NCBI GenBank assembly: GCA_903844155.1
Contig: CAIMSU010000233.1
Span: 1-64,000 of the forward strand
From: an uncultured Pseudomonadota bacterium
Lineage (GTDB): Bacteria > Myxococcota_A > UBA796 > SXON01
DNA length: 64,000 nt
Reading direction: 5' to 3'
Shown: positions 1 through 64,000 of the stretch, piece after piece
Layout of the letters: every line of letters begins with the position of its first letter
How positions within the stretch are numbered: the first letter of the stretch is position 1
Position numbers and translations under genes: made by a program
The notes under the pieces: generated by a model
The model's input: only the letters and a program-made list of their open reading frames with translations
Database searches by the model: none
Told to the model about the DNA's origin: nothing

Positions 1-276
1 AGGGGTCAGGGGCGCCAGCGTAGATGGCGGCGCTCGCGTCGTCACAGTCGCGGCCGCCGTACGCAAGCGCGTCCTGGCCGTCACTGTCGGCGTCGAAGTC
101 GTCGTTTCCGGCGCAGTCGCTGTCGACACCGTCGTACCAGGGGTCAGGGGCGCCAGCGTAGATGGCGGCGCTCGCGTCGTCACAGTCGCGGCCGCCGTAC
201 GCAAGCGCGTCCTGGCCGTCACTGTCGGCGTCGAAGTCGTCGTTTCCGGCGCAGTCGCTGTCCACGCCGTCGTACC
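1..276 (-). repeat. 138-bp in-frame tandem repeat in the MopE-like gene
   Basis: Two consecutive copies, 1-138 and 139-276, differ at only a few bases (for example gtcgacacc against gtccacgcc). The period is a multiple of three, so each copy encodes one 46-residue metal-binding unit. The array probably continues beyond the left edge. Such identity at the DNA level indicates recent unit duplication or homogenisation. Confidence 0.9.
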
Positions 277-1015
277 AGGAGTCAGGGGCGCCCGGGTAGG
301 CGTCGTGGTTGGCGTCGTCGCAGTCGGTGCCTGTGCCGTCCGGCGTGTTGGCCGCGCTGTCGAAGCCGTCGCCATCGGCGTCGTAGTCGTCCGAGCCGTC
401 GCAGTTGCTGTCGACGCCGTCGTAGGGCGTGTCCACGGTGTCGGGATGGACGGTCGCATCGCCGTCATCGCAGTCGTCGCCACCATCGAACCAGCTCACG
501 TAGCCGTCGCCATCCTCGTCCGCGAGTCCGATGCCCGTGAGCGGCACCACTGCAAGGCCACCCGCGAGGGACAACGACGCGGTCAACTGCCCGCCTCCGT
601 CCGGCGTGAACGCGACGCTGATGGTGCGACTCGCGCCGTCGGCCAGGGTGGCGCCGTCCGCGTCCGCCGTGTAGACTTGCGGGCTGTCACCGGCGATCTC
701 GGCGCTCAGGGTCGTGGGGGCGGTGCCCACGTTCGCCACGGTGATCTGCAGGGTTGAGGCCACCCCCTGCTTCACCGGTCCAAAGTCAAGGCTCACGGCT
801 GAGAGTTGGAGCTCGGCGGACGAAGCTGTAGCGGCCGCCGGGCTCGCGGTGTCAGCGGAGGTTGGCGCCGGGCGGGGCGTCGCACCCGAGGGCGCGCAGG
901 CCGAGAACCCACAAAGCACCAGGGCGGACGGCCCGCTCAGGCGGAGCAGCCGCACGAGGCGCGCGAGGGGTTGGTCTGAGGTGAGGGGCGAACGGAACGG
1001 AAGTGAGCGGAACAT
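1..1015 (-). CDS. MopE-like metal-binding repeat lipoprotein, N-terminal part
   Basis: The gene runs off the left edge, so only the first 338 codons are visible. The ATG at 1015 is preceded by a consensus AGGAGG five bases upstream. Residues 31-40 are hydrophobic and end in GFSAC, a plausible lipobox (Cys40). A beta-sandwich of the HYDIN/ASPM-SPD2 'choice-of-anchor' type follows at about 69-165 (LDFGPVKQG, ITVANVGTAP). From residue 167 the protein is a string of Asp-rich units, DxDGDGxD...DCDD...A.YxGAPDxxYDGVDSxCxGNDD, the MopE/thrombospondin-3-like metal-binding pattern (Cu-binding_MopE family). The pattern implies an exported, surface-attached Ca- or Cu-binding protein. The last two visible units are almost identical 46-residue repeats. 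The ligand and role cannot be told from sequence; the family assignment is strong. Confidence 0.8.
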   Translation of the reverse strand, partial: MFRSLPFRSPLTSDQPLARLVRLLRLSGPSALVLCGFSACAPSGATPRPAPTSADTASPAAATASSAELQLSAVSLDFGPVKQGVASTLQITVANVGTAPTTLSAEIAGDSPQVYTADADGATLADGASRTISVAFTPDGGGQLTASLSLAGGLAVVPLTGIGLADEDGDGYVSWFDGGDDCDDGDATVHPDTVDTPYDGVDSNCDGSDDYDADGDGFDSAANTPDGTGTDCDDANHDAYPGAPDSWYDGVDSDCAGNDDFDADSDGQDALAYGGRDCDDASAAIYAGAPDPWYDGVDSDCAGNDDFDADSDGQDALAYGGRDCDDASAAIYAGAPDP

Positions 1016-1180
1016 GGAAGCCTCCTGTGGCGCCCAGGACCACCGCAAGACCCGTGCCAATGGGTGTACGCCGACAATTCCGTCCGACAGGGTGACAACT
1101 GTCAGTGACGTCCGTCAGACCTCCGTCACCCCCAAAGGGGCCCGAAGCCGGATAGCCTCCCCGATGCCCGGCGGTCCCTC
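1016..1180. promoter_or_regulatory. Divergent upstream region with inverted repeats
   Basis: This 165-bp gap separates the divergent MopE-like gene and the addB-like gene, so both promoters should lie here. Visible symmetry includes TGACA-ac-TGTCA (1093-1104) and GTGACG...CGTCAC (1105-1129). These could be operator half-sites, but no regulator is identified and no clear -35/-10 pair stands out. Confidence 0.35.
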
Positions 1181-4100
1181 ATGAGCGTGCAGATCGTGCT
1201 CGGAAGGAGCCGATTCCGCCGTCGCGCTGCGATGGTGCGGAGCGTGCTGACCGGCACGGACGGGCAGGGCCGCCCCAACTTCACGTACCTCACCGACACG
1301 CTGCGAAAGAGCCAGTTGGTCCAGGATGAATTCGCGCGCTACCGTTCCGGCGCCACTTTTCTGCCCGAGGTGCACACCCTCGCAGCGCTGCTGACGGACC
1401 TGCACCGTCGGTTCGGGGATGGTCGGGCGCCCTGGCCAGACGCTGCCGTGGTGATGCAGTGCCGGTCGACCCGCCTGGCCTCCCCGGCCGCCTGGCCGTG
1501 GCTCGGCAGTCTCGACGACAACTGGACGACGGCGGCGGACCTGGCGCGCCTGTTTCAGAGCTGGCAGGAGGCGGATCGGCCCACGCTCGCCCCGATCGCG
1601 ACCGACCCCCGGCCGACGGAGCTTCGGGCGTACTTCGCGGCCGTCGACGCAACACTCGCCAACAACCCCGACTACGTGTGCGTCGCCGACCTCCTCACCG
1701 CCCTCATCCGGACACTTGAAGCCCTCCCGTACGACAACGAGCGCACGCCGCTCGGCGGATGGCTGCACCAGCCCCACGCGGTCGTCATCGACGACGTCCT
1801 GCACCCCAGCCGTCTGCGCACCCGCGCCCTGATCGCGCTTGCCACGGCGTGGAGCACGCTTGGCAAGCACGTTGTGTTCGGGTTGGAGTCCGGTCGGGAT
1901 CTCGGCGGCGCGGAAGCCGGGAGCTTCTTTGAGTACGACCGCCTCGACGACCCGGAGAGCGCGTTCTCGTTGCGTCCGTTTGAGGCGACATTGCAGTTTC
2001 GTCGTGCACTCTTTCACGGCATCATCGACCGCGGCCGGGGCGCGGTGGTGCACGTGGCCGGCCCCACCGGTGGCCTTCACGACGCCGTCGCGCCGGATGA
2101 TGACCTTGAACCAGCCGATCTCGCCGATCGCCTCTGGTGCCGGACGCCGTTGCCTCCGCCCGGACCAACCCCCTGGCTGGAGGTGGCATCATGGCCGGAT
2201 CGAAGCGCGGAGATCACCGCGATCGCCCTGGCGTTACGCGCTTCCCTGCTCGCCGGGGAGCGCGCCCAGGATCACTGGGTGGCAATCGCAGGGCTCCCCA
2301 CGTACTTGCCGGAATTGGCGAGAGTTTTCGACGAGCTGGGCGTGCCCTGGTCGACTGCCGCCGGGCTCCCCCTCACGGCCCGGCCGTGCGCGCGGCGCCT
2401 GCTCGCCCTCGCGCGTTGGGAGCGGCGGAATTGGCCGTTGGACGAGGTGATGGAGGCGCTACTGGCGGCGTCGGCGTGGCGCGACCGGACGCCGCAGCTC
2501 CAGGCGCTGTGGCGGGCCGCTCGGGAGCATGGCATCACGAGCGCCCGCGGGTTGCACTCGGTGGACTCGGCCGTCGAGGGTGGCGAAGGGGTCGCCGCGG
2601 ACGTCCGATCGTTCACCGAGGCGGTGGAGGGGCTCGACGGCGTACTCGACGCGCCAGAGTGGGCGAGACGGCTGATCGGCGCCGCAGTCCTGCTTGGGAT
2701 CGACGAGAACGCTGGCGACGACGCGGTCCTGGCGCTGGCCGTGGTGGGTGACGTGGCGCGGGCTGCGGCGGCGCTCGGCGGAGCACGCGAGGGGCGGGCG
2801 CTCGCGGATGCGTTGGAGGCGGCGCTCGGCGACACACTCGTGCGACCGGCGGGGGCGTCCGGGCCGGGCGGCGGGGGCGTCGAGGTGGTGGGCTTGCGCG
2901 ATCTGCGCGGGATCGACCCGCGCTGGCTCTGGATCGGGGGGTTGACGGCCGGAGAGTTCCCGCCTGCCCCCAGCGACGACTACCTCCTCGGTCGCGACTC
3001 ACGGCGTGCCCTCGGGCTGCCGGACGCGGCCGACGAAGCCCGGTACATCTTCGCCTCCGCGCTCCGGAACGCCGCGGACCACGCCCGTCGCGGGGGGCCA
3101 TTGCTGGCGCCCCGCAAACACCCAACGCGGAACTTCCTGAATTCACGCGAATGGGCATCGCAATGGCCCCCCAACGCGGCGTTCCCCGCACGTTCGGTGA
3201 CGGGCGCTGTACTCGGCGGCCGGCGGCGAACGTGGCTTTGGAACGCCGAAAAATCAGCGCCTACCCCGGCGCGAGGTGTGCCGAGCGCCGGGATCGGCGG
3301 GCCATTGCTGGCGCCTCGCAAACAAGCAACGCGGAACTTCCTGAATTCACGCGAATGGGCATCGCAATGGCCCCCCAACGCGGCGTTCCCCGCACGTTCG
3401 GTGACGGGCGCTGTACTCGGCGGCCGGCGGCGAACGTGGCTTTGGAACGCCGAAAAATCAGCGCCGGCCCCGGTGCGAGGTTCGCCGAGCGCCGGGATCG
3501 GCGGTCCCCCCCGCCTCACGCTCTCGTGGCCAGCGACGGTCGCCGGCAAAACGGTAGCGCGGTCCTCGCTACTCCTGGACCTGGTCGGACTCTGGCCCGT
3601 GCCATCGGAGTCGCCGCTGCGGGTGTACCGCGGCACCCCTGAGCACGCCCCGGTCGGGGCCCGAGGGGTCGATACGGCGCTCGGCGAGCGGTTCGCGGCG
3701 GGTGAACGCGTGCCACCGCCGGGCTCCGGTGAGGCGACCGGGCTCATCGGTCGGGGACGCATGCTCCGCGCGCGCCGGATCCCCGAGCCGGGCGTCTACG
3801 ACGGCATGCTGACGTCGCCGGTTCCGACCCGACCCCGGCTCGGCGCCACTGAGTTGGAAGGCTACCTGAAGTGCCCGATGACGCGGCTCTTCCGGCGCGT
3901 TCTAGCCCTGACCGCCGAGGAGGGCTACGACCGCGACGTCCCCCACCGCGCCTGGGGCGACCTCGTCCACCTCGTCCTCCATCAATTCGTCCGCGACCTG
4001 CTCCGCGATGGGGTCGGCCGAATTCGTCCCGAGCACCTCCCCGCCCTCTCCGCCCGGCTTGAGGCGCTCGCCCGCCGCCTTGCCACCCAGCCTCGCGCCG

Positions 4101-4819
4101 ATGGCACAGCGCCCGCCAGCCCCCTCCTGCGGCTCTCCCCTGCCCTCGCAGCACACCGCGTAGCCTCGCTGGTCGGCGGCCTCGTCGACGACGACGCGCC
4201 GGGCGTCCTCCACGCCTGGCTCCAATTCGAGGCGAACGACCCCGTCGAACACCACTTCGACGCCGTCGAGCGCCGCCTCGCGCCCGACGCGCTGACCGTC
4301 GGCGGCATGCCCATCGACGGCCAGATCGACCGCGTCGACCGCCTGCCAGACGGGCGCCCTTTCGTGCTCGACTACAAGACCGGCCTCCCCCCTTCCGCGC
4401 GCGACGTGCTCGCCGGGCTGCGCGTCCAGGGTCTGCTCTACCTGGACGCCGCCTCCGGCGAGGGAGCGACCGGGATCGCCGCGTACATGCAGGTTGGCAA
4501 GCCCGGCGAGGTACGACGGGACGGCTGGACCGGGGCGCCTGACGCGCTTGCCGCCCTCAAGCTGCGGAAGTCCGCGCCTCTTGACGACGCGTTCCGGGCC
4601 CGGATCGACGGTTACCTCGCGGAGAGCGTGGCGCGGCTGAAGGCCGGAGCCTTGCACACCACGCTCGCGACGGCTGCCGAGGCCGGGTGCGACTACTGCA
4701 GCTTCAAATACGCATGCAAGGTCGACCACGCGCGAAACGCTCGATTCGCGGAGGCGCTCCCGGCCCGGCCCGACGCCGCGCGGTACCAGGCGCCGCTCTC
4801 CGAGGCGGAGGAGTCATGA
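1181..4819 (+). CDS. addB: AddB-like helicase-nuclease subunit with Fe-S PD-(D/E)XK nuclease
   Basis: This 1212-residue protein has the AddB/RexB layout: a long inactivated-helicase body and a C-terminal PD-(D/E)XK nuclease. Nuclease residues are visible as D1050 (GQIDRVDR) and D1064/K1066 (LDYKTG). Cys898 (LKCPMT) with Cys1170, Cys1173 and Cys1179 (CDYCSFKYAC) gives the C...C-x2-C-x5-C set that holds the 4Fe-4S cluster of AddB nucleases. With AddA it would resect double-strand breaks for recombination. It overlaps the addA-like gene by ATGA, so translation is coupled. Residues about 638-774 are a tandem repeated insertion absent from the family; the flanks (ADHARR and RLTLSWPAT) read as if normally contiguous. 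The start ATG has no strong Shine-Dalgarno sequence. The family is clear, though it is diverged from Gram-positive AddB. Confidence 0.82.
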   Translation: MSVQIVLGRSRFRRRAAMVRSVLTGTDGQGRPNFTYLTDTLRKSQLVQDEFARYRSGATFLPEVHTLAALLTDLHRRFGDGRAPWPDAAVVMQCRSTRLASPAAWPWLGSLDDNWTTAADLARLFQSWQEADRPTLAPIATDPRPTELRAYFAAVDATLANNPDYVCVADLLTALIRTLEALPYDNERTPLGGWLHQPHAVVIDDVLHPSRLRTRALIALATAWSTLGKHVVFGLESGRDLGGAEAGSFFEYDRLDDPESAFSLRPFEATLQFRRALFHGIIDRGRGAVVHVAGPTGGLHDAVAPDDDLEPADLADRLWCRTPLPPPGPTPWLEVASWPDRSAEITAIALALRASLLAGERAQDHWVAIAGLPTYLPELARVFDELGVPWSTAAGLPLTARPCARRLLALARWERRNWPLDEVMEALLAASAWRDRTPQLQALWRAAREHGITSARGLHSVDSAVEGGEGVAADVRSFTEAVEGLDGVLDAPEWARRLIGAAVLLGIDENAGDDAVLALAVVGDVARAAAALGGAREGRALADALEAALGDTLVRPAGASGPGGGGVEVVGLRDLRGIDPRWLWIGGLTAGEFPPAPSDDYLLGRDSRRALGLPDAADEARYIFASALRNAADHARRGGPLLAPRKHPTRNFLNSREWASQWPPNAAFPARSVTGAVLGGRRRTWLWNAEKSAPTPARGVPSAGIGGPLLAPRKQATRNFLNSREWASQWPPNAAFPARSVTGAVLGGRRRTWLWNAEKSAPAPVRGSPSAGIGGPPRLTLSWPATVAGKTVARSSLLLDLVGLWPVPSESPLRVYRGTPEHAPVGARGVDTALGERFAAGERVPPPGSGEATGLIGRGRMLRARRIPEPGVYDGMLTSPVPTRPRLGATELEGYLKCPMTRLFRRVLALTAEEGYDRDVPHRAWGDLVHLVLHQFVRDLLRDGVGRIRPEHLPALSARLEALARRLATQPRADGTAPASPLLRLSPALAAHRVASLVGGLVDDDAPGVLHAWLQFEANDPVEHHFDAVERRLAPDALTVGGMPIDGQIDRVDRLPDGRPFVLDYKTGLPPSARDVLAGLRVQGLLYLDAASGEGATGIAAYMQVGKPGEVRRDGWTGAPDALAALKLRKSAPLDDAFRARIDGYLAESVARLKAGALHTTLATAAEAGCDYCSFKYACKVDHARNARFAEALPARPDAARYQAPLSEAEES
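3094..3501 (+). repeat. Tandem in-frame 204-bp insertion element inside addB-like gene
   Basis: Two copies of a 204-bp unit lie head to tail, at about 3094-3297 and 3298-3501. A core of about 137 bp (from acgcggaacttcctg to aaaaatcagcgcc) is identical in both, while the junction segments differ by several bases. Each copy is exactly 68 codons, so the reading frame of the host gene is kept (peptide contains NFLNSREWASQWPP and TWLWNAEKSAP). No terminal inverted repeats or transposase are visible. It behaves like a protein-coding insertion repeat, comparable in concept to Rickettsia palindromic elements. I found no third copy in this window. Confidence 0.85.
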
Positions 4820-7800
4820 TCACAGTGCACATCGAGGCGGGCGTGATCGTCGCGCGAGCCGCGAAGCTCAACCTCGAGCAGGCGCCCTGCCTCGATAGCC
4901 ACGAGGAGCTCGCCGTGAGCGCAGGCGCGGGCGCGGGCAAGACGTTCACGCTCGCGGCACGCTTTGCCGTGCTCCACCAGCGCCTGATCGCGACCGCCCG
5001 GGGCGATGGGGATCCGCGCGCCGTGCTTGTCCTCACGTTCTCGGAGCGCGCGGCGGGGGAGATGCGGGAGCGCTGCTTCCTGGCGGTCACGGCGGCGGCG
5101 ACGGCGTTTGCGACGGGGGCGCAGGCGCTGGTGGATGGCGGGGTGGCGCCCGCCGAGGTCGCCCGGCAGCGCCAGGCCTGGGAGCGGCTGCGCGACGGCT
5201 TCGGCGGCGCGAGCATCTGGACCTTCCACGGGTTCTGCTCGCGGATCCTCCGGGAATTCCCTGTGGAGTCTGGGACGGCGCCGGGGTTTGGCGTGCTGGA
5301 CGAGGGCGGGGCGGACGACGCAGTGGGGCGGGCGGTCGAGGGGGTGGTGACGGACTGGCTGCAGGAGGCGGGCGAGGATCAACGCCTGCTCTTGCGGACG
5401 TTCGGCGCGCTTCCGGGGCTGTTGGCAGTGCTCGGCAACATCGTCCGTCGGCGGGGCGAGATGGCCGCACGCTGGGCGCGCAATGCGGGCAGGTCGATGG
5501 CCACCGGGATGCTTCACGGTTCGCCGATTTCCGTGGAAGAAGCAGTTGAGTTTCTGACGGGGGACTGGCTGGAGACATTGCGGGCGCTGGAGGCCTGCGG
5601 GCCCGCGAAGTGCCCGACCTGGACGGCCGAGGCGCTTGCAGCCGCGGGCGAGCCGCTGCCGACGGGGGACGACGAGAATGCGGCATTTGACCTCCTCGAC
5701 CGGTACCGCGCGGCTGTTGGCAGCCTGGCGACGGAGAAGGGGCGGCGGCAGATGGATCGCGCGATCGGCGCCGCAAGCGGGTGGCGCGCGGCCCACCGAC
5801 GGCCCGAGCTCCTCGCCCGGCTCCTGGCGATGCAGGACCGCCTCGACGGCCTGGACGGCGTCCCCGGCGCCGCCGACGCGATCCTCGCCCGCGTCCTCCT
5901 CCCGCTCAACGCGCTCGCGGAAGCATGTATCGCAGCGTTGGACCAGGATCATGGCGCGAACGCCGCCGTGGACTACACCGACCTGCAGCTCCGGGCCGCC
6001 CGCGCCATCGGGACAGACAAGGTCGCCGACATCCTTCACCTGCGCCATCGCTACCTGATGATCGACGAGTTCCAGGACACCGACGCCATCCAGTGGCAGA
6101 TCGTCCGGGCCCTCGGACGCCCTCCGATGGCCGACCCCGAAGCGCACGACCGGATCTTTGTCGTCGGCGACATCAAGCAGGCGATCTACGGCTTTCGCGG
6201 TGGGGATGTCGAGGTGTTCGAGCTGGCGCGGGAGTCGTTGGCTGGCCAGCGGATGCTCGTCCGCAACCATCGCTCGGTGGCCGGATTGATCGCCTTCTAC
6301 AACCAGATCTTCGAGACCGTGCTCGGGCCGCCGGCGCCAGGGCGTCCGCGGTGGGAGGCCCCGTTTTCGGCGCTGGAGGCGCACCGCTCGGCGCCCGTTG
6401 AGCACGATCGGGCGGTCGTCCACGCCACGCACGCCGGCGACGAGGACACGGAATCCCACTGGATCGCGGCCTGGATTTCCAGCGCCCTCGACCCGAGCGG
6501 CCCCCTCGCCGGCCTGGGCCTCTGGGACCGCGCCCGTCATCCCCACGCCCCCATCGCCATCCTGCTCCGCACCCGCACCCCCCTCCCTCGCCTCGAAGCT
6601 GCCCTGCGCGAAGCAGGCATCCCCGCCCATGCCGACGGCGGCGGCGGATTCTGGGCCCGCCCGGAGGTCTCCGACCTCGTCGACCTCCTGCACGCGCTCA
6701 CGCGGGGCGACGCCATCGCCCGCATCTCAGCCCTGCGAAGCCCGCTTTTTGGCCTCGACGACGACACGATCGTTGCTATCGGGACGACGTTCTCGCCCCA
6801 GGGACCGCTGAACCCGGGTCAGGCCGAGCTGCTCGCGGACGCCGCGCGTGTCTGGACGAACCTCGAGACCGCCTGCCGCGACAGCCCTGCCGCAGGGGCG
6901 TTGGAGGCCGCGATCCGGGGGACCCGGGCGGACTTCGTCGCTGCCGCTGGAGCCCCGAATGGCCGGGGCACCGCCAACATCAACCAGCTCCTCACCCTTG
7001 CCGATGCGTGCGACCGGCGTGGCGGATCGCTCGACGCGCTTGTGGACCAGTGGGTGCGAGCCCGAGCGGATGGCCAACGTGACGCCGAAGCCGCACTGCC
7101 CTCCAGCGACGCGCGCGTGACCATCCTCACCGCGCATGGGAGCAAGGGGCTCGAATGGCCCGTCGTCATCGTGCCGTTCCTGCAGATGGTGCCGCAGGGA
7201 CAGCATGGCGTGAGCCCGATGCGTGCACCGGACGGCGACTGGGACCTGGCGTTCAAGGTGGTTGATCCCCACTCCGGCGAGTCCGTCGTCCCCGCCCGCC
7301 TGGCCGGTTTGCGTCGGCACGCGGCAACCCTGGAGGACGCCGAGGCGCGGCGCCTCCTGTACGTCGCGTGTACGCGCGCCGAGGACCTCCTCGTGATGAC
7401 CTCCTCCTTCGACCCCGTGACCGCGGCCGGCTCGGAACGGGCGTTCCCCGCGCGCTCCTGGCTGGCCCACGTTGGACCCTGGGCGCTCGCCAACCAGGAG
7501 GTCCCCCCAGCCTGGGCCACGTTCCTCGAGATCACCGAACCCCCGCCGGCCCCAGCGCTGCCCGCGGCGACGTTTCCCGCCTGGGTGCAGGCCGCCGCCA
7601 TTCCCCCCGCACGGCGTGTCACCGTGCTCCCGAGCAGCCTTGGACATGGCGAGCCGCTCCCTGCGCAGCGTCGCCCGGAATCCGAAGGCAGCCGCGCCGC
7701 AGCCGTGATGGGCGTCGTCGTCCACGGCCTGTTGGAGGACGACCTCCTCGACGATCGCGCCCGCGCGCAGCGCCGGTGGCGACAGGCCTGTCGCGAGGAG

Positions 7801-8334
7801 GGCCTCTCGGCCGAGACCGGGGAGCGCCTCTGGCGGACCATCACCCAGCAGCTCGACGCGCTCACAGGCTCAGAAGAAGTCCGGGCGTTGCTCGACCAGA
7901 AGCAGTATCGGGAGCTGCCCTTCCGATACACACTCCCGGGGCCGGGCGACGAGGTCGTGCTCCATGGGAGCATCGACCTGCTCGGGCGCGATCCGCTCGA
8001 TGGCGCCTGGATCGTCGTCGACCACAAGACCGTGCGCGACGACGCGGACGATGACGCCCTCATCGCGCGGTATCGTTGGCAATTGCTGGCGTACAGCGTG
8101 GCGGCTTCCGCCGTCCTCGTCGCCAACGGACAGTCACCGGTCCGCCGCGGCGCCCTGCTCCTCACGCGTTCGGCCCGCATCCTCCGGCTTCCGGACTGGA
8201 CCGACGCCGATTTTGACGCGTTGAACGCCCTGCTTCAGGCCCGTCGACGCATCGACAGCGCCATGCCGAGCAGCGCCAGCGACCAGGCCGCCTCGGCCCC
8301 GCCGGTCGCGCAGTTGCCGGAATTCAGCGGGTAG
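4816..8334 (+). CDS. addA: AddA-like UvrD-family helicase-nuclease subunit
   Basis: This 1172-residue superfamily 1A helicase has a C-terminal RecB-type nuclease. The Walker A motif GAGAGKT is at 37-43 and the Walker B motif LMIDEFQDTD is around 414-423. Further helicase motifs include GDIKQAIYGFRGGD and VTILTAHGSKGLEWP. The nuclease site is D1054 (GSIDLLG) with D1069/K1071 (VDHKT). The ATG at 4816 overlaps the addB-like stop (ATGA); the open frame extends 43 codons further upstream, but that segment is antisense to nothing conserved and would overlap addB deeply. The enzyme unwinds and degrades double-strand ends with the AddB-like partner. Its last 33 codons are antisense to the end of the convergent subtilase gene and look like a non-conserved tail. 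Confidence 0.88.
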   Translation: MITVHIEAGVIVARAAKLNLEQAPCLDSHEELAVSAGAGAGKTFTLAARFAVLHQRLIATARGDGDPRAVLVLTFSERAAGEMRERCFLAVTAAATAFATGAQALVDGGVAPAEVARQRQAWERLRDGFGGASIWTFHGFCSRILREFPVESGTAPGFGVLDEGGADDAVGRAVEGVVTDWLQEAGEDQRLLLRTFGALPGLLAVLGNIVRRRGEMAARWARNAGRSMATGMLHGSPISVEEAVEFLTGDWLETLRALEACGPAKCPTWTAEALAAAGEPLPTGDDENAAFDLLDRYRAAVGSLATEKGRRQMDRAIGAASGWRAAHRRPELLARLLAMQDRLDGLDGVPGAADAILARVLLPLNALAEACIAALDQDHGANAAVDYTDLQLRAARAIGTDKVADILHLRHRYLMIDEFQDTDAIQWQIVRALGRPPMADPEAHDRIFVVGDIKQAIYGFRGGDVEVFELARESLAGQRMLVRNHRSVAGLIAFYNQIFETVLGPPAPGRPRWEAPFSALEAHRSAPVEHDRAVVHATHAGDEDTESHWIAAWISSALDPSGPLAGLGLWDRARHPHAPIAILLRTRTPLPRLEAALREAGIPAHADGGGGFWARPEVSDLVDLLHALTRGDAIARISALRSPLFGLDDDTIVAIGTTFSPQGPLNPGQAELLADAARVWTNLETACRDSPAAGALEAAIRGTRADFVAAAGAPNGRGTANINQLLTLADACDRRGGSLDALVDQWVRARADGQRDAEAALPSSDARVTILTAHGSKGLEWPVVIVPFLQMVPQGQHGVSPMRAPDGDWDLAFKVVDPHSGESVVPARLAGLRRHAATLEDAEARRLLYVACTRAEDLLVMTSSFDPVTAAGSERAFPARSWLAHVGPWALANQEVPPAWATFLEITEPPPAPALPAATFPAWVQAAAIPPARRVTVLPSSLGHGEPLPAQRRPESEGSRAAAVMGVVVHGLLEDDLLDDRARAQRRWRQACREEGLSAETGERLWRTITQQLDALTGSEEVRALLDQKQYRELPFRYTLPGPGDEVVLHGSIDLLGRDPLDGAWIVVDHKTVRDDADDDALIARYRWQLLAYSVAASAVLVANGQSPVRRGALLLTRSARILRLPDWTDADFDALNALLQARRRIDSAMPSSASDQAASAPPVAQLPEFSG

Positions 8335-10154
8335 GTCTGCGTAGCGGGCTCAAACGTCCCATCCACGGTGCCGACCGCCGCCTGCCCGTCCGCCGACGCG
8401 GACCGAAGGTCAAACGTGATCTTCTGGCCAACCGTGCCCGTCGCGACGACGGTGTGCGAGGTCACCAGGGTGTCGTCCTTGTAGGATCCGCCGCCGCCGG
8501 AGAGCTCGGTCGACGCGGGGATGCTGGTGTGCCAGGTGATGGAGAGGTGGCCCTCCGCGGCTTGCGAGGCGAGGATGTCGGTGAGCGCGAGGGGCTGCGT
8601 GGTCTGGCTGCCGGTGCCGGTGCCGCCGCCGTTCCCACCGCTGCTCGACGAGCCCCCGGAGCCGCCGTTGTCGCCGCTGGCGGGCTCGGTGTTGTCGCCG
8701 CTGTCGTGCTTGGGGACGCTCAGTTGCAGGGCAGCGAGGATGTTGAGCTCGCCGTAGCCGTAGACGTTGTCGCGCTGGGCGGTCCCGAGGTCGGTCGCGG
8801 AGGACGTGAGCGCGTCGTACACATCGTCGGGGTCGGTGTAGCCGTGGGCGATGAGCAGCGCGGCGGCGGCGGCCACGTGGGGCGACGCCATCGATGTGCC
8901 CGTCGCGATGAAGAACTGCCAGCCGTTCGCGCCAAAGCTCTCCTGCAGGATGCCGTCGCCGTTGCCGTCGTGGTCCACGTCCTGGTCGGAGTCGCCGCCT
9001 GGGGCGACGATGTCGAGCTCGGGGCCCTCGTTGGAGTAGTAGGTCACGACGTGGCTGCGGTCAACCGCGCCGACCGCGATGACCGTGGGCAAGGCGGCCG
9101 GGTAGATGACGCCGTTGGTGTACCCGTCGTTGCCGCTCGCTGCGACGACCACCACGCCGGCCTCGTGCGCATAGTCGCACGCGTCCGCCAGCTCCGCGGA
9201 GTACGCGGGCCCGCCGACCGAGAGGTTGATGACGTCCGCGCCGTGGTCGACGGCCCAGACGATCCCGCTCGCGATCGTGGTGTCCGACCCCGTCACCTCG
9301 CCCGAGGACGCATCCAGGTGCATCACGCGTACCGGCATGATGGTCACCCCGGGGGCGATGCCGGCAGCGCCCATGCTGTTGTTCGTCGTCTCGGCGATCG
9401 TGGCGGCGACGTGCGTGCCGTGGGAAAAGCCTGCGGCTGCGCCGTCCGCGTCCGAAGCGTCCGCGTCGTTGTCGACGAGGTCGTAGCCGGCGCCGTAGTG
9501 CGCGTAGCCGTCCGGCCCAACGCTCACGCCACTGTCCACCACGGCGACAATGACGTTGGTGCCATCGGCGATGCCCTCGACCGCGGGGATGTCCTCGTAC
9601 TGGAGATCCCACTGCAGCGAGTAGTACTGGTCGTTGGGCGTGGTCAGCGTCGACATTGTGTGGACCGCGTCGACCCACTCCACCGACCCCTTGCCCTCAA
9701 GCTCCGATCGCAGCGTGGCGAGGTCTTCGTCGCTCTGGACCTCAAAGGTCTGGGTCATGCCGAGGCTGGCCCCGAGCGGGTCCGCGGGGGCAAAGGTGTA
9801 CGCGCCCTTCGCGGACTTGAACTTGCCCAGCGTCGCCGAGATCACCGGGTCGGTCGCCGTGAGCTTGCCCGCGACGAGCTTCGCGCCGGCCTTCCCGTGG
9901 CGATCGAACTTCACGACATAGCGGCCGGGTACTTCCGTGTCCGCCCCGCCGTTCACCGGTCGCAACCCGCGTGTCACCCCGGCGGGGGCCGGACCCTCCT
10001 CGACGCCAAGCGACTCCTTCCCGGTCGCGAGGCCGGCGTTCCGATGACCGCCCTTCCCCTTGAGCACGGCGATGCCGCCGAGCACCACCCCAAGTCCGGC
10101 AAGCAACGACACCACGACAACAAGACGACGGTTGGCCATGTCTAGAAGTATCAC
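8235..10154 (-). CDS. Secreted subtilisin-like (S8) serine protease with MYXO-CTERM-like tail
   Basis: The protein has 639 residues. A hydrophobic N-terminal segment (about 11-30) is the export signal or anchor. Residues about 74-165 resemble an I9-type propeptide. The catalytic domain shows Asp207 (VAVVDSGV), His245 (SHGTHVA), oxyanion Asn342 (ASGND) and Ser421 (GTSMASPHVA). A linker at about 495-530 is rich in Gly, Ser and Asn. The C-terminus has a Cys (NCATGG), a short hydrophobic stretch (WSLALLGMALS) and a final RRR, the layout of the MYXO-CTERM sorting signal. The GTG at 10154 is preferred because GGAGGA lies six bases upstream; the ATG at 10139 (MANRR) is the alternative. The 3' end overlaps the convergent addA-like gene by 100 bp. 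The substrate is unknown. Confidence 0.9.
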   Translation of the reverse strand: MILLDMANRRLVVVVSLLAGLGVVLGGIAVLKGKGGHRNAGLATGKESLGVEEGPAPAGVTRGLRPVNGGADTEVPGRYVVKFDRHGKAGAKLVAGKLTATDPVISATLGKFKSAKGAYTFAPADPLGASLGMTQTFEVQSDEDLATLRSELEGKGSVEWVDAVHTMSTLTTPNDQYYSLQWDLQYEDIPAVEGIADGTNVIVAVVDSGVSVGPDGYAHYGAGYDLVDNDADASDADGAAAGFSHGTHVAATIAETTNNSMGAAGIAPGVTIMPVRVMHLDASSGEVTGSDTTIASGIVWAVDHGADVINLSVGGPAYSAELADACDYAHEAGVVVVAASGNDGYTNGVIYPAALPTVIAVGAVDRSHVVTYYSNEGPELDIVAPGGDSDQDVDHDGNGDGILQESFGANGWQFFIATGTSMASPHVAAAAALLIAHGYTDPDDVYDALTSSATDLGTAQRDNVYGYGELNILAALQLSVPKHDSGDNTEPASGDNGGSGGSSSSGGNGGGTGTGSQTTQPLALTDILASQAAEGHLSITWHTSIPASTELSGGGGSYKDDTLVTSHTVVATGTVGQKITFDLRSASADGQAAVGTVDGTFEPATQTYPLNSGNCATGGAEAAWSLALLGMALSMRRRA

Positions 10155-10208
10155 CCGTGATCCTCCGACCTTCCACCCGGATCTTCGATCACACGGAGAA
10201 AGTGTTGC

Positions 10209-11027
10209 TCACGATACGGCCACCACCAGCATCCGCGCGACCGCCGACTCCCACAGCGCCGCGAAGGAAACCAGCACCACAGCGCCCACGAGCATGCCCG
10301 CCGAGGACCGGATGATGGACGCGGTGATCGGCGAGACGACGTCGTACCGCTCGATGCCCCGGCTCAGGAACACGCCCGCGAGGCCCGCCGCCACATACGC
10401 CACGCCCTCCATCGCCATGTGCGGCATGCAGGCCGTCATCACGCGTGCCACCGCGAACGGCAGGCTCGGGCCGCCGCTCAAGGACCACCGCCGCGCCATG
10501 CCGGCGAACGTGACGCCCCAGACCGAGGCGTTCCAGGTGATCGCCAGCATCACACCGCCCTGTCGGAACGGAAGCGCGATGACGAAGAAGAAGAACGTGA
10601 CGTAGAGGTTGTGGAGGAAGAGCTCGGGAAAGCTACCGAAGTCCATGTCGGGAAACAGCGGGCGGATCCCCGGCCCAAGCTGGTGTCCGAAGAGGTGCTG
10701 GAGGTTGGTCATCGGGAGCGTCAGCCCGAAGGTGCCGAACGCAGCGAACGAGCCGAGGAACACGGCCGTGAACAGCCCGATCAACCGGGCGTTCGCGCGC
10801 GCGGGCCTCAACCCCTGCTCGATGATCGCCTTCCGGTTCCACGCGAGGACCCGCTCCACCGAGTCGCTCGCCGAAATGGACGCGAGGAAGAGGCAAATCA
10901 GGCTCGCCTCGTCGGGAAAGAGCCACCACGCTGAAAGGACGCCGATGAACGTCACGACAGCGCCCTCAAACATCAGGACGGCGGGCCCGGGCACCCCGGC
11001 CGTGTAGAACCTTCGGAGAACGACCAT
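10209..11027 (-). CDS. SpoIIM/DUF95-like integral membrane protein
   Basis: This 272-residue protein has about five or six hydrophobic segments, including VLMFEGAVVTFIGVLSAWWLF near the N-terminus and LFLHNLYVTFFFFVIALPF in the middle. The block FLHNLYVTFF...GGVMLAITWNASVWG followed by PHMAMEGVAYVAAGLAGVFL is the signature region of the stage II sporulation protein M family, which in non-sporulating bacteria is a membrane protein of unknown function. It starts three bases after the stop of the M20 peptidase gene, so the two are co-transcribed, and it lies 54 bp upstream of the subtilase. A role in sporulation cannot be inferred. The family call rests on pattern resemblance only. Confidence 0.6.
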   Translation of the reverse strand: MVVLRRFYTAGVPGPAVLMFEGAVVTFIGVLSAWWLFPDEASLICLFLASISASDSVERVLAWNRKAIIEQGLRPARANARLIGLFTAVFLGSFAAFGTFGLTLPMTNLQHLFGHQLGPGIRPLFPDMDFGSFPELFLHNLYVTFFFFVIALPFRQGGVMLAITWNASVWGVTFAGMARRWSLSGGPSLPFAVARVMTACMPHMAMEGVAYVAAGLAGVFLSRGIERYDVVSPITASIIRSSAGMLVGAVVLVSFAALWESAVARMLVVAVS

Positions 11028-11030
11028 CCG

Positions 11031-12437
11031 CTACGCCTGGGCGGGCGAAAGTGCCGTCGCCAACTCCGCGTAGAGGAACACGTTCGCCAGGATCGCCTTC
11101 TCAAAAACGCCGATGTCCAGGCTCTCGTCCGGGCCGTGTGCGGTGGTGAGCGGGTCGATGACCCCGTTGAGGATCAGCGGCAGGTCGCCGAAGCGGCGGC
11201 CAAACAGGGCGACGAAGGGGATGGACCCGCCAACGCCAACCTGAAGCAGCGGCCGGCCCCAGGCCCGGACATACGCACGATCTGCCGCCTCAAACGCTGG
11301 ACCTTTCGGAGTGTACAGCCACGCGCCGGACTCACCTGCGGACCACTCGACCGTGACCTTCGCGCCACCCGGCGGATCGCGTGTGAGCTCGCCCGTGATC
11401 GCCGCGCGCACGTCGTCATCGGCCTGCCCCGGCGCAACACGGACGGACAGGATCGCCGAAGCCGCCTGACGAAGCGCGTTTTTCTTGCGCTCTGCCGTCG
11501 GCAACGTGGTCGTCAGCACGGTGACGGCCGGCTGGCGCCACAGGTGCTCGGCCGGCGGATGGCCGCGACACGGGAGCGGCTCGATCCCGTGCGCGAGGTG
11601 CGCGCCCTCGCGGATCACTTCCGTCGTCATCGGCACATTCCACGCCTCTTTCTGCCATGCCTCGGGCACGGCTACGCGCGGGTTGCGCAGGCGCCCGTCC
11701 TCATCCACCAGACGCGCGATCAGGGTCATCAGCGCGGTCGACACGTCCGGCACCATGCCGCCCCACAAGCCCGAGTGGATGTCCGCGGTCAACGCCGAGA
11801 CCGTGACCGTCGCCTCCATCAGCCCGCGCAAGGACGTCGTCAGCCCCGGGATGGTGGTGGACGGGTTCTCACAGTCGGTCAGCACCATCGCGTCCGAGGC
11901 GAAGACGTCGGGGTACGCGTCCATGTACCGTTCGAGGTTCGGGCTCCCGATCTCCTCTTCCGACTCCAGGATCAGCTTGTAATTGAGCGGGAGTTCCCCC
12001 GCCGTCTCCAGCCAGGCCTTCACGGCGAAAAGGTGCGAGACCCACCCGCCCATGTCGTCAGCCGCACCGCGGGCGTACAACCTGCCGTTCCGGACCGTCG
12101 GCTCGTGCGGCGGGGAGGTCCAGGTCTCGCCCTTGACGGGCTGCAGGTCCATGTGGCCATACACGAGCACGGTCGGGGCGCCGGGCTTCCGCAACCACTC
12201 GGCGGCCACGATGGGGAGGGCGCCGGGGAGCTCGATGACGCGCACGTTGTCGAGCCCGAGGCCGGCGAGATCGTCGCGCACGACGGCGGCGAGCTTGCGG
12301 ACGTCGGACGCGCGATCGGGGTCGCAGGAGATGGCCGGAATTCGGAGGTACGCGCAAAGGGCGGCGAGCGCTGCGTCAAAGCCGGCGGTGGCTGCTGTGG
12401 CGACGGACTCAAGACGGGGGTGGGGCGACGGGATCAT
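11031..12437 (-). CDS. M20-family metallodipeptidase
   Basis: This 468-residue di-zinc peptidase resembles CNDP/ArgE-DapE-type dipeptidases. Ligand and catalytic motifs are in order: YGHMDLQPV (His and catalytic Asp), GAADDMGGW (bridging Asp), ESEEEIGSPN (catalytic Glu and ligand Glu), a later TDCEN, and C-terminal TAHGPDES (His). A lid/dimerisation insert lies in the middle (about 190-320), with DIHSGLWGG, typical of M20 dimers. No signal peptide is visible, so it is probably cytoplasmic and hydrolyses small peptides. The ATG at 12437 (MIPSPHPRL) matches the family start; the open frame continues far upstream but is unlike the family. The gene is divergent from the secreted protein at 12501, with 63 bp between. 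Confidence 0.88.
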   Translation of the reverse strand: MIPSPHPRLESVATAATAGFDAALAALCAYLRIPAISCDPDRASDVRKLAAVVRDDLAGLGLDNVRVIELPGALPIVAAEWLRKPGAPTVLVYGHMDLQPVKGETWTSPPHEPTVRNGRLYARGAADDMGGWVSHLFAVKAWLETAGELPLNYKLILESEEEIGSPNLERYMDAYPDVFASDAMVLTDCENPSTTIPGLTTSLRGLMEATVTVSALTADIHSGLWGGMVPDVSTALMTLIARLVDEDGRLRNPRVAVPEAWQKEAWNVPMTTEVIREGAHLAHGIEPLPCRGHPPAEHLWRQPAVTVLTTTLPTAERKKNALRQAASAILSVRVAPGQADDDVRAAITGELTRDPPGGAKVTVEWSAGESGAWLYTPKGPAFEAADRAYVRAWGRPLLQVGVGGSIPFVALFGRRFGDLPLILNGVIDPLTTAHGPDESLDIGVFEKAILANVFLYAELATALSPAQA

Positions 12438-12500
12438 GGCGAGGCGGCTAACCGATCGCGGCGGGTCGACCGGTCCCCGGGGAAACGCTACAATGCGCCG

Positions 12501-13697
12501 ATGTTGCTCCCCGTGCTCGCGCTCTCCACCGCGTTCGCCCTCGCCGACGACCCCTCGCCCCCTCCGGCCGCCGACAGCACCGCTGCACCGCCCCCCGCGA
12601 CAACGACGCCGGCCCCTCCGCCGGGCGACGGAACGACGACGCCGCCCCCAACCGGGACGCCCGCGCCTACCGCTGACGGCAGCACACCCCCGGCCGACGG
12701 CACAACGCCGCCGCCAACGCTCGACATCTCCGAAGCGCTCAAGACCCGCGACCTGACCGCCTCCGAGGTCAAGGAGCTCCAGCCCAAGCGGTGGAAGCTC
12801 CCGCAGGACCCCTACGGTCAGACGGATTTCACGGCGTACTGCCTCGAATGGGGCGAGGTCAAGCTCGGCGTCACCGGGGTGACGGTAGGCGTGCTCCCGC
12901 GCGTTCAGCTCGGGACGAACCCGATCCTGGACGCGCTGCGGCTCCCGAACGGTGCCTTGAAGTGGGACTTCGCGCGCCTCGGGCCCGTCGACCTCGCCGG
13001 CCTCGGCGATGTGTACGTGCTGCCGACCAAGACGTTCACCGCCAGCTTTGTCGAAGCGGGCGCGATGACCAGCATCCAGATCCTCAAACCGTGGAGCGTC
13101 CACCTCTCCGGCGTCTACGACCACATCGCCGCAGACGGCCTGCCGGACTTCTCCAAGATCCCGGACATCCTGCAGACCGTCAACGACACGGCGGCCACTC
13201 TGCAGGAGAACAACACCAACCTGCACCTCGCCGCAAACGCGCTCACGGTGCGCCTCGCGACGGACTACCGGTTCAATCGGCGCGACAGCATCCTCCTCCG
13301 AAGCCAGGCCGTCGTCTGGAGCGGGCTCACCGCGCATGCGACCTCGGATCTCCCCGCCATCGCCGGCCTCGACAGCATCCTCGGGCAGGACAAGGCGAAC
13401 GCCCCCGTCAGCATCGCAAACTCCTTCATCGTCTCGCTCTCCTACCAGCTCACCTTCAAGCACGTCGATCTGCGCGGCGGCTACGGCGTGGAGTCGGTCC
13501 CCGATCCGCCGTTCGCGTGGGTGCTCGGCGCCTGGGACGCGTCCTACCGGCTCGGCGGCGAGACGCGTCGCAGCGAGACGCGCATGAAGAAGACGTGGCT
13601 CCAGAACCTCCGCGACGTCCGGAAGGCGCGCAAGGAGGTCAAGGGCACGCCGACGGAAGGGGCGGCGGAGAAGAAGGACACGACCGAGAAGAAGTAG
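12501..13697 (+). CDS. Secreted beta-rich (probable outer-membrane) protein of unknown function
   Basis: The protein has 398 residues. A signal peptide (MLLPVLALSTAFALA) is followed by a Pro/Thr-rich low-complexity region to about residue 75. The rest has alternating hydrophobic strands (VKLGVTGVTVGVLPRVQLG, LRGGYGVE) ending in a Lys/Glu-rich tail. The strand-rich stretches (WSVHLSGVYDHI, RDSILLRSQAVVWSG, FIVSLSYQLTF) suggest a beta-barrel or autotransporter-like outer-membrane fold. I do not recognise a named family. The start ATG follows a short divergent region shared with the M20 peptidase. A hairpin terminator lies just after the stop codon. Confidence 0.7.
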   Translation: MLLPVLALSTAFALADDPSPPPAADSTAAPPPATTTPAPPPGDGTTTPPPTGTPAPTADGSTPPADGTTPPPTLDISEALKTRDLTASEVKELQPKRWKLPQDPYGQTDFTAYCLEWGEVKLGVTGVTVGVLPRVQLGTNPILDALRLPNGALKWDFARLGPVDLAGLGDVYVLPTKTFTASFVEAGAMTSIQILKPWSVHLSGVYDHIAADGLPDFSKIPDILQTVNDTAATLQENNTNLHLAANALTVRLATDYRFNRRDSILLRSQAVVWSGLTAHATSDLPAIAGLDSILGQDKANAPVSIANSFIVSLSYQLTFKHVDLRGGYGVESVPDPPFAWVLGAWDASYRLGGETRRSETRMKKTWLQNLRDVRKARKEVKGTPTEGAAEKKDTTEKK

Positions 13698-13700
13698 GCG

Positions 13701-13732
13701 GGCTCGGTATCGCCGCGAGTCGGTGCCGAGCC
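13701..13732. terminator. Bidirectional hairpin terminator
   Basis: The arms ggctcggtatc and ggtgccgagcc form an 11-bp stem (two G-U pairs in RNA) around a 10-base loop. The hairpin sits between two convergent genes, right after the stop at 13697 and before the end of the gene at 13745. There is no U tract on either side, so factor-independent termination is uncertain. Confidence 0.5.
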
Positions 13733-13744
13733 TGCCGGATCACT

Positions 13745-14521
13745 TCAGGGGCAGCCCGGCACGCCCGAACACGCGGTGAGGTCGTAGTTGGTGCTTGCCG
13801 TCGCGTTGTCGTCGCTGTGCACGGCGCCAACGCCATCGGCCACGAACTCTTCGGCGTCGTAGGTCGTGTCGTTGTAGATGCCGGTGTGGTGAACCTCAAG
13901 CGTCGTGTAGTCTCCCGCCGGCACGCTCTTGGCGACGTTGTCAGCGACGATCTCCCAATCCTCCGGCTCGGCGAAGGCGCCGAAGTCCGTGTGGGTGCCG
14001 TCCGAGGCATCCTCGCTCCACGTGCCAGTGCCATCCGTGTGCCAGGTCGAACCGACCGCGGCGTCCGCCGGCCAGTACAGCTCGGGAGGGTCGTAGATCA
14101 CGGTGTAGCTGTCGGTCAGGCCGTCGTTGGTGTAGAGCTCGATGTCACCGTACAGCTTGGCCCCGTCAGTGTCGCACGCATGCATCCAGGCGGTGTCGTC
14201 GCTCCAGGGAACGCCTGTGCTCTCGCCGCTCTGCGTGGCATGGCTGGGGTACACGGTCATGCCATTGAAGTCCGTCGCGGCGACGACGTCATAGTCAACG
14301 ATGGCGGGACCGGCGTACATGTCTTCCCAATGGGCGCCCGGGATGTCGTGGGGCTTTCGGGAGGGGCACGCGGCGGGGGTGGCAGCCGTGTCACCCATGC
14401 CGCTGTCGCCGCTGTTGGTGTCCGTGTCCGTCGTGCCGCTGTCGGCAGCCTGGGAATCCCCAGTTGTGGAGTCGTTTTTGGTGCCGGTGCAGGCGAGGAG
14501 GGCGAGGGCTGAAAGAAGCAT
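13745..14521 (-). CDS. Lipoprotein of unknown function
   Basis: This 258-residue protein begins with a lipoprotein signal (MLLSALALLAC, Cys11), then an Asp/Ser/Thr-rich linker to about residue 48, the usual tether of this genome's lipoproteins. The remaining 200 residues are acidic, with many Trp and Tyr (HWEDMYAGP, STWHTDGTGTWSED) and cysteines in AACPSRK, HACDTD and the C-terminal ACSGVPGC. The composition suggests an extracellular beta-sandwich. I do not recognise the domain. It is followed on the same strand, upstream, by the FGE-like lipoprotein gene 36 bp away, so the two may be co-expressed. Confidence 0.75.
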   Translation of the reverse strand: MLLSALALLACTGTKNDSTTGDSQAADSGTTDTDTNSGDSGMGDTAATPAACPSRKPHDIPGAHWEDMYAGPAIVDYDVVAATDFNGMTVYPSHATQSGESTGVPWSDDTAWMHACDTDGAKLYGDIELYTNDGLTDSYTVIYDPPELYWPADAAVGSTWHTDGTGTWSEDASDGTHTDFGAFAEPEDWEIVADNVAKSVPAGDYTTLEVHHTGIYNDTTYDAEEFVADGVGAVHSDDNATASTNYDLTACSGVPGCP

Positions 14522-14557
14522 GTCGTGAACCTGGGAGTTGGGGTGTTGAGGGGGGAA

Positions 14558-15568
14558 TCAGTTGGTTGGGACGGTGATGGCGAGCCGGACCCCGTAGGAC
14601 ATGTACGCGGCCGTCATGGTGTCGTAGAGTCGATTCGAGAGGTGGCTCACCTCGGCCGGCTCATGGTAGGAACCCCCGCGCTGGCTGCGCATCCCGCCGC
14701 CGGAGGCGCCGATGGGGTCCGTGACAGCGCCGGAGCCGTACGCCGCGTACCCGTCGCCGATCCACTCGCGGACATTACCGCTCATGTCGTACAAGCCACA
14801 GCCGTTCGCGGCCAACGTCCCGACTGCGTGGGGCGTCGCCGACGAATTCTCGGAGGTCCAGGCGACGGTTGAGGCGTCGGCCGACCCGGCGAACTCCAGA
14901 TCCGTCCCGCACCGCGCGCCATACTCCCACTCGGCTTCGGTCGGGAGCCGGTAGCCCGAGCACGCGTAGGGATCGACGAGGACCTCGCATGAGACGGTCG
15001 CGTCGCTGCCCGTGCAGGTGTAGCAGGCCGTCAGCCCGGCGGCTTCCGAGAGGGCGTTGGCGACGACGGCCGCGCGTGAATAGTTCATCTCCGTCACCGG
15101 ACAATCGTCGCCACAATCCGGCAAATTGGACGGCGAGAGGCCAGTGAGCGCCCGGTACTGCGCCACCGTGACCGGCGTGGTTCCGAGCGCGAAGGCGTGG
15201 GTGAGGGTGACCTGATGGGCGATCTCGTCCGCCTGGCAGCCCGGCTCCTGCCCAACCGTGCAGCCCATCGTGAACGACCCGGGCGAGAGCATCGTCATCG
15301 CAAGCGTGGCGGACCCACCCGGGCCCACCGCTTCGACGGGTGCGAGCGCCGTGGCGACGACCGCATCGCCCACGAAGGCGACGCTGCCAAGCTGCGCCGT
15401 ATCACCGCTGTCCGGGGTCCCCGAATCGCCGCCCGCGGAGTCAAGGTTCCCGGTGGAATCGGCTGAGTCGGCGGTCGACGCCGAATCGCCTGCGGGGCCG
15501 CTGTCGCCCGCGCCGGCGTGTGTGCATCCAACCATCGCCAGCAACACCGACCAGCGGACCGTGATCAT
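14558..15568 (-). CDS. Lipoprotein with a formylglycine-generating-enzyme-like (SUMF1) domain
   Basis: This 336-residue lipoprotein has the signal VLLAMVGC (Cys15) and a Ser/Asp/Thr-rich tether to about residue 58. From about residue 90 there is a C-type-lectin-like FGE-sulfatase domain: MLSPGSFTMGC, TLTHAFALGTTPVTVAQYRAL, YRLPTEAEWEYGARCG, CGLYDMSGNVREW, RGGSYHE and a terminal GVRLAI. The usual catalytic cysteines near RGGSWxC are absent here (RGGSYHEPAEVSHLSNR), so it is probably not an active formylglycine generator but a surface binding module. It has several other cysteines (DCGDDC, CYTC) likely to form disulfides. Confidence 0.85.
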   Translation of the reverse strand: MITVRWSVLLAMVGCTHAGAGDSGPAGDSASTADSADSTGNLDSAGGDSGTPDSGDTAQLGSVAFVGDAVVATALAPVEAVGPGGSATLAMTMLSPGSFTMGCTVGQEPGCQADEIAHQVTLTHAFALGTTPVTVAQYRALTGLSPSNLPDCGDDCPVTEMNYSRAAVVANALSEAAGLTACYTCTGSDATVSCEVLVDPYACSGYRLPTEAEWEYGARCGTDLEFAGSADASTVAWTSENSSATPHAVGTLAANGCGLYDMSGNVREWIGDGYAAYGSGAVTDPIGASGGGMRSQRGGSYHEPAEVSHLSNRLYDTMTAAYMSYGVRLAITVPTN

Positions 15569-15623
15569 CGCAATCGCTCCGCGGCGCGGGGGGTCCCTAA
15601 CCGAGCGCGCGGCGAACTGCGAG

Positions 15624-16466
15624 TCACCTCGGTTGGGTCAGCCCCGGGCCGGCCGCAGCCTCCAACACATCCCCCAACTCCCGCGTCCGCTGATACGCCG
15701 CATCCACACTTTCAGTGAGAACGGCCGAGAACCGCCCATTCTTGAGGACCTGGAGCGCCCGGCTGGTGGTGCCACCCGGGCTCGTGACCTCGTCGATCAG
15801 CTCGGCGATGTGGCCCTCGTTCTGGCGGATCATCTCGGCGGTCCCAAGCAGCGTCTCCAGGACCGTCTCCCGGGCGACGCCGCGCGGCTCACCGATGTAC
15901 CCAGCGGCCTCGATGAACGCCTTCACGAAGTGGGCGACGATGGCGGGACCCGTGCCATTGACGGCCGTGGCGCGGTCGACGTGCCCCTCGTCCTCGACCT
16001 CGATGTGCTTGCCCATCACGCCGAGAATGGCGGCGACACGGGCACGATCCTCGGCGGTCACGGGCGCGGACGCCGACCAGACGGTCATCCCGCGCCGGAT
16101 CCGGCACGGCAGGTTGGGCATGCAACGGACGATCCGGTCGTGGCCAGTCGTGGTTTGCAGCACGCGGACTCGGGCGCCCGCGACGATGCTGACCACGAGC
16201 GCATCCGGCCGGATCGCCCCCGAGATCCCCGCGAGGACGCCAAGGAGCGTCTGCGGCTTCACGGAGATCACGACGACGTCGGCACCGGCCGCCTCGCGGT
16301 TGTCGAGGGTGGCGCGGATCCCGAGGGCTGCAAGCTCGGCTACGCGCTCTGCCCGTCGATGGCTGGCGACGATTCGCCCCGGGGCCACGCCCTCGGCCAA
16401 CAGGCCTTGCACCATGGTTTCGGCCATCACGCCGGCGCCGACGAAGCCGATCGACCAGTTTTCCAT
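15624..16466 (-). CDS. proC: Pyrroline-5-carboxylate reductase
   Basis: This 280-residue enzyme carries out the last step of proline synthesis, reducing 1-pyrroline-5-carboxylate to proline with NAD(P)H. The Rossmann motif is GFVGAGVMAE at the N-terminus. The C-terminal dimerisation domain has VNGTGPAIVAHFVKAF, the ETLLGTAEMI helix and the family signature region ELIDEVTSPGGTTSRALQVL. The length is normal for ProC. It starts one base after the argB stop codon (TAGgATG), so the two are translationally linked. ArgB and ProC both act downstream of glutamate. Confidence 0.95.
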   Translation of the reverse strand: MENWSIGFVGAGVMAETMVQGLLAEGVAPGRIVASHRRAERVAELAALGIRATLDNREAAGADVVVISVKPQTLLGVLAGISGAIRPDALVVSIVAGARVRVLQTTTGHDRIVRCMPNLPCRIRRGMTVWSASAPVTAEDRARVAAILGVMGKHIEVEDEGHVDRATAVNGTGPAIVAHFVKAFIEAAGYIGEPRGVARETVLETLLGTAEMIRQNEGHIAELIDEVTSPGGTTSRALQVLKNGRFSAVLTESVDAAYQRTRELGDVLEAAAGPGLTQPR

Positions 16467-16467
16467 C

Positions 16468-17370
16468 CTACGCTTCCTCGCGCCTCGCTACCAGCATGGT
16501 GCCGCAGCCCTCGTTGGTGAACAGCTCCAGGAGCAGGCTGTGGGCGCGCGTGCCATCGATGAGATGCACGCGGGGAACACCGCCCTTGAGCGCATCCGTG
16601 CAGGCCGAGAGCTTGGGCAGCATGCCGCCCGAGACCGCCCCCTGTCGGACCAGCTCCTCCACCGTGCCGAGGTCACCGTAGGAGACGAGGCGGCGGGGGT
16701 CGTTGACGTCCTCCAGGAGGCCGGACACGCTCGTCGCCAGGATGAGCTTCTCCGCGCCGAGGGCCACGGCCACCTTTGCTGCGATGGTGTCGGCGTTGAC
16801 ATTGAGGAGTTGCCCACCCTCGGTGCACGCCAGCGAGCAGTACACGGGCACCATGCCAGCGTCGAGGAGCAGGGTGGGGAGGGTCTTGTCGACGGTGTCG
16901 ACGTCGCCGACGAACCCGAAGTCGACGAGCTGCTCGCCGCCGCCCGGGATGGACGGGTCGCGCATGGTTCGGGGCGGGCGCTTGGTGGCGAGGATGGACT
17001 TGCCGTCCGCACCAGAGAGACCCACGGCGCGGACCCCGACGGCGGTCAGCGCGGTGACGAGATCGCTGTTCAACTTGCCGCGAAACACCATCTTCGCGAG
17101 GTCGAGCGTGCGAGCGTCCGTGACCCGGCGGCCGGCCACGACCTCGCGCGGAACCTCAAGCTGCCCCGCCAGCGCGTCGAGCTGGGGCCCGCCGCCGTGC
17201 ACCAGCACCATGCGGATGCCAACGTGGTGGAGCAGCGAGACGTCCTCGGCCAGCGCGGCGCGCGCGCGGTCGTCGGCAAGGATGCTGCCGGAGACCTTGA
17301 GCACGATGGTCTTTGCGTGAAAGAGACGGATGTACGCCGCGGCGTCGAGGAGCGGGAGGATGCGGTTCAT
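16468..17370 (-). CDS. argB: Acetylglutamate kinase
   Basis: This 300-residue amino-acid-kinase-family enzyme phosphorylates N-acetylglutamate, the second step of arginine synthesis. Motifs are KTIVLKVSGSIL (nucleotide site), LVHGGGPQLDAL (phosphate-binding glycines), LAKMVFRGKLNSDLV, LLNVNADTIAAKVAVALGAEKLI and the C-terminal GGMLPKLSACTDALKGGVPRVHLIDG with catalytic Lys. The length fits ArgB. It sits at the 3' end of a long minus-strand unit with respiratory and CNBD genes upstream and proC directly downstream. Confidence 0.95.
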   Translation of the reverse strand: MNRILPLLDAAAYIRLFHAKTIVLKVSGSILADDRARAALAEDVSLLHHVGIRMVLVHGGGPQLDALAGQLEVPREVVAGRRVTDARTLDLAKMVFRGKLNSDLVTALTAVGVRAVGLSGADGKSILATKRPPRTMRDPSIPGGGEQLVDFGFVGDVDTVDKTLPTLLLDAGMVPVYCSLACTEGGQLLNVNADTIAAKVAVALGAEKLILATSVSGLLEDVNDPRRLVSYGDLGTVEELVRQGAVSGGMLPKLSACTDALKGGVPRVHLIDGTRAHSLLLELFTNEGCGTMLVARREEA

Positions 17371-17397
17371 GCGGTTCCGGAGGGGGGCGGCCCGCTA

Positions 17398-18075
17398 TCA
17401 AGAAACCGACATTCCGGCAGACCTCCGCCGCGGGTTTCGGAGGGTGTCCTCGTCAATCACCAGCTCCACGCTGTCGAGGTCCAGGCCGGCCGGCAACCCT
17501 TCGAGGAAGCCCGATTGCCGGAGCAGCGCCTCGAGGTCCCGCCCGCTCGCCGGCGTGCCCGCGGTCTTGGGAACAAGCGGCACCGGCCGGCCAATCGCGC
17601 GACCCAACGTGCCGCTGGCCAGCCGGAGCTGGGCTTGAAGCACCGCCAGCACGCATTCGTTCCAGAGCAGGTGCGCCTCCCCGGTCAGCGCCGCGCTCGC
17701 CGCCCCCGGGAGCCGATAGGCCCAACCCGGCGTTACCGCCACGCAGGAGGCGGTCCTCGGGCCGCTGGCGATGATCGCGTTCACACCAAAGAGATCGCCG
17801 GCCTTGAGCTGCGCGAGGCGCTCGGCGCGCGTGCCCCGAACCTGCCTCAGGACGTCGACCGTCCCCTCCGCGAGCAGCCATGCGGCATCGCCGGGCTCCT
17901 GCTCCAGAAAGAGGATCTCACCCTCCGCAAAGGACCGAACCTCAAACGCGCGCTCCAGGCTCGCCACGACCGCGGCGTCAGCCGAGCGGAGCCTCGGCAG
18001 CCCCGTGAGCAACGGCCCAATCGGCGGGCAGACCGTTGTCGGCGTTCCCGGCCGAAAGCTCTTCCAGAGCCGCAC
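17398..18075 (-). CDS. Cyclic-nucleotide-binding-domain protein (second of a pair)
   Basis: The protein has 225 residues. A CRP-type cyclic-nucleotide-binding beta-roll covers about residues 20-120: LPRLRSADAAVVASLERAFEV, FAEGEILFLEQEPGDAAWLLAEGTVDVLRQ, LKAGDLFGVNAIIASGPRTASCVA. There is no helix-turn-helix after it, so it is a sensor or scaffold rather than a CRP transcription factor. The start is uncertain: GTG at 18075 is used, but the frame is open from the TAG at 18112-18114. It lies directly after a related CNBD gene in the same frame. The role is unknown; the context suggests a link to the oxidoreductase upstream. Confidence 0.75.
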   Translation of the reverse strand: MRLWKSFRPGTPTTVCPPIGPLLTGLPRLRSADAAVVASLERAFEVRSFAEGEILFLEQEPGDAAWLLAEGTVDVLRQVRGTRAERLAQLKAGDLFGVNAIIASGPRTASCVAVTPGWAYRLPGAASAALTGEAHLLWNECVLAVLQAQLRLASGTLGRAIGRPVPLVPKTAGTPASGRDLEALLRQSGFLEGLPAGLDLDSVELVIDEDTLRNPRRRSAGMSVS

Positions 18076-18111
18076 GAGCGCCGACGGGTCCTTGCGCAGC
18101 GGGCGCTCCGT

Positions 18112-18198
18112 CTAGCCCTCGACCAGCCGGCTCAACCGGTCATTGGCACGCTGAACGCGCCGGGCAAGCTCCTCGAGCGCGCGCGTCAGGAGCGCGAC
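18112..18198 (-). other. In-frame coiled-coil extension after an amber stop
   Basis: After the TAG at 18199-18201 the same frame continues for 28 sense codons, VALLTRALEELARRV followed by QRANDRLSRLVEG, then another TAG at 18112-18114. The peptide has heptad-like spacing and codon use like the genes around it. It reads as the natural C-terminal helix of the preceding CNBD protein. Confidence 0.5.
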
Positions 18199-18555
18199 CT
18201 AGACCGGGCTTCGCGCGGCGCGAAGTTTGCGCAAGCCGGCCGCGGGGAGCACAAGAAACGTGCACCGCGCCTTGGCGACAACGGAGGCCGCCCGCTGGTT
18301 GTCAGGAAAGAACGCGGAGATCTCTCCGAGCATCTCGTCGACTCTGATCCTCCCCACCTCGACCCCGTCGACCTCCGCCGCACACTCTCCCAGCATCAGG
18401 ATCGCGATCGCGTCGCCCGGATCGCCCTGCCGGCAGAAGAGTTGGTCGCTGACGAGGTTTCGGAGCGACCAGAGCGGCGCGGAGGCGGCCACCGCATCGC
18501 GAGGGACGCGCAGAAAGAACGGCGAGGCGGCGAGCTGGGCGGCGGCTGTGTTCAT
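18199..18555 (-). CDS. Cyclic-nucleotide-binding-domain protein (first of a pair)
   Basis: This 118-residue protein is essentially a single CNBD beta-roll: AQLAASPFFLRVPRDAVAA, DQLFCRQGDPGDAIAILMLGECAAEVDG, RIRVDEMLGEISAFFPDNQRAASVVAKARCTFLVLP. The ATG at 18555 overlaps the torD-like stop (ATGA), so it belongs to that operon. The frame ends at an amber codon, after which 28 further in-frame codons encode a helical, coiled-coil-like tail that such proteins commonly have. The true product may therefore be longer by readthrough, or the gene may carry a recent nonsense change. Confidence 0.72.
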   Translation of the reverse strand: MNTAAAQLAASPFFLRVPRDAVAASAPLWSLRNLVSDQLFCRQGDPGDAIAILMLGECAAEVDGVEVGRIRVDEMLGEISAFFPDNQRAASVVAKARCTFLVLPAAGLRKLRAARSPV

Positions 18556-19526
18556 TTCGGGAATGTAGCTTGTTGGGGGCTCATTTCGAGGCGCCTGAGC
18601 AACGACCGGGTGTGGACGATTCGGCGTCGCCACGGGCGCACTGCCCACTCGGGTTCGGCCGCCAACGCTGCGTCCCATCCCGCCCACACCGTGTCGAGCG
18701 CGAGGGCAAGCTTCGGGACCAGCGTGTATTGCGCGGCTGCACACAGGAGGCCTTCCAACAGATCCGCGCGATCCCCAAAGGTCGCCGGCAATTCGAGTGA
18801 CCGCGCCACGCGGAGGATGACCCCACGCGACAGGTAGCCACCGGCCTGCGACGGGAGCACCAGGTGTTCAGCGATCCGTCGCAGCCCTGTTCCGGGCTCG
18901 TCGAGGACGGAAACAGGCGCGGGGAGCCAGTCGCCGGGCGTCGGAGCGCCGACGGAGTGGTCGACCGCGAGAGCCAACGTAAGCTCTGCGCCGGCCAGGT
19001 AGGTGGCGTCGGCGGGCGGGGTGGGGCCGGGACCACAGACTCCCCGGAGCGCCGCCACCCAGCTCGGGAGCCACCGCAAGAGCTGCCCGGCCAACACCTC
19101 GTGTTGCAGCGCAACCAACCGATCTGCCACCACCCCGTCCCGACGCGCGTCGGCCTCCGCACCGCAGAGGAACGCGAGCAGGCCGAGCGTGGCGCTGAGG
19201 TGCTCCACCTCCATGCCAACGGGATCGGCTAGCCCGGCCGCCGCCCGAAGCGCTCGCACGTCCGCGGCCGCCTCACCGCCAACCAACCCGTCCGGTGAAA
19301 GGAACGCCCCCGCTATCGCGGGCAATTCGAGGAGGTAGAGGCGCGTCCAGGCCTCCTCCGTGGCGTCGAGGTCGATCGTCTGCGCGGGCGAGAGAATACC
19401 GCCTTCAACCTCAAGCCACGCTGGCACGGTCTCTGCGCGCAACCCCCGCCCGTGCAAGTCCGCAAGCAACGCATACGCACGACTCCGGGCGAGCGCGGTC
19501 AGCGCCCGCGGATCGGGAGCGCTCAC
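18552..19526 (-). CDS. TorD/DmsD-type chaperone for the molybdoenzyme
   Basis: This 324-residue, mostly helical protein carries TorD-like features: SRAYALLADL near the N-terminus, and EEAWTRLYLLELP, VGMEVEHLSATLGLLAFLCGAEADA and LAGQLLRWLPSWVAAL further on. TorD-family proteins bind the apo-molybdoenzyme and help load the cofactor. The GTG at 19526 overlaps the stop of the molybdopterin oxidoreductase gene (GTGA), which both sets the start and ties its function to that enzyme. The C-terminal half (about 180-324) has a second helical part beyond the usual 200-residue TorD length (WLPAPVSVLDEP, LPSQAGGYLSRGV), so it may be an enlarged or duplicated variant. Confidence 0.78.
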   Translation of the reverse strand: MSAPDPRALTALARSRAYALLADLHGRGLRAETVPAWLEVEGGILSPAQTIDLDATEEAWTRLYLLELPAIAGAFLSPDGLVGGEAAADVRALRAAAGLADPVGMEVEHLSATLGLLAFLCGAEADARRDGVVADRLVALQHEVLAGQLLRWLPSWVAALRGVCGPGPTPPADATYLAGAELTLALAVDHSVGAPTPGDWLPAPVSVLDEPGTGLRRIAEHLVLPSQAGGYLSRGVILRVARSLELPATFGDRADLLEGLLCAAAQYTLVPKLALALDTVWAGWDAALAAEPEWAVRPWRRRIVHTRSLLRRLEMSPQQATFPK

Positions 19527-22500
19527 CGGCGTCCGAACGGCTTTTCGGGCAGCTTGTACGCCGCTCGAACCGGCTTGAGGGGTCTGTTCAGCCAGTGGGG
19601 CCGACGCTCCCCGTTCGGGCTGTGCTCCACTGCCGAGCGGCTCAACGCAAGCCACCGTTGGTACAACGCCCGGCTCTTCAAGGTGTCGACGTACACGTCG
19701 CCGTGGCGCTCACCGGGCACGGCCTTGCGAACGTTCACAGCCTTCTGCAGCCAACAGTGGGCGCCGCTCACGGGATCGGGCTGCACTGCATGCGTGAGGT
19801 TCTGGTGCACGCCAACGTCCTTCCACCAGATGCGCGCGGTGTCGGGATCCGGCCCGACCCAGGCCGTCGCGCCCTTCAACATATGCAAGGTGTGCCCGCC
19901 TTTTCCGTCCTCGTCCAGGCTCGCGAGCGCGGTCGTCCCCTTGTTGCCTCCGGCGTCATCCTGCAGACGCCAGCGACCAAGGTGGTGGCTCATGGCGATG
20001 ATGCCGGGCTTGATGCCCTCCGTCACCCAGGCGCGGTCGATGAACCAGCCGATCTCGGTCTCCACCCTCAACAACTCGCCCGTATGAACGCCGAGTCGCG
20101 TCGCATCCTCGGGGTGGATCCACACGGGGTTGTTGTGGCCGATCTCATACAGCCACTTGGCGTTCGCGGAGCGGGTGTGGATGAGATGTGGCAGGCGGAA
20201 GTTGGGGAGCAGGATCATCTCGCCCTTCGCGCGGTCGATCAAGCCGGGCGCGACGTGGCTGTCGAGCGTCCACGGGACGACGTGGTCCAGCTCCGGCCAG
20301 CCCCAATCGCGCAGGGTCGGGCTGAAGAATTCCAACTTTCCAGAGGGTGTCGCAAAGCCAGCACGGACGACCCCGTCGACGAGCACCCCCAGCCGAGCGC
20401 CAGTCGCGTCCGTCACCAGCCCTTCGGCCGCCGTGGCGCTGGCCACCCCAGCCACAACATGCTCGTAAGGCAGGTAGTTCGTCTCCTTCAGCTCGAAGCA
20501 GCCGTATTTGCGCATGTACGCGAGCGGGGTCAGGCCTTCAGCGGAGGCAGCGGCAGGCAGCCCCGGCACCGAATTCTCAAACATCCACGCCCAGTATTCG
20601 TCCTGCCCGACGGGCTTGCCGGGCTCCTTCACCGACTCCACCCATTGCCGGATGCCAAGCGAGCCGTCCGGGTCCATCCGCCAGGTCAGATCGACCCAGA
20701 ACTCGGCCTCCTCCCAGACTTCTCCGGGGTTCGCCTCGCGGGTGTCCTTCACTACCTTGCCGGCACGCTCCATCGCCACGCGCCGCACGGGCTGGCGGAA
20801 CCCGATCCACATGCCTGAGTGCGTCTCCTGGCTCATCAGATCGTGGCGTTCGCCCGCGTGTCCCATCGGAAGCACGTAGTCGGCGAACCAGGCGCTCTCG
20901 TTCCAGGTTGGCGTGAGCGCGACGTGGCACTTGATCTTGTTTGGGTCCCGGAGCGCCTCCATCCACATGAAGCCGTCGGGGTTGATCCACATCGGGTTGT
21001 AGACGCGGGTGAAGTACACGTCCACGTCACCCCTGCCCTCGTCGAGAAAATGTGGGAGGAGAAAGGACATCTCGTAGAACGCCAGCGGGTATTCGTGGGG
21101 GAGATGGAGCTCGTTCCAGGCTTCGAAGGGCGGCGGGCTCTTGTAGGCTTTGGGGACAAACTTGGCCCAGGTGTTGAGCGAGGTGCCGCCTTCGGTCCCA
21201 ACGCTACCTGTCAGAACGTTGAGGAAGAAGAGGCAGCGGGCAACCTGCCATCCACCGCGATTGCCCATGCTCGCCGACCGCCAGACGTGCGCGGCGAGGC
21301 GGTTTCCAGCCTGCGCCACGTACTTCGCCGCCTCGGCGATGCGCTCGACCGGAACCTGTGCTTCCTTCGCTGCGAATTCGAAGGTGAAGCCGGAGTAGAG
21401 GGCCTTGAGGGCGCTCTCGAAGTCTTCAAACGTGCCCGTTTCCCCCCCTCCGTCGCGCCGCAGGTGAGAGGAAGCCGCGAGGGCAGCCAGCACCGTCGCC
21501 TTCTGCGCAGCAGGCAGGTTCGATGCCTCGACGATCACGGCCCCATCGGACAGAAACGTCCGCCAGTTCACCCAGCGTCGCACGAATTCCCGGTCCCACT
21601 TTCCGGTCTGGAGCAGGTGGTTTGCGATGGCGAGGAGGACGACGGACTCGCTCCCCGGCCAGGTCGGGAGCCAACAGTCAGACTTCGCCGCGGTGTTGGA
21701 GAGGCGCGGGTCGAAGGTGATGATCTTCGCCCCGTTCATCTTCGCCTCGATGATGCGCTGGGCGTGCGGGTTGAAGTAGTGACCGGTCTCCAGATGGGAC
21801 GAGATCAGCAACACCGTGCGCGCGTTGGCGTGGTCGGGACTTGGGCGATCCGCGCCCGACCAGAACGCGTAGCCAGCGCGGGACGCGGCCGAGCAGATGT
21901 TCGTGTGGGAGTTGTGGCCGTCGACCCCCCACGCCGTGATGATGCGGTTGGTGTAGTGGTCCTCGCCCGGACGGCCGACGTGGTACATGATCCCGGTCTT
22001 CCTGACCTTTCGGCTCTCCCGCATGCGCGCGGAGATGTCGGTGAGCGCCTCCTCCCACGTCACCCGCTTCCACTTCCCTTCCCCGCGCTCGCCCACGCGC
22101 TTGAGCGGGTAAAGGATCCGCTCGGGGTCATACGTCTGGTTGTGGGTCGCCGGGCCCTTCGCACAATTTCGGCCGCGGCTGCCGGGGTGCGCCGGGTTGC
22201 CCTCGAACTTCCGAACCTCGAACGTGGTCTTGTCGACGTAGGCGAGCAGGCCACAGGCGCTCTCACAGTTGAAGCAGATCGTCGGGACGAGGGTGTAGCG
22301 CCGCGGCACGCGCTCTGGCCACTTGGCGCCGTCATACTCGACCCAGTCTGCCCAGTGTTCAGGGGGCGGGTAGCGGGACAGGCGGCCGTCGGGGTGCTCG
22401 ACCTCGGTGAGCTTGACGGGAGGCTGATCGGCGACGGAATAGGCGGGCATTGCGACGCCTGCCACGTTGGTCGGCGCGGTGACGTTTGGGACCGGCCGTG

Positions 22501-22549
22501 ACAGGCGGAGCATGGACCCAAGGAAGCGCTCCAGAGAATTCTCCTTCAT
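19523..22549 (-). CDS. Molybdopterin oxidoreductase, DMSO-reductase superfamily (PsrA/PhsA/SoeA-like)
   Basis: This 1008-residue catalytic subunit is expected to bind Mo-bis-MGD and one 4Fe-4S cluster: Cys92, Cys95, Cys99 (CFNCESAC) and Cys129 (RNCAKG). Cys219 in SHTNICSAASR is the likely Mo ligand. Cofactor-domain motifs include IITFDPRLSNTAAKSD, WLPTWPGSE and HVWRSASMGNRGGW. The C-terminal MopB domain has NPVWIHPEDATRLGV. No twin-arginine signal is visible (MKENSLERFLGSMLRLSRP), so it may face the cytoplasm. Its ATG overlaps the stop of the Fe-S/NrfD fusion gene and its stop overlaps the torD-like start. The substrate (polysulfide, sulfite, tetrathionate or another compound) cannot be fixed from sequence. 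Confidence 0.88.
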   Translation of the reverse strand: MKENSLERFLGSMLRLSRPVPNVTAPTNVAGVAMPAYSVADQPPVKLTEVEHPDGRLSRYPPPEHWADWVEYDGAKWPERVPRRYTLVPTICFNCESACGLLAYVDKTTFEVRKFEGNPAHPGSRGRNCAKGPATHNQTYDPERILYPLKRVGERGEGKWKRVTWEEALTDISARMRESRKVRKTGIMYHVGRPGEDHYTNRIITAWGVDGHNSHTNICSAASRAGYAFWSGADRPSPDHANARTVLLISSHLETGHYFNPHAQRIIEAKMNGAKIITFDPRLSNTAAKSDCWLPTWPGSESVVLLAIANHLLQTGKWDREFVRRWVNWRTFLSDGAVIVEASNLPAAQKATVLAALAASSHLRRDGGGETGTFEDFESALKALYSGFTFEFAAKEAQVPVERIAEAAKYVAQAGNRLAAHVWRSASMGNRGGWQVARCLFFLNVLTGSVGTEGGTSLNTWAKFVPKAYKSPPPFEAWNELHLPHEYPLAFYEMSFLLPHFLDEGRGDVDVYFTRVYNPMWINPDGFMWMEALRDPNKIKCHVALTPTWNESAWFADYVLPMGHAGERHDLMSQETHSGMWIGFRQPVRRVAMERAGKVVKDTREANPGEVWEEAEFWVDLTWRMDPDGSLGIRQWVESVKEPGKPVGQDEYWAWMFENSVPGLPAAASAEGLTPLAYMRKYGCFELKETNYLPYEHVVAGVASATAAEGLVTDATGARLGVLVDGVVRAGFATPSGKLEFFSPTLRDWGWPELDHVVPWTLDSHVAPGLIDRAKGEMILLPNFRLPHLIHTRSANAKWLYEIGHNNPVWIHPEDATRLGVHTGELLRVETEIGWFIDRAWVTEGIKPGIIAMSHHLGRWRLQDDAGGNKGTTALASLDEDGKGGHTLHMLKGATAWVGPDPDTARIWWKDVGVHQNLTHAVQPDPVSGAHCWLQKAVNVRKAVPGERHGDVYVDTLKSRALYQRWLALSRSAVEHSPNGERRPHWLNRPLKPVRAAYKLPEKPFGRR

Positions 22550-24315
22550 GAGTTTGGGATCTCCTGTGGCGCCATCACGAAGGCGTGCTCGTAGCAATAC
22601 AGGCCGATGGCGGCGAGGATTCCGGCGATGGCGACGGCCCACGGCGAGCCGTCGGATCCGTTGGAGGCCGCTACGGCGAGGAGGACCAGGGGAACCAGAT
22701 GCCCTGTGAAGATGGCGCCGCCCCAGAACTGTTGGGCGTACTTGCCGTGAGAGATGGCCCGCGCGGCTTTCGCGGCCGCCTCGCTGGCGTGCGCGATCCC
22801 GAATTCGCCGGCGAGAATGAGGAAGAGATCCACGACAAGCGTGACCGCGAGCACCGCGGGCGCGACCGCGCCAAGGCCGGAACCCGGGCCGAACGTGGTC
22901 ACCACGCCAACCACAGCCCCCCCCATCATCAGCGAGTGGACCAGGAGATGAGCGGGAAGAAGCGGGCTTTGCCAGAGATCCCGACCCTCGCATTGGGCAA
23001 AAAGAAACGCCGTGTAGATGGCGGCGCCGATCGCCAGGGGCACCGTAAGCACGGCCAGCCCCAATTCAACGGCCTCTCCGCCCGGCACCCGGACCTGCAG
23101 CCACGCGACCATCAGGCTCCCGAGCAGCAGCGTCGACACAACCGAGAACCCGATCAGCAAGAACGCCCCCCTCGTCAGCCAGCTCTTCCACTGTGGACGG
23201 GTCAGGATGCGCAGGAACCGCTCCGGGCGCTCCAGATCACCGACGAGCAGAGCCGTCGTCACCAGGGTGGCAAGCACGCCGATCAAACCAACAAGGAGGA
23301 ACGGAAGATCGGCGGCCTCCTTGCCAAAGCCGAGGACGGCGGCGGCGAGCATCAAAAACGCCCCCGTCCCAATCGACTTCGCCACGGTGTACGCCGGTAC
23401 CTGCCAGTGCCAGGGCACCTTGTGGAACACCGTGTTGGACACCTGCGAGACCATGTGCCCCGCCATCGTCCCCGGTTGGATCTGGATCGGACCGCCACCG
23501 GGCACTCCCTGCTCACCGGGCGTCCGGATGGCGGTGCCAGAATCCGCCGCCATAGCCCCCCTCCGCCCGTCCGGGGCACCTCCCCCGGGAGGGGGGAGGC
23601 GACCTTCCAGTACCAGACTGGCGCTTTCATCGCCGAGATTCAGGCGAACTTCGTAGAACTTCGCGTCAGCATAGCCACCCTCGGGCGCGTGGTTGTGCCC
23701 ATGCGCGTCGAGCACGTCCCCGAACATCAAGCCGTCCGGCTCGCGTTCCAGCGCGGTCGGGTGCATCGCGACGTCCGTCCCGTTGATGTAGAACAACTTG
23801 GGCGACGTGCCCTGCTCGGGCTTTCGGACCGTCGTGTCATTCCGGGCGAGCACCCTGGCGATCTCGCTCTTCGGGTCGTCCATGTCCCCCGCGATGATCG
23901 AGTGCGTGGGGCACACGACGACGCACGCGGGCTCCAATCCGTTCTCAACGCGGTGACCGCAGAAGTGGCACTTCGCGGCCGTACCGCTGTCCGGGTCGAT
24001 GTAGATGGCGTCGTAGGGACAGGCTTGCAAGCAGGCTTTACAGCCGATGCAGACGGAGGAGTCAAACTCGACGATGCCGTCGTGGCGCTGGTACATCGCG
24101 GTGACGGGGCAGATGCGCACGCAGGGAGGGTTCGCGCAATGGTTGCAACGGGTGACCTGGAAGGCGCGTCGGGTGTCGGGAAAACGCCCCGTCTCCGTGT
24201 ATTTCACCCACGTCCGGTTCACGCCGAGCGGGACCTCGTTCTCGCTCTTGCAGGCGGTCGAGCACGCGTGGCACCCGATGCAGGAGCGCGTGTCGATGAC
24301 AAAACCGTAGTTCAT
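22546..24315 (-). CDS. Fused 4Fe-4S ferredoxin (PsrB-like) and NrfD/PsrC-type quinone-interacting membrane subunit
   Basis: The protein has 589 residues. The N-terminal ~190 residues hold four 4Fe-4S motifs: CIGCHACSTACK, CNHCANPPCVRICP, CIGCKACLQACP and CHFCGHRVENGLEPACVVVCP. A low-complexity linker (about 240-300) follows. The rest is an NrfD-like domain of about eight hydrophobic segments, with GDLERPERFLRILTRPQWKSWLTRGAFLL as a family hallmark. In most relatives the electron-transfer and membrane subunits are separate proteins; here they are one chain. It would carry electrons between the quinone pool and the molybdoenzyme encoded next. The ATG at 24315 heads the operon. Confidence 0.88.
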   Translation of the reverse strand: MNYGFVIDTRSCIGCHACSTACKSENEVPLGVNRTWVKYTETGRFPDTRRAFQVTRCNHCANPPCVRICPVTAMYQRHDGIVEFDSSVCIGCKACLQACPYDAIYIDPDSGTAAKCHFCGHRVENGLEPACVVVCPTHSIIAGDMDDPKSEIARVLARNDTTVRKPEQGTSPKLFYINGTDVAMHPTALEREPDGLMFGDVLDAHGHNHAPEGGYADAKFYEVRLNLGDESASLVLEGRLPPPGGGAPDGRRGAMAADSGTAIRTPGEQGVPGGGPIQIQPGTMAGHMVSQVSNTVFHKVPWHWQVPAYTVAKSIGTGAFLMLAAAVLGFGKEAADLPFLLVGLIGVLATLVTTALLVGDLERPERFLRILTRPQWKSWLTRGAFLLIGFSVVSTLLLGSLMVAWLQVRVPGGEAVELGLAVLTVPLAIGAAIYTAFLFAQCEGRDLWQSPLLPAHLLVHSLMMGGAVVGVVTTFGPGSGLGAVAPAVLAVTLVVDLFLILAGEFGIAHASEAAAKAARAISHGKYAQQFWGGAIFTGHLVPLVLLAVAASNGSDGSPWAVAIAGILAAIGLYCYEHAFVMAPQEIPNS

Positions 24316-24335
24316 GAGCCCGCAGCCCTTAGCAT

Positions 24336-25229
24336 CTACAGACCGAACCCGGCGCGGACGAGATCGTGGAGCCGGACGAGCCCGACGTAGCGGTCACCAT
24401 CCACGACGGGGAGCACGGCGATCTGGGAGTCCCGACGCTCCATGCGTTGGAGCGCGACGCTCGCTGGCTCGTCCGCGCCAACGGTCACTGGCGATCGTGT
24501 GCAGAACGCAGAAACCGACCGTTGCAGCGCGGTAGTATCGGCGGCCACTGCCCGTCGCAGGTCGCCGTCCGTGAAGATCCCGCCGCCCTCCACCAGCACG
24601 GCGCCGAGGCCCAGCAGCGGCAGGAGGTCGAGGAGCCGGGTCTCCGGCGACACCAGCGGTGGCGGCACCATGAACCGTCGCACCGGCAGGGCCATGGCAC
24701 CGATAAAGCCGGCGGGATGCCGTACTTCCCCGCCGAGAGCCAGCGCGAGCGCGTCCCCGAGCGCGGCGGCGACGGTGAAGGCGGTGACGGGCAGACGCCC
24801 ACCGGCTTCGCAGGCGACGGTGGTGTCGAGCGTGGCCCGCGCGACCGAGTCGAGCGGCGTACCCGGCCGGGCAAGCGCGACGGATGGCAACCCTGCCTCG
24901 CGGACAAAGCGGAGGATCTCGGCGGTATGTCCGCTCTGCGACACGACGATCAGGGCATCGTTCGGCCGCATCGCCCCGCCGTCGCCATGAAGCGCCTCGA
25001 CCGGGTGCACAAACTGCGCCCGTCTCCCCAACGATGCCATCGTCCCCGCGATCTTCCGAGCGACAATGCCGCTTTTTCCGATTCCGGAGCACCAGATCGC
25101 GTCGGCCGGCTGGAGTACCGCAAGCGCCGGCCCCATCCGGGTTCGGTTCGCCTCGTACGCCGAGTCCAGCGCGCCCGTCGCGGCGGCGACGACGTCCTTG
25201 AGGACATCAGCGGGGTCGGTCGGGGCCAT
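24336..25229 (-). CDS. SIS-CBS protein, arabinose-5-phosphate isomerase (KdsD/KpsF) type
   Basis: This 297-residue protein has an N-terminal sugar isomerase domain (WCSGIGKSGIVARKIAGTMASLG, FVHPVEALHGD, ALIVVSQSGHTAEI) and two C-terminal CBS repeats (about 180-297: FMVPPPLVSPETRLLDLLPLL, GIFTDGDLRRAV, VLPVVDGDRYVGLVRLHDLVRAG). That is the KdsD/KpsF architecture, which converts ribulose-5-phosphate to arabinose-5-phosphate for Kdo in lipopolysaccharide. It is slightly shorter than E. coli KdsD. A perfect inverted repeat GGCGCAC-ct-GTGCGCC lies just upstream at 25258-25273. The gene follows the oxidoreductase operon head divergent to nothing, so it may have its own promoter. Confidence 0.82.
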   Translation of the reverse strand: MAPTDPADVLKDVVAAATGALDSAYEANRTRMGPALAVLQPADAIWCSGIGKSGIVARKIAGTMASLGRRAQFVHPVEALHGDGGAMRPNDALIVVSQSGHTAEILRFVREAGLPSVALARPGTPLDSVARATLDTTVACEAGGRLPVTAFTVAAALGDALALALGGEVRHPAGFIGAMALPVRRFMVPPPLVSPETRLLDLLPLLGLGAVLVEGGGIFTDGDLRRAVAADTTALQRSVSAFCTRSPVTVGADEPASVALQRMERRDSQIAVLPVVDGDRYVGLVRLHDLVRAGFGL

Positions 25230-25257
25230 CGCCCGCGCCTATCCGCGCGCCTCCGCG

Positions 25258-25273
25258 GGCGCACCTGTGCGCC
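25258..25273. promoter_or_regulatory. Perfect inverted repeat upstream of the SIS-CBS gene
   Basis: GGCGCAC-ct-GTGCGCC is a perfect 7-bp inverted repeat, 29 bp upstream of the SIS-CBS start and after the end of fxsA on the same strand. It could be an operator, or part of an fxsA terminator. No regulator can be named. Confidence 0.3.
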
Positions 25274-25297
25274 ACTGCAGGAACCACCCGGCGCCGG

Positions 25298-25819
25298 CTA
25301 GAATGACGGGTGATCGAACCCTTTCCGCGGGGGCGCGTCCGGCGGCGGCGCCGCGGGCCCCGGACCCATCGCCCCAACCGTGAACGCGAAGCCACCCGGC
25401 CGGCCAGTCAACCACCGAAGCACCCAGTTCTTGAAGCGCGGCGCCAGAAAACGCCGTATCGGCGGGATGAACAGGAACATCCCCGCCGCGTCCGAGAGGA
25501 ACCCCGGCGTGATCAGCAGGATGGCGCCGACCAGCACGAGCGCGCCCTCGACAACGCTGTCAGCCGGGCTCCGACCGTTCCGCAAGTCGTCGCCGATCTG
25601 CCTCAGGACCCCGACGCCAGCACGCTTTCCGAGCCACGTCCCGAGGACCCCCATCAGGATCAGCCAGGCGACGGTCGTCCAGCCGCCGATCACCTGCCCG
25701 ACCTCGATCAGGAGGTAGGTTTCGAGCGCAGGGAGCACGGTGAACGCGAGGAAGAGCGCGAGGCCGACCATACTCCAAACATAACCACGGCCACGGCCCC
25801 GCAACCGGAACCGCCTCAT
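25298..25819 (-). CDS. fxsA: FxsA-family membrane protein
   Basis: This 173-residue protein has four hydrophobic segments typical of FxsA: MVGLALFLAFTVLPALETYLL, WTTVAWLILMGVLGTWLGK, ADSVVEGALVLVGAILLITPG and FLSDAAGMFLFIPPIRR. The motif ALETYLLIEVG and the PGFLSDAAG turn are family signatures. In E. coli FxsA suppresses F-plasmid exclusion of phage T7; its normal role is unknown. The first 16 residues are Arg-rich, so the real start may be the Met at 25771. It is divergent from ppsR. Confidence 0.88.
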   Translation of the reverse strand: MRRFRLRGRGRGYVWSMVGLALFLAFTVLPALETYLLIEVGQVIGGWTTVAWLILMGVLGTWLGKRAGVGVLRQIGDDLRNGRSPADSVVEGALVLVGAILLITPGFLSDAAGMFLFIPPIRRFLAPRFKNWVLRWLTGRPGGFAFTVGAMGPGPAAPPPDAPPRKGFDHPSF

Positions 25820-25873
25820 GCGGATCGGGCTCTCGACACGTCAATAGCCCGATCCGCCTCATGCGGATCGGGC
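25811..25873. promoter_or_regulatory. Repeated palindromes in the fxsA-ppsR divergent region
   Basis: The motif cctcatgcggatcgggc occurs twice (from 25814 and from 25857), and agcccgatccgc, its partner, once between (25846-25857). The arms 25847-25857 and 25863-25873 make a perfect 11-bp stem with a 5-base loop. The arms 25820-25831 and 25846-25857 make an alternative perfect 12-bp stem. The layout fits a multi-site operator or an attenuator with mutually exclusive hairpins upstream of ppsR. Confidence 0.55.
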
Positions 25874-25900
25874 CCTCGCCGCGCTACAGGGGCGCTACCC

Positions 25901-26740
25901 ATGTCCCGCCCCATCTTCGTGATCTCCGACGGCACCGGTGAGACCGCCGACCGCGTGACCCGCGCGGCCTTGCGCCAGTTCGAGGGCACGCGTGTGGTCG
26001 TGCAGCTCTTCCCGAACGTGGTCGAGCGGGCAACGCTGGAGCGCATCCTCAAACAAGCAGCGTTGCAACAGGCGTTTGTGGTCACCTCGCTCGTCTCCGC
26101 GGAGCAGCGGATGTTCGCGAACGAGCTGGCCAAGGCGTTCCGTATCCTCCAGGTCGATGTGCTCGGCAACGTCATCACCGGGCTGTCCGGCTGGTTGGAC
26201 GCCGCACCCCAGAACCAGCCAGGGCTGATGCACCGCACGGACGAGGCGTACTTTCGGCGCATCGAAGCCGTCGAGTTCACGGTCAAGGTCGACGACGGGA
26301 AGGAGCCGCGGATGCTCAAGCAGGCCGACATCGTGCTCGTTGGCGTGTCCCGCACCTCGAAGACGCCGCTCTCGGTCTTCCTTGCCTACAAAGGCTACAA
26401 AGTGGCGAACGTCCCCCTCGTCCTCGACCGCGACCCGCCGAAGGAGCTGTGGGAGGTGGATCAGCGGCGCGTCTTCGCCCTCACCATCGAGCCAGAGTCG
26501 TTGGAGGGGATCCGCAAGCAGCGCCTCCGCACGATGCGGGTCGGCGGAACGACAAACTACGGGCAATTGGACTACATCCTCGCCGAGCTGGAGTACTCCG
26601 AGGACCTGTTCCGGAAAAACCGCCAGTGGCCCGTCATCAACGTGACGCAGAAGGCGCTGGAGGAGACCGCCGGCACCATCGTGAACCTGTACGTCGAACG
26701 CGGGCTTGGCGCGGCCGGCGGCGAGATCGGCCAGCTTTGA
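25901..26740 (+). CDS. ppsR: Pyruvate,water dikinase / PPDK regulatory protein (DUF299)
   Basis: This 279-residue bifunctional serine/threonine kinase and phosphorylase switches PEP synthase or pyruvate phosphate dikinase off and on. The signature FVISDGTGETA is at the N-terminus and the P-loop GVSRTSKTP at 148-156. Other conserved parts are YKVANVPLV, YILAELEYSEDLFRKN and the C-terminal VINVTQKALEETA. The length is standard. The ATG at 25901 fits the family N-terminus; an open frame continues upstream through the palindromes but is not conserved. No PPDK or PEP synthase gene is in this window. Confidence 0.94.
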   Translation: MSRPIFVISDGTGETADRVTRAALRQFEGTRVVVQLFPNVVERATLERILKQAALQQAFVVTSLVSAEQRMFANELAKAFRILQVDVLGNVITGLSGWLDAAPQNQPGLMHRTDEAYFRRIEAVEFTVKVDDGKEPRMLKQADIVLVGVSRTSKTPLSVFLAYKGYKVANVPLVLDRDPPKELWEVDQRRVFALTIEPESLEGIRKQRLRTMRVGGTTNYGQLDYILAELEYSEDLFRKNRQWPVINVTQKALEETAGTIVNLYVERGLGAAGGEIGQL

Positions 26741-26764
26741 TGCTCGCCCGAACCCCCAACGCTC

Positions 26765-29167
26765 ATGCCCCTCTCCGCGATCCGCTCCCGCCTCCCTGAA
26801 CCCCCGCCCGAGGGGATCGAAGCGATCCTCGGGCCGACCAACACCGGAAAAACCCACGTCGCCCTGGAGCGCATGGTTCGGTACGAATCGGGGATGATCG
26901 GCCTGCCACTCCGGTTGTTGGCGCGCGAGGTCTACGACAGGCTCACCGCGCGGGTGGGCGAGCAGCAGGTAGCGCTCATCACCGGCGAGGAGCGTCGACA
27001 CCCGCCTGGAGCCCGTTATCTGGTCTGCACCGTCGAGGCGATGCCCCTGGAACGAAGGGTGGAATTCGTGGCGGTCGACGAGATCCAGCTCGTCGGGGAC
27101 AAGGGGCGCGGCCACATCTTCACGGACCGGGTCCTGCACGCCCGGGGAACGCGGGCGACGCTGTTCCTCGGGTCCGACAGCGTCGCCACGGCGGTGCGGG
27201 CGCTTGTTCCCGACGCGCTCATCACAACGCAGGCACGGCTCTCACGCCTGACCTACGCCGGGTACTCCAAGCTGGGATCGTTGGCTCCGGGGACGGCAAT
27301 CGTGGCGTTCTCCGCCGAGTCTGTCTACGCGCTCGCGGACCGCGCCCGGCGGAAGCATGGTGGCTGCGCGGTGGTCCTCGGCGCGCTGTCGCCTCGCACA
27401 CGCAACGCGCAGGTGGCGATGTACCAGTCGGGCGAGGTCCCCGTGCTGGTGGCGACCGACGCGATCGGCATGGGACTGAACCTCGACATCACGCACATTG
27501 CCTTTGCGGAAGGCCACAAGTTTGACGGAGAGCGGGTTCGCGCGCTCCAGGTCGGCGAGATCGCCCAGATCGCTGGCCGCGCCGGTCGCTACCGCACGGA
27601 CGGCACGTTCGGCGCAACGGAGCTCTACGAAGGCGTCCCGCAGAGCCACGTCACGGCGATCGAAGCCTACCGGATCCCCTCGGTCAACCGGCTTTACTGG
27701 CGAGAGAGCGACCTCGACTACACGAGCCTCGCCACGCTGGAGCGCTCGCTGCTGCAGCCCCCACCCATCCAACGCGACGGACCGACGCGGTTCGAGCGCC
27801 GCGCCGATGACGACGACGAGCTTGCCTTCTTGCTCCTCGCGCGCCATCCGGAGGTCCGCGCACGGGCGACTCACCCCAACGCCGTCCGCCTGCTCTGGGA
27901 CGTCTGCCGCACGCCGAATTACCGCCACAACCTGCCTGAGCAGCACGCCGAGCTGCTTCTGCGCGTGTACCTGAGGCTCGCCGAGCATGGGACGATGGCG
28001 GAGGGCTGGGTGCGCCGGTCGATGGAGACCCTGGACCGGGTGGATACCGCGGGGCCTGCTCCGGGCGAGCGCGATGACCGGCCTTCGCCCAATGGAATCG
28101 ACACCCTGACCCAACGCCTGGCGTCGATCCGTACGTGGTCCTATCTGAGCCAGCGGGTCGACTGGGTCGACGGCGCGGCGGCGTTGCAGCAATTCGCGAT
28201 CGAGGTCGAGAATCGCCTGTCCGACGCGCTGCACGCCGAGCTTCAGGCGCGCTTCGTGGACCGGCGTGCGACGGCGTCGACAGGTGGGCAGCCGGCGAGC
28301 GCGGACGGCGACAGCGCGCAGGTCCGCCTGGGCGGGCGCGTGGTCGGCAGCTTCGAGGGGCTGAGCTTCCGATCGTTGGATGCCACGGTGCCGCCCGGGG
28401 CCCGTCCTACCGTCGAGATCGGAGTGGCCGCGAGAGCCGCCGCCCTCCTCGCTGATCCGCACAGCGCCTTTGTCCTCGCGCCCGACCTCTGCTTGCATTG
28501 GCGGGGACAGCCCGTGGCGCGCCTGCTCGCCGGCCCGGTCGCCGCAGAGCCCAGGCTGCGCCTGTTGCCCACCGAGTGGCTGCGTCCCTCGGACCGAATG
28601 CTCGTGGAACGGCGATTGGTAGCGTTGTTGGCGGACAAGGTCGGCGAGGTGATGGCGCCGTTGCGCACGACGCCGAGGGAGGCTGCTGGGGTGGCGTACC
28701 TGCTTGAAGCGGGGCTGGGGACGGTCCCGATCGAGCGGGTGGCGGACGCGCGGGCCGGGTTGGCTGACGTCGGGCGACGGGCGCTCGCGAAGGCAGGCGT
28801 GCGGTTCGGCGCCCGCTGGGCCTACTCGATCGCGATGACCGGCGAAGGCCGGGCCATACTCGCGGCCCTGCTCGCGGGCCTGGACGTCGTGCCCGCGCCT
28901 GGCGACGGCGACGTGGTCCGAGCGACCGGCGCATCGGCGTTCTGGCCGCTCGCTGGCATGGTGCGATGGGGCGATCACGCCGTGCGTGTCGAGCTCTACG
29001 AGGCGTGGACGGCCGAGGTGCGCGGGCTTGCGCGAGCGGGCAGCTTCCGGGTGCCGGAGGTGCTTCTGGCGCGGCTCGGCGACCCGACCGCGGCGCTGCG
29101 CGAGATCGGGATGATGCCCGTTCGATCGGTCGAACCGGCGGGTCTGTGGACCCGGCGACCACGCTGA
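26765..29167 (+). CDS. SUV3-like DExH RNA helicase
   Basis: This 800-residue protein has its helicase core at about 15-400: Walker A GPTNTGKT (23-30), motif II DEIQ (105-108), then SAESVYALADRARR, VLVATDAIGMGLNLDI and QIAGRAGRYRTDGTFG. This matches SUV3, the mitochondrial degradosome helicase with bacterial homologues, rather than DEAD-box RhlB or DinG types. The C-terminal 400 residues are Ala/Arg-rich and less recognisable; the part near 590-680 (RPTVEIGVAARAAALLADPHSAFVLAPDL) may be an RNA-binding extension. It follows ppsR by 24 bp on the same strand. It probably unwinds RNA during decay or processing. Confidence 0.85.
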   Translation: MPLSAIRSRLPEPPPEGIEAILGPTNTGKTHVALERMVRYESGMIGLPLRLLAREVYDRLTARVGEQQVALITGEERRHPPGARYLVCTVEAMPLERRVEFVAVDEIQLVGDKGRGHIFTDRVLHARGTRATLFLGSDSVATAVRALVPDALITTQARLSRLTYAGYSKLGSLAPGTAIVAFSAESVYALADRARRKHGGCAVVLGALSPRTRNAQVAMYQSGEVPVLVATDAIGMGLNLDITHIAFAEGHKFDGERVRALQVGEIAQIAGRAGRYRTDGTFGATELYEGVPQSHVTAIEAYRIPSVNRLYWRESDLDYTSLATLERSLLQPPPIQRDGPTRFERRADDDDELAFLLLARHPEVRARATHPNAVRLLWDVCRTPNYRHNLPEQHAELLLRVYLRLAEHGTMAEGWVRRSMETLDRVDTAGPAPGERDDRPSPNGIDTLTQRLASIRTWSYLSQRVDWVDGAAALQQFAIEVENRLSDALHAELQARFVDRRATASTGGQPASADGDSAQVRLGGRVVGSFEGLSFRSLDATVPPGARPTVEIGVAARAAALLADPHSAFVLAPDLCLHWRGQPVARLLAGPVAAEPRLRLLPTEWLRPSDRMLVERRLVALLADKVGEVMAPLRTTPREAAGVAYLLEAGLGTVPIERVADARAGLADVGRRALAKAGVRFGARWAYSIAMTGEGRAILAALLAGLDVVPAPGDGDVVRATGASAFWPLAGMVRWGDHAVRVELYEAWTAEVRGLARAGSFRVPEVLLARLGDPTAALREIGMMPVRSVEPAGLWTRRPR

Positions 29168-29218
29168 ACGGCGCGCGCTGCCCGCGCCCGCGCCCTCAAG
29201 GGAGGGGGACCGACCGCG

Positions 29219-29872
29219 TCAGGACGTTCCGGGCGAGGATGCGCCCCAAGGGAAGCCCAAGCGCCGGAGCCGATGCAAGACCCCGAACACCGGAAGCCCG
29301 ATGACGTTGGTCCAGTCACCGTCCACCCCGGCGATCAGCCAGGCGCCAGGCCCCTCAGCGCGGTAGCCGCCGGCACACCCGCTGCCGTCGCCGCTCTTCA
29401 CGTAGGCGTCGATCTCGTCGTCGGTGACGTCGCAGCGAAACCGGATGTGGGTGTGCTCGACGAAATCGGCGGGAGAGGCGGAAAGTCCGAGGAGGACGCC
29501 TGCGGGACCGCGGAAGGCGACGGCGGTGGAGAGCGTGTGGGTGCGACCGCGAAGGAGGCGCAGGCGACGACGGTGATCGTCGGGATCTCGTGGTTTTCCG
29601 AACGCTTCTCCGTCGAGATGAGCGACCTGATCGGCCCCGAGGATCACCGCCGCAAGGCTGGAGGCTGGAGGCTGGAGGACGGAGGAAATCCGGGCGGCGA
29701 CCGCCTCGGCCTTCGCTGCGGCCCGTGCGACCGCGAGCGCCACCGGGTCGTCGGCGATGATCGCCTCCTCGTCGATGGGCGCCGGGAAAAGCTCAACGTG
29801 AACGCCGACATCGGTGAGGAGTTTGGCGCGCCAGGGGGAGGCGGAGGCGAGGATCAGGCGCGGAGCGGGCAT
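29219..29872 (-). CDS. maf: Maf-family nucleoside triphosphate pyrophosphatase
   Basis: This 217-residue housecleaning enzyme hydrolyses non-canonical or excess NTPs. Motifs are LILASASPWRAKLL at the N-terminus, AKAEAVAARI, VILGADQVAHLDGEAFGKP, LRGRTHTLSTAV and YVKSGDGSGCAGGYRAEGPGAWLI. The usual ADT of the GADT motif is ADQ here, so substrate range may differ. A short insertion around residue 66 (LQPPASSL) is coded by three ggctgga heptamers at about 29655-29678. The gene converges on the SUV3-like helicase. Confidence 0.9.
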   Translation of the reverse strand: MPAPRLILASASPWRAKLLTDVGVHVELFPAPIDEEAIIADDPVALAVARAAAKAEAVAARISSVLQPPASSLAAVILGADQVAHLDGEAFGKPRDPDDHRRRLRLLRGRTHTLSTAVAFRGPAGVLLGLSASPADFVEHTHIRFRCDVTDDEIDAYVKSGDGSGCAGGYRAEGPGAWLIAGVDGDWTNVIGLPVFGVLHRLRRLGFPWGASSPGTS

Positions 29873-29897
29873 TCCATCCCGCTAACCGGAGCCGGGG

Positions 29898-29963
29898 CGT
29901 TACGATCTTCGGCGTGCATTTCACCGCGCCTGGATACGAAATGCGGGAGGAGGATTGTCACGG
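29898..29963 (-). repeat. Dispersed hairpin-bearing repeat, copy 1
   Basis: A 66-bp segment in the maf-Hsp70 intergenic region. Read on the minus strand it contains aatcctcctcccgcatttcg, tatccaggcgcggtgaaatg and cacgccgaagatcgtaacg. GCATTTC and GAAATGC form a 7-bp stem. Two further copies lie on the plus strand near 56083-56218. The rest of this 258-bp intergenic region holds a 12-bp palindrome ccggacgtccgg (30070-30081) and presumably the Hsp70 operon promoter. Confidence 0.7.
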
Positions 29964-30130
29964 GCCTCGCGAGCGTCGCACGGGGGCGGGCGGCGTACAG
30001 GTTTCCGGCAGGACGTGGGACTTTTCACGCTCGACACGATAGGATCGCCCGGGTGGTCGTTTTGACCGCCCCGGACGTCCGGTCCCCCGCTGGCCCCGTT
30101 TAGTCGCCCCCTGCCGCCTGAGAATCAAGC

Positions 30131-32140
30131 ATGTCCACCCGAGCGGTCGGGATCGACCTCGGCACCACGTTCTCCGCCATCGCGCACGTCAACAAGTACG
30201 GTGTGCCGGAGATCCTGCACAACGCCGAGGGCGAGCGGATCACGCCGTCGGTGATCCTGTTCGAGGGCGACGAGGTGATCATCGGGACCTACGCCAAGCA
30301 ATCGGCGGTCGCGTACCCGGAGCAGGTGGTCGAGTTCATCAAGCGCCACATGGGCGACGAAGACTACCAGTTCGAGTACCGCGGCGAGTCCTACACGCCC
30401 GAGCGACTGTCGGGCTTCATCCTTGCGAAGTTGAAGCACGACGCCGAGCTGCGGCTCGGGCACCGGATCGATCAGGCCGTCATCACCGTTCCCGCCTACT
30501 TTGGCGACAAGCAACGCCGCGCGACGATCCGGGCCGGCGAATACGCGGGCTTGAAGGTCCTCTCCCTGCTGAACGAGCCGACGGCGGCGGCGTTTGCGTA
30601 CGGCCTCTCGAACATGGGCGAGCGCAAAAAGGTGCTCGTCTACGACCTTGGCGGCGGCACGTTCGACGTGTCCATCGTCGAGATCGCGGGGCGAGACATC
30701 AGCGTCATCGCCACTACCGGCGATCACCTGCTTGGCGGCAAGGAGTGGGACGACGCGTTGATCGAGTTTGCCGCGGAGCAATTCAAGGCCCGCCACAACC
30801 TCGACCCGCTGGACGACCTCGCGGCGTACCATGACCTGCGGGCCAAGGCGACCAGCGCCAAGCTCTCGCTCTCCAAGCGGCCCAAGGTCAACCTGTTCTA
30901 CGACTTCAAGGGGAAGATCCTGCGGTTGGAGCTGACCCGGGAGAAGTTTGAGGATCTCACGGCTGGCCTGCTCGCCCGGTGCGAAGCGCTGACCCGCGAT
31001 GTGCTGGAGGATGCCAAGCTCACCCCCAACGACATCGACACCGTCGTGCTCGCAGGCGGGTCCACGCGCATGCCGATGGTGCGCGAGATGATCAAGAAGG
31101 TGTTCGGGCGCGACGCCGCGACGGACATCAACCCGGATGAGTGCGTTGCGCTCGGCGCAGCGCTGACGGCCGCGATCGAGGCCAGCCGTGTGTCTGGCGA
31201 GGCCCCGCCCGTCGACATCCGAACGCACGACGTCACGTCGCACTCCCTCGGCATGGTCGTCTACCGCGACGGAAAGCTCTACAACTCCAAGATCATCGAG
31301 CGGAACTCGCGAATCCCCTGCGAGCGTACGCGCGACGACTATGTGACCACGCACGATGGTCAGTCCACCATGGACCTCTGGCTCGTACAGGGCGAGAACG
31401 TCGATCCCCTGGAGTGCGCGGTCCTTGGTCACTTCGAATTCTACGGAATCCCGATTCGCTCCGCGGGAAAGTCCCGTTTGTCCGTGACCTTTCGCTACAA
31501 TGCGAACGGCATCGTCGAGGTCGAGTCCATGGATCTCGACAGCGGGCAGACCCTGGCCCACCGCCTCGCCGCAGGCTCCGTCACCCTCGACGATCTGGCC
31601 CGGAACCGGGCGCCGATGAGCGTCGTGCTGTTGGTGGACTGTTCGGGCTCGATGTACGGCGCGAACATCGAAGAGGCGCGCAAGGCAGCGCTCTCCTTCG
31701 TCGAACATTCGCTTGGTCCGAACAGGCAGATCGCGGTCATCGCCTTTCCCGGTGGCGTCGTTTGCCCGCTGACGGGCGACGGGGCGAAGCTGGACGCCGC
31801 GATTCGCGGGCTCACCCCGATCGGGTCCACGCCGCTCGCCGAGGGCTTGCTCGCCGCCCGGGAGATGATGAAGAACCGGGCGGGCGTCCAACGGATCTAC
31901 ATGGTCCTCACGGACGGGCACCCGGACGACCCGGATGCCGCAGTGGCCGAGGTCAACCGCATTCGGACCTCCGGCGGTCGCATCATCACCATCGGCGTCG
32001 GCAACCAGGTGCGGCCCGACTTCCTGAAGAGCCTCGCTTCCCGCGCCGAAGACTTCCACTTCTGCAACGAGTCGGTCGAACTGCAGGGCACGTTCATCAA
32101 CCTCGCAACCGAGCTCACGGGAGGCCAAAATGGCGGATGA
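30131..32140 (+). CDS. Hsp70 (DnaK-like) fused to a von Willebrand factor A domain
   Basis: The protein has 669 residues. The ATPase domain (about 1-360) is complete: phosphate-1 IDLGTTFSAIAHV, VITVPAYFG, NEPTAAAFAYGL, phosphate-2 YDLGGGTFDVSIVE and adenosine motif VLAGGSTRMPMV. A beta-sandwich substrate domain follows (about 375-480, SHSLGMVVYRDGKL, IPCERTRDDYVT). Where DnaK has its helical lid, a VWA domain runs from about 496 to 660, with MIDAS residues D503-C-S505-G-S507, a downstream STPLAEG Thr and LTDGHPDD. The fusion suggests that metal-dependent adhesion to a partner replaces or controls lid closure. It is the first gene of a four-gene unit and overlaps the GrpE gene by 11 bp. Confidence 0.92.
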   Translation: MSTRAVGIDLGTTFSAIAHVNKYGVPEILHNAEGERITPSVILFEGDEVIIGTYAKQSAVAYPEQVVEFIKRHMGDEDYQFEYRGESYTPERLSGFILAKLKHDAELRLGHRIDQAVITVPAYFGDKQRRATIRAGEYAGLKVLSLLNEPTAAAFAYGLSNMGERKKVLVYDLGGGTFDVSIVEIAGRDISVIATTGDHLLGGKEWDDALIEFAAEQFKARHNLDPLDDLAAYHDLRAKATSAKLSLSKRPKVNLFYDFKGKILRLELTREKFEDLTAGLLARCEALTRDVLEDAKLTPNDIDTVVLAGGSTRMPMVREMIKKVFGRDAATDINPDECVALGAALTAAIEASRVSGEAPPVDIRTHDVTSHSLGMVVYRDGKLYNSKIIERNSRIPCERTRDDYVTTHDGQSTMDLWLVQGENVDPLECAVLGHFEFYGIPIRSAGKSRLSVTFRYNANGIVEVESMDLDSGQTLAHRLAAGSVTLDDLARNRAPMSVVLLVDCSGSMYGANIEEARKAALSFVEHSLGPNRQIAVIAFPGGVVCPLTGDGAKLDAAIRGLTPIGSTPLAEGLLAAREMMKNRAGVQRIYMVLTDGHPDDPDAAVAEVNRIRTSGGRIITIGVGNQVRPDFLKSLASRAEDFHFCNESVELQGTFINLATELTGGQNGG

Positions 32141-32726
32141 TCCGACCCACGATCCCCACAGCACCGCCGGGATCAGCGCGCGGCTGCAGACCCTGCACGA
32201 CCTCATCGAAGCCCGGATGCGGCAGGACGACACGCAGCAGAAGGCATTTGACCAGCTCTACGAGGAATTGCGCCAGTACAAGGATGACTTTGTCTTCCAG
32301 CAGGAGAAGCCCTTCCTGCTTGACCTGCTGCTGTTCTACGACAGCCTGAACTGGTTCCAGCAGTCCCTGGCGCGCAAGGAGATGAGCGGCGACGTCATCG
32401 CGGACAGCTTCCAGTACCTCCTCGACGAGTTCCTGGAGCTGCTCTACCGGCGCGACGTCGTCCCCTGCGAGAGCGTCGACCGTTTTGACCGCAAGCTCCA
32501 CAAGGCGGTTCGCGTCGTGCCGGCGGCCTCGTCTGCGGATGAATGGAAGGTCCAGGCAGTGCTGAAGCGTGGGTTCATGCGCGGCGACAAGCAGCTTCGC
32601 GCCGAGGAGGTCGCGGTCGCACGGTTTGGCGTGGACAGCGAGGTCGAGGGCGGAGGCGGCAAGGAAGGGGGCGGTAGGGACAGCATCGCGCCGGTCGCCG
32701 GCGGACGCAAAGAGCCCAGGGAATAG
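32130..32726 (+). CDS. grpE: GrpE-like nucleotide exchange factor
   Basis: This 198-residue protein has a long N-terminal helix (ISARLQTLHDLIEARMRQDDTQ and KAFDQLYEELRQYKDDFVFQ) and the C-terminal beta part (RFDRKLHKAVRVVPAA, WKVQAVLKRGFMRGDKQLRAEEVAVARF), the GrpE pattern. The segment LLLFYDSLNWFQQSLARKEM is the four-helix-bundle region. A Shine-Dalgarno GGGAGG lies five bases before the ATG, inside the Hsp70-VWA coding region. The C-terminus ends in a Gly-rich tail. Being between two Hsp70 genes, it is presumably their dedicated exchange factor rather than the housekeeping GrpE. Confidence 0.85.
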   Translation: MADDPTHDPHSTAGISARLQTLHDLIEARMRQDDTQQKAFDQLYEELRQYKDDFVFQQEKPFLLDLLLFYDSLNWFQQSLARKEMSGDVIADSFQYLLDEFLELLYRRDVVPCESVDRFDRKLHKAVRVVPAASSADEWKVQAVLKRGFMRGDKQLRAEEVAVARFGVDSEVEGGGGKEGGGRDSIAPVAGGRKEPRE

Positions 32727-32734
32727 GGCAGTTC

Positions 32735-34363
32735 ATGGCCGACGACGGGATCATTCTGGGCATCGACCTCGGGACGACGTTCTCGGCGATGGGCTATGTG
32801 GATCCCTTCGGCAAGCCGTTGATCCTGCCCAACGGCGAAGGCCAGCGCACCACCGCGTCGGTCATCCACTTCTACGATCGCGATGCCTGCGTGGTCGGCG
32901 AGGAAGCGGTCAAGATGGTGGTCGTCGACGCGCCGAACGTGGTCCGGTTCATCAAGCGGCACATGGGCGAGGAGGGCTACCAGTTGGAGCTTTTCGGACG
33001 AACCTATGGTCCGCAGGAGCTGTCGTCGTTCATCCTTCGGAAGTTGAAGGACGACGCCGAGGAGGCGCTGGGGTTCGAGGTCAAGGACGCCGTCATCACG
33101 GTGCCGGCGTACTTCAACAGCGCCCAGCGCGGGGCGACGGCGGAGGCGGGCGCGTTGGCGGGGTTCAACGTGCTCTCCATCATCAACGAGCCGACGGCCG
33201 CGGCGATCGCGTACGGCGTCGAGCGGATCGGGGGCGACCGCCACTTGATGGTTTTTGACCTTGGCGGCGGCACTTTTGACGTCACCGTGATGGAGATCCG
33301 CGGGACGACGCTGCGGACGATAGCGACAGACGGCAACGCGGAGCTTGGCGGCAAGGACTGGGACGATCGGCTCCTGAACTACGTCGCCGACCAGTTCAGC
33401 CAGAAGTTCGGCCTGGACCCGCGCGACGACGCGCAGACCTACCAGGAGCTCTACGAGCGCTGTCTGCACGCCAAGATCTCGCTGTCCTCCAAGCCCCGCG
33501 CGGTCATCCCCGTGAATTTCCGCGGACATCGCACGGTTGTGCCGGTCGTCCGCGAGGAGTTTGAGAACATCACGCGGGACCTGCTCGGGCAGTGCGCCGA
33601 CACGTGCGCGCTCGTGCTCGAGAAGGCCAAGATGGGCTGGGCCGACATCGACGATGTGCTGCTCGCCGGCGGATCGACGCGGATGCCCGCGGTCCAGGAG
33701 ATGCTGCGTCGGCTTTCGGGCCGCGCCCCCGTGGCCGGGGTGAATCCGGACGAGTGCGTGGCCCTTGGCGCAGCGCTCGCCGCGATCTTCCGGCATCAAC
33801 CCAAGCATCCGGCCATCCAGAATTGGCGCTCCACGCTCGCGCGCAAGGCCCAGAAGGCCGCCGCGGGCGCGAACGAACAGGGCTCGACTGCGCTGATCGA
33901 GCAGGACATCCAGCCCGGCCCAGGTGGGACCTTGCCGGGCGTTCGGATCGCGGACGTCGCCAGCCACCCGCTTGGCATCGTCGTGCTGGACGCCCAGCTC
34001 AACGAGCGGATCGTCACGCTCATCCCCGAGTCGACCCCCCTCCCCTGCGAGAAGCGCGGGCGCTTTGCCTATGCCTACGACGACATGACCGCGGTGCGCG
34101 TGGAGGTGACGGAGGGCGTGGGCGCGAGTCGCGACGAGGTCACGGTGATCGGTGAGGTCATCCTCGACAATCTGCCGCCCCGCCATCGTGGGACGCCCAT
34201 CGAGGTGGTCTACCGGTACACGGTGAACCAGATCCTCGAGGTGGACGTGACCGACATCGAGACGCGCGTCTCCCACCGCGCCCGGATCGTGCTCAAAGGC
34301 GCGCTCTCGTCCGAGGGGTACGATGAAGCGCGAAGGCGCGTGGCGGCCGCTACGGTCCACTGA
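32735..34363 (+). CDS. Second, lidless Hsp70
   Basis: This 542-residue DnaK-like protein has a full ATPase domain: GIDLGTTFSAMGYV, VITVPAYFNSAQRGAT, NEPTAAAIAYGV, FDLGGGTFDVTVME, LAGGSTRMPAVQEML and NPDECVALGAAL. The region 345-400 is an Ala/Lys/Gln-rich insert (ARKAQKAAAGANEQG) where DnaK has its short interdomain linker; no DVLLLDVTPLS-type linker is seen. A short substrate-binding sandwich follows (ASHPLGIVVLDAQ, IPCEK-like LPCEKRGRFAYAYDD, VYRYTVNQILEVDVTD). The helical lid is missing; the protein ends soon after the sandwich. It starts eight bases after the GrpE stop. Confidence 0.9.
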   Translation: MADDGIILGIDLGTTFSAMGYVDPFGKPLILPNGEGQRTTASVIHFYDRDACVVGEEAVKMVVVDAPNVVRFIKRHMGEEGYQLELFGRTYGPQELSSFILRKLKDDAEEALGFEVKDAVITVPAYFNSAQRGATAEAGALAGFNVLSIINEPTAAAIAYGVERIGGDRHLMVFDLGGGTFDVTVMEIRGTTLRTIATDGNAELGGKDWDDRLLNYVADQFSQKFGLDPRDDAQTYQELYERCLHAKISLSSKPRAVIPVNFRGHRTVVPVVREEFENITRDLLGQCADTCALVLEKAKMGWADIDDVLLAGGSTRMPAVQEMLRRLSGRAPVAGVNPDECVALGAALAAIFRHQPKHPAIQNWRSTLARKAQKAAAGANEQGSTALIEQDIQPGPGGTLPGVRIADVASHPLGIVVLDAQLNERIVTLIPESTPLPCEKRGRFAYAYDDMTAVRVEVTEGVGASRDEVTVIGEVILDNLPPRHRGTPIEVVYRYTVNQILEVDVTDIETRVSHRARIVLKGALSSEGYDEARRRVAAATVH

Positions 34364-34416
34364 CGGAGCTGCGGCGGGGAGCGATGCCCCTGCTTTCTTG
34401 ATACGCCCCCGCGCAG

Positions 34417-36360
34417 ATGGATCGCCGCGAACTCGAAGAGATCGACCGCTTTCTGGCCTCAGTGGGCCAGGGATCCTTGCTCACGTACTATGGCTTGCAG
34501 GACGGCGCGCTGGCATCCGACGTCGAAGCGTTCGTCAAGAAGCGCAGGGCGTGGGCGCAGGGCCAGCAATCCAACCCAAAGTACAAGGTCGAAGCGCTGT
34601 TTCTGATCAAACAGAACGCTCTCATCCGCAAGGCGCTGATCGAGGAGCCGGAGGCCTACCGGACCCACCTCAAGTCCACCCACGCACAGCGAAACGTGGA
34701 GAGCCTCCGCGTGTTCATTCGCGGCACGATCAGCAGTGGCACGTTCACAGCAGCCGCCGAAGCGGCCATCCGCAAGCAGGGGCGGGAGCTGGAGCTGCCG
34801 GACGGGCTCGTGACGCAGCAGATCGAGGAGGCGCTCGCCGCCGCCGGCGTGAAGCGCGCCGGGGACGCCGAGCCGACGCCCGCCCCCAGCACCATCGACT
34901 TCTACGAAGTCCTGCAGGTCGACCCCTTCTGCACGATCGACCGCCTCGAACAGGCCTACCGCGCGCGATACCGGTGGGCCCGCAACCTGAATGACCTCGC
35001 GCTCTCCGCGGACATGCTGAGCAAGCTGGATCAGGCCTGGAACGTGCTCCGCGACCCGGACCGGCGTGCCCGCTACGACTCCCGGCGCGCGGTGTGGACC
35101 CGAGCGACCGAGTCCCGCCCGAACGGCATCCTCGGCCTGCTCCCCGGAACGGCCGAGCCGACCGCCGATACCGAGAGCTCGGATGACATGGTGAGCCAGA
35201 CGCCGGTCTACCAGCCCACATCGCGCACCAGCCAGGTCTCTGCACCCCGCCCGCTGGCCCGGACGCAGCCCCCAACCCGCATGCCACCGATGCCTCCGCC
35301 GTCGATGCGCGTCGTTCTGGACGAGCTGGAGATCACCAACGCGGGGTTGAAGATCCCGCCGATGCCGGCCCCACCGCCCCCTCGGCTGGGTCCGGCCGCG
35401 CCAGCCTCGGCGGAGCCAGACGCGGCACGACTCCGCGGCCCGAAGCTCGGCGTGGATGGCCCGGACACCGTGGTGGTCAAGGCGAAGGAGGCCAAAGTAC
35501 GCCACCGCCTGCTGATCCGGAACCAGGGCGAAGGCAAGATGCCGGGGCGCGTGGTCGCTGACCACGAATGGCTGGAGATCGCCAAGCCGCAGCTGGACCC
35601 GAAGCTGGCGACGCAGGTGGTGGAGGTGATCATCCACGCGGACCGCATGCCGTGGCGCTCGGCTTCGGCAACCCTGACGGTCGTGACGGATCACGGGGAG
35701 CGCAAGACGATCGCGTTCCAGGTCTCACGCCGGTCGTCGCTCCCGTGGGCGCTGGTGGTGGGTCTGCTGGGCATTCTCGCCGTGGCGGCGGCCGTCGGCA
35801 TCGCCTTCGTCGTGAGCGGTCAAGCCCACGACGCCGTCCTGAAGCTGACGATCGACCCGCCCGCCGACCACGTGTACGTGAACGGCACCGCCGTGGGGGA
35901 CGGCGCGACGGTGGAATACCGGTCGACGAACGTGGACGCCCCCGTTCGGCTCCGCGTGGAGGCCCAGGGGTTCGCGCCGCACGACGAGCTCGTGCAGCTC
36001 GAGGCGGGAAAGAGCCTCGACCGCAAGATCCGCCTCGACCTCTCCGACGCCGTGGACTGGGTTCCCCCGCCCGGATCAAAAGGAGCGCCTGTCGAGGACG
36101 GTGGCGCCCCGATCGTGCAAGCCCGAAGCGCGGAACTGGCGGCGTGTATTGTGACCGGGCCGCCTGTGGACGCGCACTTCCGCGCGATCGTCGACCCGTC
36201 CGGCCTGGTGCGCACCGTCCAGATCATCGCACCAGCGGGCGCTTCCGTGGAGACGACCCAGTGCGTCAAGCGCACCTTTCGGACGATGCGCTTCGGGCCG
36301 GTCACCGCCGACTACGGCGAGGTCGACGCCGTCGCCCACCTCGCGGCTACTGGCCCCTGA
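34417..36360 (+). CDS. Membrane protein with degenerate J-domain-like, PEGA-like and AgmX/TonB-like modules
   Basis: The protein has 647 residues. Two J-like helical modules are visible: about 20-75 (LLTYYGLQDGALASDVEAF, KVEALFLIKQNALIRKAL) and about 160-225 (IDFYEVLQVDPFCTIDRLEQ, SKLDQAWNVLRDPDRRARYD). In both the catalytic HPD is missing (QQSNPKY and RNLND in its place). A Pro-rich linker (250-345) and an Ig-like region (345-440) precede a transmembrane helix at about 446-468. Then come a PEGA-like domain (LTIDPPADHVYVNG...GFAPHDELVQLEAGK) and a C-terminal module with ELAACIV...FRAIVDPSGLVRTVQI and CVKRTFRTMRFGP, like the AgmX/PglI or TonB C-terminus. It could anchor the Hsp70 pair at the membrane. 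Short 53-bp gap after the second Hsp70. Confidence 0.75.
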   Translation: MDRRELEEIDRFLASVGQGSLLTYYGLQDGALASDVEAFVKKRRAWAQGQQSNPKYKVEALFLIKQNALIRKALIEEPEAYRTHLKSTHAQRNVESLRVFIRGTISSGTFTAAAEAAIRKQGRELELPDGLVTQQIEEALAAAGVKRAGDAEPTPAPSTIDFYEVLQVDPFCTIDRLEQAYRARYRWARNLNDLALSADMLSKLDQAWNVLRDPDRRARYDSRRAVWTRATESRPNGILGLLPGTAEPTADTESSDDMVSQTPVYQPTSRTSQVSAPRPLARTQPPTRMPPMPPPSMRVVLDELEITNAGLKIPPMPAPPPPRLGPAAPASAEPDAARLRGPKLGVDGPDTVVVKAKEAKVRHRLLIRNQGEGKMPGRVVADHEWLEIAKPQLDPKLATQVVEVIIHADRMPWRSASATLTVVTDHGERKTIAFQVSRRSSLPWALVVGLLGILAVAAAVGIAFVVSGQAHDAVLKLTIDPPADHVYVNGTAVGDGATVEYRSTNVDAPVRLRVEAQGFAPHDELVQLEAGKSLDRKIRLDLSDAVDWVPPPGSKGAPVEDGGAPIVQARSAELAACIVTGPPVDAHFRAIVDPSGLVRTVQIIAPAGASVETTQCVKRTFRTMRFGPVTADYGEVDAVAHLAATGP

Positions 36361-36399
36361 GACCCGCTGTGGAACGCCGTCCCGGGTGCTTCTGGCGGC

Positions 36400-36428
36400 T
36401 TGACAGCGCTCCGGCCAGCGACTAAACC
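36400..36428 (+). promoter_or_regulatory. Sigma-70-type promoter of the tRNA gene
   Basis: TTGACA (36400-36405, a perfect -35) is followed after 17 bp by TAAACC (36423-36428), a weak -10. The tRNA begins 12 bases further on, which fits a start a few bases upstream of the mature 5' end. Confidence 0.55.
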
Positions 36429-36440
36429 GCATGCGCCGTT

Positions 36441-36513
36441 GGGGAAGTAGCTCAATTGGTAGAGCGCCGCGTTCGCAATGCGGAGGTCGCCGGTTCGATT
36501 CCGGTCTTCTCCA
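36441..36513 (+). tRNA. tRNA-Ala (anticodon CGC)
   Basis: A 73-base cloverleaf: acceptor GGGGAAG/CTTCTCC with a G3-U70 pair (the alanine identity element), D stem GCTC/GAGC, anticodon stem CCGCG/TGCGG with loop TTCGCAA (anticodon CGC, reading GCG), and T arm with TTCGATT. The discriminator is A. The CCA end is not encoded (ACCC follows). Confidence 0.95.
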
Positions 36514-36546
36514 CCCACTCGTCCCAAAACCCCGTGGTCCCCGCCG

Positions 36547-37494
36547 ATGACCGCTTCGTCGTCCACCCCTCGCGCGACGGGCGCGTCGGTCGCGAGTCCC
36601 GATCCCCTGATCCGGTCGGGGTTTGCGACCGCTGACGATGGCGTGCGCTTGTACTGGCGCGCCGTCGGCGAGGGTCCGGTGCTGGTGTGCAACAACGGTG
36701 TCGGTGTCAGCACGTACTTCTGGCGGTACTTTGTCGAGTTCTTCTCGGCGCACTACACGGTCGTGCTCTGGGACTACCGCGCGCACGGACGGAGCGATCG
36801 GGTCGCTGACTGGCGCACGGCGGACATGTCCATCGAACGCCTCGCAAAGGACCTGCGCGCCGTCATCAACGCCGTCGCGGGCGACGCACCTGTGGTGCTG
36901 GTCGGTCACTCGATGGGCTGTCAGGTGCTGTTCGAGTACTACCGGAACCACGCCGACCGGGTTGTCGGGCTCGTCCCGATGCTGGGGAGCGCGGGCAAGA
37001 CCCTCGAGACTTTCTTCGACTATTCAGGTTCACCGCGGCTCTTTGAGATCGCGTCCCGGGTCGTGGATCAGCGCGGGGCCGCGTCCCACGCGATCATGCG
37101 CCCGCTCCTGCGCAGCCCGCTCGCGTGGTTCATCACGTGGCGGTTCGACCTCGTCGACCCGATGTACGCCCGGCGTGAGGACATGGTGAAGTACCTCGGG
37201 CACATCTCGCGGCTGGACCTGCGCGTGTTCCTGCACAACGTCCTGGAAGTCCAGAAGCACGACGCGTGGGACGTGCTCCCCACGATCACCGTGCCGACGC
37301 TCGTGGTGGCCGCCGAGCGCGACGCCTTCACGCCGATGTGGCTCTCGCGAAAGATCGTGACGACGATCCCAGGCGCCGAGCTGCTTGTCCTGGCCGACGC
37401 GAGCCACGCCGCGCTCATCGAACAGCCCGAGAACATCCATCACCGCGTCCAGCGCTTCCTGGAACAGCGAATCCCCGGGTTTGCTCCGCGATAG
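36547..37494 (+). CDS. Alpha/beta-hydrolase fold protein
   Basis: This 315-residue hydrolase has oxyanion-strand VLVCNNGVGVSTYFW, the YRAHGRSDR turn, the nucleophile elbow VLVGHSMGCQVLFEYY (Ser in GHSMG), an acid in VVAAERDAFTP and a His in LADASHAALIEQPENI. The substrate is unknown. The ATG at 36547 is chosen because the open frame upstream runs into the tRNA. It is 33 bases after the tRNA end and may share its transcript. Confidence 0.88.
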   Translation: MTASSSTPRATGASVASPDPLIRSGFATADDGVRLYWRAVGEGPVLVCNNGVGVSTYFWRYFVEFFSAHYTVVLWDYRAHGRSDRVADWRTADMSIERLAKDLRAVINAVAGDAPVVLVGHSMGCQVLFEYYRNHADRVVGLVPMLGSAGKTLETFFDYSGSPRLFEIASRVVDQRGAASHAIMRPLLRSPLAWFITWRFDLVDPMYARREDMVKYLGHISRLDLRVFLHNVLEVQKHDAWDVLPTITVPTLVVAAERDAFTPMWLSRKIVTTIPGAELLVLADASHAALIEQPENIHHRVQRFLEQRIPGFAPR

Positions 37495-37516
37495 TCGAGC
37501 GCGTTGTCGTCGACCT

Positions 37517-37855
37517 TCAGCGTCCCCAGTCGTCGCCCGGCGGCGTGGCCGGGGCTTCCGAGGGCGACGCCGGCCGACCAGCCGAGCGCAAAAGCGCCTC
37601 CTGTTCCAGCCGCGCCACCGTTCGGGCGAGCGTTCGGCGCCTCGCCCACCCCAGGATCGTCGCCAGCACGAAGCCAACGCCGAAGCTTCCCCAGAGCAAC
37701 CAGGGGATCGCGACGGGCTGGCTCAACTTCCAGGCGGCCAGGACGACGTCGAAGGACAGCGTCGTGGTGCGCGAGAGGTTCTGGACCGTGAACATGACCG
37801 CGCCGAGCAGGACGAGGAGGACGACGGTGAGCCGTGAGGCCTGGGACCAGCGCAT
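37517..37855 (-). CDS. LapA-like (DUF1049) small membrane protein
   Basis: This 112-residue protein has two hydrophobic segments (LTVVLLVLLGAVMFTVQN and VAIPWLLWGSFGVGFVLATIL) and a C-terminal charged helix (WARRRTLARTVARLEQEA). The first helix with FTVQN and the second with the GFxLATIL pattern match LapA/YciS-domain proteins, which act in lipopolysaccharide control in enterobacteria. It is 18 bases after the IPP isomerase stop and ends convergently to the alpha/beta hydrolase. Confidence 0.75.
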   Translation of the reverse strand: MRWSQASRLTVVLLVLLGAVMFTVQNLSRTTTLSFDVVLAAWKLSQPVAIPWLLWGSFGVGFVLATILGWARRRTLARTVARLEQEALLRSAGRPASPSEAPATPPGDDWGR

Positions 37856-37873
37856 CCGGAGAAAGTAGCCCGG

Positions 37874-38956
37874 TCAGCGATTGTCTGGGAGCCAGTCACG
37901 CAGTCGGCCGGTGACCAGCTTCGGGACGTGCGAAAGAGCTGTCACACTCCCCGCTCCCGCGAGGAGGCACGCGACCCGCAGTTCGTCGATCACGGCCGCG
38001 ATCGCCGCGTCGAGCTCTCCGCGCGCGTTGGCCTGCAGGAACGGTCTGGCGATGCCGCAACAGCGGGCGCCGAGCGCCAGCGCTTTGGCGACCTCCAGCC
38101 CGTTCGAGATCCCGCCCGTCGCACAGATCGCGAGGTTCAGACCCGAGAGTTGGACGACGCTGGCCGCCGTCGGAATCCCCCACTCCCGGAACCGCTCCCC
38201 GATCGCCTTGCTCGCCGCGCCCGTCGCCCGGGCCGTTTCAACGGCCACCCAGGACGTTCCACCCGCGCCCGAGGTGTCGACATGCGTGACGCCAAGCCCG
38301 ACCAGCCGCTCGCCAACGCCCCGCGAAAGCCCACATCCGGTCTCCTTGACGATGACGGGGAGGCCAAGCTCCTCGACCAACCGTCGAATTGTGGCCGCGC
38401 CCCCTCGGAAGTCCCGATCGCCGCCCGGCTGGACGACCTCCATGGCGGGGTTGAGGTGCACGCAGAGCGCGTCGCACCCGGTCTCGTCGACCATCGCCCG
38501 CAACCGCGCCGTCGGCGTCTCGCTCGCCTGGACGACGCCGATGTTGCCGAGCACGAGCGCATCCGGCGCGACGTCGCGGACGTGGTAGCCGTCGCGGATC
38601 CCGCGCACGAGCAAGGGCCGCTGGCTGCCGAACGCAAAGCCGATCCCGAACTTCTGCGCGGCCCGCGCGAGCTCGCGGTTGATGCGCTCGGCATCCGGCG
38701 TGCCGCCGGTCATCGCCGCGATGATCAGGGGCGCGCGGAGCGGCTTCCCGGCAAACGCCGTGCGCAGGTCGATGGCGTCGAGATGCAGCTCCGGGAGCGC
38801 ATCGTGGACGAGTTCGACGTCGTCGAGCAGCGTCGTACGGGCGCGAAAACCGACGTCGCCATCGAGGCAGAGCGCGATGTGGTCCGACTTGCGCGCGGCG
38901 ATGCCGGCCTGGGCTGCGTCCGGACCAGGCGCCGACAGGTCGTGCGGGTCGGGCAT
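37874..38956 (-). CDS. fni: Type 2 isopentenyl-diphosphate delta-isomerase
   Basis: This 360-residue FMN-dependent TIM barrel interconverts IPP and DMAPP. Motifs are ARKSDHIALCL at the N-terminus, PLIIAAMTGGT, FGIGFAFGSQRPLL, LCVHLNPAMEVVQPGGDRDFRG, PVIVKETGCGLSR, VDTSGAGGTSWVAVE and ICATGGISNGLEVAKALALGA. All match type 2 IDI (Fni). The ATG at 38956 shares its base with the TGA of the upstream lipoprotein (TGATG). Isoprenoid supply links it to quinone and to haem O/A, which needs the farnesyl transferase CtaB coded in the same region. Confidence 0.94.
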   Translation of the reverse strand: MPDPHDLSAPGPDAAQAGIAARKSDHIALCLDGDVGFRARTTLLDDVELVHDALPELHLDAIDLRTAFAGKPLRAPLIIAAMTGGTPDAERINRELARAAQKFGIGFAFGSQRPLLVRGIRDGYHVRDVAPDALVLGNIGVVQASETPTARLRAMVDETGCDALCVHLNPAMEVVQPGGDRDFRGGAATIRRLVEELGLPVIVKETGCGLSRGVGERLVGLGVTHVDTSGAGGTSWVAVETARATGAASKAIGERFREWGIPTAASVVQLSGLNLAICATGGISNGLEVAKALALGARCCGIARPFLQANARGELDAAIAAVIDELRVACLLAGAGSVTALSHVPKLVTGRLRDWLPDNR

Positions 38957-39312
38957 CAGGCGCCAACGCAGGCGGCGAACGCGGCGTCGTCGCACTCAAC
39001 GAACGCCCCGTCACACGTCGACCAGGCCGATCCGTCCACGATCTCATCGCAACTGGCCGTTCGCAGATCGTGCAGGCATTGAGCCGCCACGGACGCGTCG
39101 TAGGCGCAATCCTGCACTTCGCAGGCGTACAGCGCGCCGTCGCTGGCGTCGAGCTCTGAGCGGCACTCGCCGACATCGCCGTACATCGTGTCGAACGTCC
39201 CCTGCGCGCACTCGTACTGCCGCTCGCAGGTATATTGGTCGAGCTTCGCTCCGAAGGAGGCCGCGGAGACACAGCCGCCCAACGACCACGCGAGGAGGAG
39301 AGATGCCCGCAT
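38956..39312 (-). CDS. Cys-rich lipoprotein, paralogue A
   Basis: This 118-residue protein has a lipoprotein signal (LLAWSLGGC, Cys14) and a small domain with ten cysteines: DQYTCERQYECAQGTF, VGECRSELD, YACEVQDCAYD, AAQCLHDLRTASCDEI, STCDGAFVECDDAAFAACVG. The same spacing is found in its neighbour at 39321. Secreted and probably disulfide-bonded. No known domain is recognised. It overlaps the IPP isomerase start by one base. Confidence 0.78.
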   Translation of the reverse strand: MRASLLLAWSLGGCVSAASFGAKLDQYTCERQYECAQGTFDTMYGDVGECRSELDASDGALYACEVQDCAYDASVAAQCLHDLRTASCDEIVDGSAWSTCDGAFVECDDAAFAACVGA

Positions 39313-39320
39313 TCCGCCCC

Positions 39321-39680
39321 TCAAAACACCGTATTGATGAGGCACTCGCCCAGGGCGTTGTCGTCGCAGCGCGGGTAGACGTCCGCCGGGTCGCAGTCGT
39401 TGGCGTAGTCGAACTGCTGGATCTGGGAGCAGTCGTCGGTGCGAATGGCCTTGATGCACGTTGCCGCCGCCTTCGGATCGAAGTCGCAGTTGTCAATGTA
39501 GCACTGGTTCGCGGCGTCGCCGTTGTTGTCGTTCGTCTGCTCGCAGTCGCTCAAGCTGCTGTAGTTGGACTCAAACGCGCCCTTGTCGCACTCGTCGAGC
39601 CGCTTGCAGCCGAGCGCGTTGGCCGTGTGCAGGAAGTTGTCGGCGGTCACACAGGCGAAAAGGCCAAGGGCGAGGATCAT
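39321..39680 (-). CDS. Cys-rich lipoprotein, paralogue B
   Basis: This 119-residue protein begins MILALGLFAC, with the lipid-anchored Cys at 10. It aligns with the neighbour at 38956 through LGCKRLDECDKGAF, SLSDCEQT, NQCYIDNCDFD, AATCIKAIRTDDCSQI and PRCDDNALGECL. The pair arose by tandem duplication. Its gene is eight bases upstream of paralogue A. Function unknown; the location between a MauG-like protein and isoprenoid synthesis suggests an envelope role. Confidence 0.8.
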   Translation of the reverse strand: MILALGLFACVTADNFLHTANALGCKRLDECDKGAFESNYSSLSDCEQTNDNNGDAANQCYIDNCDFDPKAAATCIKAIRTDDCSQIQQFDYANDCDPADVYPRCDDNALGECLINTVF

Positions 39681-39702
39681 CGGGCGCTCCGGTGGGCCGC
39701 TG

Positions 39703-40872
39703 CTAACGCGCCGGACTGGACAACGTCCCCAGAAACGCCTCCAGATCGTCCATCTCGCGCTGCGAGAGCGAGAGGGGCTGCAGCGTGAGCTCGCGATGGC
39801 CGATGAGCGGCGTGCCCGGCAGCGTGCTGTAGAACGCGAGGACGGCGGCCAGCGTTGCGATCGACCCGTCGTGCATGTACGGCGCGGTATCGGCGACGTT
39901 GCGCAGGCTCGGCGTCTTGAAGGCGAGCGGCCAGTCAGGAAAGGATGGATCGAGGAAGCGAAGCTCGGCGCAAGGGTGGGCGGTCGCTTTGGGGCCCGAT
40001 GAGGTCGCGGGAGGCGCGATGAGCGCGGGCAGGTGCGCGTCCGAGTAGGGGCCGAGGCAATTGTAGGGGTCGTCCAGCACCGCCGTGGCGCCGAGCGCGC
40101 GCCCGATGTCCATGCCCCCCTTCGCGATCTCGGGGACGCCGATGTTGTGGAAGGATCCGTCGGTGAACAACGGGCCGGAGTGGCAGTTCACGCAGCCGCG
40201 CCGCAGGAACACGCGGAGCCCGGCTTGCTCGTCACCGGTCAGGACGGTCGACGAACCCGTCGCCCGGAGATCCGCGACGAACGCGTCGAAGCGCGCGGGA
40301 CCAGGACCGAGGGTGCGCTCGTAGGCCTCGAGCGCCTTCCCGACGAGCGCGAGGGTGAGGTTCGAATCCTCGGGCAGCGGCCCGAAGGCCTCGCCAAACG
40401 CGACGGCATCGACGTCCCGAACGCGAGCCTGGACGCTCTCGGCCGTCGCCCCCATCTCGACCGGGTTGCGCATCGGTCCCGTCGCCTGCGCCCACGCGGA
40501 GTCAGCCCGGCCATCCCAGAAGAACCACGTCTGCCAGGCGGCCGTCTCGACGCTCGGCACGTTCCGGTTGCCGGTTCCAAGCGCGGTGTGGACACGCTCG
40601 CCGTCCGTGAAATGGCGCTTCGGATCGTGGCAAGTGGCGCATGCGGTCTTTCCGTCGGCCGAGAGCCCCGGATCGAAGAACAGGGTCTTCCCAATGGCAG
40701 CGGCGGCCGGCGAGTCGGCGTAGCGGTTCGATGCCGACGGGGGCGGCGCGGGGACCGGCGACATCGTCAGCACCTGCGCCAGCTCGCCCGGCGTCAACGC
40801 GTCGCCCGAACAGCCTGCAAGCGCGCTCAGCGCCACGGCAAGGAGCGGCGACCTACAGCGTGTCGTGGACAT
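39703..40872 (-). CDS. Dihaem cytochrome c peroxidase / MauG-family lipoprotein
   Basis: This 389-residue protein has two CxxCH haem-binding sites (CATCHDPKRHF and CVNCHSGPLFTDGSFHNIGVP) and a lipoprotein signal (LAVALSALAGC, Cys20). Typical parts are IGKTLFFDPGLSADGKTACATCH, VPSVETAAW, WFFWDGRADSAWAQATGPM and FKTPSLRNVADTAPYMHDGSIATL. Such proteins reduce peroxide in the periplasm or oxidise protein substrates, taking electrons from cytochrome c. The ATG at 40872 lies within the end of the preceding FixH-like gene. Confidence 0.9.
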   Translation of the reverse strand: MSTTRCRSPLLAVALSALAGCSGDALTPGELAQVLTMSPVPAPPPSASNRYADSPAAAAIGKTLFFDPGLSADGKTACATCHDPKRHFTDGERVHTALGTGNRNVPSVETAAWQTWFFWDGRADSAWAQATGPMRNPVEMGATAESVQARVRDVDAVAFGEAFGPLPEDSNLTLALVGKALEAYERTLGPGPARFDAFVADLRATGSSTVLTGDEQAGLRVFLRRGCVNCHSGPLFTDGSFHNIGVPEIAKGGMDIGRALGATAVLDDPYNCLGPYSDAHLPALIAPPATSSGPKATAHPCAELRFLDPSFPDWPLAFKTPSLRNVADTAPYMHDGSIATLAAVLAFYSTLPGTPLIGHRELTLQPLSLSQREMDDLEAFLGTLSSPAR

Positions 40873-41344
40873 CGGCTGAGTCCGTCCCGTTCGGGCCCCG
40901 GATCTCAAAGTGGATGACCCACTCGCCCGCCATGTGGAATTTCATGCCATCGGTGACGTAGACGCCATCGGGGTGGACGCAAACGGGGGCGGTGCCGTCC
41001 GTCGGGGCGGAGCAGGTGCCCGGGTCCGTGATCGGGTGCGTCGCCATGCCGTGCCCGTGCTGGGGCATGGACGCGTCAACCGTCACGGTCGCGTTGGTGA
41101 CGGGCGCGCCGGACGCGTCGGACACGGCGGTTCGGATTGAGAAGAGCTCGTTGAACGGGATGGTCGCGGGGGTGGTCGACCAGGTGAGGTGGTACTTGCC
41201 GACGGCGGTGGTGACTGCGTCCGGGGAGGCAGGGACGGCCGACGAGGTCGCGCCGCCAGACGGCGTTTGCACGACGATCGCCACGGGGCCTCCCGGCGAC
41301 GACGTCGTCGTCGAACACGCGACAAGCACGAGGAGCGCGATCAT
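40853..41344 (-). CDS. FixH/YtkA-like lipoprotein
   Basis: This 163-residue lipoprotein (MIALLVLVAC, Cys10) has an Ig-like domain with NELFSIRTAVSDASGAPVTNATVTVDASMPQHGHGMATHP in pieces that match the YtkA/FixH family, and a terminal GEWVIHFEIRGP strand. The HGHGM segment could bind copper. Its place directly after ctaG, with an ATGA overlap, suggests a part in copper delivery or assembly of cytochrome oxidase. It overlaps the MauG-like start by 20 bp. Confidence 0.72.
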   Translation of the reverse strand: MIALLVLVACSTTTSSPGGPVAIVVQTPSGGATSSAVPASPDAVTTAVGKYHLTWSTTPATIPFNELFSIRTAVSDASGAPVTNATVTVDASMPQHGHGMATHPITDPGTCSAPTDGTAPVCVHPDGVYVTDGMKFHMAGEWVIHFEIRGPNGTDSADVHDTL

Positions 41345-42294
41345 GTCGCCCTCCCCTCGCCTTCACGCTGCATCGCCGCGACGTGCGCCAGGACGTCCCT
41401 GGCCCGCTCTGCCCGCTCCTCCTTCAGCCACTGCGCGAACACGTAGATCATGCAGCTCCAGAGCACCAGCCCGCCCGGCAGCCACATCAACAGGCCGCCG
41501 TAGCGCTGGTCCATGAGCGGCGTGATGCCCCAGATGCGCGGCGCGTTCACGTAGCCCTGGTAGATCATCGTGCTTGAAAGCGTGATGATCGCGCCGAGGA
41601 TCTTCATCGGCAGCGTCATGCAAAACAGGTACAGCATCTGGGCAAAGCGGTGGGGCTTCGGCAGGCTCGGCGCGGTGCAGAGCAGGCCAAACCAGGCGAT
41701 CACCGCCGTGGACATGAACATCAGGTGCTCGCCGATGTGCACGTTGTGGTCCCGGATCGCAAGATCGTACATGTACGGGATGTGCCAGAAGAACAACGTG
41801 CCGTTGTAGGCGATGAACTTCACGGGCAGGCTGCCAAAGAAGTCGGAGAGGCGTTTGATGCGCGGCACGGTCAGCGCCTTCTCGACCAGCCAGTCCGGCA
41901 TCCCGAGCACCGTCAGCGGCGCCCAGATGAGCGTCAACATCAGGTGCTGGATCATGTGCGCGCAGAACAGGTAGTAGTCGGACAGGTGATGGAGCGGCCC
42001 GTTGAGGCTCAGCATCAACACGAGCTGTCCAAGGTAGAAGCAGCGTTGTCGCCACGTCTCGCCGGTCACCGGCGACCAATTGTACCGCACCCGCCACGTC
42101 GTCATCGCCTGACGGTAGATCCAGCAGAACGCGAGGATGCCGACCACTACGGTGACGTGAAGGTCAAGCACCTTCCAGGCGTCCGGCGGCGCGTTCGCGT
42201 AGTCGAACTCGCGCGTGTCCCACGGCAGCACCACGCCCGTGTGCGCGCTCGCCCGCGAAACGGCCAGCAGGAGCGGCAGGAGGACCGGGAGCAT
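41341..42294 (-). CDS. ctaG: Cytochrome c oxidase assembly factor CtaG (caa3 type)
   Basis: This 317-residue membrane protein has about seven hydrophobic segments. Signature parts are CFYLGQLVLMLSLNGPLHHLSDYYLFCAHMIQHLMLTLIWAPLTVLG in sequence, FFWHIPYMYDLAIRDHNVHIGEHLMF, and several conserved His. This is the caa3_CtaG family (copper-related assembly of caa3 oxidase), not the Cox11-type CtaG. The N-terminus has a signal-like stretch (LPVLLPLLLAVSRASA). It lies 15 bp downstream of the subunit IV fusion gene. Confidence 0.88.
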   Translation of the reverse strand: MLPVLLPLLLAVSRASAHTGVVLPWDTREFDYANAPPDAWKVLDLHVTVVVGILAFCWIYRQAMTTWRVRYNWSPVTGETWRQRCFYLGQLVLMLSLNGPLHHLSDYYLFCAHMIQHLMLTLIWAPLTVLGMPDWLVEKALTVPRIKRLSDFFGSLPVKFIAYNGTLFFWHIPYMYDLAIRDHNVHIGEHLMFMSTAVIAWFGLLCTAPSLPKPHRFAQMLYLFCMTLPMKILGAIITLSSTMIYQGYVNAPRIWGITPLMDQRYGGLLMWLPGGLVLWSCMIYVFAQWLKEERAERARDVLAHVAAMQREGEGRAT

Positions 42295-42309
42295 GACGGG
42301 TCCGAGCCC

Positions 42310-43197
42310 CTACCGGAGCGCGGTCACCTGCGCGGGCTCGACGAGGCCGCCGTTGTTGGACCACGAGTTGCGCTCATACGTGATGACCGAGGCGATCTCC
42401 TGGTCGTTGAGCACGGGGCCCCACGCCTGCATTGCCGCGCCGTAGGACACGCCGTTGATTGCCTTGCCGTTCAGGCCCTTCAACACGGTCGTGATGTGCT
42501 GGCTGACGTCCCCGCCGTTCACGATCGGGTCGTTGGCAAGCGGGGGAAACGCCCCGGGCAAGCCGAGGCCAGTGGCCTGGTGGCAGGCGGCGCACTTGCT
42601 CTCGAACACTTCCTCGCCCTTCTTCATCAACACTGTCTTCTTATCGTCGGCCGACTTGGCATCCCATCCGTCGAACGCCGGATCCGGCGGTGCGACCACC
42701 ACCTTCAGCGCGTCGTAGGCGGGCTGGTTGGTGAACGCGATCCACGGGGAGGAGCAGTACTCGTTCCCGGTCGCCGCGCTCTTCACCCAGGCGTTGCAGT
42801 CGCCCTTCCAGCGGCCGCGGTAGCGTTCAACGACGTCGTCGCTGTCGCGCACCTCGGTCCTGGCGCCGGTGACCGGGTCCTTGTGGGTGCGCACTGGCCA
42901 TTGCAGGGACCACGTTCCGAACAGGGCCATCAGCACCGAGACGCTAAGTCCCGCCAGCACCAGCGGGATGAAGAAGAGCCGGTTGTTGATCGGCTTGTCG
43001 CCGTAGAGGTGCATGAAGAACAGCACGACGACGGTGAACTTGACGGCGGACAACCCGAGCAACACCGGGGGCGGGATCTGCAAGATCCCGAACAACGGCA
43101 TGAGCTCGAACGCCGTTACGGCAACGAGAAAGCCGAAGATCCCGAGGTACTTGGGGATGGGGTTGTGGGCGTGATCGCCGGATTCCGGGGTGCTCAT
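42310..43197 (-). CDS. Cytochrome oxidase subunit IV fused to a cytochrome c domain
   Basis: The protein has 295 residues. The N-terminal ~100 hold three hydrophobic helices of prokaryotic Cox subunit IV (IPKYLGIFGFLVAVTAFELMP, LLGLSAVKFTVVVLFFMHL, LFFIPLVLAGLSVSVLMALFG). A soluble spacer (101-185) follows, then a class I cytochrome c with C202-A-A-C205-H206 and a likely axial Met in AMQAW. Subunit IV and mono-haem cytochrome c are usually separate; here the haem is tethered to the oxidase, in addition to the haem on subunit II. The ATG at 43197 overlaps the ctaE stop (ATGA). Confidence 0.85.
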   Translation of the reverse strand: MSTPESGDHAHNPIPKYLGIFGFLVAVTAFELMPLFGILQIPPPVLLGLSAVKFTVVVLFFMHLYGDKPINNRLFFIPLVLAGLSVSVLMALFGTWSLQWPVRTHKDPVTGARTEVRDSDDVVERYRGRWKGDCNAWVKSAATGNEYCSSPWIAFTNQPAYDALKVVVAPPDPAFDGWDAKSADDKKTVLMKKGEEVFESKCAACHQATGLGLPGAFPPLANDPIVNGGDVSQHITTVLKGLNGKAINGVSYGAAMQAWGPVLNDQEIASVITYERNSWSNNGGLVEPAQVTALR

Positions 43198-43820
43198 GAC
43201 GTGAACTCGAGCAGGTAGACGAGGGTGAAGATGAGGATCCACACGATGTCGACGAAGTGCCAGTACAGGCCGATCACTTCGGTCGTGATGCCGTTGTCGG
43301 CGAGCTTGCCGGTGCGAACCGCCCAAAGCAGCGAGCCGAGCAGGAACACGCCGAGCGCCACGTGCGCGCCGTGGAAGCCGGTGAGGACGAAGAACGTGCA
43401 GCCGAACAGGTTGGACTTGAGGGTCAACCCCTCTTCGACGAACGAGGTGAACTCGTAGGCCTGGAACCCGAGGAAGATCAGGCCGCCGGCCATGGTCGCC
43501 AGCGTCCACAGCGTGAACTTCCGGATGTCGCCGATCTTGGCGTAGTGCACCGCCAGCACCATGAACAACGACGACAACAGCAGGTCGAACGTCGAGCACG
43601 ACGTGACCGCCGGCGCAAACACGTCCAGCGGGTACGGCCCGTTCAAGCTCTTCCCGCGGCTCGACATGTAGGTCCCGATCAGCGACCCGAAGAAGAAGCA
43701 GTCAGACCCGAGAAAGGTCCACATCGCCAGCTTGTACGCGGGTACGCCGGTGACGGTGTACTCCGCGGCGGGCGCGTGCCCGGCTCCATGCGATGCGTCG
43801 GCGGTGGCGGCAGAAGACAC
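43194..43820 (-). CDS. ctaE: Cytochrome c oxidase subunit III
   Basis: This 208-residue membrane subunit has five helices (KLAMWTFLGSDCFFFGSLIG, TFDLLLSSLFMVLAVHYA, LWTLATMAGGLIFLGFQAYEF, FFVLTGFHGAHVALGVFLLG, LYWHFVDIVWILIFTLVYLL). GFHGAHV and YWHFVDIVWI are the family signatures. The GTG at 43820 has GGAG six bases upstream. It lacks the first two helices of longer subunit III, as in the short bacterial form. Confidence 0.93.
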   Translation of the reverse strand: MSSAATADASHGAGHAPAAEYTVTGVPAYKLAMWTFLGSDCFFFGSLIGTYMSSRGKSLNGPYPLDVFAPAVTSCSTFDLLLSSLFMVLAVHYAKIGDIRKFTLWTLATMAGGLIFLGFQAYEFTSFVEEGLTLKSNLFGCTFFVLTGFHGAHVALGVFLLGSLLWAVRTGKLADNGITTEVIGLYWHFVDIVWILIFTLVYLLEFTS

Positions 43821-43866
43821 GCGGTGCTCCGGAGGGCGAGGTGCGGGTGGAAGACATCGAAGGGCA

Positions 43867-43882
43867 GGTGCCGGCCGGCACC
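43867..43882. promoter_or_regulatory. 16-bp perfect palindrome between ctaD and ctaE
   Basis: GGTGCCGGCCGGCACC is fully self-complementary and lies just after the ctaD stop in the 69-bp ctaD-ctaE gap. As RNA it would form a strong short hairpin. It may set the ratio of subunits by RNA processing or partial termination. Confidence 0.4.
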
Positions 43883-43889
43883 CAAAGGG

Positions 43890-45773
43890 CTAGTGGCCGG
43901 GCTCGAGGAACCAGCGGAAGCAAGAGGTGAACCCACAGATCGCCGCGGTGATCGCCGAGCAGACGCCAAACTCAAACCACTGGCCTGCCATCAGCCACGA
44001 GGCGAGAAACCAGGCGACAGAGAGGGCCAGGAGCAACGGCCAGATGGATGGCGGCGGGATGTGGATGTGCTCGTGCGAGTCGGGGAGCGAGTAGCCCGGG
44101 CCCGGCCCGTGGTTCTTGTCCCACACCGGACGCTCACTGTACACCATGGGCGTGATGTCGAAATTGTGCACCTTCGGCGGCGAATCACAGAGCCACTCCA
44201 GGCTCGACGCGTCCCAGGGGTTCGCGCTGGCGACAAGCTCCTTCCGGCGGATCGACCGGACCAGGTCGATGATGAACAGCAGCACGCCAAACGCGATGAT
44301 GAACGCGCCAACGGTCTCGATCATGTTGGGAATCTCCCAGCCAAGACCGGCGTCGTACGTGTAGATGCGCCGGGGCATGCCCGCCGCGCCCACGATGTGC
44401 ATCGGGAAGAACGTGGTGTTGAACCCGACGAAGAGGACGCCGAAAATCCACCGGCCCCAGCTCTCCGAGAGGAACTTCCCGCTCATCTTCGGGAACCAGT
44501 AGTAGATGCCTGAGAGCAGCCCGAACACCGCGCCGCCGAACAACACATAGTGGAAGTGCGCCACCACGAAGTAGCTGTCCTGCTGCTGCAGATCGACCGG
44601 CGGGCTCGCGTGCATGATGCCCGAGAGGCCGCCCATCGTGAACATGCAGACAAAACCGAGCGAGAACAACATCGCGGTCGTCAGCCGAAGCTGCCCGCCC
44701 CAGATCGTCGCCAGCCAGTTGAAGATCTTGACGCCAGTGGGGATGGCGATGAGCATGGTGCTCACCGAGAACGATGCGTCCGCCGCGGCGCCGAGGCCCG
44801 TCGTGAACATGTGGTGCGACCACACACCGAAGCCGAGCAGGCCGATGGTGATGCCCGAGAAGATGACGAACGGCGCGCCGAAGAGCGGCTTGCGCGAGAA
44901 CGTCGGCAGGACCTCGGAGACGATGCCCATCGCCGGCAGGATGAGGATGTAGACCTCGGGGTGCCCGAACAGCCAGAACAGGTGCTGCCAAAGGAGAGGA
45001 TCACCGCCGCCTTCGGGCATGTAGAAGTGCGTGCCGAACAGCCGATCGAACAGCAGGAGAACGAGCGCGATGGTGATGCACGGGAACGCGAGCACGACGA
45101 GGAACTGCACCACCAGCGTCATCCACGTGAACACCGGCATGCGGAGCATGGTCATGCCCGGCGCGCGCAGGTTGAAGATCGTGACGATGAAGTTGAACCC
45201 CGCGGCCATCGACGCGATGCCGAGGATCTGCAACCCGCAGATCCAGAAGTCGATCGACGCGCCGGGCGTGTACGCCTTCTCCGTGAGGGTCGCGTAGCCG
45301 AACCACCCGCCGTCGGGAATCACGCGCATGTCGACGAACGGCGTGATGAGGAATGGCAGATTCAGGACAATGCCGCCGCACAGGAACAGCCAGTAACTGA
45401 AGGCGTTCAAGCGCGGGAAGATGACGTCCCGGGCGCCAATCTGCAGCGGCACCATGTAGTTGAAGAACGCGGCGGAGAACGGCATGACCCCGAGGAAGAT
45501 CATGGTCGTGCCGTGCATCGTGAACAGCGCGTTGTACGTCGCGGCGTCCACGATGTGCTGGCCTGGCTGGGCGAGCTGGGTGCGAATGATGAGGGCCTCA
45601 ATCCCACCCATCACGAAGAAGCACAACGCCGACAACCCGTAGAGGATGCCGATGCGCTTGTGGTCCGAGGTCATGATCCACGAGAGGATCCACTTGCCGA
45701 AGCTCATCTCGCCGTAGGCGGCGCTGGATTCAGCGGGGTGATCGGCAGGCTCGGCGTGTGCGGGGGTGGCCAT
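43890..45773 (-). CDS. ctaD: Cytochrome c oxidase subunit I
   Basis: This 627-residue haem-copper oxidase subunit has twelve or more helices. Seen are MTSDHKRIGILY, MHGTTMIFLGVMPF (low-spin haem His), WLFGHPEVYILILPAMG (CuB His and cross-linked Tyr), GVWSHHMFTTG (CuB His pair) and YFVVAHFHYVLFGGAVFG (haem a3 and haem a His). The C-terminal part (about 540-627) adds two hydrophobic stretches (IWPLLLALSVAWFLASWLMAG, FGVCSAITAAICGF), reminiscent of a subunit III-like extension of caa3 oxidases. It is 38 bp downstream of ctaC. Confidence 0.96.
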   Translation of the reverse strand: MATPAHAEPADHPAESSAAYGEMSFGKWILSWIMTSDHKRIGILYGLSALCFFVMGGIEALIIRTQLAQPGQHIVDAATYNALFTMHGTTMIFLGVMPFSAAFFNYMVPLQIGARDVIFPRLNAFSYWLFLCGGIVLNLPFLITPFVDMRVIPDGGWFGYATLTEKAYTPGASIDFWICGLQILGIASMAAGFNFIVTIFNLRAPGMTMLRMPVFTWMTLVVQFLVVLAFPCITIALVLLLFDRLFGTHFYMPEGGGDPLLWQHLFWLFGHPEVYILILPAMGIVSEVLPTFSRKPLFGAPFVIFSGITIGLLGFGVWSHHMFTTGLGAAADASFSVSTMLIAIPTGVKIFNWLATIWGGQLRLTTAMLFSLGFVCMFTMGGLSGIMHASPPVDLQQQDSYFVVAHFHYVLFGGAVFGLLSGIYYWFPKMSGKFLSESWGRWIFGVLFVGFNTTFFPMHIVGAAGMPRRIYTYDAGLGWEIPNMIETVGAFIIAFGVLLFIIDLVRSIRRKELVASANPWDASSLEWLCDSPPKVHNFDITPMVYSERPVWDKNHGPGPGYSLPDSHEHIHIPPPSIWPLLLALSVAWFLASWLMAGQWFEFGVCSAITAAICGFTSCFRWFLEPGH

Positions 45774-45811
45774 GTACGCTCGCTCGCTACGTGTAGGAGG
45801 GACGAAGGGGT

Positions 45812-46846
45812 CTACTTGAGGGACTGGAGGAAGGGCACGATCGTGTTGATCTGCTCGTCCGTCAGCTTGAGGTTCGGCATCTTGCAGCCCGGCTTGACGG
45901 CCGAGGGGTCCTTGAGCCAGAGCTTGAGGTTCGCCTCATTCATCTCCAGCACGCTCGCGGCGAACCGCTTGCGCGAGCCAACGTGCGTGAGGCTGGGGCC
46001 GATGTGGCCCTGCGCGTTCGTGCCGTCGATCGCGTGGCAGGCCACGCAGGTCGCGCCCTGGAACGCCTTGTACCCCTCACTGTCATCGACCGTGTCCGCC
46101 TGCGGCGTGGCCTGGGCCTTGGCCCACTTCTCGAAGTCCTCCGAAGACTCGACCTCGATCCGGAACTTCATCAGCGCGTGGCTGTCCTGACAGTACTCGG
46201 CACACTGCCCCAGGTACTCGCCAATCTTGTCGGCCGTGAAGGTGATGTGGTTCACGCGACCTGGGATCATGTCCCGCTTCGCGGCGATCTGCGGCGCCCA
46301 GAACGCGTGGATGACGTTGTCGCTCTGGAGGCGAATGTCGACCTGCCGCCCGAGCGGGATGTGCAGCTCGTTCGCCGTCTCAAAGTTGTACTGCGGGAAG
46401 CCGAACTGGAACCACCACTGCTTGCCAGTCGCGTTGACGATGAGCGCGCCGTCCTTGGCCTGCGCTTGCGAGTCGAAGATGAGGCTCACCGTGGGGATGG
46501 CGATCATCATCAGGATCAGCACCGGCGCGATGGTCCAGCCGATCTCCATGGGAAGGTTGCCGTGCACCTGCTCGGGCAGCTCCGTCTCTTTGCCGGTCGC
46601 GCGGAACTTGATCACGGCCACGATCAACACGCCCTGAACGAGGATGAAGAGCGCCGTGTCGATCCAGGTGATGGTGCCGTAGATGTCCAGGATGGACTTC
46701 GTGAGGTCGGAGTGCCCCTCAAACGTGCTCATGGTGCTTTCGTTGCACCCGGTGAGGAGCGCGAGGCCCAGCCACGGCAGCACCGCGGCGATGGACCGGC
46801 CTGCGGAGGCCGCACGCGAAGCGAGGGGGGAGCGAGGGATGCGCAT
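45812..46846 (-). CDS. ctaC: Cytochrome c oxidase subunit II with C-terminal cytochrome c (caa3 type)
   Basis: This 344-residue lipoprotein (LALLTGC, Cys34) has two membrane helices (ITWIDTALFILVQGVLIVAV, IGWTIAPVLILMMIAIPTVS), then the CuA cupredoxin domain with His180, Cys215, Cys219, His223 and Met226 (CAEYCQDSHALM). A class I cytochrome c follows with C267-V-A-C270-H271, so the enzyme is caa3 type. The ATG at 46846 (MRIPRS) is preferred; GAGG lies nine bases upstream. Confidence 0.95.
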   Translation of the reverse strand: MRIPRSPLASRAASAGRSIAAVLPWLGLALLTGCNESTMSTFEGHSDLTKSILDIYGTITWIDTALFILVQGVLIVAVIKFRATGKETELPEQVHGNLPMEIGWTIAPVLILMMIAIPTVSLIFDSQAQAKDGALIVNATGKQWWFQFGFPQYNFETANELHIPLGRQVDIRLQSDNVIHAFWAPQIAAKRDMIPGRVNHITFTADKIGEYLGQCAEYCQDSHALMKFRIEVESSEDFEKWAKAQATPQADTVDDSEGYKAFQGATCVACHAIDGTNAQGHIGPSLTHVGSRKRFAASVLEMNEANLKLWLKDPSAVKPGCKMPNLKLTDEQINTIVPFLQSLK

Positions 46847-46881
46847 TCGAGGGAACCTCACAGGCGGAAAAACGGGACGCG

Positions 46882-47862
46882 TCATAACACGGGGGACCAG
46901 TTCAGCCCGTAGATCAAGAGGGAATATGGCTGCCCGAATGGCCCCGCGATGGCGCTGGTGGCGAGATCGACGAGCATCGCGCCGTACAGGAGCGTCAGGT
47001 AGGCGATCGAGATCTTGAACACCCGCCAGTCAACCCGCGGGTCGTCGGCCACGATGGAGCGCGCGACCGCGTACAGGAACCATGCTCCGAGGGCCAGCGA
47101 CGCGACCCCGTACAGGGGGCTCAGGAGCCCGAGCGGGACGGGGGCGAGGGCGACGAGGACGGTCAGGATCGCGTAGCCGAGCGATCGCCAGCGCGTTGGC
47201 TGGTCGCCGATCACGTTCGGCATCATCGGAAAACCGGCCGCGGCATACTCCTCCTTGCGGAAGATGGCGATGGCCCAGAAGTGGGGCGGCGTCCAGAGAA
47301 AGACGACGGCGAAGAGGATGACGCTGGCCAGCGTGATGCGCCCGGTCATCGCCGCCTCGATGATCATCGGCGCGGTCGCGCCGGCCGCGCCGCCGATGAC
47401 GATGTTCTGCGGCGTTCGGGGCTTGAGCCATACCGTGTAGACGATCACGTAGAACGCGATCGTCCCAAGGCTGACCAGGGCCGCGAGCGGTCCGCCGAGC
47501 CACAGGAGACCGGCGGTACTACCGGCCGCCAGCACGGTCGCCAGAGCGAGGGCCTCGCCGGGCACCATCGCAGCCGCCGGCATCGGCCGCCGCTTCGTTC
47601 GCGCCATCTGCGCGTCGCGATCCCGCTCCCACCAAGCGTTGTAGGCGCTCGACGAGGCCCCGGCCACGCCGGTCCCGAGCAAAACGAGCGCGCCCTTCGC
47701 CGCGAACGCAAAGGTGAGCGGCAAGCCCGTCATCCCGAGCATCGGCACGCCGGTGAGGAGCACGAGCACGAGCACCTTCGGACGCGCGATCTCCCACCAC
47801 ATCCGGAGATGGGCAGCCGCAACGAGCCCCCCGGACCGGGCCCCTGCCGTGGTGTCCGTCAC
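46882..47862 (-). CDS. ctaB: Protohaem IX farnesyltransferase
   Basis: This 326-residue UbiA-family membrane prenyltransferase makes haem O. Motifs are EIARPKVLVLVLLTGV, YNAWWERDRDAQMARTKRRPMP (first Asp-rich site NxxxDxxxD-like), PRTPQNIVIGGAAGATAPMI, LWTPPHFWAIAIFRKEEYAAAGFPMMPNV (second site). About nine hydrophobic segments are visible. The GTG at 47862 overlaps the ctaA stop (GTGA). Confidence 0.95.
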   Translation of the reverse strand: MTDTTAGARSGGLVAAAHLRMWWEIARPKVLVLVLLTGVPMLGMTGLPLTFAFAAKGALVLLGTGVAGASSSAYNAWWERDRDAQMARTKRRPMPAAAMVPGEALALATVLAAGSTAGLLWLGGPLAALVSLGTIAFYVIVYTVWLKPRTPQNIVIGGAAGATAPMIIEAAMTGRITLASVILFAVVFLWTPPHFWAIAIFRKEEYAAAGFPMMPNVIGDQPTRWRSLGYAILTVLVALAPVPLGLLSPLYGVASLALGAWFLYAVARSIVADDPRVDWRVFKISIAYLTLLYGAMLVDLATSAIAGPFGQPYSLLIYGLNWSPVL

Positions 47863-48821
47863 GCGGCCACCTGGACGGCCGCGCTGGCGCGTACCCGCAG
47901 AAACGTTGACGCCGCGCAGATCCCGAGCAAGTCACCCGTCGCGCTGTGCAACACCGCCACCTCAACCGGGAGCGCCAGGAACACGTTGGTGATGCCGAGC
48001 GCGACCTGCACGCAGACCACGACGAGCGTCATCTGCGTGAGCAACGCGGCCTCGGAAGCACGCGCCGACCATGCCAGGGCGCCGCAGAGCGCGAACACGA
48101 TGTACGCACCGAGCCGATGAAGGAGCTGCAAGCCGACGATGCCGTCCATCACCGGAAACCAGACGCCCCCGTTGCACGTCGGCCATTCCGTGCACGCCAG
48201 GCCAGCGTGGTTCGACGAGACGAGCCCGCCGAGGGCCATCTGGATGAACCACATCGCCAGAAGCGCGCCGGCCAGCCTCCGGGTCACCGGGGACGACGAA
48301 AGCGGCTTTGGATCGAGCCGATCAGCGATGAGGAGCAAGGAGAGGAGGAACAGGTTTCCTGTCAGGAGATGGAGGGTCACGCTCCAGAACGCGAGCAACT
48401 GAAGGACGGTGAGGCCGCCGAGCACGATCTGTGCGACCAGGACCACCGCCGCCCCTCCCCAGAGCCGGCCGACCCGCGCCCGCAGCTCCGGGCGCAGCCA
48501 GATCAAGCCGCCGAGCCCGATGAACACGGTGGAGATCGACCCAGCGAGGACGCGGTGTCCCCACTCCAGCGCCACCTGGACGTTGAGCTGGGGGATCACC
48601 CGGCCAAAACACAGCGGCCAATCCGGACACGAGAGCCCCGCGCCGTTCACGCGAACCGTGGCGCCAAAGATCAGCAACGCCCACGTGCCCACGGCGAGGC
48701 CCCGGAAACCTTGCGCAGCCCGCCGGGGCACCGCCCCCGGATCGTCGCCCGCGAACGCCCAGCGCGACCCCGGCACGACGCGCGCTGGGCTCGGCAGATC
48801 ACTGGACGGAGACACTTCCAC
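47859..48821 (-). CDS. ctaA: Haem A synthase
   Basis: This 320-residue COX15/CtaA protein oxidises haem O to haem A. The two halves each carry a conserved block: VRVNGAGLSCPDWPLCFG with EWGHRVLAG, and VSSNHAGLACTEWPTCNG with LLHRLGAY, giving paired Cys loops and haem-ligand His. Eight hydrophobic segments are seen. The GTG at 48821 is the start (MEVSPSSD). It is co-directional with SURF1 65 bp upstream. Confidence 0.94.
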   Translation of the reverse strand: MEVSPSSDLPSPARVVPGSRWAFAGDDPGAVPRRAAQGFRGLAVGTWALLIFGATVRVNGAGLSCPDWPLCFGRVIPQLNVQVALEWGHRVLAGSISTVFIGLGGLIWLRPELRARVGRLWGGAAVVLVAQIVLGGLTVLQLLAFWSVTLHLLTGNLFLLSLLLIADRLDPKPLSSSPVTRRLAGALLAMWFIQMALGGLVSSNHAGLACTEWPTCNGGVWFPVMDGIVGLQLLHRLGAYIVFALCGALAWSARASEAALLTQMTLVVVCVQVALGITNVFLALPVEVAVLHSATGDLLGICAASTFLRVRASAAVQVAA

Positions 48822-48886
48822 GCGGCATCCTGGCCTTGCCGCGCCCGGCGGCAGGCAACTAGAGTCAAGCTCACCCGGCTATTCCG

Positions 48887-49633
48887 TCACTCCGGCTCCG
48901 ACAAGCGCGCGGCTGGCGGGATCGACGCGCTGAACGAGGCCGAAAGCCACACCATCAGCAGGGACAGCCCCAGCCCGAACCAGGTGAACGCATACTCGCC
49001 GTTTGGCCGCTGCTCCGGCACCGTCCGCCACCCCGAGATCGGCGGAACGCGATCGACGATGTCGTCGTCCTCACCGAGCCCCTCGCCGTCCACGACTGTC
49101 CAACCGGGCACGTCGATCCCGAGCGCCTGTCCCATTGCCTTTGGCGACACCGCCCGCCATTCGTTCGGCTTTCCCCCAACCAGATGGGCCGAAGCGTCCT
49201 CGGTGAACGGACGGGCGATACCGACGTACGTTCGCTCGGCACCCGCCGCGCGTTCCCGGGCGATGATCGCGTCGACCTCGTCCTCCGGCACCCAGCCGAC
49301 GTCGACCAGAACCCACCTCGATCCAGCCATCTCCAGCGGTACGATCAGCTGCATCCCCGGCTGCGACCACATGTAGCGGCCGAGCACGCGCTGCACGCGG
49401 TCCCAGTCCGGCCTGCCGCTCGCCGATACCCGGCGGAGCGCAGGGGCATCCGGTGGATTCGCAGCGTCGAACGCTGGCAGTGCGAGGCGCTGGGCGTAAA
49501 GCTCACGCTCGGCGCGCGCGTCTTCGCGGCGGGAGAGCTGCCAGGCGCAGAGCGACCAGAGGAGCGCGAGCGCCAGCACCATGAACACGGTGAACCCGGG
49601 CCGCGGACGGAAACGCTGGCGGAGGGTCGGCAC
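48887..49633 (-). CDS. SURF1-family cytochrome oxidase biogenesis protein
   Basis: This 248-residue protein has N- and C-terminal membrane helices (FTVFMVLALALLWSLCAWQLSRR, YAFTWFGLGLSLLMVWLSAS) around a soluble loop containing LRRVSASGR, GMQLIVPLEMAGSRWVLVDVGWVP and EYAFTWFGL, the SURF1 pattern. It helps insert haem A into subunit I. The GTG at 49633 is 12 bases after the stop of the O-antigen-ligase gene. Confidence 0.88.
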   Translation of the reverse strand: MPTLRQRFRPRPGFTVFMVLALALLWSLCAWQLSRREDARAERELYAQRLALPAFDAANPPDAPALRRVSASGRPDWDRVQRVLGRYMWSQPGMQLIVPLEMAGSRWVLVDVGWVPEDEVDAIIARERAAGAERTYVGIARPFTEDASAHLVGGKPNEWRAVSPKAMGQALGIDVPGWTVVDGEGLGEDDDIVDRVPPISGWRTVPEQRPNGEYAFTWFGLGLSLLMVWLSASFSASIPPAARLSEPE

Positions 49634-49645
49634 GGGCGGCGGGTA

Positions 49646-52207
49646 TCAAGGCGGCGCGGGCGAGGTCGGCGGGCTCGGAGCCGGCGACGAGTGCGTCGAC
49701 GGTTCGAGAATCGCGAGGCGCTCCCTCGCCTTTCCGTGTTTCGGGTCCAGCCGCAGCACCGCATGCCACGCGGCTGCTTCGCGACCTGCTTCCGCCTTTT
49801 CGGCGTAGAGCTCGGCCAGCCCCTCCCAGGACCACTGGTTTTGTGGGGCCACCTCGACCGACCGACGAAGGCGCGGCTCGGCCGAAGCCAGATCACCGAT
49901 GAGGAGGTACGCCCAGCCTTCCATGCCGCCCGGGCGGTCGGTCGAGGCCAGGAAGGCGCGCGCGAACCGTTCGGTGCCGGCCTTGTCGCCAGCCGCGTGC
50001 GCGATCGCAGCGAGCTGGAAGAATGGTGGTCCGAACGTGGAATCTTCGGCCCCTGCGCGCTGGTACGCATCGGCCGCCTCGGCCATCAGCCGCCGGCGTG
50101 CGAGGGCCTGCCCATATGCGTAGTCGACCTTGGCCGCCCCGACCCCGGCGCCGCGTCCGGCCGCGATGATCGCGAGATCGTCGGTGTCGAGGGCATCCGC
50201 GAGGCGGAACGCCTCGTCAGCACGCCAGAAATCGAGCGCCACCGCCCGGGCGAGGAGGTCGCGGGCGCGCGCTCGCCGGCAGTATTCGCCACCCGGAAGC
50301 CCGATCAACACCGCGGCAGCGACGAGGGCAACCCGGCCATCCTGCGGCCGTAGCGCCAGGGCCCGGTCCAGGCCAAGCTCGCTCGCCATCGCGTAGTCGA
50401 CCCGGTCCTTCCCTCCCCAAGTTCGACCGGGTGCCACCCTCGCGCTCATCCACGCGCCGGCGCGCGCGGCCCGAAGCTGCGCCCATGGGTCGACTGGGCT
50501 CGCCAGCACACCCGCCTCCGCGGCAGTCCAGCGTCGCTCGACCTCGTCGCCCCCCCTCACCACCTGCGCCGTCGAGAAATCAACAGGAACCTCGCCAAGC
50601 CGCTCCTGCCGTGACCCGCCGGCCGCATGGTCGGACCAGGCGCACAAGCTCCCAACCACCGCGGCGGCGAGGCCCAGCCCGACGCGAGCTGCGCGTCCCC
50701 AGCCCGAACCGCCGGCGACGGACCCCGTGGCGATGCCCGCGAACATCGCGACCGCCAGCGCTGTTCCGGGCGTATGGAGCGGAAAGTCTCCAAGTGATGC
50801 GCCGATGGCCGTGACGCTTGCCAGGGTCGCCCCCACGCACGCCGACGCCGCGGGCCCATGCGGCGCAACCCGAAGCCCCCGCGCGACCCCAGCGCCCCAC
50901 ACCCCGACCGCGATCAGCATCGCGCCTGTCCCGCAGACCCCCGCCTCCGCGAGCCACTCGACGATCTCGTCGTGCGCGTGGGACACGTCGTACAGATGCG
51001 AGACCGATTCGTGCAGGCCATAGGCCACCCGCCACGCCCCGAGTCCGGCGCCGAAAAGCGGCGCGTCGAGCCAGGCTTTCAGGCCGTCGTGCCAGAACTG
51101 CAACCGTGACGTGGCGCTCACGTCCGAGCTCGCGTCCAGAAGCGTGACGAACCGCCCAAACGCGCCGCGGGGGCCGAGCGCCAGGACCGCCAGCACCCCT
51201 GAGACCAGCGGGATCCCCACCCCAAACGCCAGGTAGAACGGCTCATTCCGGGTTCGCCACACCCAGACGCCCACACCCAACGCCGCAACACAGCCCCAGA
51301 TCAGCGGGCCCCGCGACTGTGCGGTGACCATCGCAACCCCCAGGAGCGCGCCGAAGAGCCCCAGCAGCACCAGCTTCGGGATCCGGTTCCCGCTCGCCTC
51401 CCAGACGCTCGGGGGCTGGCTGGACCGTCGGGTGCTCCGCCGGTGGCGCTCGATCTCCTCCGCCAGCAGCGGGAACTGTGCGCCTGCAAGCGAGCAGATC
51501 GCGCCCGTCCCGAGCGCCAGGAACAGGGCGTAGTGACCGCGGTTGATGAACGTGCCCGTGGCCGACCCCAGGTAGTAGGTCTTCAGCCCGATCCCCGTCG
51601 AAGGCCCGTTTCGCATGGCGATGCCGAAGAGCGCCTCGCCCACGGCGGCGATGATGTAGATCACAAGCACGGGCGTGCGCCACCGCTCGGACCGGCCGAC
51701 GGCGGTGCCCAGCGAATAGACCGCAAGGAAGCCTAGGATCTGCGCGAGCGCCCAGGGGAGGGCGGCGGGGAGCAGCGAGCCAGAGCGCGCGAGACCGGCG
51801 ACGCTACTCGCGAGCGGATCGAAGGGCGGGGGCGGCGTTGCAGTCGCGGCGGCCACGTCGCAGTTGGCGAGCCAGGTTCCAAAGGCCGGCCCGTCGCCCG
51901 AAAACTCCGGGGCAACCCGGTCGAGCCACGCGGCCTGTCCAGGGGCGAGGGCGTGCCGCAGCGCGTCGGGGATGGGTGCCATCTGCCAGGCCAGAACGAG
52001 GATCAGCAACGCTGCCGCGACGCGCGCCCCCATGCCCACGCGCCCGCCGGGGGAGAGCACGCCGGAAATGACCAGGCCCGTGCCCGCAAGCGCGATCGCC
52101 GTCCCGCCGTACTGGGGTAGCGTTCCTCCCTCGAGGCCGCTGGCCAGCAGTACCGCCGCCAACGCCGTACATGCGGCAACACCGTCCGCGCGGCCAGGGG
52201 TGTCCAT
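49646..52207 (-). CDS. O-antigen ligase/Wzy-like membrane protein with C-terminal TPR domain
   Basis: This 853-residue protein has at least ten membrane helices in its first ~530 residues. The Wzy_C/WaaL region includes NRGHYALFLALGTG, SRGPLIWGCVAALG, RLQFWHDGLKAWLDAPLFGAGLGAWR and SHAHDEIVEWLAEAG, the last being the WaaL-type periplasmic motif with key His and Arg. The C-terminal ~300 residues are helical repeats resembling TPRs (AYGQALARRRLMAEAADAYQR, WSWEGLAELYAEKAEAGREAAAWHAVLRLDP). It would join polysaccharide units in the periplasm. Its ATG shares a base with the BY-kinase stop (TGATG). Confidence 0.85.
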   Translation of the reverse strand: MDTPGRADGVAACTALAAVLLASGLEGGTLPQYGGTAIALAGTGLVISGVLSPGGRVGMGARVAAALLILVLAWQMAPIPDALRHALAPGQAAWLDRVAPEFSGDGPAFGTWLANCDVAAATATPPPPFDPLASSVAGLARSGSLLPAALPWALAQILGFLAVYSLGTAVGRSERWRTPVLVIYIIAAVGEALFGIAMRNGPSTGIGLKTYYLGSATGTFINRGHYALFLALGTGAICSLAGAQFPLLAEEIERHRRSTRRSSQPPSVWEASGNRIPKLVLLGLFGALLGVAMVTAQSRGPLIWGCVAALGVGVWVWRTRNEPFYLAFGVGIPLVSGVLAVLALGPRGAFGRFVTLLDASSDVSATSRLQFWHDGLKAWLDAPLFGAGLGAWRVAYGLHESVSHLYDVSHAHDEIVEWLAEAGVCGTGAMLIAVGVWGAGVARGLRVAPHGPAASACVGATLASVTAIGASLGDFPLHTPGTALAVAMFAGIATGSVAGGSGWGRAARVGLGLAAAVVGSLCAWSDHAAGGSRQERLGEVPVDFSTAQVVRGGDEVERRWTAAEAGVLASPVDPWAQLRAARAGAWMSARVAPGRTWGGKDRVDYAMASELGLDRALALRPQDGRVALVAAAVLIGLPGGEYCRRARARDLLARAVALDFWRADEAFRLADALDTDDLAIIAAGRGAGVGAAKVDYAYGQALARRRLMAEAADAYQRAGAEDSTFGPPFFQLAAIAHAAGDKAGTERFARAFLASTDRPGGMEGWAYLLIGDLASAEPRLRRSVEVAPQNQWSWEGLAELYAEKAEAGREAAAWHAVLRLDPKHGKARERLAILEPSTHSSPAPSPPTSPAPP

Positions 52208-54339
52208 CAGGCCCGCGTACTCTTGGCGACCTCGTCCCGGTCGGCCCCGTAGTACGTGTAGTAGTAGTAATAACCGTAGCTTTTCCGCTGGATGTCAAAG
52301 TCGTTCAGGATGACCCCGATGAGGCGCGCGTCCACGTCCTTGAGCTGACGCTTGGCCTGGGCGACGAGGTCTTTCGCGACCTTGAAGCTCTTGATCACCA
52401 TGATGACGCCGTCCACCTCCGTCGACAACACGACCGCGTCCGTCACTGCGACCACGGGCGGCGAGTCGATGATGACGAGGTCGAACAGCTCATTGAGGCG
52501 GTCGAGGGCCGCACGGCACCCGTCCGAGCCAAGCTGCTCGGCCGGGTTGGATGGGCGCGGGCCGGAAGGCAGGATGTAAAGCCCCTGCTGTGGGGTGAGC
52601 TGGCAGACGTCCTCGGCTTTGGCCTCGCCGCGGATCAGCGAGGAGAGCCCCTGCTCGTTCTCCAGCCCGAACGCGTGGTGGAGCGAGGGGCGACGCAGAT
52701 CCGCGTCCACCAGGCAGACCCGACGGCCCGCGCTCGCAAAGGTGATCCCGAGGTTGATGCTGGAGGTCGTCTTGCCCTCGCGAGGTCCGGAGGAGGTGAT
52801 CAGCAACCGTCGAGGCGGGCCGCCGTCCTCCCGCGCCATGAAGTTCACGTTCGTCCGGATGTTTCGACAAAACTCCGCGAAGGCGCTCTTGGGGTACTTG
52901 AATGCGTAGAGGTACCGCTCCCGCGCCATCTCCCACCCATCGCCAGCCAGCCCGGGCACGCTGGGGATGATGCCGAGGAAGGGGATGCCGAGCGCCTCGA
53001 CCTCCTCGCGGGTCTTGATCGTGGTGTCCATGTAGTCGAAGAAGAGCGCGAGGGAGACACCAGCGAGCAACCCGGCCATGACCGCGAGGACGAAGTTGCG
53101 CAGATAGTTTGGCTCAACCGGATCCTTCTTCACCTCCGAGGGGTCGATGATGCGGACGTTGTTCTCCTTGAGCGACGACGCGACGCTCATCTCCTGCTGC
53201 TTGGAGACGAGCTGCTGGTAGATGTCCTTCTTGGAGTCAACCGTGCTGCGAAGCAGGTTGTACTGGCTCTCTTCGCCACTGCCCCCGAGCGTGTCGCTGG
53301 TGAGCTGGTTGATGGCGGCGTCGAGCAGCGCCTCCTGATCCTTGGCCTGGTTCAAGGCGGACTCGCGCCGCGACATCTCCGCGCGGACCTCGTTCTGGAT
53401 CTGCTCCTGCACGTCGGCAAGCCGCCCATTCACCTCCACCATCTTCGGGTGATTCTCGAGGTAGGTCAGGGACAACGCCTGCTTGTCGTTGAGCAACGTG
53501 GCGTAGCTCTCCCGGAGCTTGTCCATCACGGAGGAGGACACGAGGAGCGAGAGTCGGCGCGGGTCCTTCTCGGTCTGCAACGACTCCGCCATGTTGTCGC
53601 GCTCGCTTTGCCGACTCGCCAGATCAGCCTGGGCCAACGCTTTCTTTCTCGACAGCTCCTCCAACTGCTGCGTCACGAGGTTGGACTTCTCCTCCGTGGA
53701 GAGCGCAATCGTGTTGTGCTCCTTCCGAAAGTCAAGGAGCTTTGCCTCGGAGTCCTTCATCTCCGCCTCCGTCCGCGCGGTTTCGTCGGCGAGGAAGTGG
53801 AGGCCGTCGGAGACACCCTGGTTCACCTCCTGGAGGTTGCGTTCGACGAAAACCTCGCCCCAGGCTTGGCAGATCTGCTGCGCGAGCTGCGGATCGCTGT
53901 TCCGGACGTACAGCCAGACCAGGCGGGTCTTGGCGACGGGCTCGATGTCGATCATCTCCAGTAGCGCCTGAACCGGCTCGTCAAGCCCCTTGAATTGTGG
54001 GTTCTCGGCCAGGTTCAGCCGGTCCATGACCGCCTTCGCCTGCACGCGCGCCCGGAGCTTGCGGTGTTGTGTCGCGAAATAGTCCTGGTCGGACTGGTAC
54101 TGTCCCGTGCCGTAGATCCCCATCGCGTTCAGGTTGTTGTAGGCCTGCGGTTGCGCGTCGATTTGCAGGGACGAGCTCGCCTCGTAGACGGGCGACGTGA
54201 GCAGGGTGACGAGCGACACGCTGACGACGATGAGGGAAAACGCCGTGATCAGCGTCCAGATCCGCTTACGGACGGTCCGCCAGTAATCCCGCAGATGCAA
54301 CATCTCCGTGAGGGATTCACCGCTGTCTTCGTCCCGCAT
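52207..54339 (-). CDS. Wzc-type chain-length regulator with tyrosine autokinase (BY-kinase)
   Basis: The protein has 710 residues. The N-terminal Wzz domain starts with a membrane helix (ALITAFSLIVVSVSLVTLL as IWTLITAF...), has a long periplasmic coiled coil (about 150-390) and a second helix (FVLAVMAGLLAGVSLALFF). The cytoplasmic kinase has Walker A SSGPREGKTTS, Walker A' CLVDADLRRPSLH and Walker B LFDLVIIDSPPV. The C-terminal tail has the autophosphorylated Tyr cluster SYGYYYYYTYYG. Such proteins control export and length of capsule or exopolysaccharide. The ATG at 54339 (MRDEDSGES) is chosen; an open frame continues upstream. Confidence 0.92.
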   Translation of the reverse strand: MRDEDSGESLTEMLHLRDYWRTVRKRIWTLITAFSLIVVSVSLVTLLTSPVYEASSSLQIDAQPQAYNNLNAMGIYGTGQYQSDQDYFATQHRKLRARVQAKAVMDRLNLAENPQFKGLDEPVQALLEMIDIEPVAKTRLVWLYVRNSDPQLAQQICQAWGEVFVERNLQEVNQGVSDGLHFLADETARTEAEMKDSEAKLLDFRKEHNTIALSTEEKSNLVTQQLEELSRKKALAQADLASRQSERDNMAESLQTEKDPRRLSLLVSSSVMDKLRESYATLLNDKQALSLTYLENHPKMVEVNGRLADVQEQIQNEVRAEMSRRESALNQAKDQEALLDAAINQLTSDTLGGSGEESQYNLLRSTVDSKKDIYQQLVSKQQEMSVASSLKENNVRIIDPSEVKKDPVEPNYLRNFVLAVMAGLLAGVSLALFFDYMDTTIKTREEVEALGIPFLGIIPSVPGLAGDGWEMARERYLYAFKYPKSAFAEFCRNIRTNVNFMAREDGGPPRRLLITSSGPREGKTTSSINLGITFASAGRRVCLVDADLRRPSLHHAFGLENEQGLSSLIRGEAKAEDVCQLTPQQGLYILPSGPRPSNPAEQLGSDGCRAALDRLNELFDLVIIDSPPVVAVTDAVVLSTEVDGVIMVIKSFKVAKDLVAQAKRQLKDVDARLIGVILNDFDIQRKSYGYYYYYTYYGADRDEVAKSTRA

Positions 54340-54388
54340 TCCCCGACGGGGACGATGCGGGCGGGTACTGGACTGCGGGGGAGCGGCC

Positions 54389-56089
54389 ATGAGCTTTCTG
54401 CAAGATACCCCGGACGTTGGGACGTGGCGCGTTCCGGTTACTCTGAACGGGATGCCCCCCGTCCCTCGCGCAGTCGTCATCGGCCTCGACGGCGCCACGT
54501 GGTCGCTGCTGGACCGATTCATCGCGCGAGGCGTCATGCCTACGCTCGGGCGCCTCCGCGCAGAGGGCGTTCACGGGCCGCTCCAGAGCGTCATCCCGCC
54601 GATGACCGCGACCGCCTGGACCGCCTACCAGACCGGAAAAGGGCCTGGAAAGCACGGCATCTTCGACTGGACCGAGCCCGTCCCCGGCAGCTACCTCTAC
54701 CGGCCGATCGACTCAACCCGGGTACAATCGCGCACGTTGTTCGAGGATCTCTCCGTTCGCGGCCGTCGCGTCGCGACCGTCAACCTCCCCCTCACCTTCC
54801 CCGCCCGCGCGATCAACGGGATTGCCGTTGGCGACATGCTCTGCCCGTCCAAGGAGACGCCTGGCTTCACGTTCCCGCATTCCTTCAAGGGTGAGCTCGA
54901 TCGCATCGTTCCTGACTATGTGATCGACACCCACCTCTGCGAGAGCGAAGGCGACATCCTGCCGTTCCTCGACCGCCTGCGCGCGATGATCGAGGGCAAG
55001 CGCACGCTCATCAAGCACCTGATGGGAAGCGAGCCGTGGGACGTCTTCTGCGCCGTCTGGGTCGAAATGGACCGGATGCAGCACTGCATGTGGCACATCT
55101 TCGATGAGCAGCATCCGCGATACGACGCCGGGCTGAACCAGAAGTACGGTACGGCGATCCTTACGATCTACACGCTGCTCGACACGGCCGTCGCGGAGAT
55201 GATGGCGCTGGCGGGCGACGCGAACGTCTACTTCATCAGCGACCATGGTTTTGGGCCCTGTCGCTACAAGGTGTTCCTCAACACGTGGCTGGCGCAGGAG
55301 GGATTCCTGGCGTTCAAGAAGGGTGGTCGCGCACAGCGGGATCGCCTGCGAGTAGCGCGGGGTCTGCTGGGGCGGGTGGGGATGGACACGCGCAAGATCC
55401 TGGCCCTCGCCGAGCGGTTCGGCGGGCGATCGCTGGTCAGCGGCGACTCACTGTCCAGGTTTGCAGCCGAGATCGACTGGGAGCACACGAGCGCGTACTG
55501 CCACGGCACCAACGCGATCCGCGTGAACCTGGCAGGGCGCGAGCGTTCCGGGTCGGTCTCCCCCGACCAGTACGGCGACGTCGTGCAGGCCCTCAAGGCC
55601 CGCCTTCTGGAGGTCAAGGATCCCGAAGGTGACAGGGTGATCCACCGCGTCTGCCACCGCAACGAGCTGTACACCGGCCCGGAGACCGACAACGCTGCCG
55701 ACGTGCTCATCGCCGATCACGACGACAGCGTGTGGTTCTACTACTCCGAGGGCGAGGTGCCCGGCGCGGTCTTTGAGCCGTCCGGGTGGGCGAGCGGCAA
55801 TCACAAGTCGGACGGGCTTTTTCTGGCGATCGGCCCGGACATCAAGCCCGGAGCTCGGGTCGACGATGCCAACATCGTGGACATCCTGCCGACGCTGTAC
55901 GCCGCGCTGGGCGAGCCGATCCCGGACGACGTCGATGGGCGCATCCTCCGCACGATCTTCAGGCCCGGCCACGTCCAACGCCCGCTCTGGCGCGAGGCCG
56001 AGGCCTGGACCCGCGCCGCTGGGACACAGTCCACCGCCAACGACAGCGCGATCACCGAGCGACTGCAGGGGCTTGGCTACCTCCAGTGA
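54389..56089 (+). CDS. Alkaline-phosphatase-superfamily phosphodiesterase
   Basis: This ~566-residue protein belongs to the type I phosphodiesterase/nucleotide pyrophosphatase group. Metal-site motifs are VVIGLDGATWSLLD, MTATAWTAYQTGKGPGKHGIFDW (nucleophile Thr), and ISDHGFGP, NHKSDGLFLAIGPDIKPG and ANIVDILPTLYAALG. Members next to polysaccharide loci may transfer or remove phospho-groups on glycans or lipids. The ATG at 54389 has GGGGAG six bases before it; the Met at 54452 is the alternative and is closer to the family start. Its stop codon falls within copy 2 of the dispersed repeat. It is divergent from the BY-kinase gene. Confidence 0.85.
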   Translation: MSFLQDTPDVGTWRVPVTLNGMPPVPRAVVIGLDGATWSLLDRFIARGVMPTLGRLRAEGVHGPLQSVIPPMTATAWTAYQTGKGPGKHGIFDWTEPVPGSYLYRPIDSTRVQSRTLFEDLSVRGRRVATVNLPLTFPARAINGIAVGDMLCPSKETPGFTFPHSFKGELDRIVPDYVIDTHLCESEGDILPFLDRLRAMIEGKRTLIKHLMGSEPWDVFCAVWVEMDRMQHCMWHIFDEQHPRYDAGLNQKYGTAILTIYTLLDTAVAEMMALAGDANVYFISDHGFGPCRYKVFLNTWLAQEGFLAFKKGGRAQRDRLRVARGLLGRVGMDTRKILALAERFGGRSLVSGDSLSRFAAEIDWEHTSAYCHGTNAIRVNLAGRERSGSVSPDQYGDVVQALKARLLEVKDPEGDRVIHRVCHRNELYTGPETDNAADVLIADHDDSVWFYYSEGEVPGAVFEPSGWASGNHKSDGLFLAIGPDIKPGARVDDANIVDILPTLYAALGEPIPDDVDGRILRTIFRPGHVQRPLWREAEAWTRAAGTQSTANDSAITERLQGLGYLQ

Positions 56090-56150
56090 GAATCCTCCTC
56101 CCGAAATTCGCAACCTCGCGTGATGAAGTGCACGCCGAGCATTGTAACGG
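56083..56150 (+). repeat. Dispersed repeat, copy 2 (diverged)
   Basis: The segment shares aatcctcctcccg, ttcg, gtgcacgccga and gtaacgg with copy 1 in the same order and spacing, but the central hairpin has decayed (gaaattcgc...gatgaagtgc). It begins inside the end of the phosphodiesterase gene. Confidence 0.6.
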
Positions 56151-56163
56151 CCCGAGACAAAGC

Positions 56164-56218
56164 TCATCCCGCATTTCGTATCCAGGCGAGGTGAAATGCA
56201 TGCCGAGGATTGTCACGG
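56164..56218 (+). repeat. Dispersed repeat, copy 3
   Basis: This copy retains the hairpin GCATTTC...GAAATGC with gtatccaggcga between. It is about 90% identical to copy 1 over 50 bp. It lies about 70 bp after copy 2 and directly upstream of the methyltransferase gene, so it may affect that gene's expression. Confidence 0.7.
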
Positions 56219-56246
56219 TGAGGAACGAGCACGTGAGTTCCGGGCG

Positions 56247-57242
56247 ATGAACATGATCTTTCGCGACCCGATCGACCACAGCGCCCTGACGCAGGAGGCC
56301 GCGGGCCTCCGCTCGTCGTCCGGCCGACTCTACCCAACGCGGGCGGGTGGCTGGGACTTGAGACCGGAAGCAGCCGAGACAGGCACGACGGACAAACACG
56401 CCGCAGCTCAGGCCGAGATCTACGACGGGATGACGGGCGAGCCGAGCGACTTTGACTACCCGCACAACCTCACCCTCGTGCACCAGCGTGGCCTGTTGGA
56501 GCGACTGGTGCTCCACGCGGGGGACGCCGTCCTTGAAGTCGGGGGCCATCGCTCTGGCGTGCTGGCCTGGCTGGAACGCCATCGCGGTATTCATGGTTTT
56601 GGACTTGATATTTCGCCGGCCTGGGTGGCGGCGCAGAACCAGGCCTGCCTGGCCCGCGGCGGGCGCTCGACCTGGGTCCTCGGCAACGCCGAGCGTCTTC
56701 CGTTCGCGGACGGCGCTTTTCGCGCGATCGTCGCGTTCGACGTTTTCGAGCACCTGGGGAACCTGCGCGCGGCGTTGGAGGAGTGCGTTCGGGTTCTCTC
56801 CACGGGCGGCATGCTTGTCTGCCACATGCCCGTCGCCGACATCGCCTGGTCGTTCGACGGTTTTCAGCGATGGTCGGACGCGGCGGGGTTCGCCGCGCGT
56901 CAAGCCTCGGTCGGGCACTACCACGAGCGGATGCCGGCTCGCCGCCTCATGCGAACGATGATGGAGCAAGCAGGGTTTCAGGTCCTCGACATGACGAACT
57001 TCAACGTGTGGCTGCAGCCGCTCCACGACCATCGACTGATGCCCGCGCTCGGTCGAGTTCGGCATCGTCGCGACAAACCATCGACCAGGGCGGCGAAAGC
57101 TGGACCGGCCGGCCCCAGCCGCTTCCAACGGCTCTACGCGACCAGCGTGATCCCCATCGCCCGCGCGCTGACATCGCTGGACGAGGTCGGCGCGGTGCTG
57201 GACATCGGCGGATCGTGCTCGTTCGTGGCGCGGAAGCCCTGA
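56247..57242 (+). CDS. Class I SAM-dependent methyltransferase
   Basis: This 331-residue enzyme has motif I VLEVGGHRSGVLAWL, motif II GFGLDISPAWV, NAERLPFADGAFRAIVAFDVFEHL (motif IV region) and ALEECVRVLSTGGMLVCHMPV. The N-terminal segment (DPIDHSALTQE...LYPTRAGGWDL) is typical of methyltransferases with a short zinc-free lead. The C-terminus (about 265-331) is of low similarity. Substrate unknown; the location suggests a sugar or lipid. The ATG at 56247 or 56253 may be used. Confidence 0.82.
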   Translation: MNMIFRDPIDHSALTQEAAGLRSSSGRLYPTRAGGWDLRPEAAETGTTDKHAAAQAEIYDGMTGEPSDFDYPHNLTLVHQRGLLERLVLHAGDAVLEVGGHRSGVLAWLERHRGIHGFGLDISPAWVAAQNQACLARGGRSTWVLGNAERLPFADGAFRAIVAFDVFEHLGNLRAALEECVRVLSTGGMLVCHMPVADIAWSFDGFQRWSDAAGFAARQASVGHYHERMPARRLMRTMMEQAGFQVLDMTNFNVWLQPLHDHRLMPALGRVRHRRDKPSTRAAKAGPAGPSRFQRLYATSVIPIARALTSLDEVGAVLDIGGSCSFVARKP

Positions 57243-57292
57243 ACCAGAGCGGTGCCGTTGTGCCTCCGTCCGGCTGCGATTACACTTCAACC

Positions 57293-58186
57293 ATGAGCTA
57301 TCCTCGCAACAGCATGATTCTGGGTCCTGGACCCTTCAAGGCCAAGGATCTGCCCAGCGGCGCTGAGTACGAGCTCGACAACGGCCACCCGATCCACTGT
57401 CTGCCCACGCGGCAGCGCGGCGGTCGCGCGCAAGCGATCGGCGCTGCGGTGATCCGCACGGACCCGCTCGTTCAGTCCTGTGGCGTCGAGATCGGCTTTG
57501 AGCTCGATGAGGGCACTGTGCGCGCCCCGGACGTGTCGGTGACGACCAGCGCCACGGAGGATGGTTGGGCGACCACGGCACCGCCCCTCGCCATCGAGTA
57601 CGCCGACACCGGGCAGGACGAGAACGAACTGCAGCACAAGATCGAACAACTTCTTCGCGCCGGGTCGCGCGAGATCTGGGTCGTGCGCCTCCACAAGATC
57701 CGGCGGGTGGAGGTCTACACGCTCGGCGCCGATGGACACGTGGCGAGGCGAGTCGCGCACGCGAGCGAGGAGCTCGCCCTGCCTGGCGTTCTCGGGCGTC
57801 CGGTCCCCGTCGCCGCCCTGTTCGATCCGCAGGCTGCGGACCTTCACACGTTTCACAACCTGCTCGCCCGGTACGGCTACGAGCACCCGGAGCAGGCGCG
57901 CGAAGAAGGCCGTGAAGAAGGCCGCGAAGAAGGCCGCGAAGAAGGCCGCGAAGAAGGCCGCGAAGAAGGCCGCGAAGAAGGCCGCGAAGAAGGCCGCGAA
58001 GAAGGGCGGGAGGAGGGGCGTGAAGAGGGGCGCACGGCGGCGCGAATCGAGGCGTTGGTCGGTGTCGGCGTCACCGTCGCGCCGGAAGATCACGCCTTGA
58101 TCGCCAGCATGACGCCTGACGCGATGAGCGAGGTGCTGAAACGCGCGTTCGCCAGCCCCGGGCGCGCCCTTCGCGACCTGGTGTGA
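57293..58186 (+). CDS. Uma2-type PD-(D/E)XK nuclease-like protein with (REEG)11 tail
   Basis: This 297-residue protein has the Uma2/DUF820 core: LPSGAEYELDNGHPIHCLP, GTVRAPDVSVTTS (Asp), PPLAIEYADTG (Glu), KIEQLLRAGSREIWVVRLHKIRRVEVYT (Lys and tail strand). After about residue 200 it has eleven REEG tetrapeptides, then a helical end (ARIEALVGVGVTVAPEDHALI). The core is a predicted endonuclease fold; the activity of Uma2 proteins is not settled. The REEG run would be a highly charged helix. The ATG at 57293 is supported by the family start. Confidence 0.82.
   Translation: MSYPRNSMILGPGPFKAKDLPSGAEYELDNGHPIHCLPTRQRGGRAQAIGAAVIRTDPLVQSCGVEIGFELDEGTVRAPDVSVTTSATEDGWATTAPPLAIEYADTGQDENELQHKIEQLLRAGSREIWVVRLHKIRRVEVYTLGADGHVARRVAHASEELALPGVLGRPVPVAALFDPQAADLHTFHNLLARYGYEHPEQAREEGREEGREEGREEGREEGREEGREEGREEGREEGREEGREEGRTAARIEALVGVGVTVAPEDHALIASMTPDAMSEVLKRAFASPGRALRDLV
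57899..58030 (+). repeat. 12-bp microsatellite-like repeat, 11 units
   Basis: Eleven 12-bp units (mostly cgcgaagaaggc) encode Arg-Glu-Glu-Gly. The central seven are identical; the first and last units vary at third codon positions. Unit length keeps the frame, so copy number can change without breaking the gene. Confidence 0.95.
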
Positions 58187-58330
58187 GCGACGACGACCTA
58201 CGGCAGCGATGACCTCGACGGGTTCATCTGGCGACACGGTGGCTTCGTCATGGCGATCCCACCGGAGACCGAGCGTGAACTCCTCACGGAGATCCTCGGG
58301 ATCCTCCGCCAGCCGCTCCCCTCGCCCTGA
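58187..58330 (+). pseudogene. In-frame coding-like remnant after the Uma2 stop
   Basis: The Uma2 frame stays open for 47 codons after its TGA, with the peptide TYGSDDLDGFIWRHGGFVM, then AIPPETERELLTEILGILRQ. The second part resembles a short amphipathic helix, and a Met lies inside at 58250. No good Shine-Dalgarno is seen. It may be the broken end of a longer protein or a very small gene. The 150-bp gap holds nothing else recognised. Confidence 0.3.
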
Positions 58331-58336
58331 CCGTCC

Positions 58337-60292
58337 CTAGACAGAATTCGCCCGCCCCTCCCACTTCTCCTCGCTGATCTCCTCCCTGCTCGCCCGCTCC
58401 ACCGCCATGCCCATCGCCCCAACAACCGGCTCCGCACGCCGGTTCTGCGTGATCCAGCTCCCCCGCGCCGGGCCCGGAGGAACGAGGGCGTTCGGTCCGT
58501 GGCCGATGAGCTCCGTCCGACCCCAGGCCTGCAACGCCTCGCGAATGGCCGGATATTCCTCGGGTTTCCACCAGAACATCAAGCTCCGCTGCCTCGCCCG
58601 CTCCTTGTGCCCACGCGCGACCGGCACCGCGTCCTTGGAGTGCGGGTCAAAGCCGCTCACGTACATCGCCGTCGAGAGCGTCCCCGGCGTCGGCATGAAC
58701 ATCTGGACCTGCCGACACTGCAGGCCGTTGGTCTTCATGTAGATCGCCAGCTCGATCGCCTCCTTCGGGCCGGTGCCCGGGTGCGCGCACTGGAAGTACG
58801 GGACGATGAACTGCTTCTTGCCGGCGAGCTCCGACGCCGCCCGAAAACGCTTCATGAAGTCGGCGAAGTGCGTGATCTCGGGCTTGCGCATGCGGTGAAG
58901 CGTCGTCGCGCTGACGTGCTCGGGGGCGGTGGTGAGCGACCCGGAGACATGGTGGGCGGCGATCTCCTCCACAAAGCCGCTGTCCAGCGCCGCGAGATCG
59001 TAGCGGATGCCGGAGTTGACAAAAACACGCTTGATCCCGGGGAGTGTCCGGACGTCCCGCAGCAGCTTCATGTACGCGCCGTGGTCGGTGCCGTAGTGCT
59101 TGCAACGGATCGGATGCAGGCAGCTTACGCGCCGACAGACCGCGTTGGCGGCATCGTCGTTGCAGCGCATGTGGAACATGTTGGCGGTCGGACCGCCGAG
59201 GTCGGAGATGACGCCGTTGAAGCCACGTTGTTGGGTGAGGCCGACGACCTCACGGCGGACGGATTCGGGTGAGCGGCTGACGACGTCCTTGCCCTGATGC
59301 AGGGTGAGCGCGCAGAACGAGCAGCCGCCCGAGCAGCCCCGGTTGACGGTGATGCTGCCGCGGATGCTCTCAAACGCGGGGATGGGCTGGCGATAGCAGG
59401 GATGCGCGGCGTTCTGATATGGAAGTTCGTAGAGGCGGTCGAGCTCGGGAGTGGTGAGCGCGCGCGCGGTCGGGTTGCACCAGATGGCGCGGTCGCCGGT
59501 GCGCTGGACCAGCGTGCGCGCGCAGGACGGGTTCGCCTCGCGGTAGAGGTGCACGGTCAGCTTGTTGAACTGCAGCGGGTCGCGTTCACAGGCCTCGAAG
59601 CTTGGGACTTCCGTGAGCGTGGCCGTGTCGATCTGGGCGGCCAGGGCCTCGGCCTCCTTCTTGCCCATGCACCAGGCAACGCCGGGAATGTCGCGGCAGT
59701 CGGCGATCCCCCTGCCCTCCGCAAGCCGCTGCGCGATGGCGAGGATCGGCAGCTCGCCCATGCCGTGCACAAGCAGGTCGGCCTTGGCATCGAGCAGGAT
59801 CGACCGCCGCATCTTGTCGGACCAGTAGTCGTAGTGCGCGAAGCGGCGCAGGCTCGCCTCGATCCCGCCGAGCACCACGGGCACGCCGGGGTAGGCCTGC
59901 TTCACGCGGTTGGCGTAGGCGATGCAGGCGCGATCGGGCCGAAGTCCAGCTTCACCGCCCGGACTGTACGCGTCGTCCGACCGGATCCGGCGCGACGCCG
60001 TGTAGTGGTTCACCATCGAGTCCATGTTGCCGCTGGTGACGCCAAAGAACAGCTTCGGCCGTCCCAAAGCACGGAACGGCTCGGGCGAGTCCCAGGCCGG
60101 CTGCGCGATCACCCCAACCCGAAAGCCATGCGCCTCCAGCCATCGCCCGACCAGCGCGACCCCAAACGTGTTGTGGTCAACGTACGCATCGCCGGTCACG
60201 AGGATGACGTCCAGCTCGCCGCCATCCCCGTAAAGCGCGGCTTCCTCCGACGTCATGGGCAGGAAGCCGCCGCGGGAGGCGGACGGGGTCAC
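58337..60292 (-). CDS. ygiQ: YgiQ-family radical SAM protein
   Basis: This 651-residue protein has the YgiQ N-terminal domain ([72 protein letters not shown]), then the radical SAM Cys motif in [29 protein letters not shown] and the C-terminal [16 protein letters not shown]. The product of these enzymes is unknown. The GTG at 60292 overlaps the stop of ugd (GTGA). Confidence 0.92.
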
Positions 60293-61590
60293 GGCCGTCC
60301 GATGCAGCGATACTCAAAGCCCAGCTCGCGGAGCGCGCCGCCGTTCCAGATGTTGCGGCCGTCAAAGACGATCGGCTGCTTCATCTTCGACTTGATGACG
60401 GAGAAGTCCGGCGACCGGAACTCGTTCCACTCCGTGACCAGCACCAGCGCGTCCGCGCCCGTCACGCCCTCGATGGAGCGGTCGGCAAACTGCACGCGAT
60501 CACCAAGGATCCGTCGGGCTTCGTGCATCGACTCGGGGTCATAGGCCGTGACCGTGGCGCCGGCCTCAAGCAGCCGGTCGATGACGACGAGGGCGGGCGC
60601 CTCGCGCATGTCGTCCGTCTCGGGCTTGAATGAGAGGCCCCACACCGCAAAGTGCAGGCCGCGCAGGTCCGCGCCAAACCGCTCGTGCACCATCTCGGCG
60701 AGCAGCCCTTTCTGCCGCTCGTTCACGTGCTCGACCGCGCCGACCACTTCAAGCTCCACGCCCGCAGCCCTGGCGGTCTCCTGAAGCGCCCGTACATCCT
60801 TCGGAAAGCACGAGCCGCCGTACCCCGCCCCCGGGAAGAAGAACCGCAGCCCGATGCGACTGTCGGTGCCAGCACCGCGGCGGACTGCGTCGACATCCGC
60901 GCCAACGGCGCTGCACAGCCGCGCGATCTCGTTGATGAAGCTGATGCGCGTCGCCAGGAACGCGTTCGCGGTGTACTTGCACAGCTCCGCCGAGCGATTG
61001 TCCATGAAGATGATGGGTTTTCCCGAGCGGACGAGCGGCGCGTACAGCTCTTCCATCACCTTGCGCGCCTCATCCGTCGCCAGCCCGCAGACGATGCGGT
61101 CGGGACGCAGGAAATCATCGATGGCAGCGCCTTCCTTGAGGAATTCGGGGTTGGAGACGACGTCGAAGGCGAACTTCATCTCGGCGCGGAGGATCGCGCG
61201 GACGCCGTCAGCGGTGCCAACGGGAACGGTGGACTTGATGATGACGGTGACGGGGCCCGAGGCGTTGGCCGCGACGTCGCGAGCGACCTGGAACACACCC
61301 GAGAGGTCGGCCGAGCCGTCCGCTGCAGAGGGCGTGCCGACGGCGACGAAGACGACGCGGGCGATGGAGAGGGCGCCATGGACGTTGCGGCTGAAGGAGA
61401 GGCGGCCCTCGCGCACGTTGCGGTCGATGAGCTGGTCGAGCCCGGGCTCGTAGATCGGCACGCGGCCGGCCTGCAACGCGGAGATCTTGCCCTCGTCGGA
61501 GTCAACCCCGGCGACCGTGTGGCCCATGTCCGCCATGCAGGTGGCCACAACGAGGCCGACGTAGCCAGTGCCAACAACCGTGATGTTCAT
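60289..61590 (-). CDS. ugd: UDP-glucose 6-dehydrogenase
   Basis: This 433-residue NAD-dependent enzyme makes UDP-glucuronate for polysaccharides. Motifs are [97 protein letters not shown] and the catalytic Cys in [12 protein letters not shown]. The ATG at 61590 matches the family start. It fits the BY-kinase and O-antigen-ligase genes nearby. Confidence 0.96.
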
Positions 61591-61627
61591 CGCGCGTACT
61601 CCGGAGGACGCGGCAGCTAACCGGATC

Positions 61628-63103
61628 TCAGCGGGTGAGCAGGTCGGTTCCGAACGTGCCTTCCACGACGACCGCGTCGCGCTTGACGAGCAGATCGAAT
61701 GGATCCATGCCGCTCTCCGTGCCGGTCGCCTGCAGGCAACCCTTGACGGCACCCAGACCCGCGACATCCTTGTTGAACGCGGCGCGCGAGAGCTCGGCTA
61801 CGGGGGCCAGCCGCAGCACCCCCGCGCTCGCCAGCGGATCCTCGGCCGCCTGCGCCTCCGGCTCGATCCAGCCGGTGCCCGCCGCCCGCTCGCCACCCGC
61901 CAGCGTCAGCACGAACCAGGCGCCATCACGCTTCGCGAACGTCCAATCGCCCTCTGCTACCACGGGCTGGGGGACAGTCGCGGACAAATCGCCGGCGGCC
62001 TCCGTCCCAGGGAACTCCGCCTCAAAGGCGAGGTTGCTCCTTAGCGTGACCGACCGCCCCGTCGCACAGAGCGAGGTCAGCGGCACGTCCAGATCCGGCT
62101 CAAGCGCGGTCCGGCGCACACTGCCGAGCATGTCCGCGGAGCGCGCCGCAAGGCCATCGACGACAACGCCGACCGGCCCGTACAAATCCCGCAGCCCGAG
62201 CTCGGCAACGCTCAGCCCGGTCGGATGGGCGCCTGGCTCCGTCGCCGTGACAGAGAACGTGAACGTGTGGCCAACCAGCATGCGCGGCAGATCGATCCGC
62301 TGGGCGTCGGGCTCATCGCGCACCGCGAGCGCGATCCGCCCCCCGTTGTCGACGCCAACCCCCAGCGTTCGCACCCTCGGCGCCTCACCGAACCCGGTCC
62401 CGGCAGCGTGATCGCCGTTCCCCACGTCCAGCCCCACCAAACCGAACGCCTCGCGGAAATTGAGGGTGACGGATTCACCAACGCCATCGCCGGGTTTTCC
62501 CTCTGTCCATCCGTGTTCCAGGCGATGGTCGAAGAGCAGGTCGGGGTGGTGAAGCTCCGCTGGCGGGAGGACGGAGCTGGCGCGGACAGTCGCCGTCACC
62601 GCGCGTGGCGGGCGGAGCGGCAATGCCCTGCCCGCCTCGGACAACGCGATCTCCCCGAGGCAAACGCCGGGTTCACCGGATCGGATCCGGAGGTCCAGGC
62701 GGGCGACGCGGCCGCCGCCCTGCCCGACGCCCAGCGGCACGGACACGGGGTCGGCAGAGGCCGGAAGGACGGCGATGGTGCTGCCGTTTGCGACGATGCC
62801 GAGCGCGACGGGCGCGGACGCGGGGCAGGGCGTGAGCGTGAGCGTGTCCGCGGTGACCGGCTCGGCAAAGCGCAAGGTCAGCAGGGCGCCGGGACCCGCG
62901 GGCGGACGCCAGCCCGTGCGCAGGTCGCCGTCGAGCACGGTGTCGGCGCCGGACCCACCGCTGGTTGCCAGGGACCCGAGGTGCAGGCCGAGCGGCGGCG
63001 GGCTGTGGGGTGTCAGGGCAGGGTGAGGGGCTGGCGCGGCGACGGGCGGCGCGGCCGGGGTTGGCGCGCAGGCGAGCAACAGGAGCGGGAGCGCATGGAC
63101 CAC
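61628..63103 (-). CDS. Lipoprotein with discoidin-like (F5/8 type C) domains
   Basis: This 491-residue lipoprotein (LPLLLLAC, Cys12) has a Pro/Ala-rich tether to about residue 38. Two regions resemble the discoidin-like carbohydrate-binding fold: about 50-150 (ADTVLDGDLRTGWRPP, RLDLRIRSGEPGVCLGEIAL) and about 180-310 (LLFDHRLEHGWTEGKPGDGVG, SVTLNF). The final third is unassigned. It may bind glycan at the surface. The GTG at 63103 is the start. It is 37 bp upstream of ugd. Confidence 0.75.
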   Translation of the reverse strand: MVHALPLLLLACAPTPAAPPVAAPAPHPALTPHSPPPLGLHLGSLATSGGSGADTVLDGDLRTGWRPPAGPGALLTLRFAEPVTADTLTLTPCPASAPVALGIVANGSTIAVLPASADPVSVPLGVGQGGGRVARLDLRIRSGEPGVCLGEIALSEAGRALPLRPPRAVTATVRASSVLPPAELHHPDLLFDHRLEHGWTEGKPGDGVGESVTLNFREAFGLVGLDVGNGDHAAGTGFGEAPRVRTLGVGVDNGGRIALAVRDEPDAQRIDLPRMLVGHTFTFSVTATEPGAHPTGLSVAELGLRDLYGPVGVVVDGLAARSADMLGSVRRTALEPDLDVPLTSLCATGRSVTLRSNLAFEAEFPGTEAAGDLSATVPQPVVAEGDWTFAKRDGAWFVLTLAGGERAAGTGWIEPEAQAAEDPLASAGVLRLAPVAELSRAAFNKDVAGLGAVKGCLQATGTESGMDPFDLLVKRDAVVVEGTFGTDLLTR

Positions 63104-63118
63104 GGCTGACCGGGGTAA

Positions 63119-64000
63119 TCAGAAATCGCGGCGAAGCACGGCACTGGCGAGGGTTCTGGCCGCTTGTGAGGGGACGGGTGACGGGCGCGGGGACGCCAGC
63201 GCGCACCGGATCGCGGCGGCGACGTCGTCCCCGACGACCTTGACGTCCCCGCGAGCGACCATCGCAGCCTCGAGGTACGGCGCCTCTGGAAACGCCCCGC
63301 GGTCCATCCAACACAGCCGCACCCCAGCGAGGGTGGCCTCGGCGAGCACCCCGTAGCCGGGCTTCGTGTAGACGACGTCCGCCGCGGCCAGCAACGCCGG
63401 GAACCGGGCCTCGTCCGCCGCGACATAGACGATGTCCTTGCGGGCCACCCGCGCCTGGGGCGGCGTGAGGACCCAACGCACCCCGCGTAGGCGTGGCAGG
63501 CGGTCTCCGAGGTTGGCGAGGCCCAGGCCGCCAAAGGCGACGAGGACCATGGCGTCCCGAGGGGCGAGCGCGGCGGGCCGATGGGGGCGCACGCTTCGGG
63601 CGAGCGGCTCGGACAGGGGCGTTGCTCGCGCAAAACCCGTCAGCCCGGGGCCGGGCGAAAGCGAGATGCCGACGTGCCGGGACTGCCAGGCCCGCATCTT
63701 CGGCGCGAATTCCGCGAGCGCCGGGTAGTGCTCGTACACCCAGGCCCAGTCGAAATTACCGACCGCCAATGCCGGCACGCCCGCTCGCCTGCACGCCTCC
63801 AGCGCCGTCGGCGCGACGTCCACGATCGCGCAGTCCAGACCCCGCACATCCTCGACCAGCGCGTCGACGCCTTCGACCGCCTCGCACCAGAGCGCTCGCG
63901 TGCGCTCGGGGTCCTCCGTCACGCTGTCAGCCTGTGCGATCCCGACGTCGACCCGGCGCCTGAGCACGGTGACGCCCGGCCGATCGCCGACGACGTCGAC
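63119..64000 (-). CDS. Glycosyltransferase-like protein, 5' end cut by window edge
   Basis: About 294 C-terminal residues are present; the frame is open to the right edge. The block CAIVDVAPTALEACRRAGVP followed by VGNFDWAWVYEHYPALAEF resembles the GT-B domain of L-arabinokinase-type and other nucleotide-sugar glycosyltransferases. The C-terminal half has MVLVAFGGLGLANLGDRLPR and the ADVVYTKPGYGVLAEATLAGV donor-site pattern. It is 15 bases upstream of the discoidin-like lipoprotein gene. Confidence 0.72.
   Translation of the reverse strand, partial: VDVVGDRPGVTVLRRRVDVGIAQADSVTEDPERTRALWCEAVEGVDALVEDVRGLDCAIVDVAPTALEACRRAGVPALAVGNFDWAWVYEHYPALAEFAPKMRAWQSRHVGISLSPGPGLTGFARATPLSEPLARSVRPHRPAALAPRDAMVLVAFGGLGLANLGDRLPRLRGVRWVLTPPQARVARKDIVYVAADEARFPALLAAADVVYTKPGYGVLAEATLAGVRLCWMDRGAFPEAPYLEAAMVARGDVKVVGDDVAAAIRCALASPRPSPVPSQAARTLASAVLRRDF

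Follow-up and report, generated by a model that had tools for sequence, protein, structure and literature searches.

Tandem in-frame copies of a dispersed, probably mobile three-hairpin element in an AddB-like gene

The AddB-like gene in the 64,000-nt stretch of DNA analysed here (the window) contains a segment that probably represents a tandem pair formed by one non-autonomous mobile element, which would act through a folded strand and be moved by an enzyme supplied in trans. The repeat unit is dispersed in the host genome, with sharp ends and mostly intergenic placement, it is patchily distributed among genomes, and AddB in relatives is uninterrupted.

Repeat detection in the window returned two 204-nt copies, at 3082-3285 and 3286-3489, that are 94% identical. 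The preliminary description had reported two near-identical in-frame units with an identical core of 137 bp. The units indeed agree at 191 of 204 positions, with a period of 204 nt, in a host frame (1181-4819) that stays open across both; the long exact core is present as well, and its measured length is 139 nt. Alignment of about 46 genomic copies moved the unit boundaries to 3092-3504, with conservation among the copies beginning at GGGGGGCCA and stopping at ...ATCGGCGG, and a structured model built from 16 copies of the host genome (R2) matches each unit with 213 bits. The period is 204 nt although the unit is 209 nt long, because the two units overlap by GGCGG (3296-3300). The corresponding features are:

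1181..4819, plus strand: AddB-like host gene, 1212 aa (open reading frame, C-terminal PDDEXK_1, homologues)
3092..3300, plus strand: element unit 1, 209 nt including the shared GGxGG ends (R2, copy alignments)
3296..3504, plus strand: element unit 2, with GGCGG in common with unit 1 (R2)
3123..3261, plus strand: 139-nt identical stretch, the same as 3327-3465 of unit 2

The AddB unit recurs at at least 40 further sites in the genome (E < 1e-9), so the tandem repeat is far beyond chance, and its reality as an in-frame repeat within the AddB-like gene is confirmed.

The window holds other repeats. Two 138-bp tandem copies at 1-276, 99% identical, encode aspartate-rich MopE-like repeats in a minus-strand open reading frame that continues beyond the window edge, and a 12-bp tandem array at 57863-58054 encodes REEGREEG repeats. 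Paralogous stretches at 30407-30785 and 33020-33398, 2613 nt apart and about 72% identical, look like adjacent Hsp70 (DnaK-like) genes.

The product of the host gene has a C-terminal PDDEXK_1 nuclease domain and weak matches to AddB/RexB, and its TGA overlaps the ATG of an AddA-like gene at 4816 (ATGA). A contig scan with AddB as the query gave no match. AddB homologues encoded in other genera within the family and order align unbroken to residues 2-632 and 778-1211 of the host protein; their junction reads RNA-xxxx-LTLSWP where the host protein has about 140 additional residues. In eight relatives (G006, G009-G013, G017 and G023) a short loop of 4-6 residues stands opposite about 145 here. 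The segment is missing from all homologues examined across the junction, which bears out the earlier expectation that the family sequence is continuous where the units sit. Because the homologues align across the junction without a break, the ancestral AddB gene is concluded to have lacked the segment. The insertion point is a loop that is variable among AddB relatives too, and the element may have landed in this surface loop, immediately before the conserved LTLSWP strand, after which the second unit would have been produced by local duplication or conversion. Indeed, the AddB units carry variants absent from the other aligned copies, and since those of the second unit are missing elsewhere, it likely arose at the locus. 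The recent duplication or gene conversion proposed beforehand thus fits the near-identity of the AddB pair, and does not extend to several other dimers, which combine different subtypes. The net length inserted is divisible by three and the frame of the element is stop-free, which would let the gene survive; the AddB protein is accordingly expected to carry about 138 inserted residues.

A DNA search of the host genome (G000; 8.13 Mb in 375 contigs, with 4.98% contamination) gave 45-52 matches, and a profile built from 35 copies gave at least 132 at E up to 1e-3, a lower bound with the best 150 candidates scored. The unit is therefore not confined to AddB, whereas a lack of other genomic copies had been named as fatal to an element family, and the mobile or templated origin first suggested gains support from these matches together with the homologues that lack the segment. 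Outside the host, R2 detected 47 copies in the congener G004, 15 in G010, which belongs to another genus, and 1 in G014; a further structured model, R3, detected 20 in G010 and the same number, 1, in G014, where the copy is a fragment. Of 63 genomes of the order, 4 matched R3, and a sample of 379 across the phylum yielded the same 4, with none in the other 375; the four bearers fall into two genera of one family. Neither R2 nor R3 found the element in G001-G003, which belong to the host's own genus, and a DNA match in G033 was just 28 nt long and was not confirmed by R3. An exact-pattern DNA scan of 84,980 species, which is a strict search, returned 38 contigs, of which 33 come from the G004 MAG; the remaining five had no profile match and were taken as chance. 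Such a patchy distribution, with many copies in genomes that do have the element, is consistent with mobility.

Copies in the host genome occur singly or as dimers whose period is close to 204 (at C48, C159, C50 and C344, among others), and this period is also found in dimers outside genes. Several dimers are made of two units of different subtypes, and because these share the period, it is a property of the element and not of coding selection on AddB. Dozens of host contigs start or end inside the element, so that copy counts are lower bounds, and the element is a main cause of breaks in this assembly. The location of the repeat at many contig ends, the 375-contig assembly and its contamination would all suit an artefact of assembly or binning, but the element is also present in the independent assemblies G004, G010 and G014, and the AddB units share variants unseen in the other aligned copies while the frame is intact. 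An artefact is therefore largely refuted, and we give it a negligible probability.

Each full copy is 204-210 nt long and has an identical layout of three hairpins, located in the AddB units as follows:

3092..3172, plus strand: hairpin H1 of unit 1, 14-bp stem 3092-3105/3159-3172 with a 53-nt loop (unit 2, 3296-3376)
3177..3248, plus strand: hairpin H2 of unit 1, 10 bp plus 20 bp (unit 2, 3381-3452)
3258..3299, plus strand: hairpin H3 of unit 1, 15 bp plus 2 bp (unit 2, 3462-3503)

Single copies are predicted to fold into the three hairpins with -108 to -145 kcal/mol, with folding z values of -4.9 (second AddB unit) and -10.4 (the copy on C327). In 16 copies of the host genome 92.5% of cells are paired, as opposed to 30-46% with slid partners. 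Two-sided compensatory changes are present in 39 of the 61 base pairs of an alignment from three genomes (A5), with 270 compensatory cells against 89.8±7.2 in shuffled and 34-49 in slid controls, an alignment that was fitted to the structure and so favours it; an alignment of host-genome copies only and an unconstrained consensus fold agree with the A5 structure. Compensatory change preserves the fold in three genomes, which belong to two genera. The loop motifs GCGCTSSGCAAACA, CTGAAAtcg and GCGAGgt..GCCGAGCG recur in G004 and some of them in G010, and the H1-loop motif GCGCTSSGCAAACA...CTGAAAtcg is conserved across genera, as are the ends. The plus-strand fold is the stabler one in 40 of 40 copies in G000, 14 of 17 in G004 and 5 of 7 in G010, counts of related copies that are not independent trials, and this suggests that the plus strand is the working form. 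A cmscan against Rfam 15 of the window copies and six further loci, the long form included, gave nothing near any gathering threshold, and a tRNA scan of the copies gave nothing. At three loci (C166:16162, C344:35146 and C73:13466) one H2 hairpin joins arms of different subtypes with 3-4 pairs broken, a result of either recombination between copies or assembly chimeras.

Strong compensatory base-pair change, conserved loop motifs and a more stable plus-strand fold are also what a multi-copy functional ncRNA or cis-regulatory element would display, if it were selected at each locus and neither selfish nor mobile. However, the relation to neighbouring genes is inconstant (12 divergent, 9 and 6 tandem, and 6 convergent), in-gene copies occur in both orientations, the same-genus genomes G001-G003 yielded none, and subtype mosaics exist alongside the heterogeneous dimers. 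We consider this explanation distinctly unlikely.

The 44 copies examined in three genomes are in their majority intergenic, several of them only a few bases from a stop codon. Intact reading frames are found at two of the 44 loci: the AddB-like gene, where the element is in sense, and an ABC exporter of G004, where it is antisense and read in a different frame. In the exporter the element occupies the linker between the membrane and ATPase domains, with PF00664 and PF00005 flanking it. A candidate gene interruption on C73 was ruled out, as the gene upstream terminates precisely at the element boundary. Stop codons are absent from frame +0 in 32 of 40 full copies, from +2 in 23, from -0 in 35 and from -1 in 35, and because a length of 204n is divisible by three and these frames are often stop-free, a copy can survive in frame without any particular coding design. 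Entropy is practically the same at all three codon positions (0.497/0.487/0.507 bits). One possible hypothesis for these in-gene copies is a selfish repeat of the Rickettsia palindromic element (RPE) type, whose spread within genes relies on coding for a tolerated peptide. In-frame insertion into a loop of one protein and a linker of another, unrelated one, and the stop-free state of more than half of the copies in +0, +2, -0 and -1 would agree with this, but the reading frame is intact at so few loci, codon periodicity is lacking, and three hairpins in 204-210 nt differ from one palindrome of 105-146 bp (PMC2229807), which makes such a dependence quite improbable.

At the DNA level, a comparison with the congener G003 for empty sites aligned only conserved genes, at about 70% identity. 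No nucleotide-level pre-insertion site is available because the congeners are too diverged, and mobilisation, which we infer, rests for this reason on dispersal, patchiness and the empty sites seen at the protein level. The ends of the element, GGGGGGCCA... and ...ATCGGCGG, are not mutually inverted, so terminal inverted repeats are lacking. Over 21 loci we found no target duplication, the mean longest direct match being 4.14 nt compared with 4.03±0.34 nt in shuffled pairs, which leaves room for a 1-nt C. A flanking C is present in 26 of 35 cases at -1 and in 28 of 35 at +1 (G000 and G004 pooled), and no fixed tetranucleotide target lies beside the copies.

Several copies are longer, with an additional structured module of about 125 nt in the H3 loop that brings the total to 328-333 nt; the longer forms measure about 330 and 465 nt. 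Two long copies bear a further nested hairpin module, which also stands solitary at C199. The extra modules hold no recognisable gene, including any for a transposase. A search with the H3 module found it in about 30 places, some of them module-only: it lacks H1 and H2 at C179:2545-2658 and on C57, C320, C317 and C313, begins directly after the TGA of a gene at C179, and is cut by contig ends at most of the others. The nested module is a distinct hairpin repeat of about 150 nt (GGTCAGC...GCTGACCC; C199:16972-17123, C204:4830-5100 and C259:82275-82527), alone at C199 and within long element copies at the other two loci. Short, non-coding, numerous copies with longer forms recall a classical MITE, an internal-deletion remnant of a DDE-type IS that is moved by its transposase, ends in inverted repeats and duplicates its target. 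Against this, the ends are defined without inverted repeats, target duplication is missing, the element is G+C rich (0.67-0.73), and the extra modules offer no transposase; the first two points in particular argue against a DDE-type MITE, which we rate as highly improbable.

For the preferred reading, a mobile element moved in trans, the supplied enzyme would recognise a folded single strand, which could be ssDNA, the form used in IS200/IS605-type transposition, or else an RNA copy, and the element would insert beside a short C/G-rich target without duplicating it. The fold and the missing target duplication are the grounds for this putative single-strand step, and in the comparison with IS200/IS605-derived elements the favoured C at -1 and +1 goes together with the lack of a fixed tetranucleotide. 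The host genome has Y1 transposase and reverse transcriptase genes. One Y1 gene exceeds the cut-off, with no element copy in its 1.5-kb flanks. Reverse transcriptase genes are found at C62:1114-1707 and C314:1713-2801, and by eye one has DGR-like motifs and one is retron-RT-like; no element copy lies beside either. By Pfam, G004 has neither kind of gene, and both were rejected as partners of the element, being non-adjacent in G000 and absent from G004. Open reading frames between neighbouring copies appear by eye to be ordinary genes, with no transposase recognised. A bolder and rather unlikely scheme is that the element is a bacterial counterpart of a SINE: a transcribed three-hairpin RNA that would move through an RNA or ssDNA intermediate, recruit modules into H3 and join host proteins in frame.

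In-frame invasion of protein genes is best known from Rickettsia, and to our knowledge no such structured repeat is known in this bacterial group. The element adds an interspersed-repeat family defined by a three-hairpin fold, with compensatory evidence across genera, and extends in-frame gene invasion to a large, G+C-rich genome, where it affects a DNA-repair nuclease subunit and, in G004, a transporter. With at least 100 copies, dimers and nested forms, it offers a good system for asking what moves structured repeats that have no recognisable transposase. The earlier statement that no element of this kind has been named for the group agrees with the open-licence papers searched, in which no description of it was found. 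The likeness to Rickettsia protein-coding repeats drawn at the same time holds for in-frame insertion; it does not hold for coding nature, given flat codon entropy, conserved base pairing and mostly intergenic copies. RPE (Ogata et al. 2000; PMC2229807, PMC10969869) are long stem-loops of 105-146 bp with terminal inverted repeats, and almost half of the R. conorii copies lie in genes. Like RPE, the element is a small structured multi-copy repeat found between genes and in frame in conserved protein genes that stay open (AddB and the exporter), whereas it is 204-210 nt long, has three separate hairpins and no terminal inverted repeats, is rarely genic, belongs to another lineage and encodes no conserved peptide, with no codon-position signal and different frames in the two proteins. 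Bacterial MITEs (Correia/NEMIS, ERIC, RUP) are similarly short, non-autonomous and without an enzyme of their own, but they are as a rule rich in A+T, end in inverted repeats and are flanked by target duplications (PMC2229807), all three of which are lacking here. REP sequences are 20-40 bp long, many with a GTAG or CGTC tag at one end, and their RAYT are Y1 transposases (PMC3733652); REP/BIME are likewise many-copy, mainly extragenic hairpin repeats, whereas the unit here is 204-210 nt, no copies flank the Y1 gene, and no such gene was detected in G004. BOX of Streptococcus pneumoniae, with boxA-boxB(n)-boxC modules and IS-like terminal inverted repeats, is also dispersed and modular, is extensively structured, comes in short and long forms and is inferred to be mobilised (PMC3049150), but BOX varies by tandem boxB, whereas the element nests modules in the H3 loop, and unlike BOX as described it has no terminal inverted repeats, nor was a related IS found. 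Lacking defining features of RPE, MITE, REP and BOX, this apparently undescribed family combines an RPE-like effect on proteins with BOX-like modularity.
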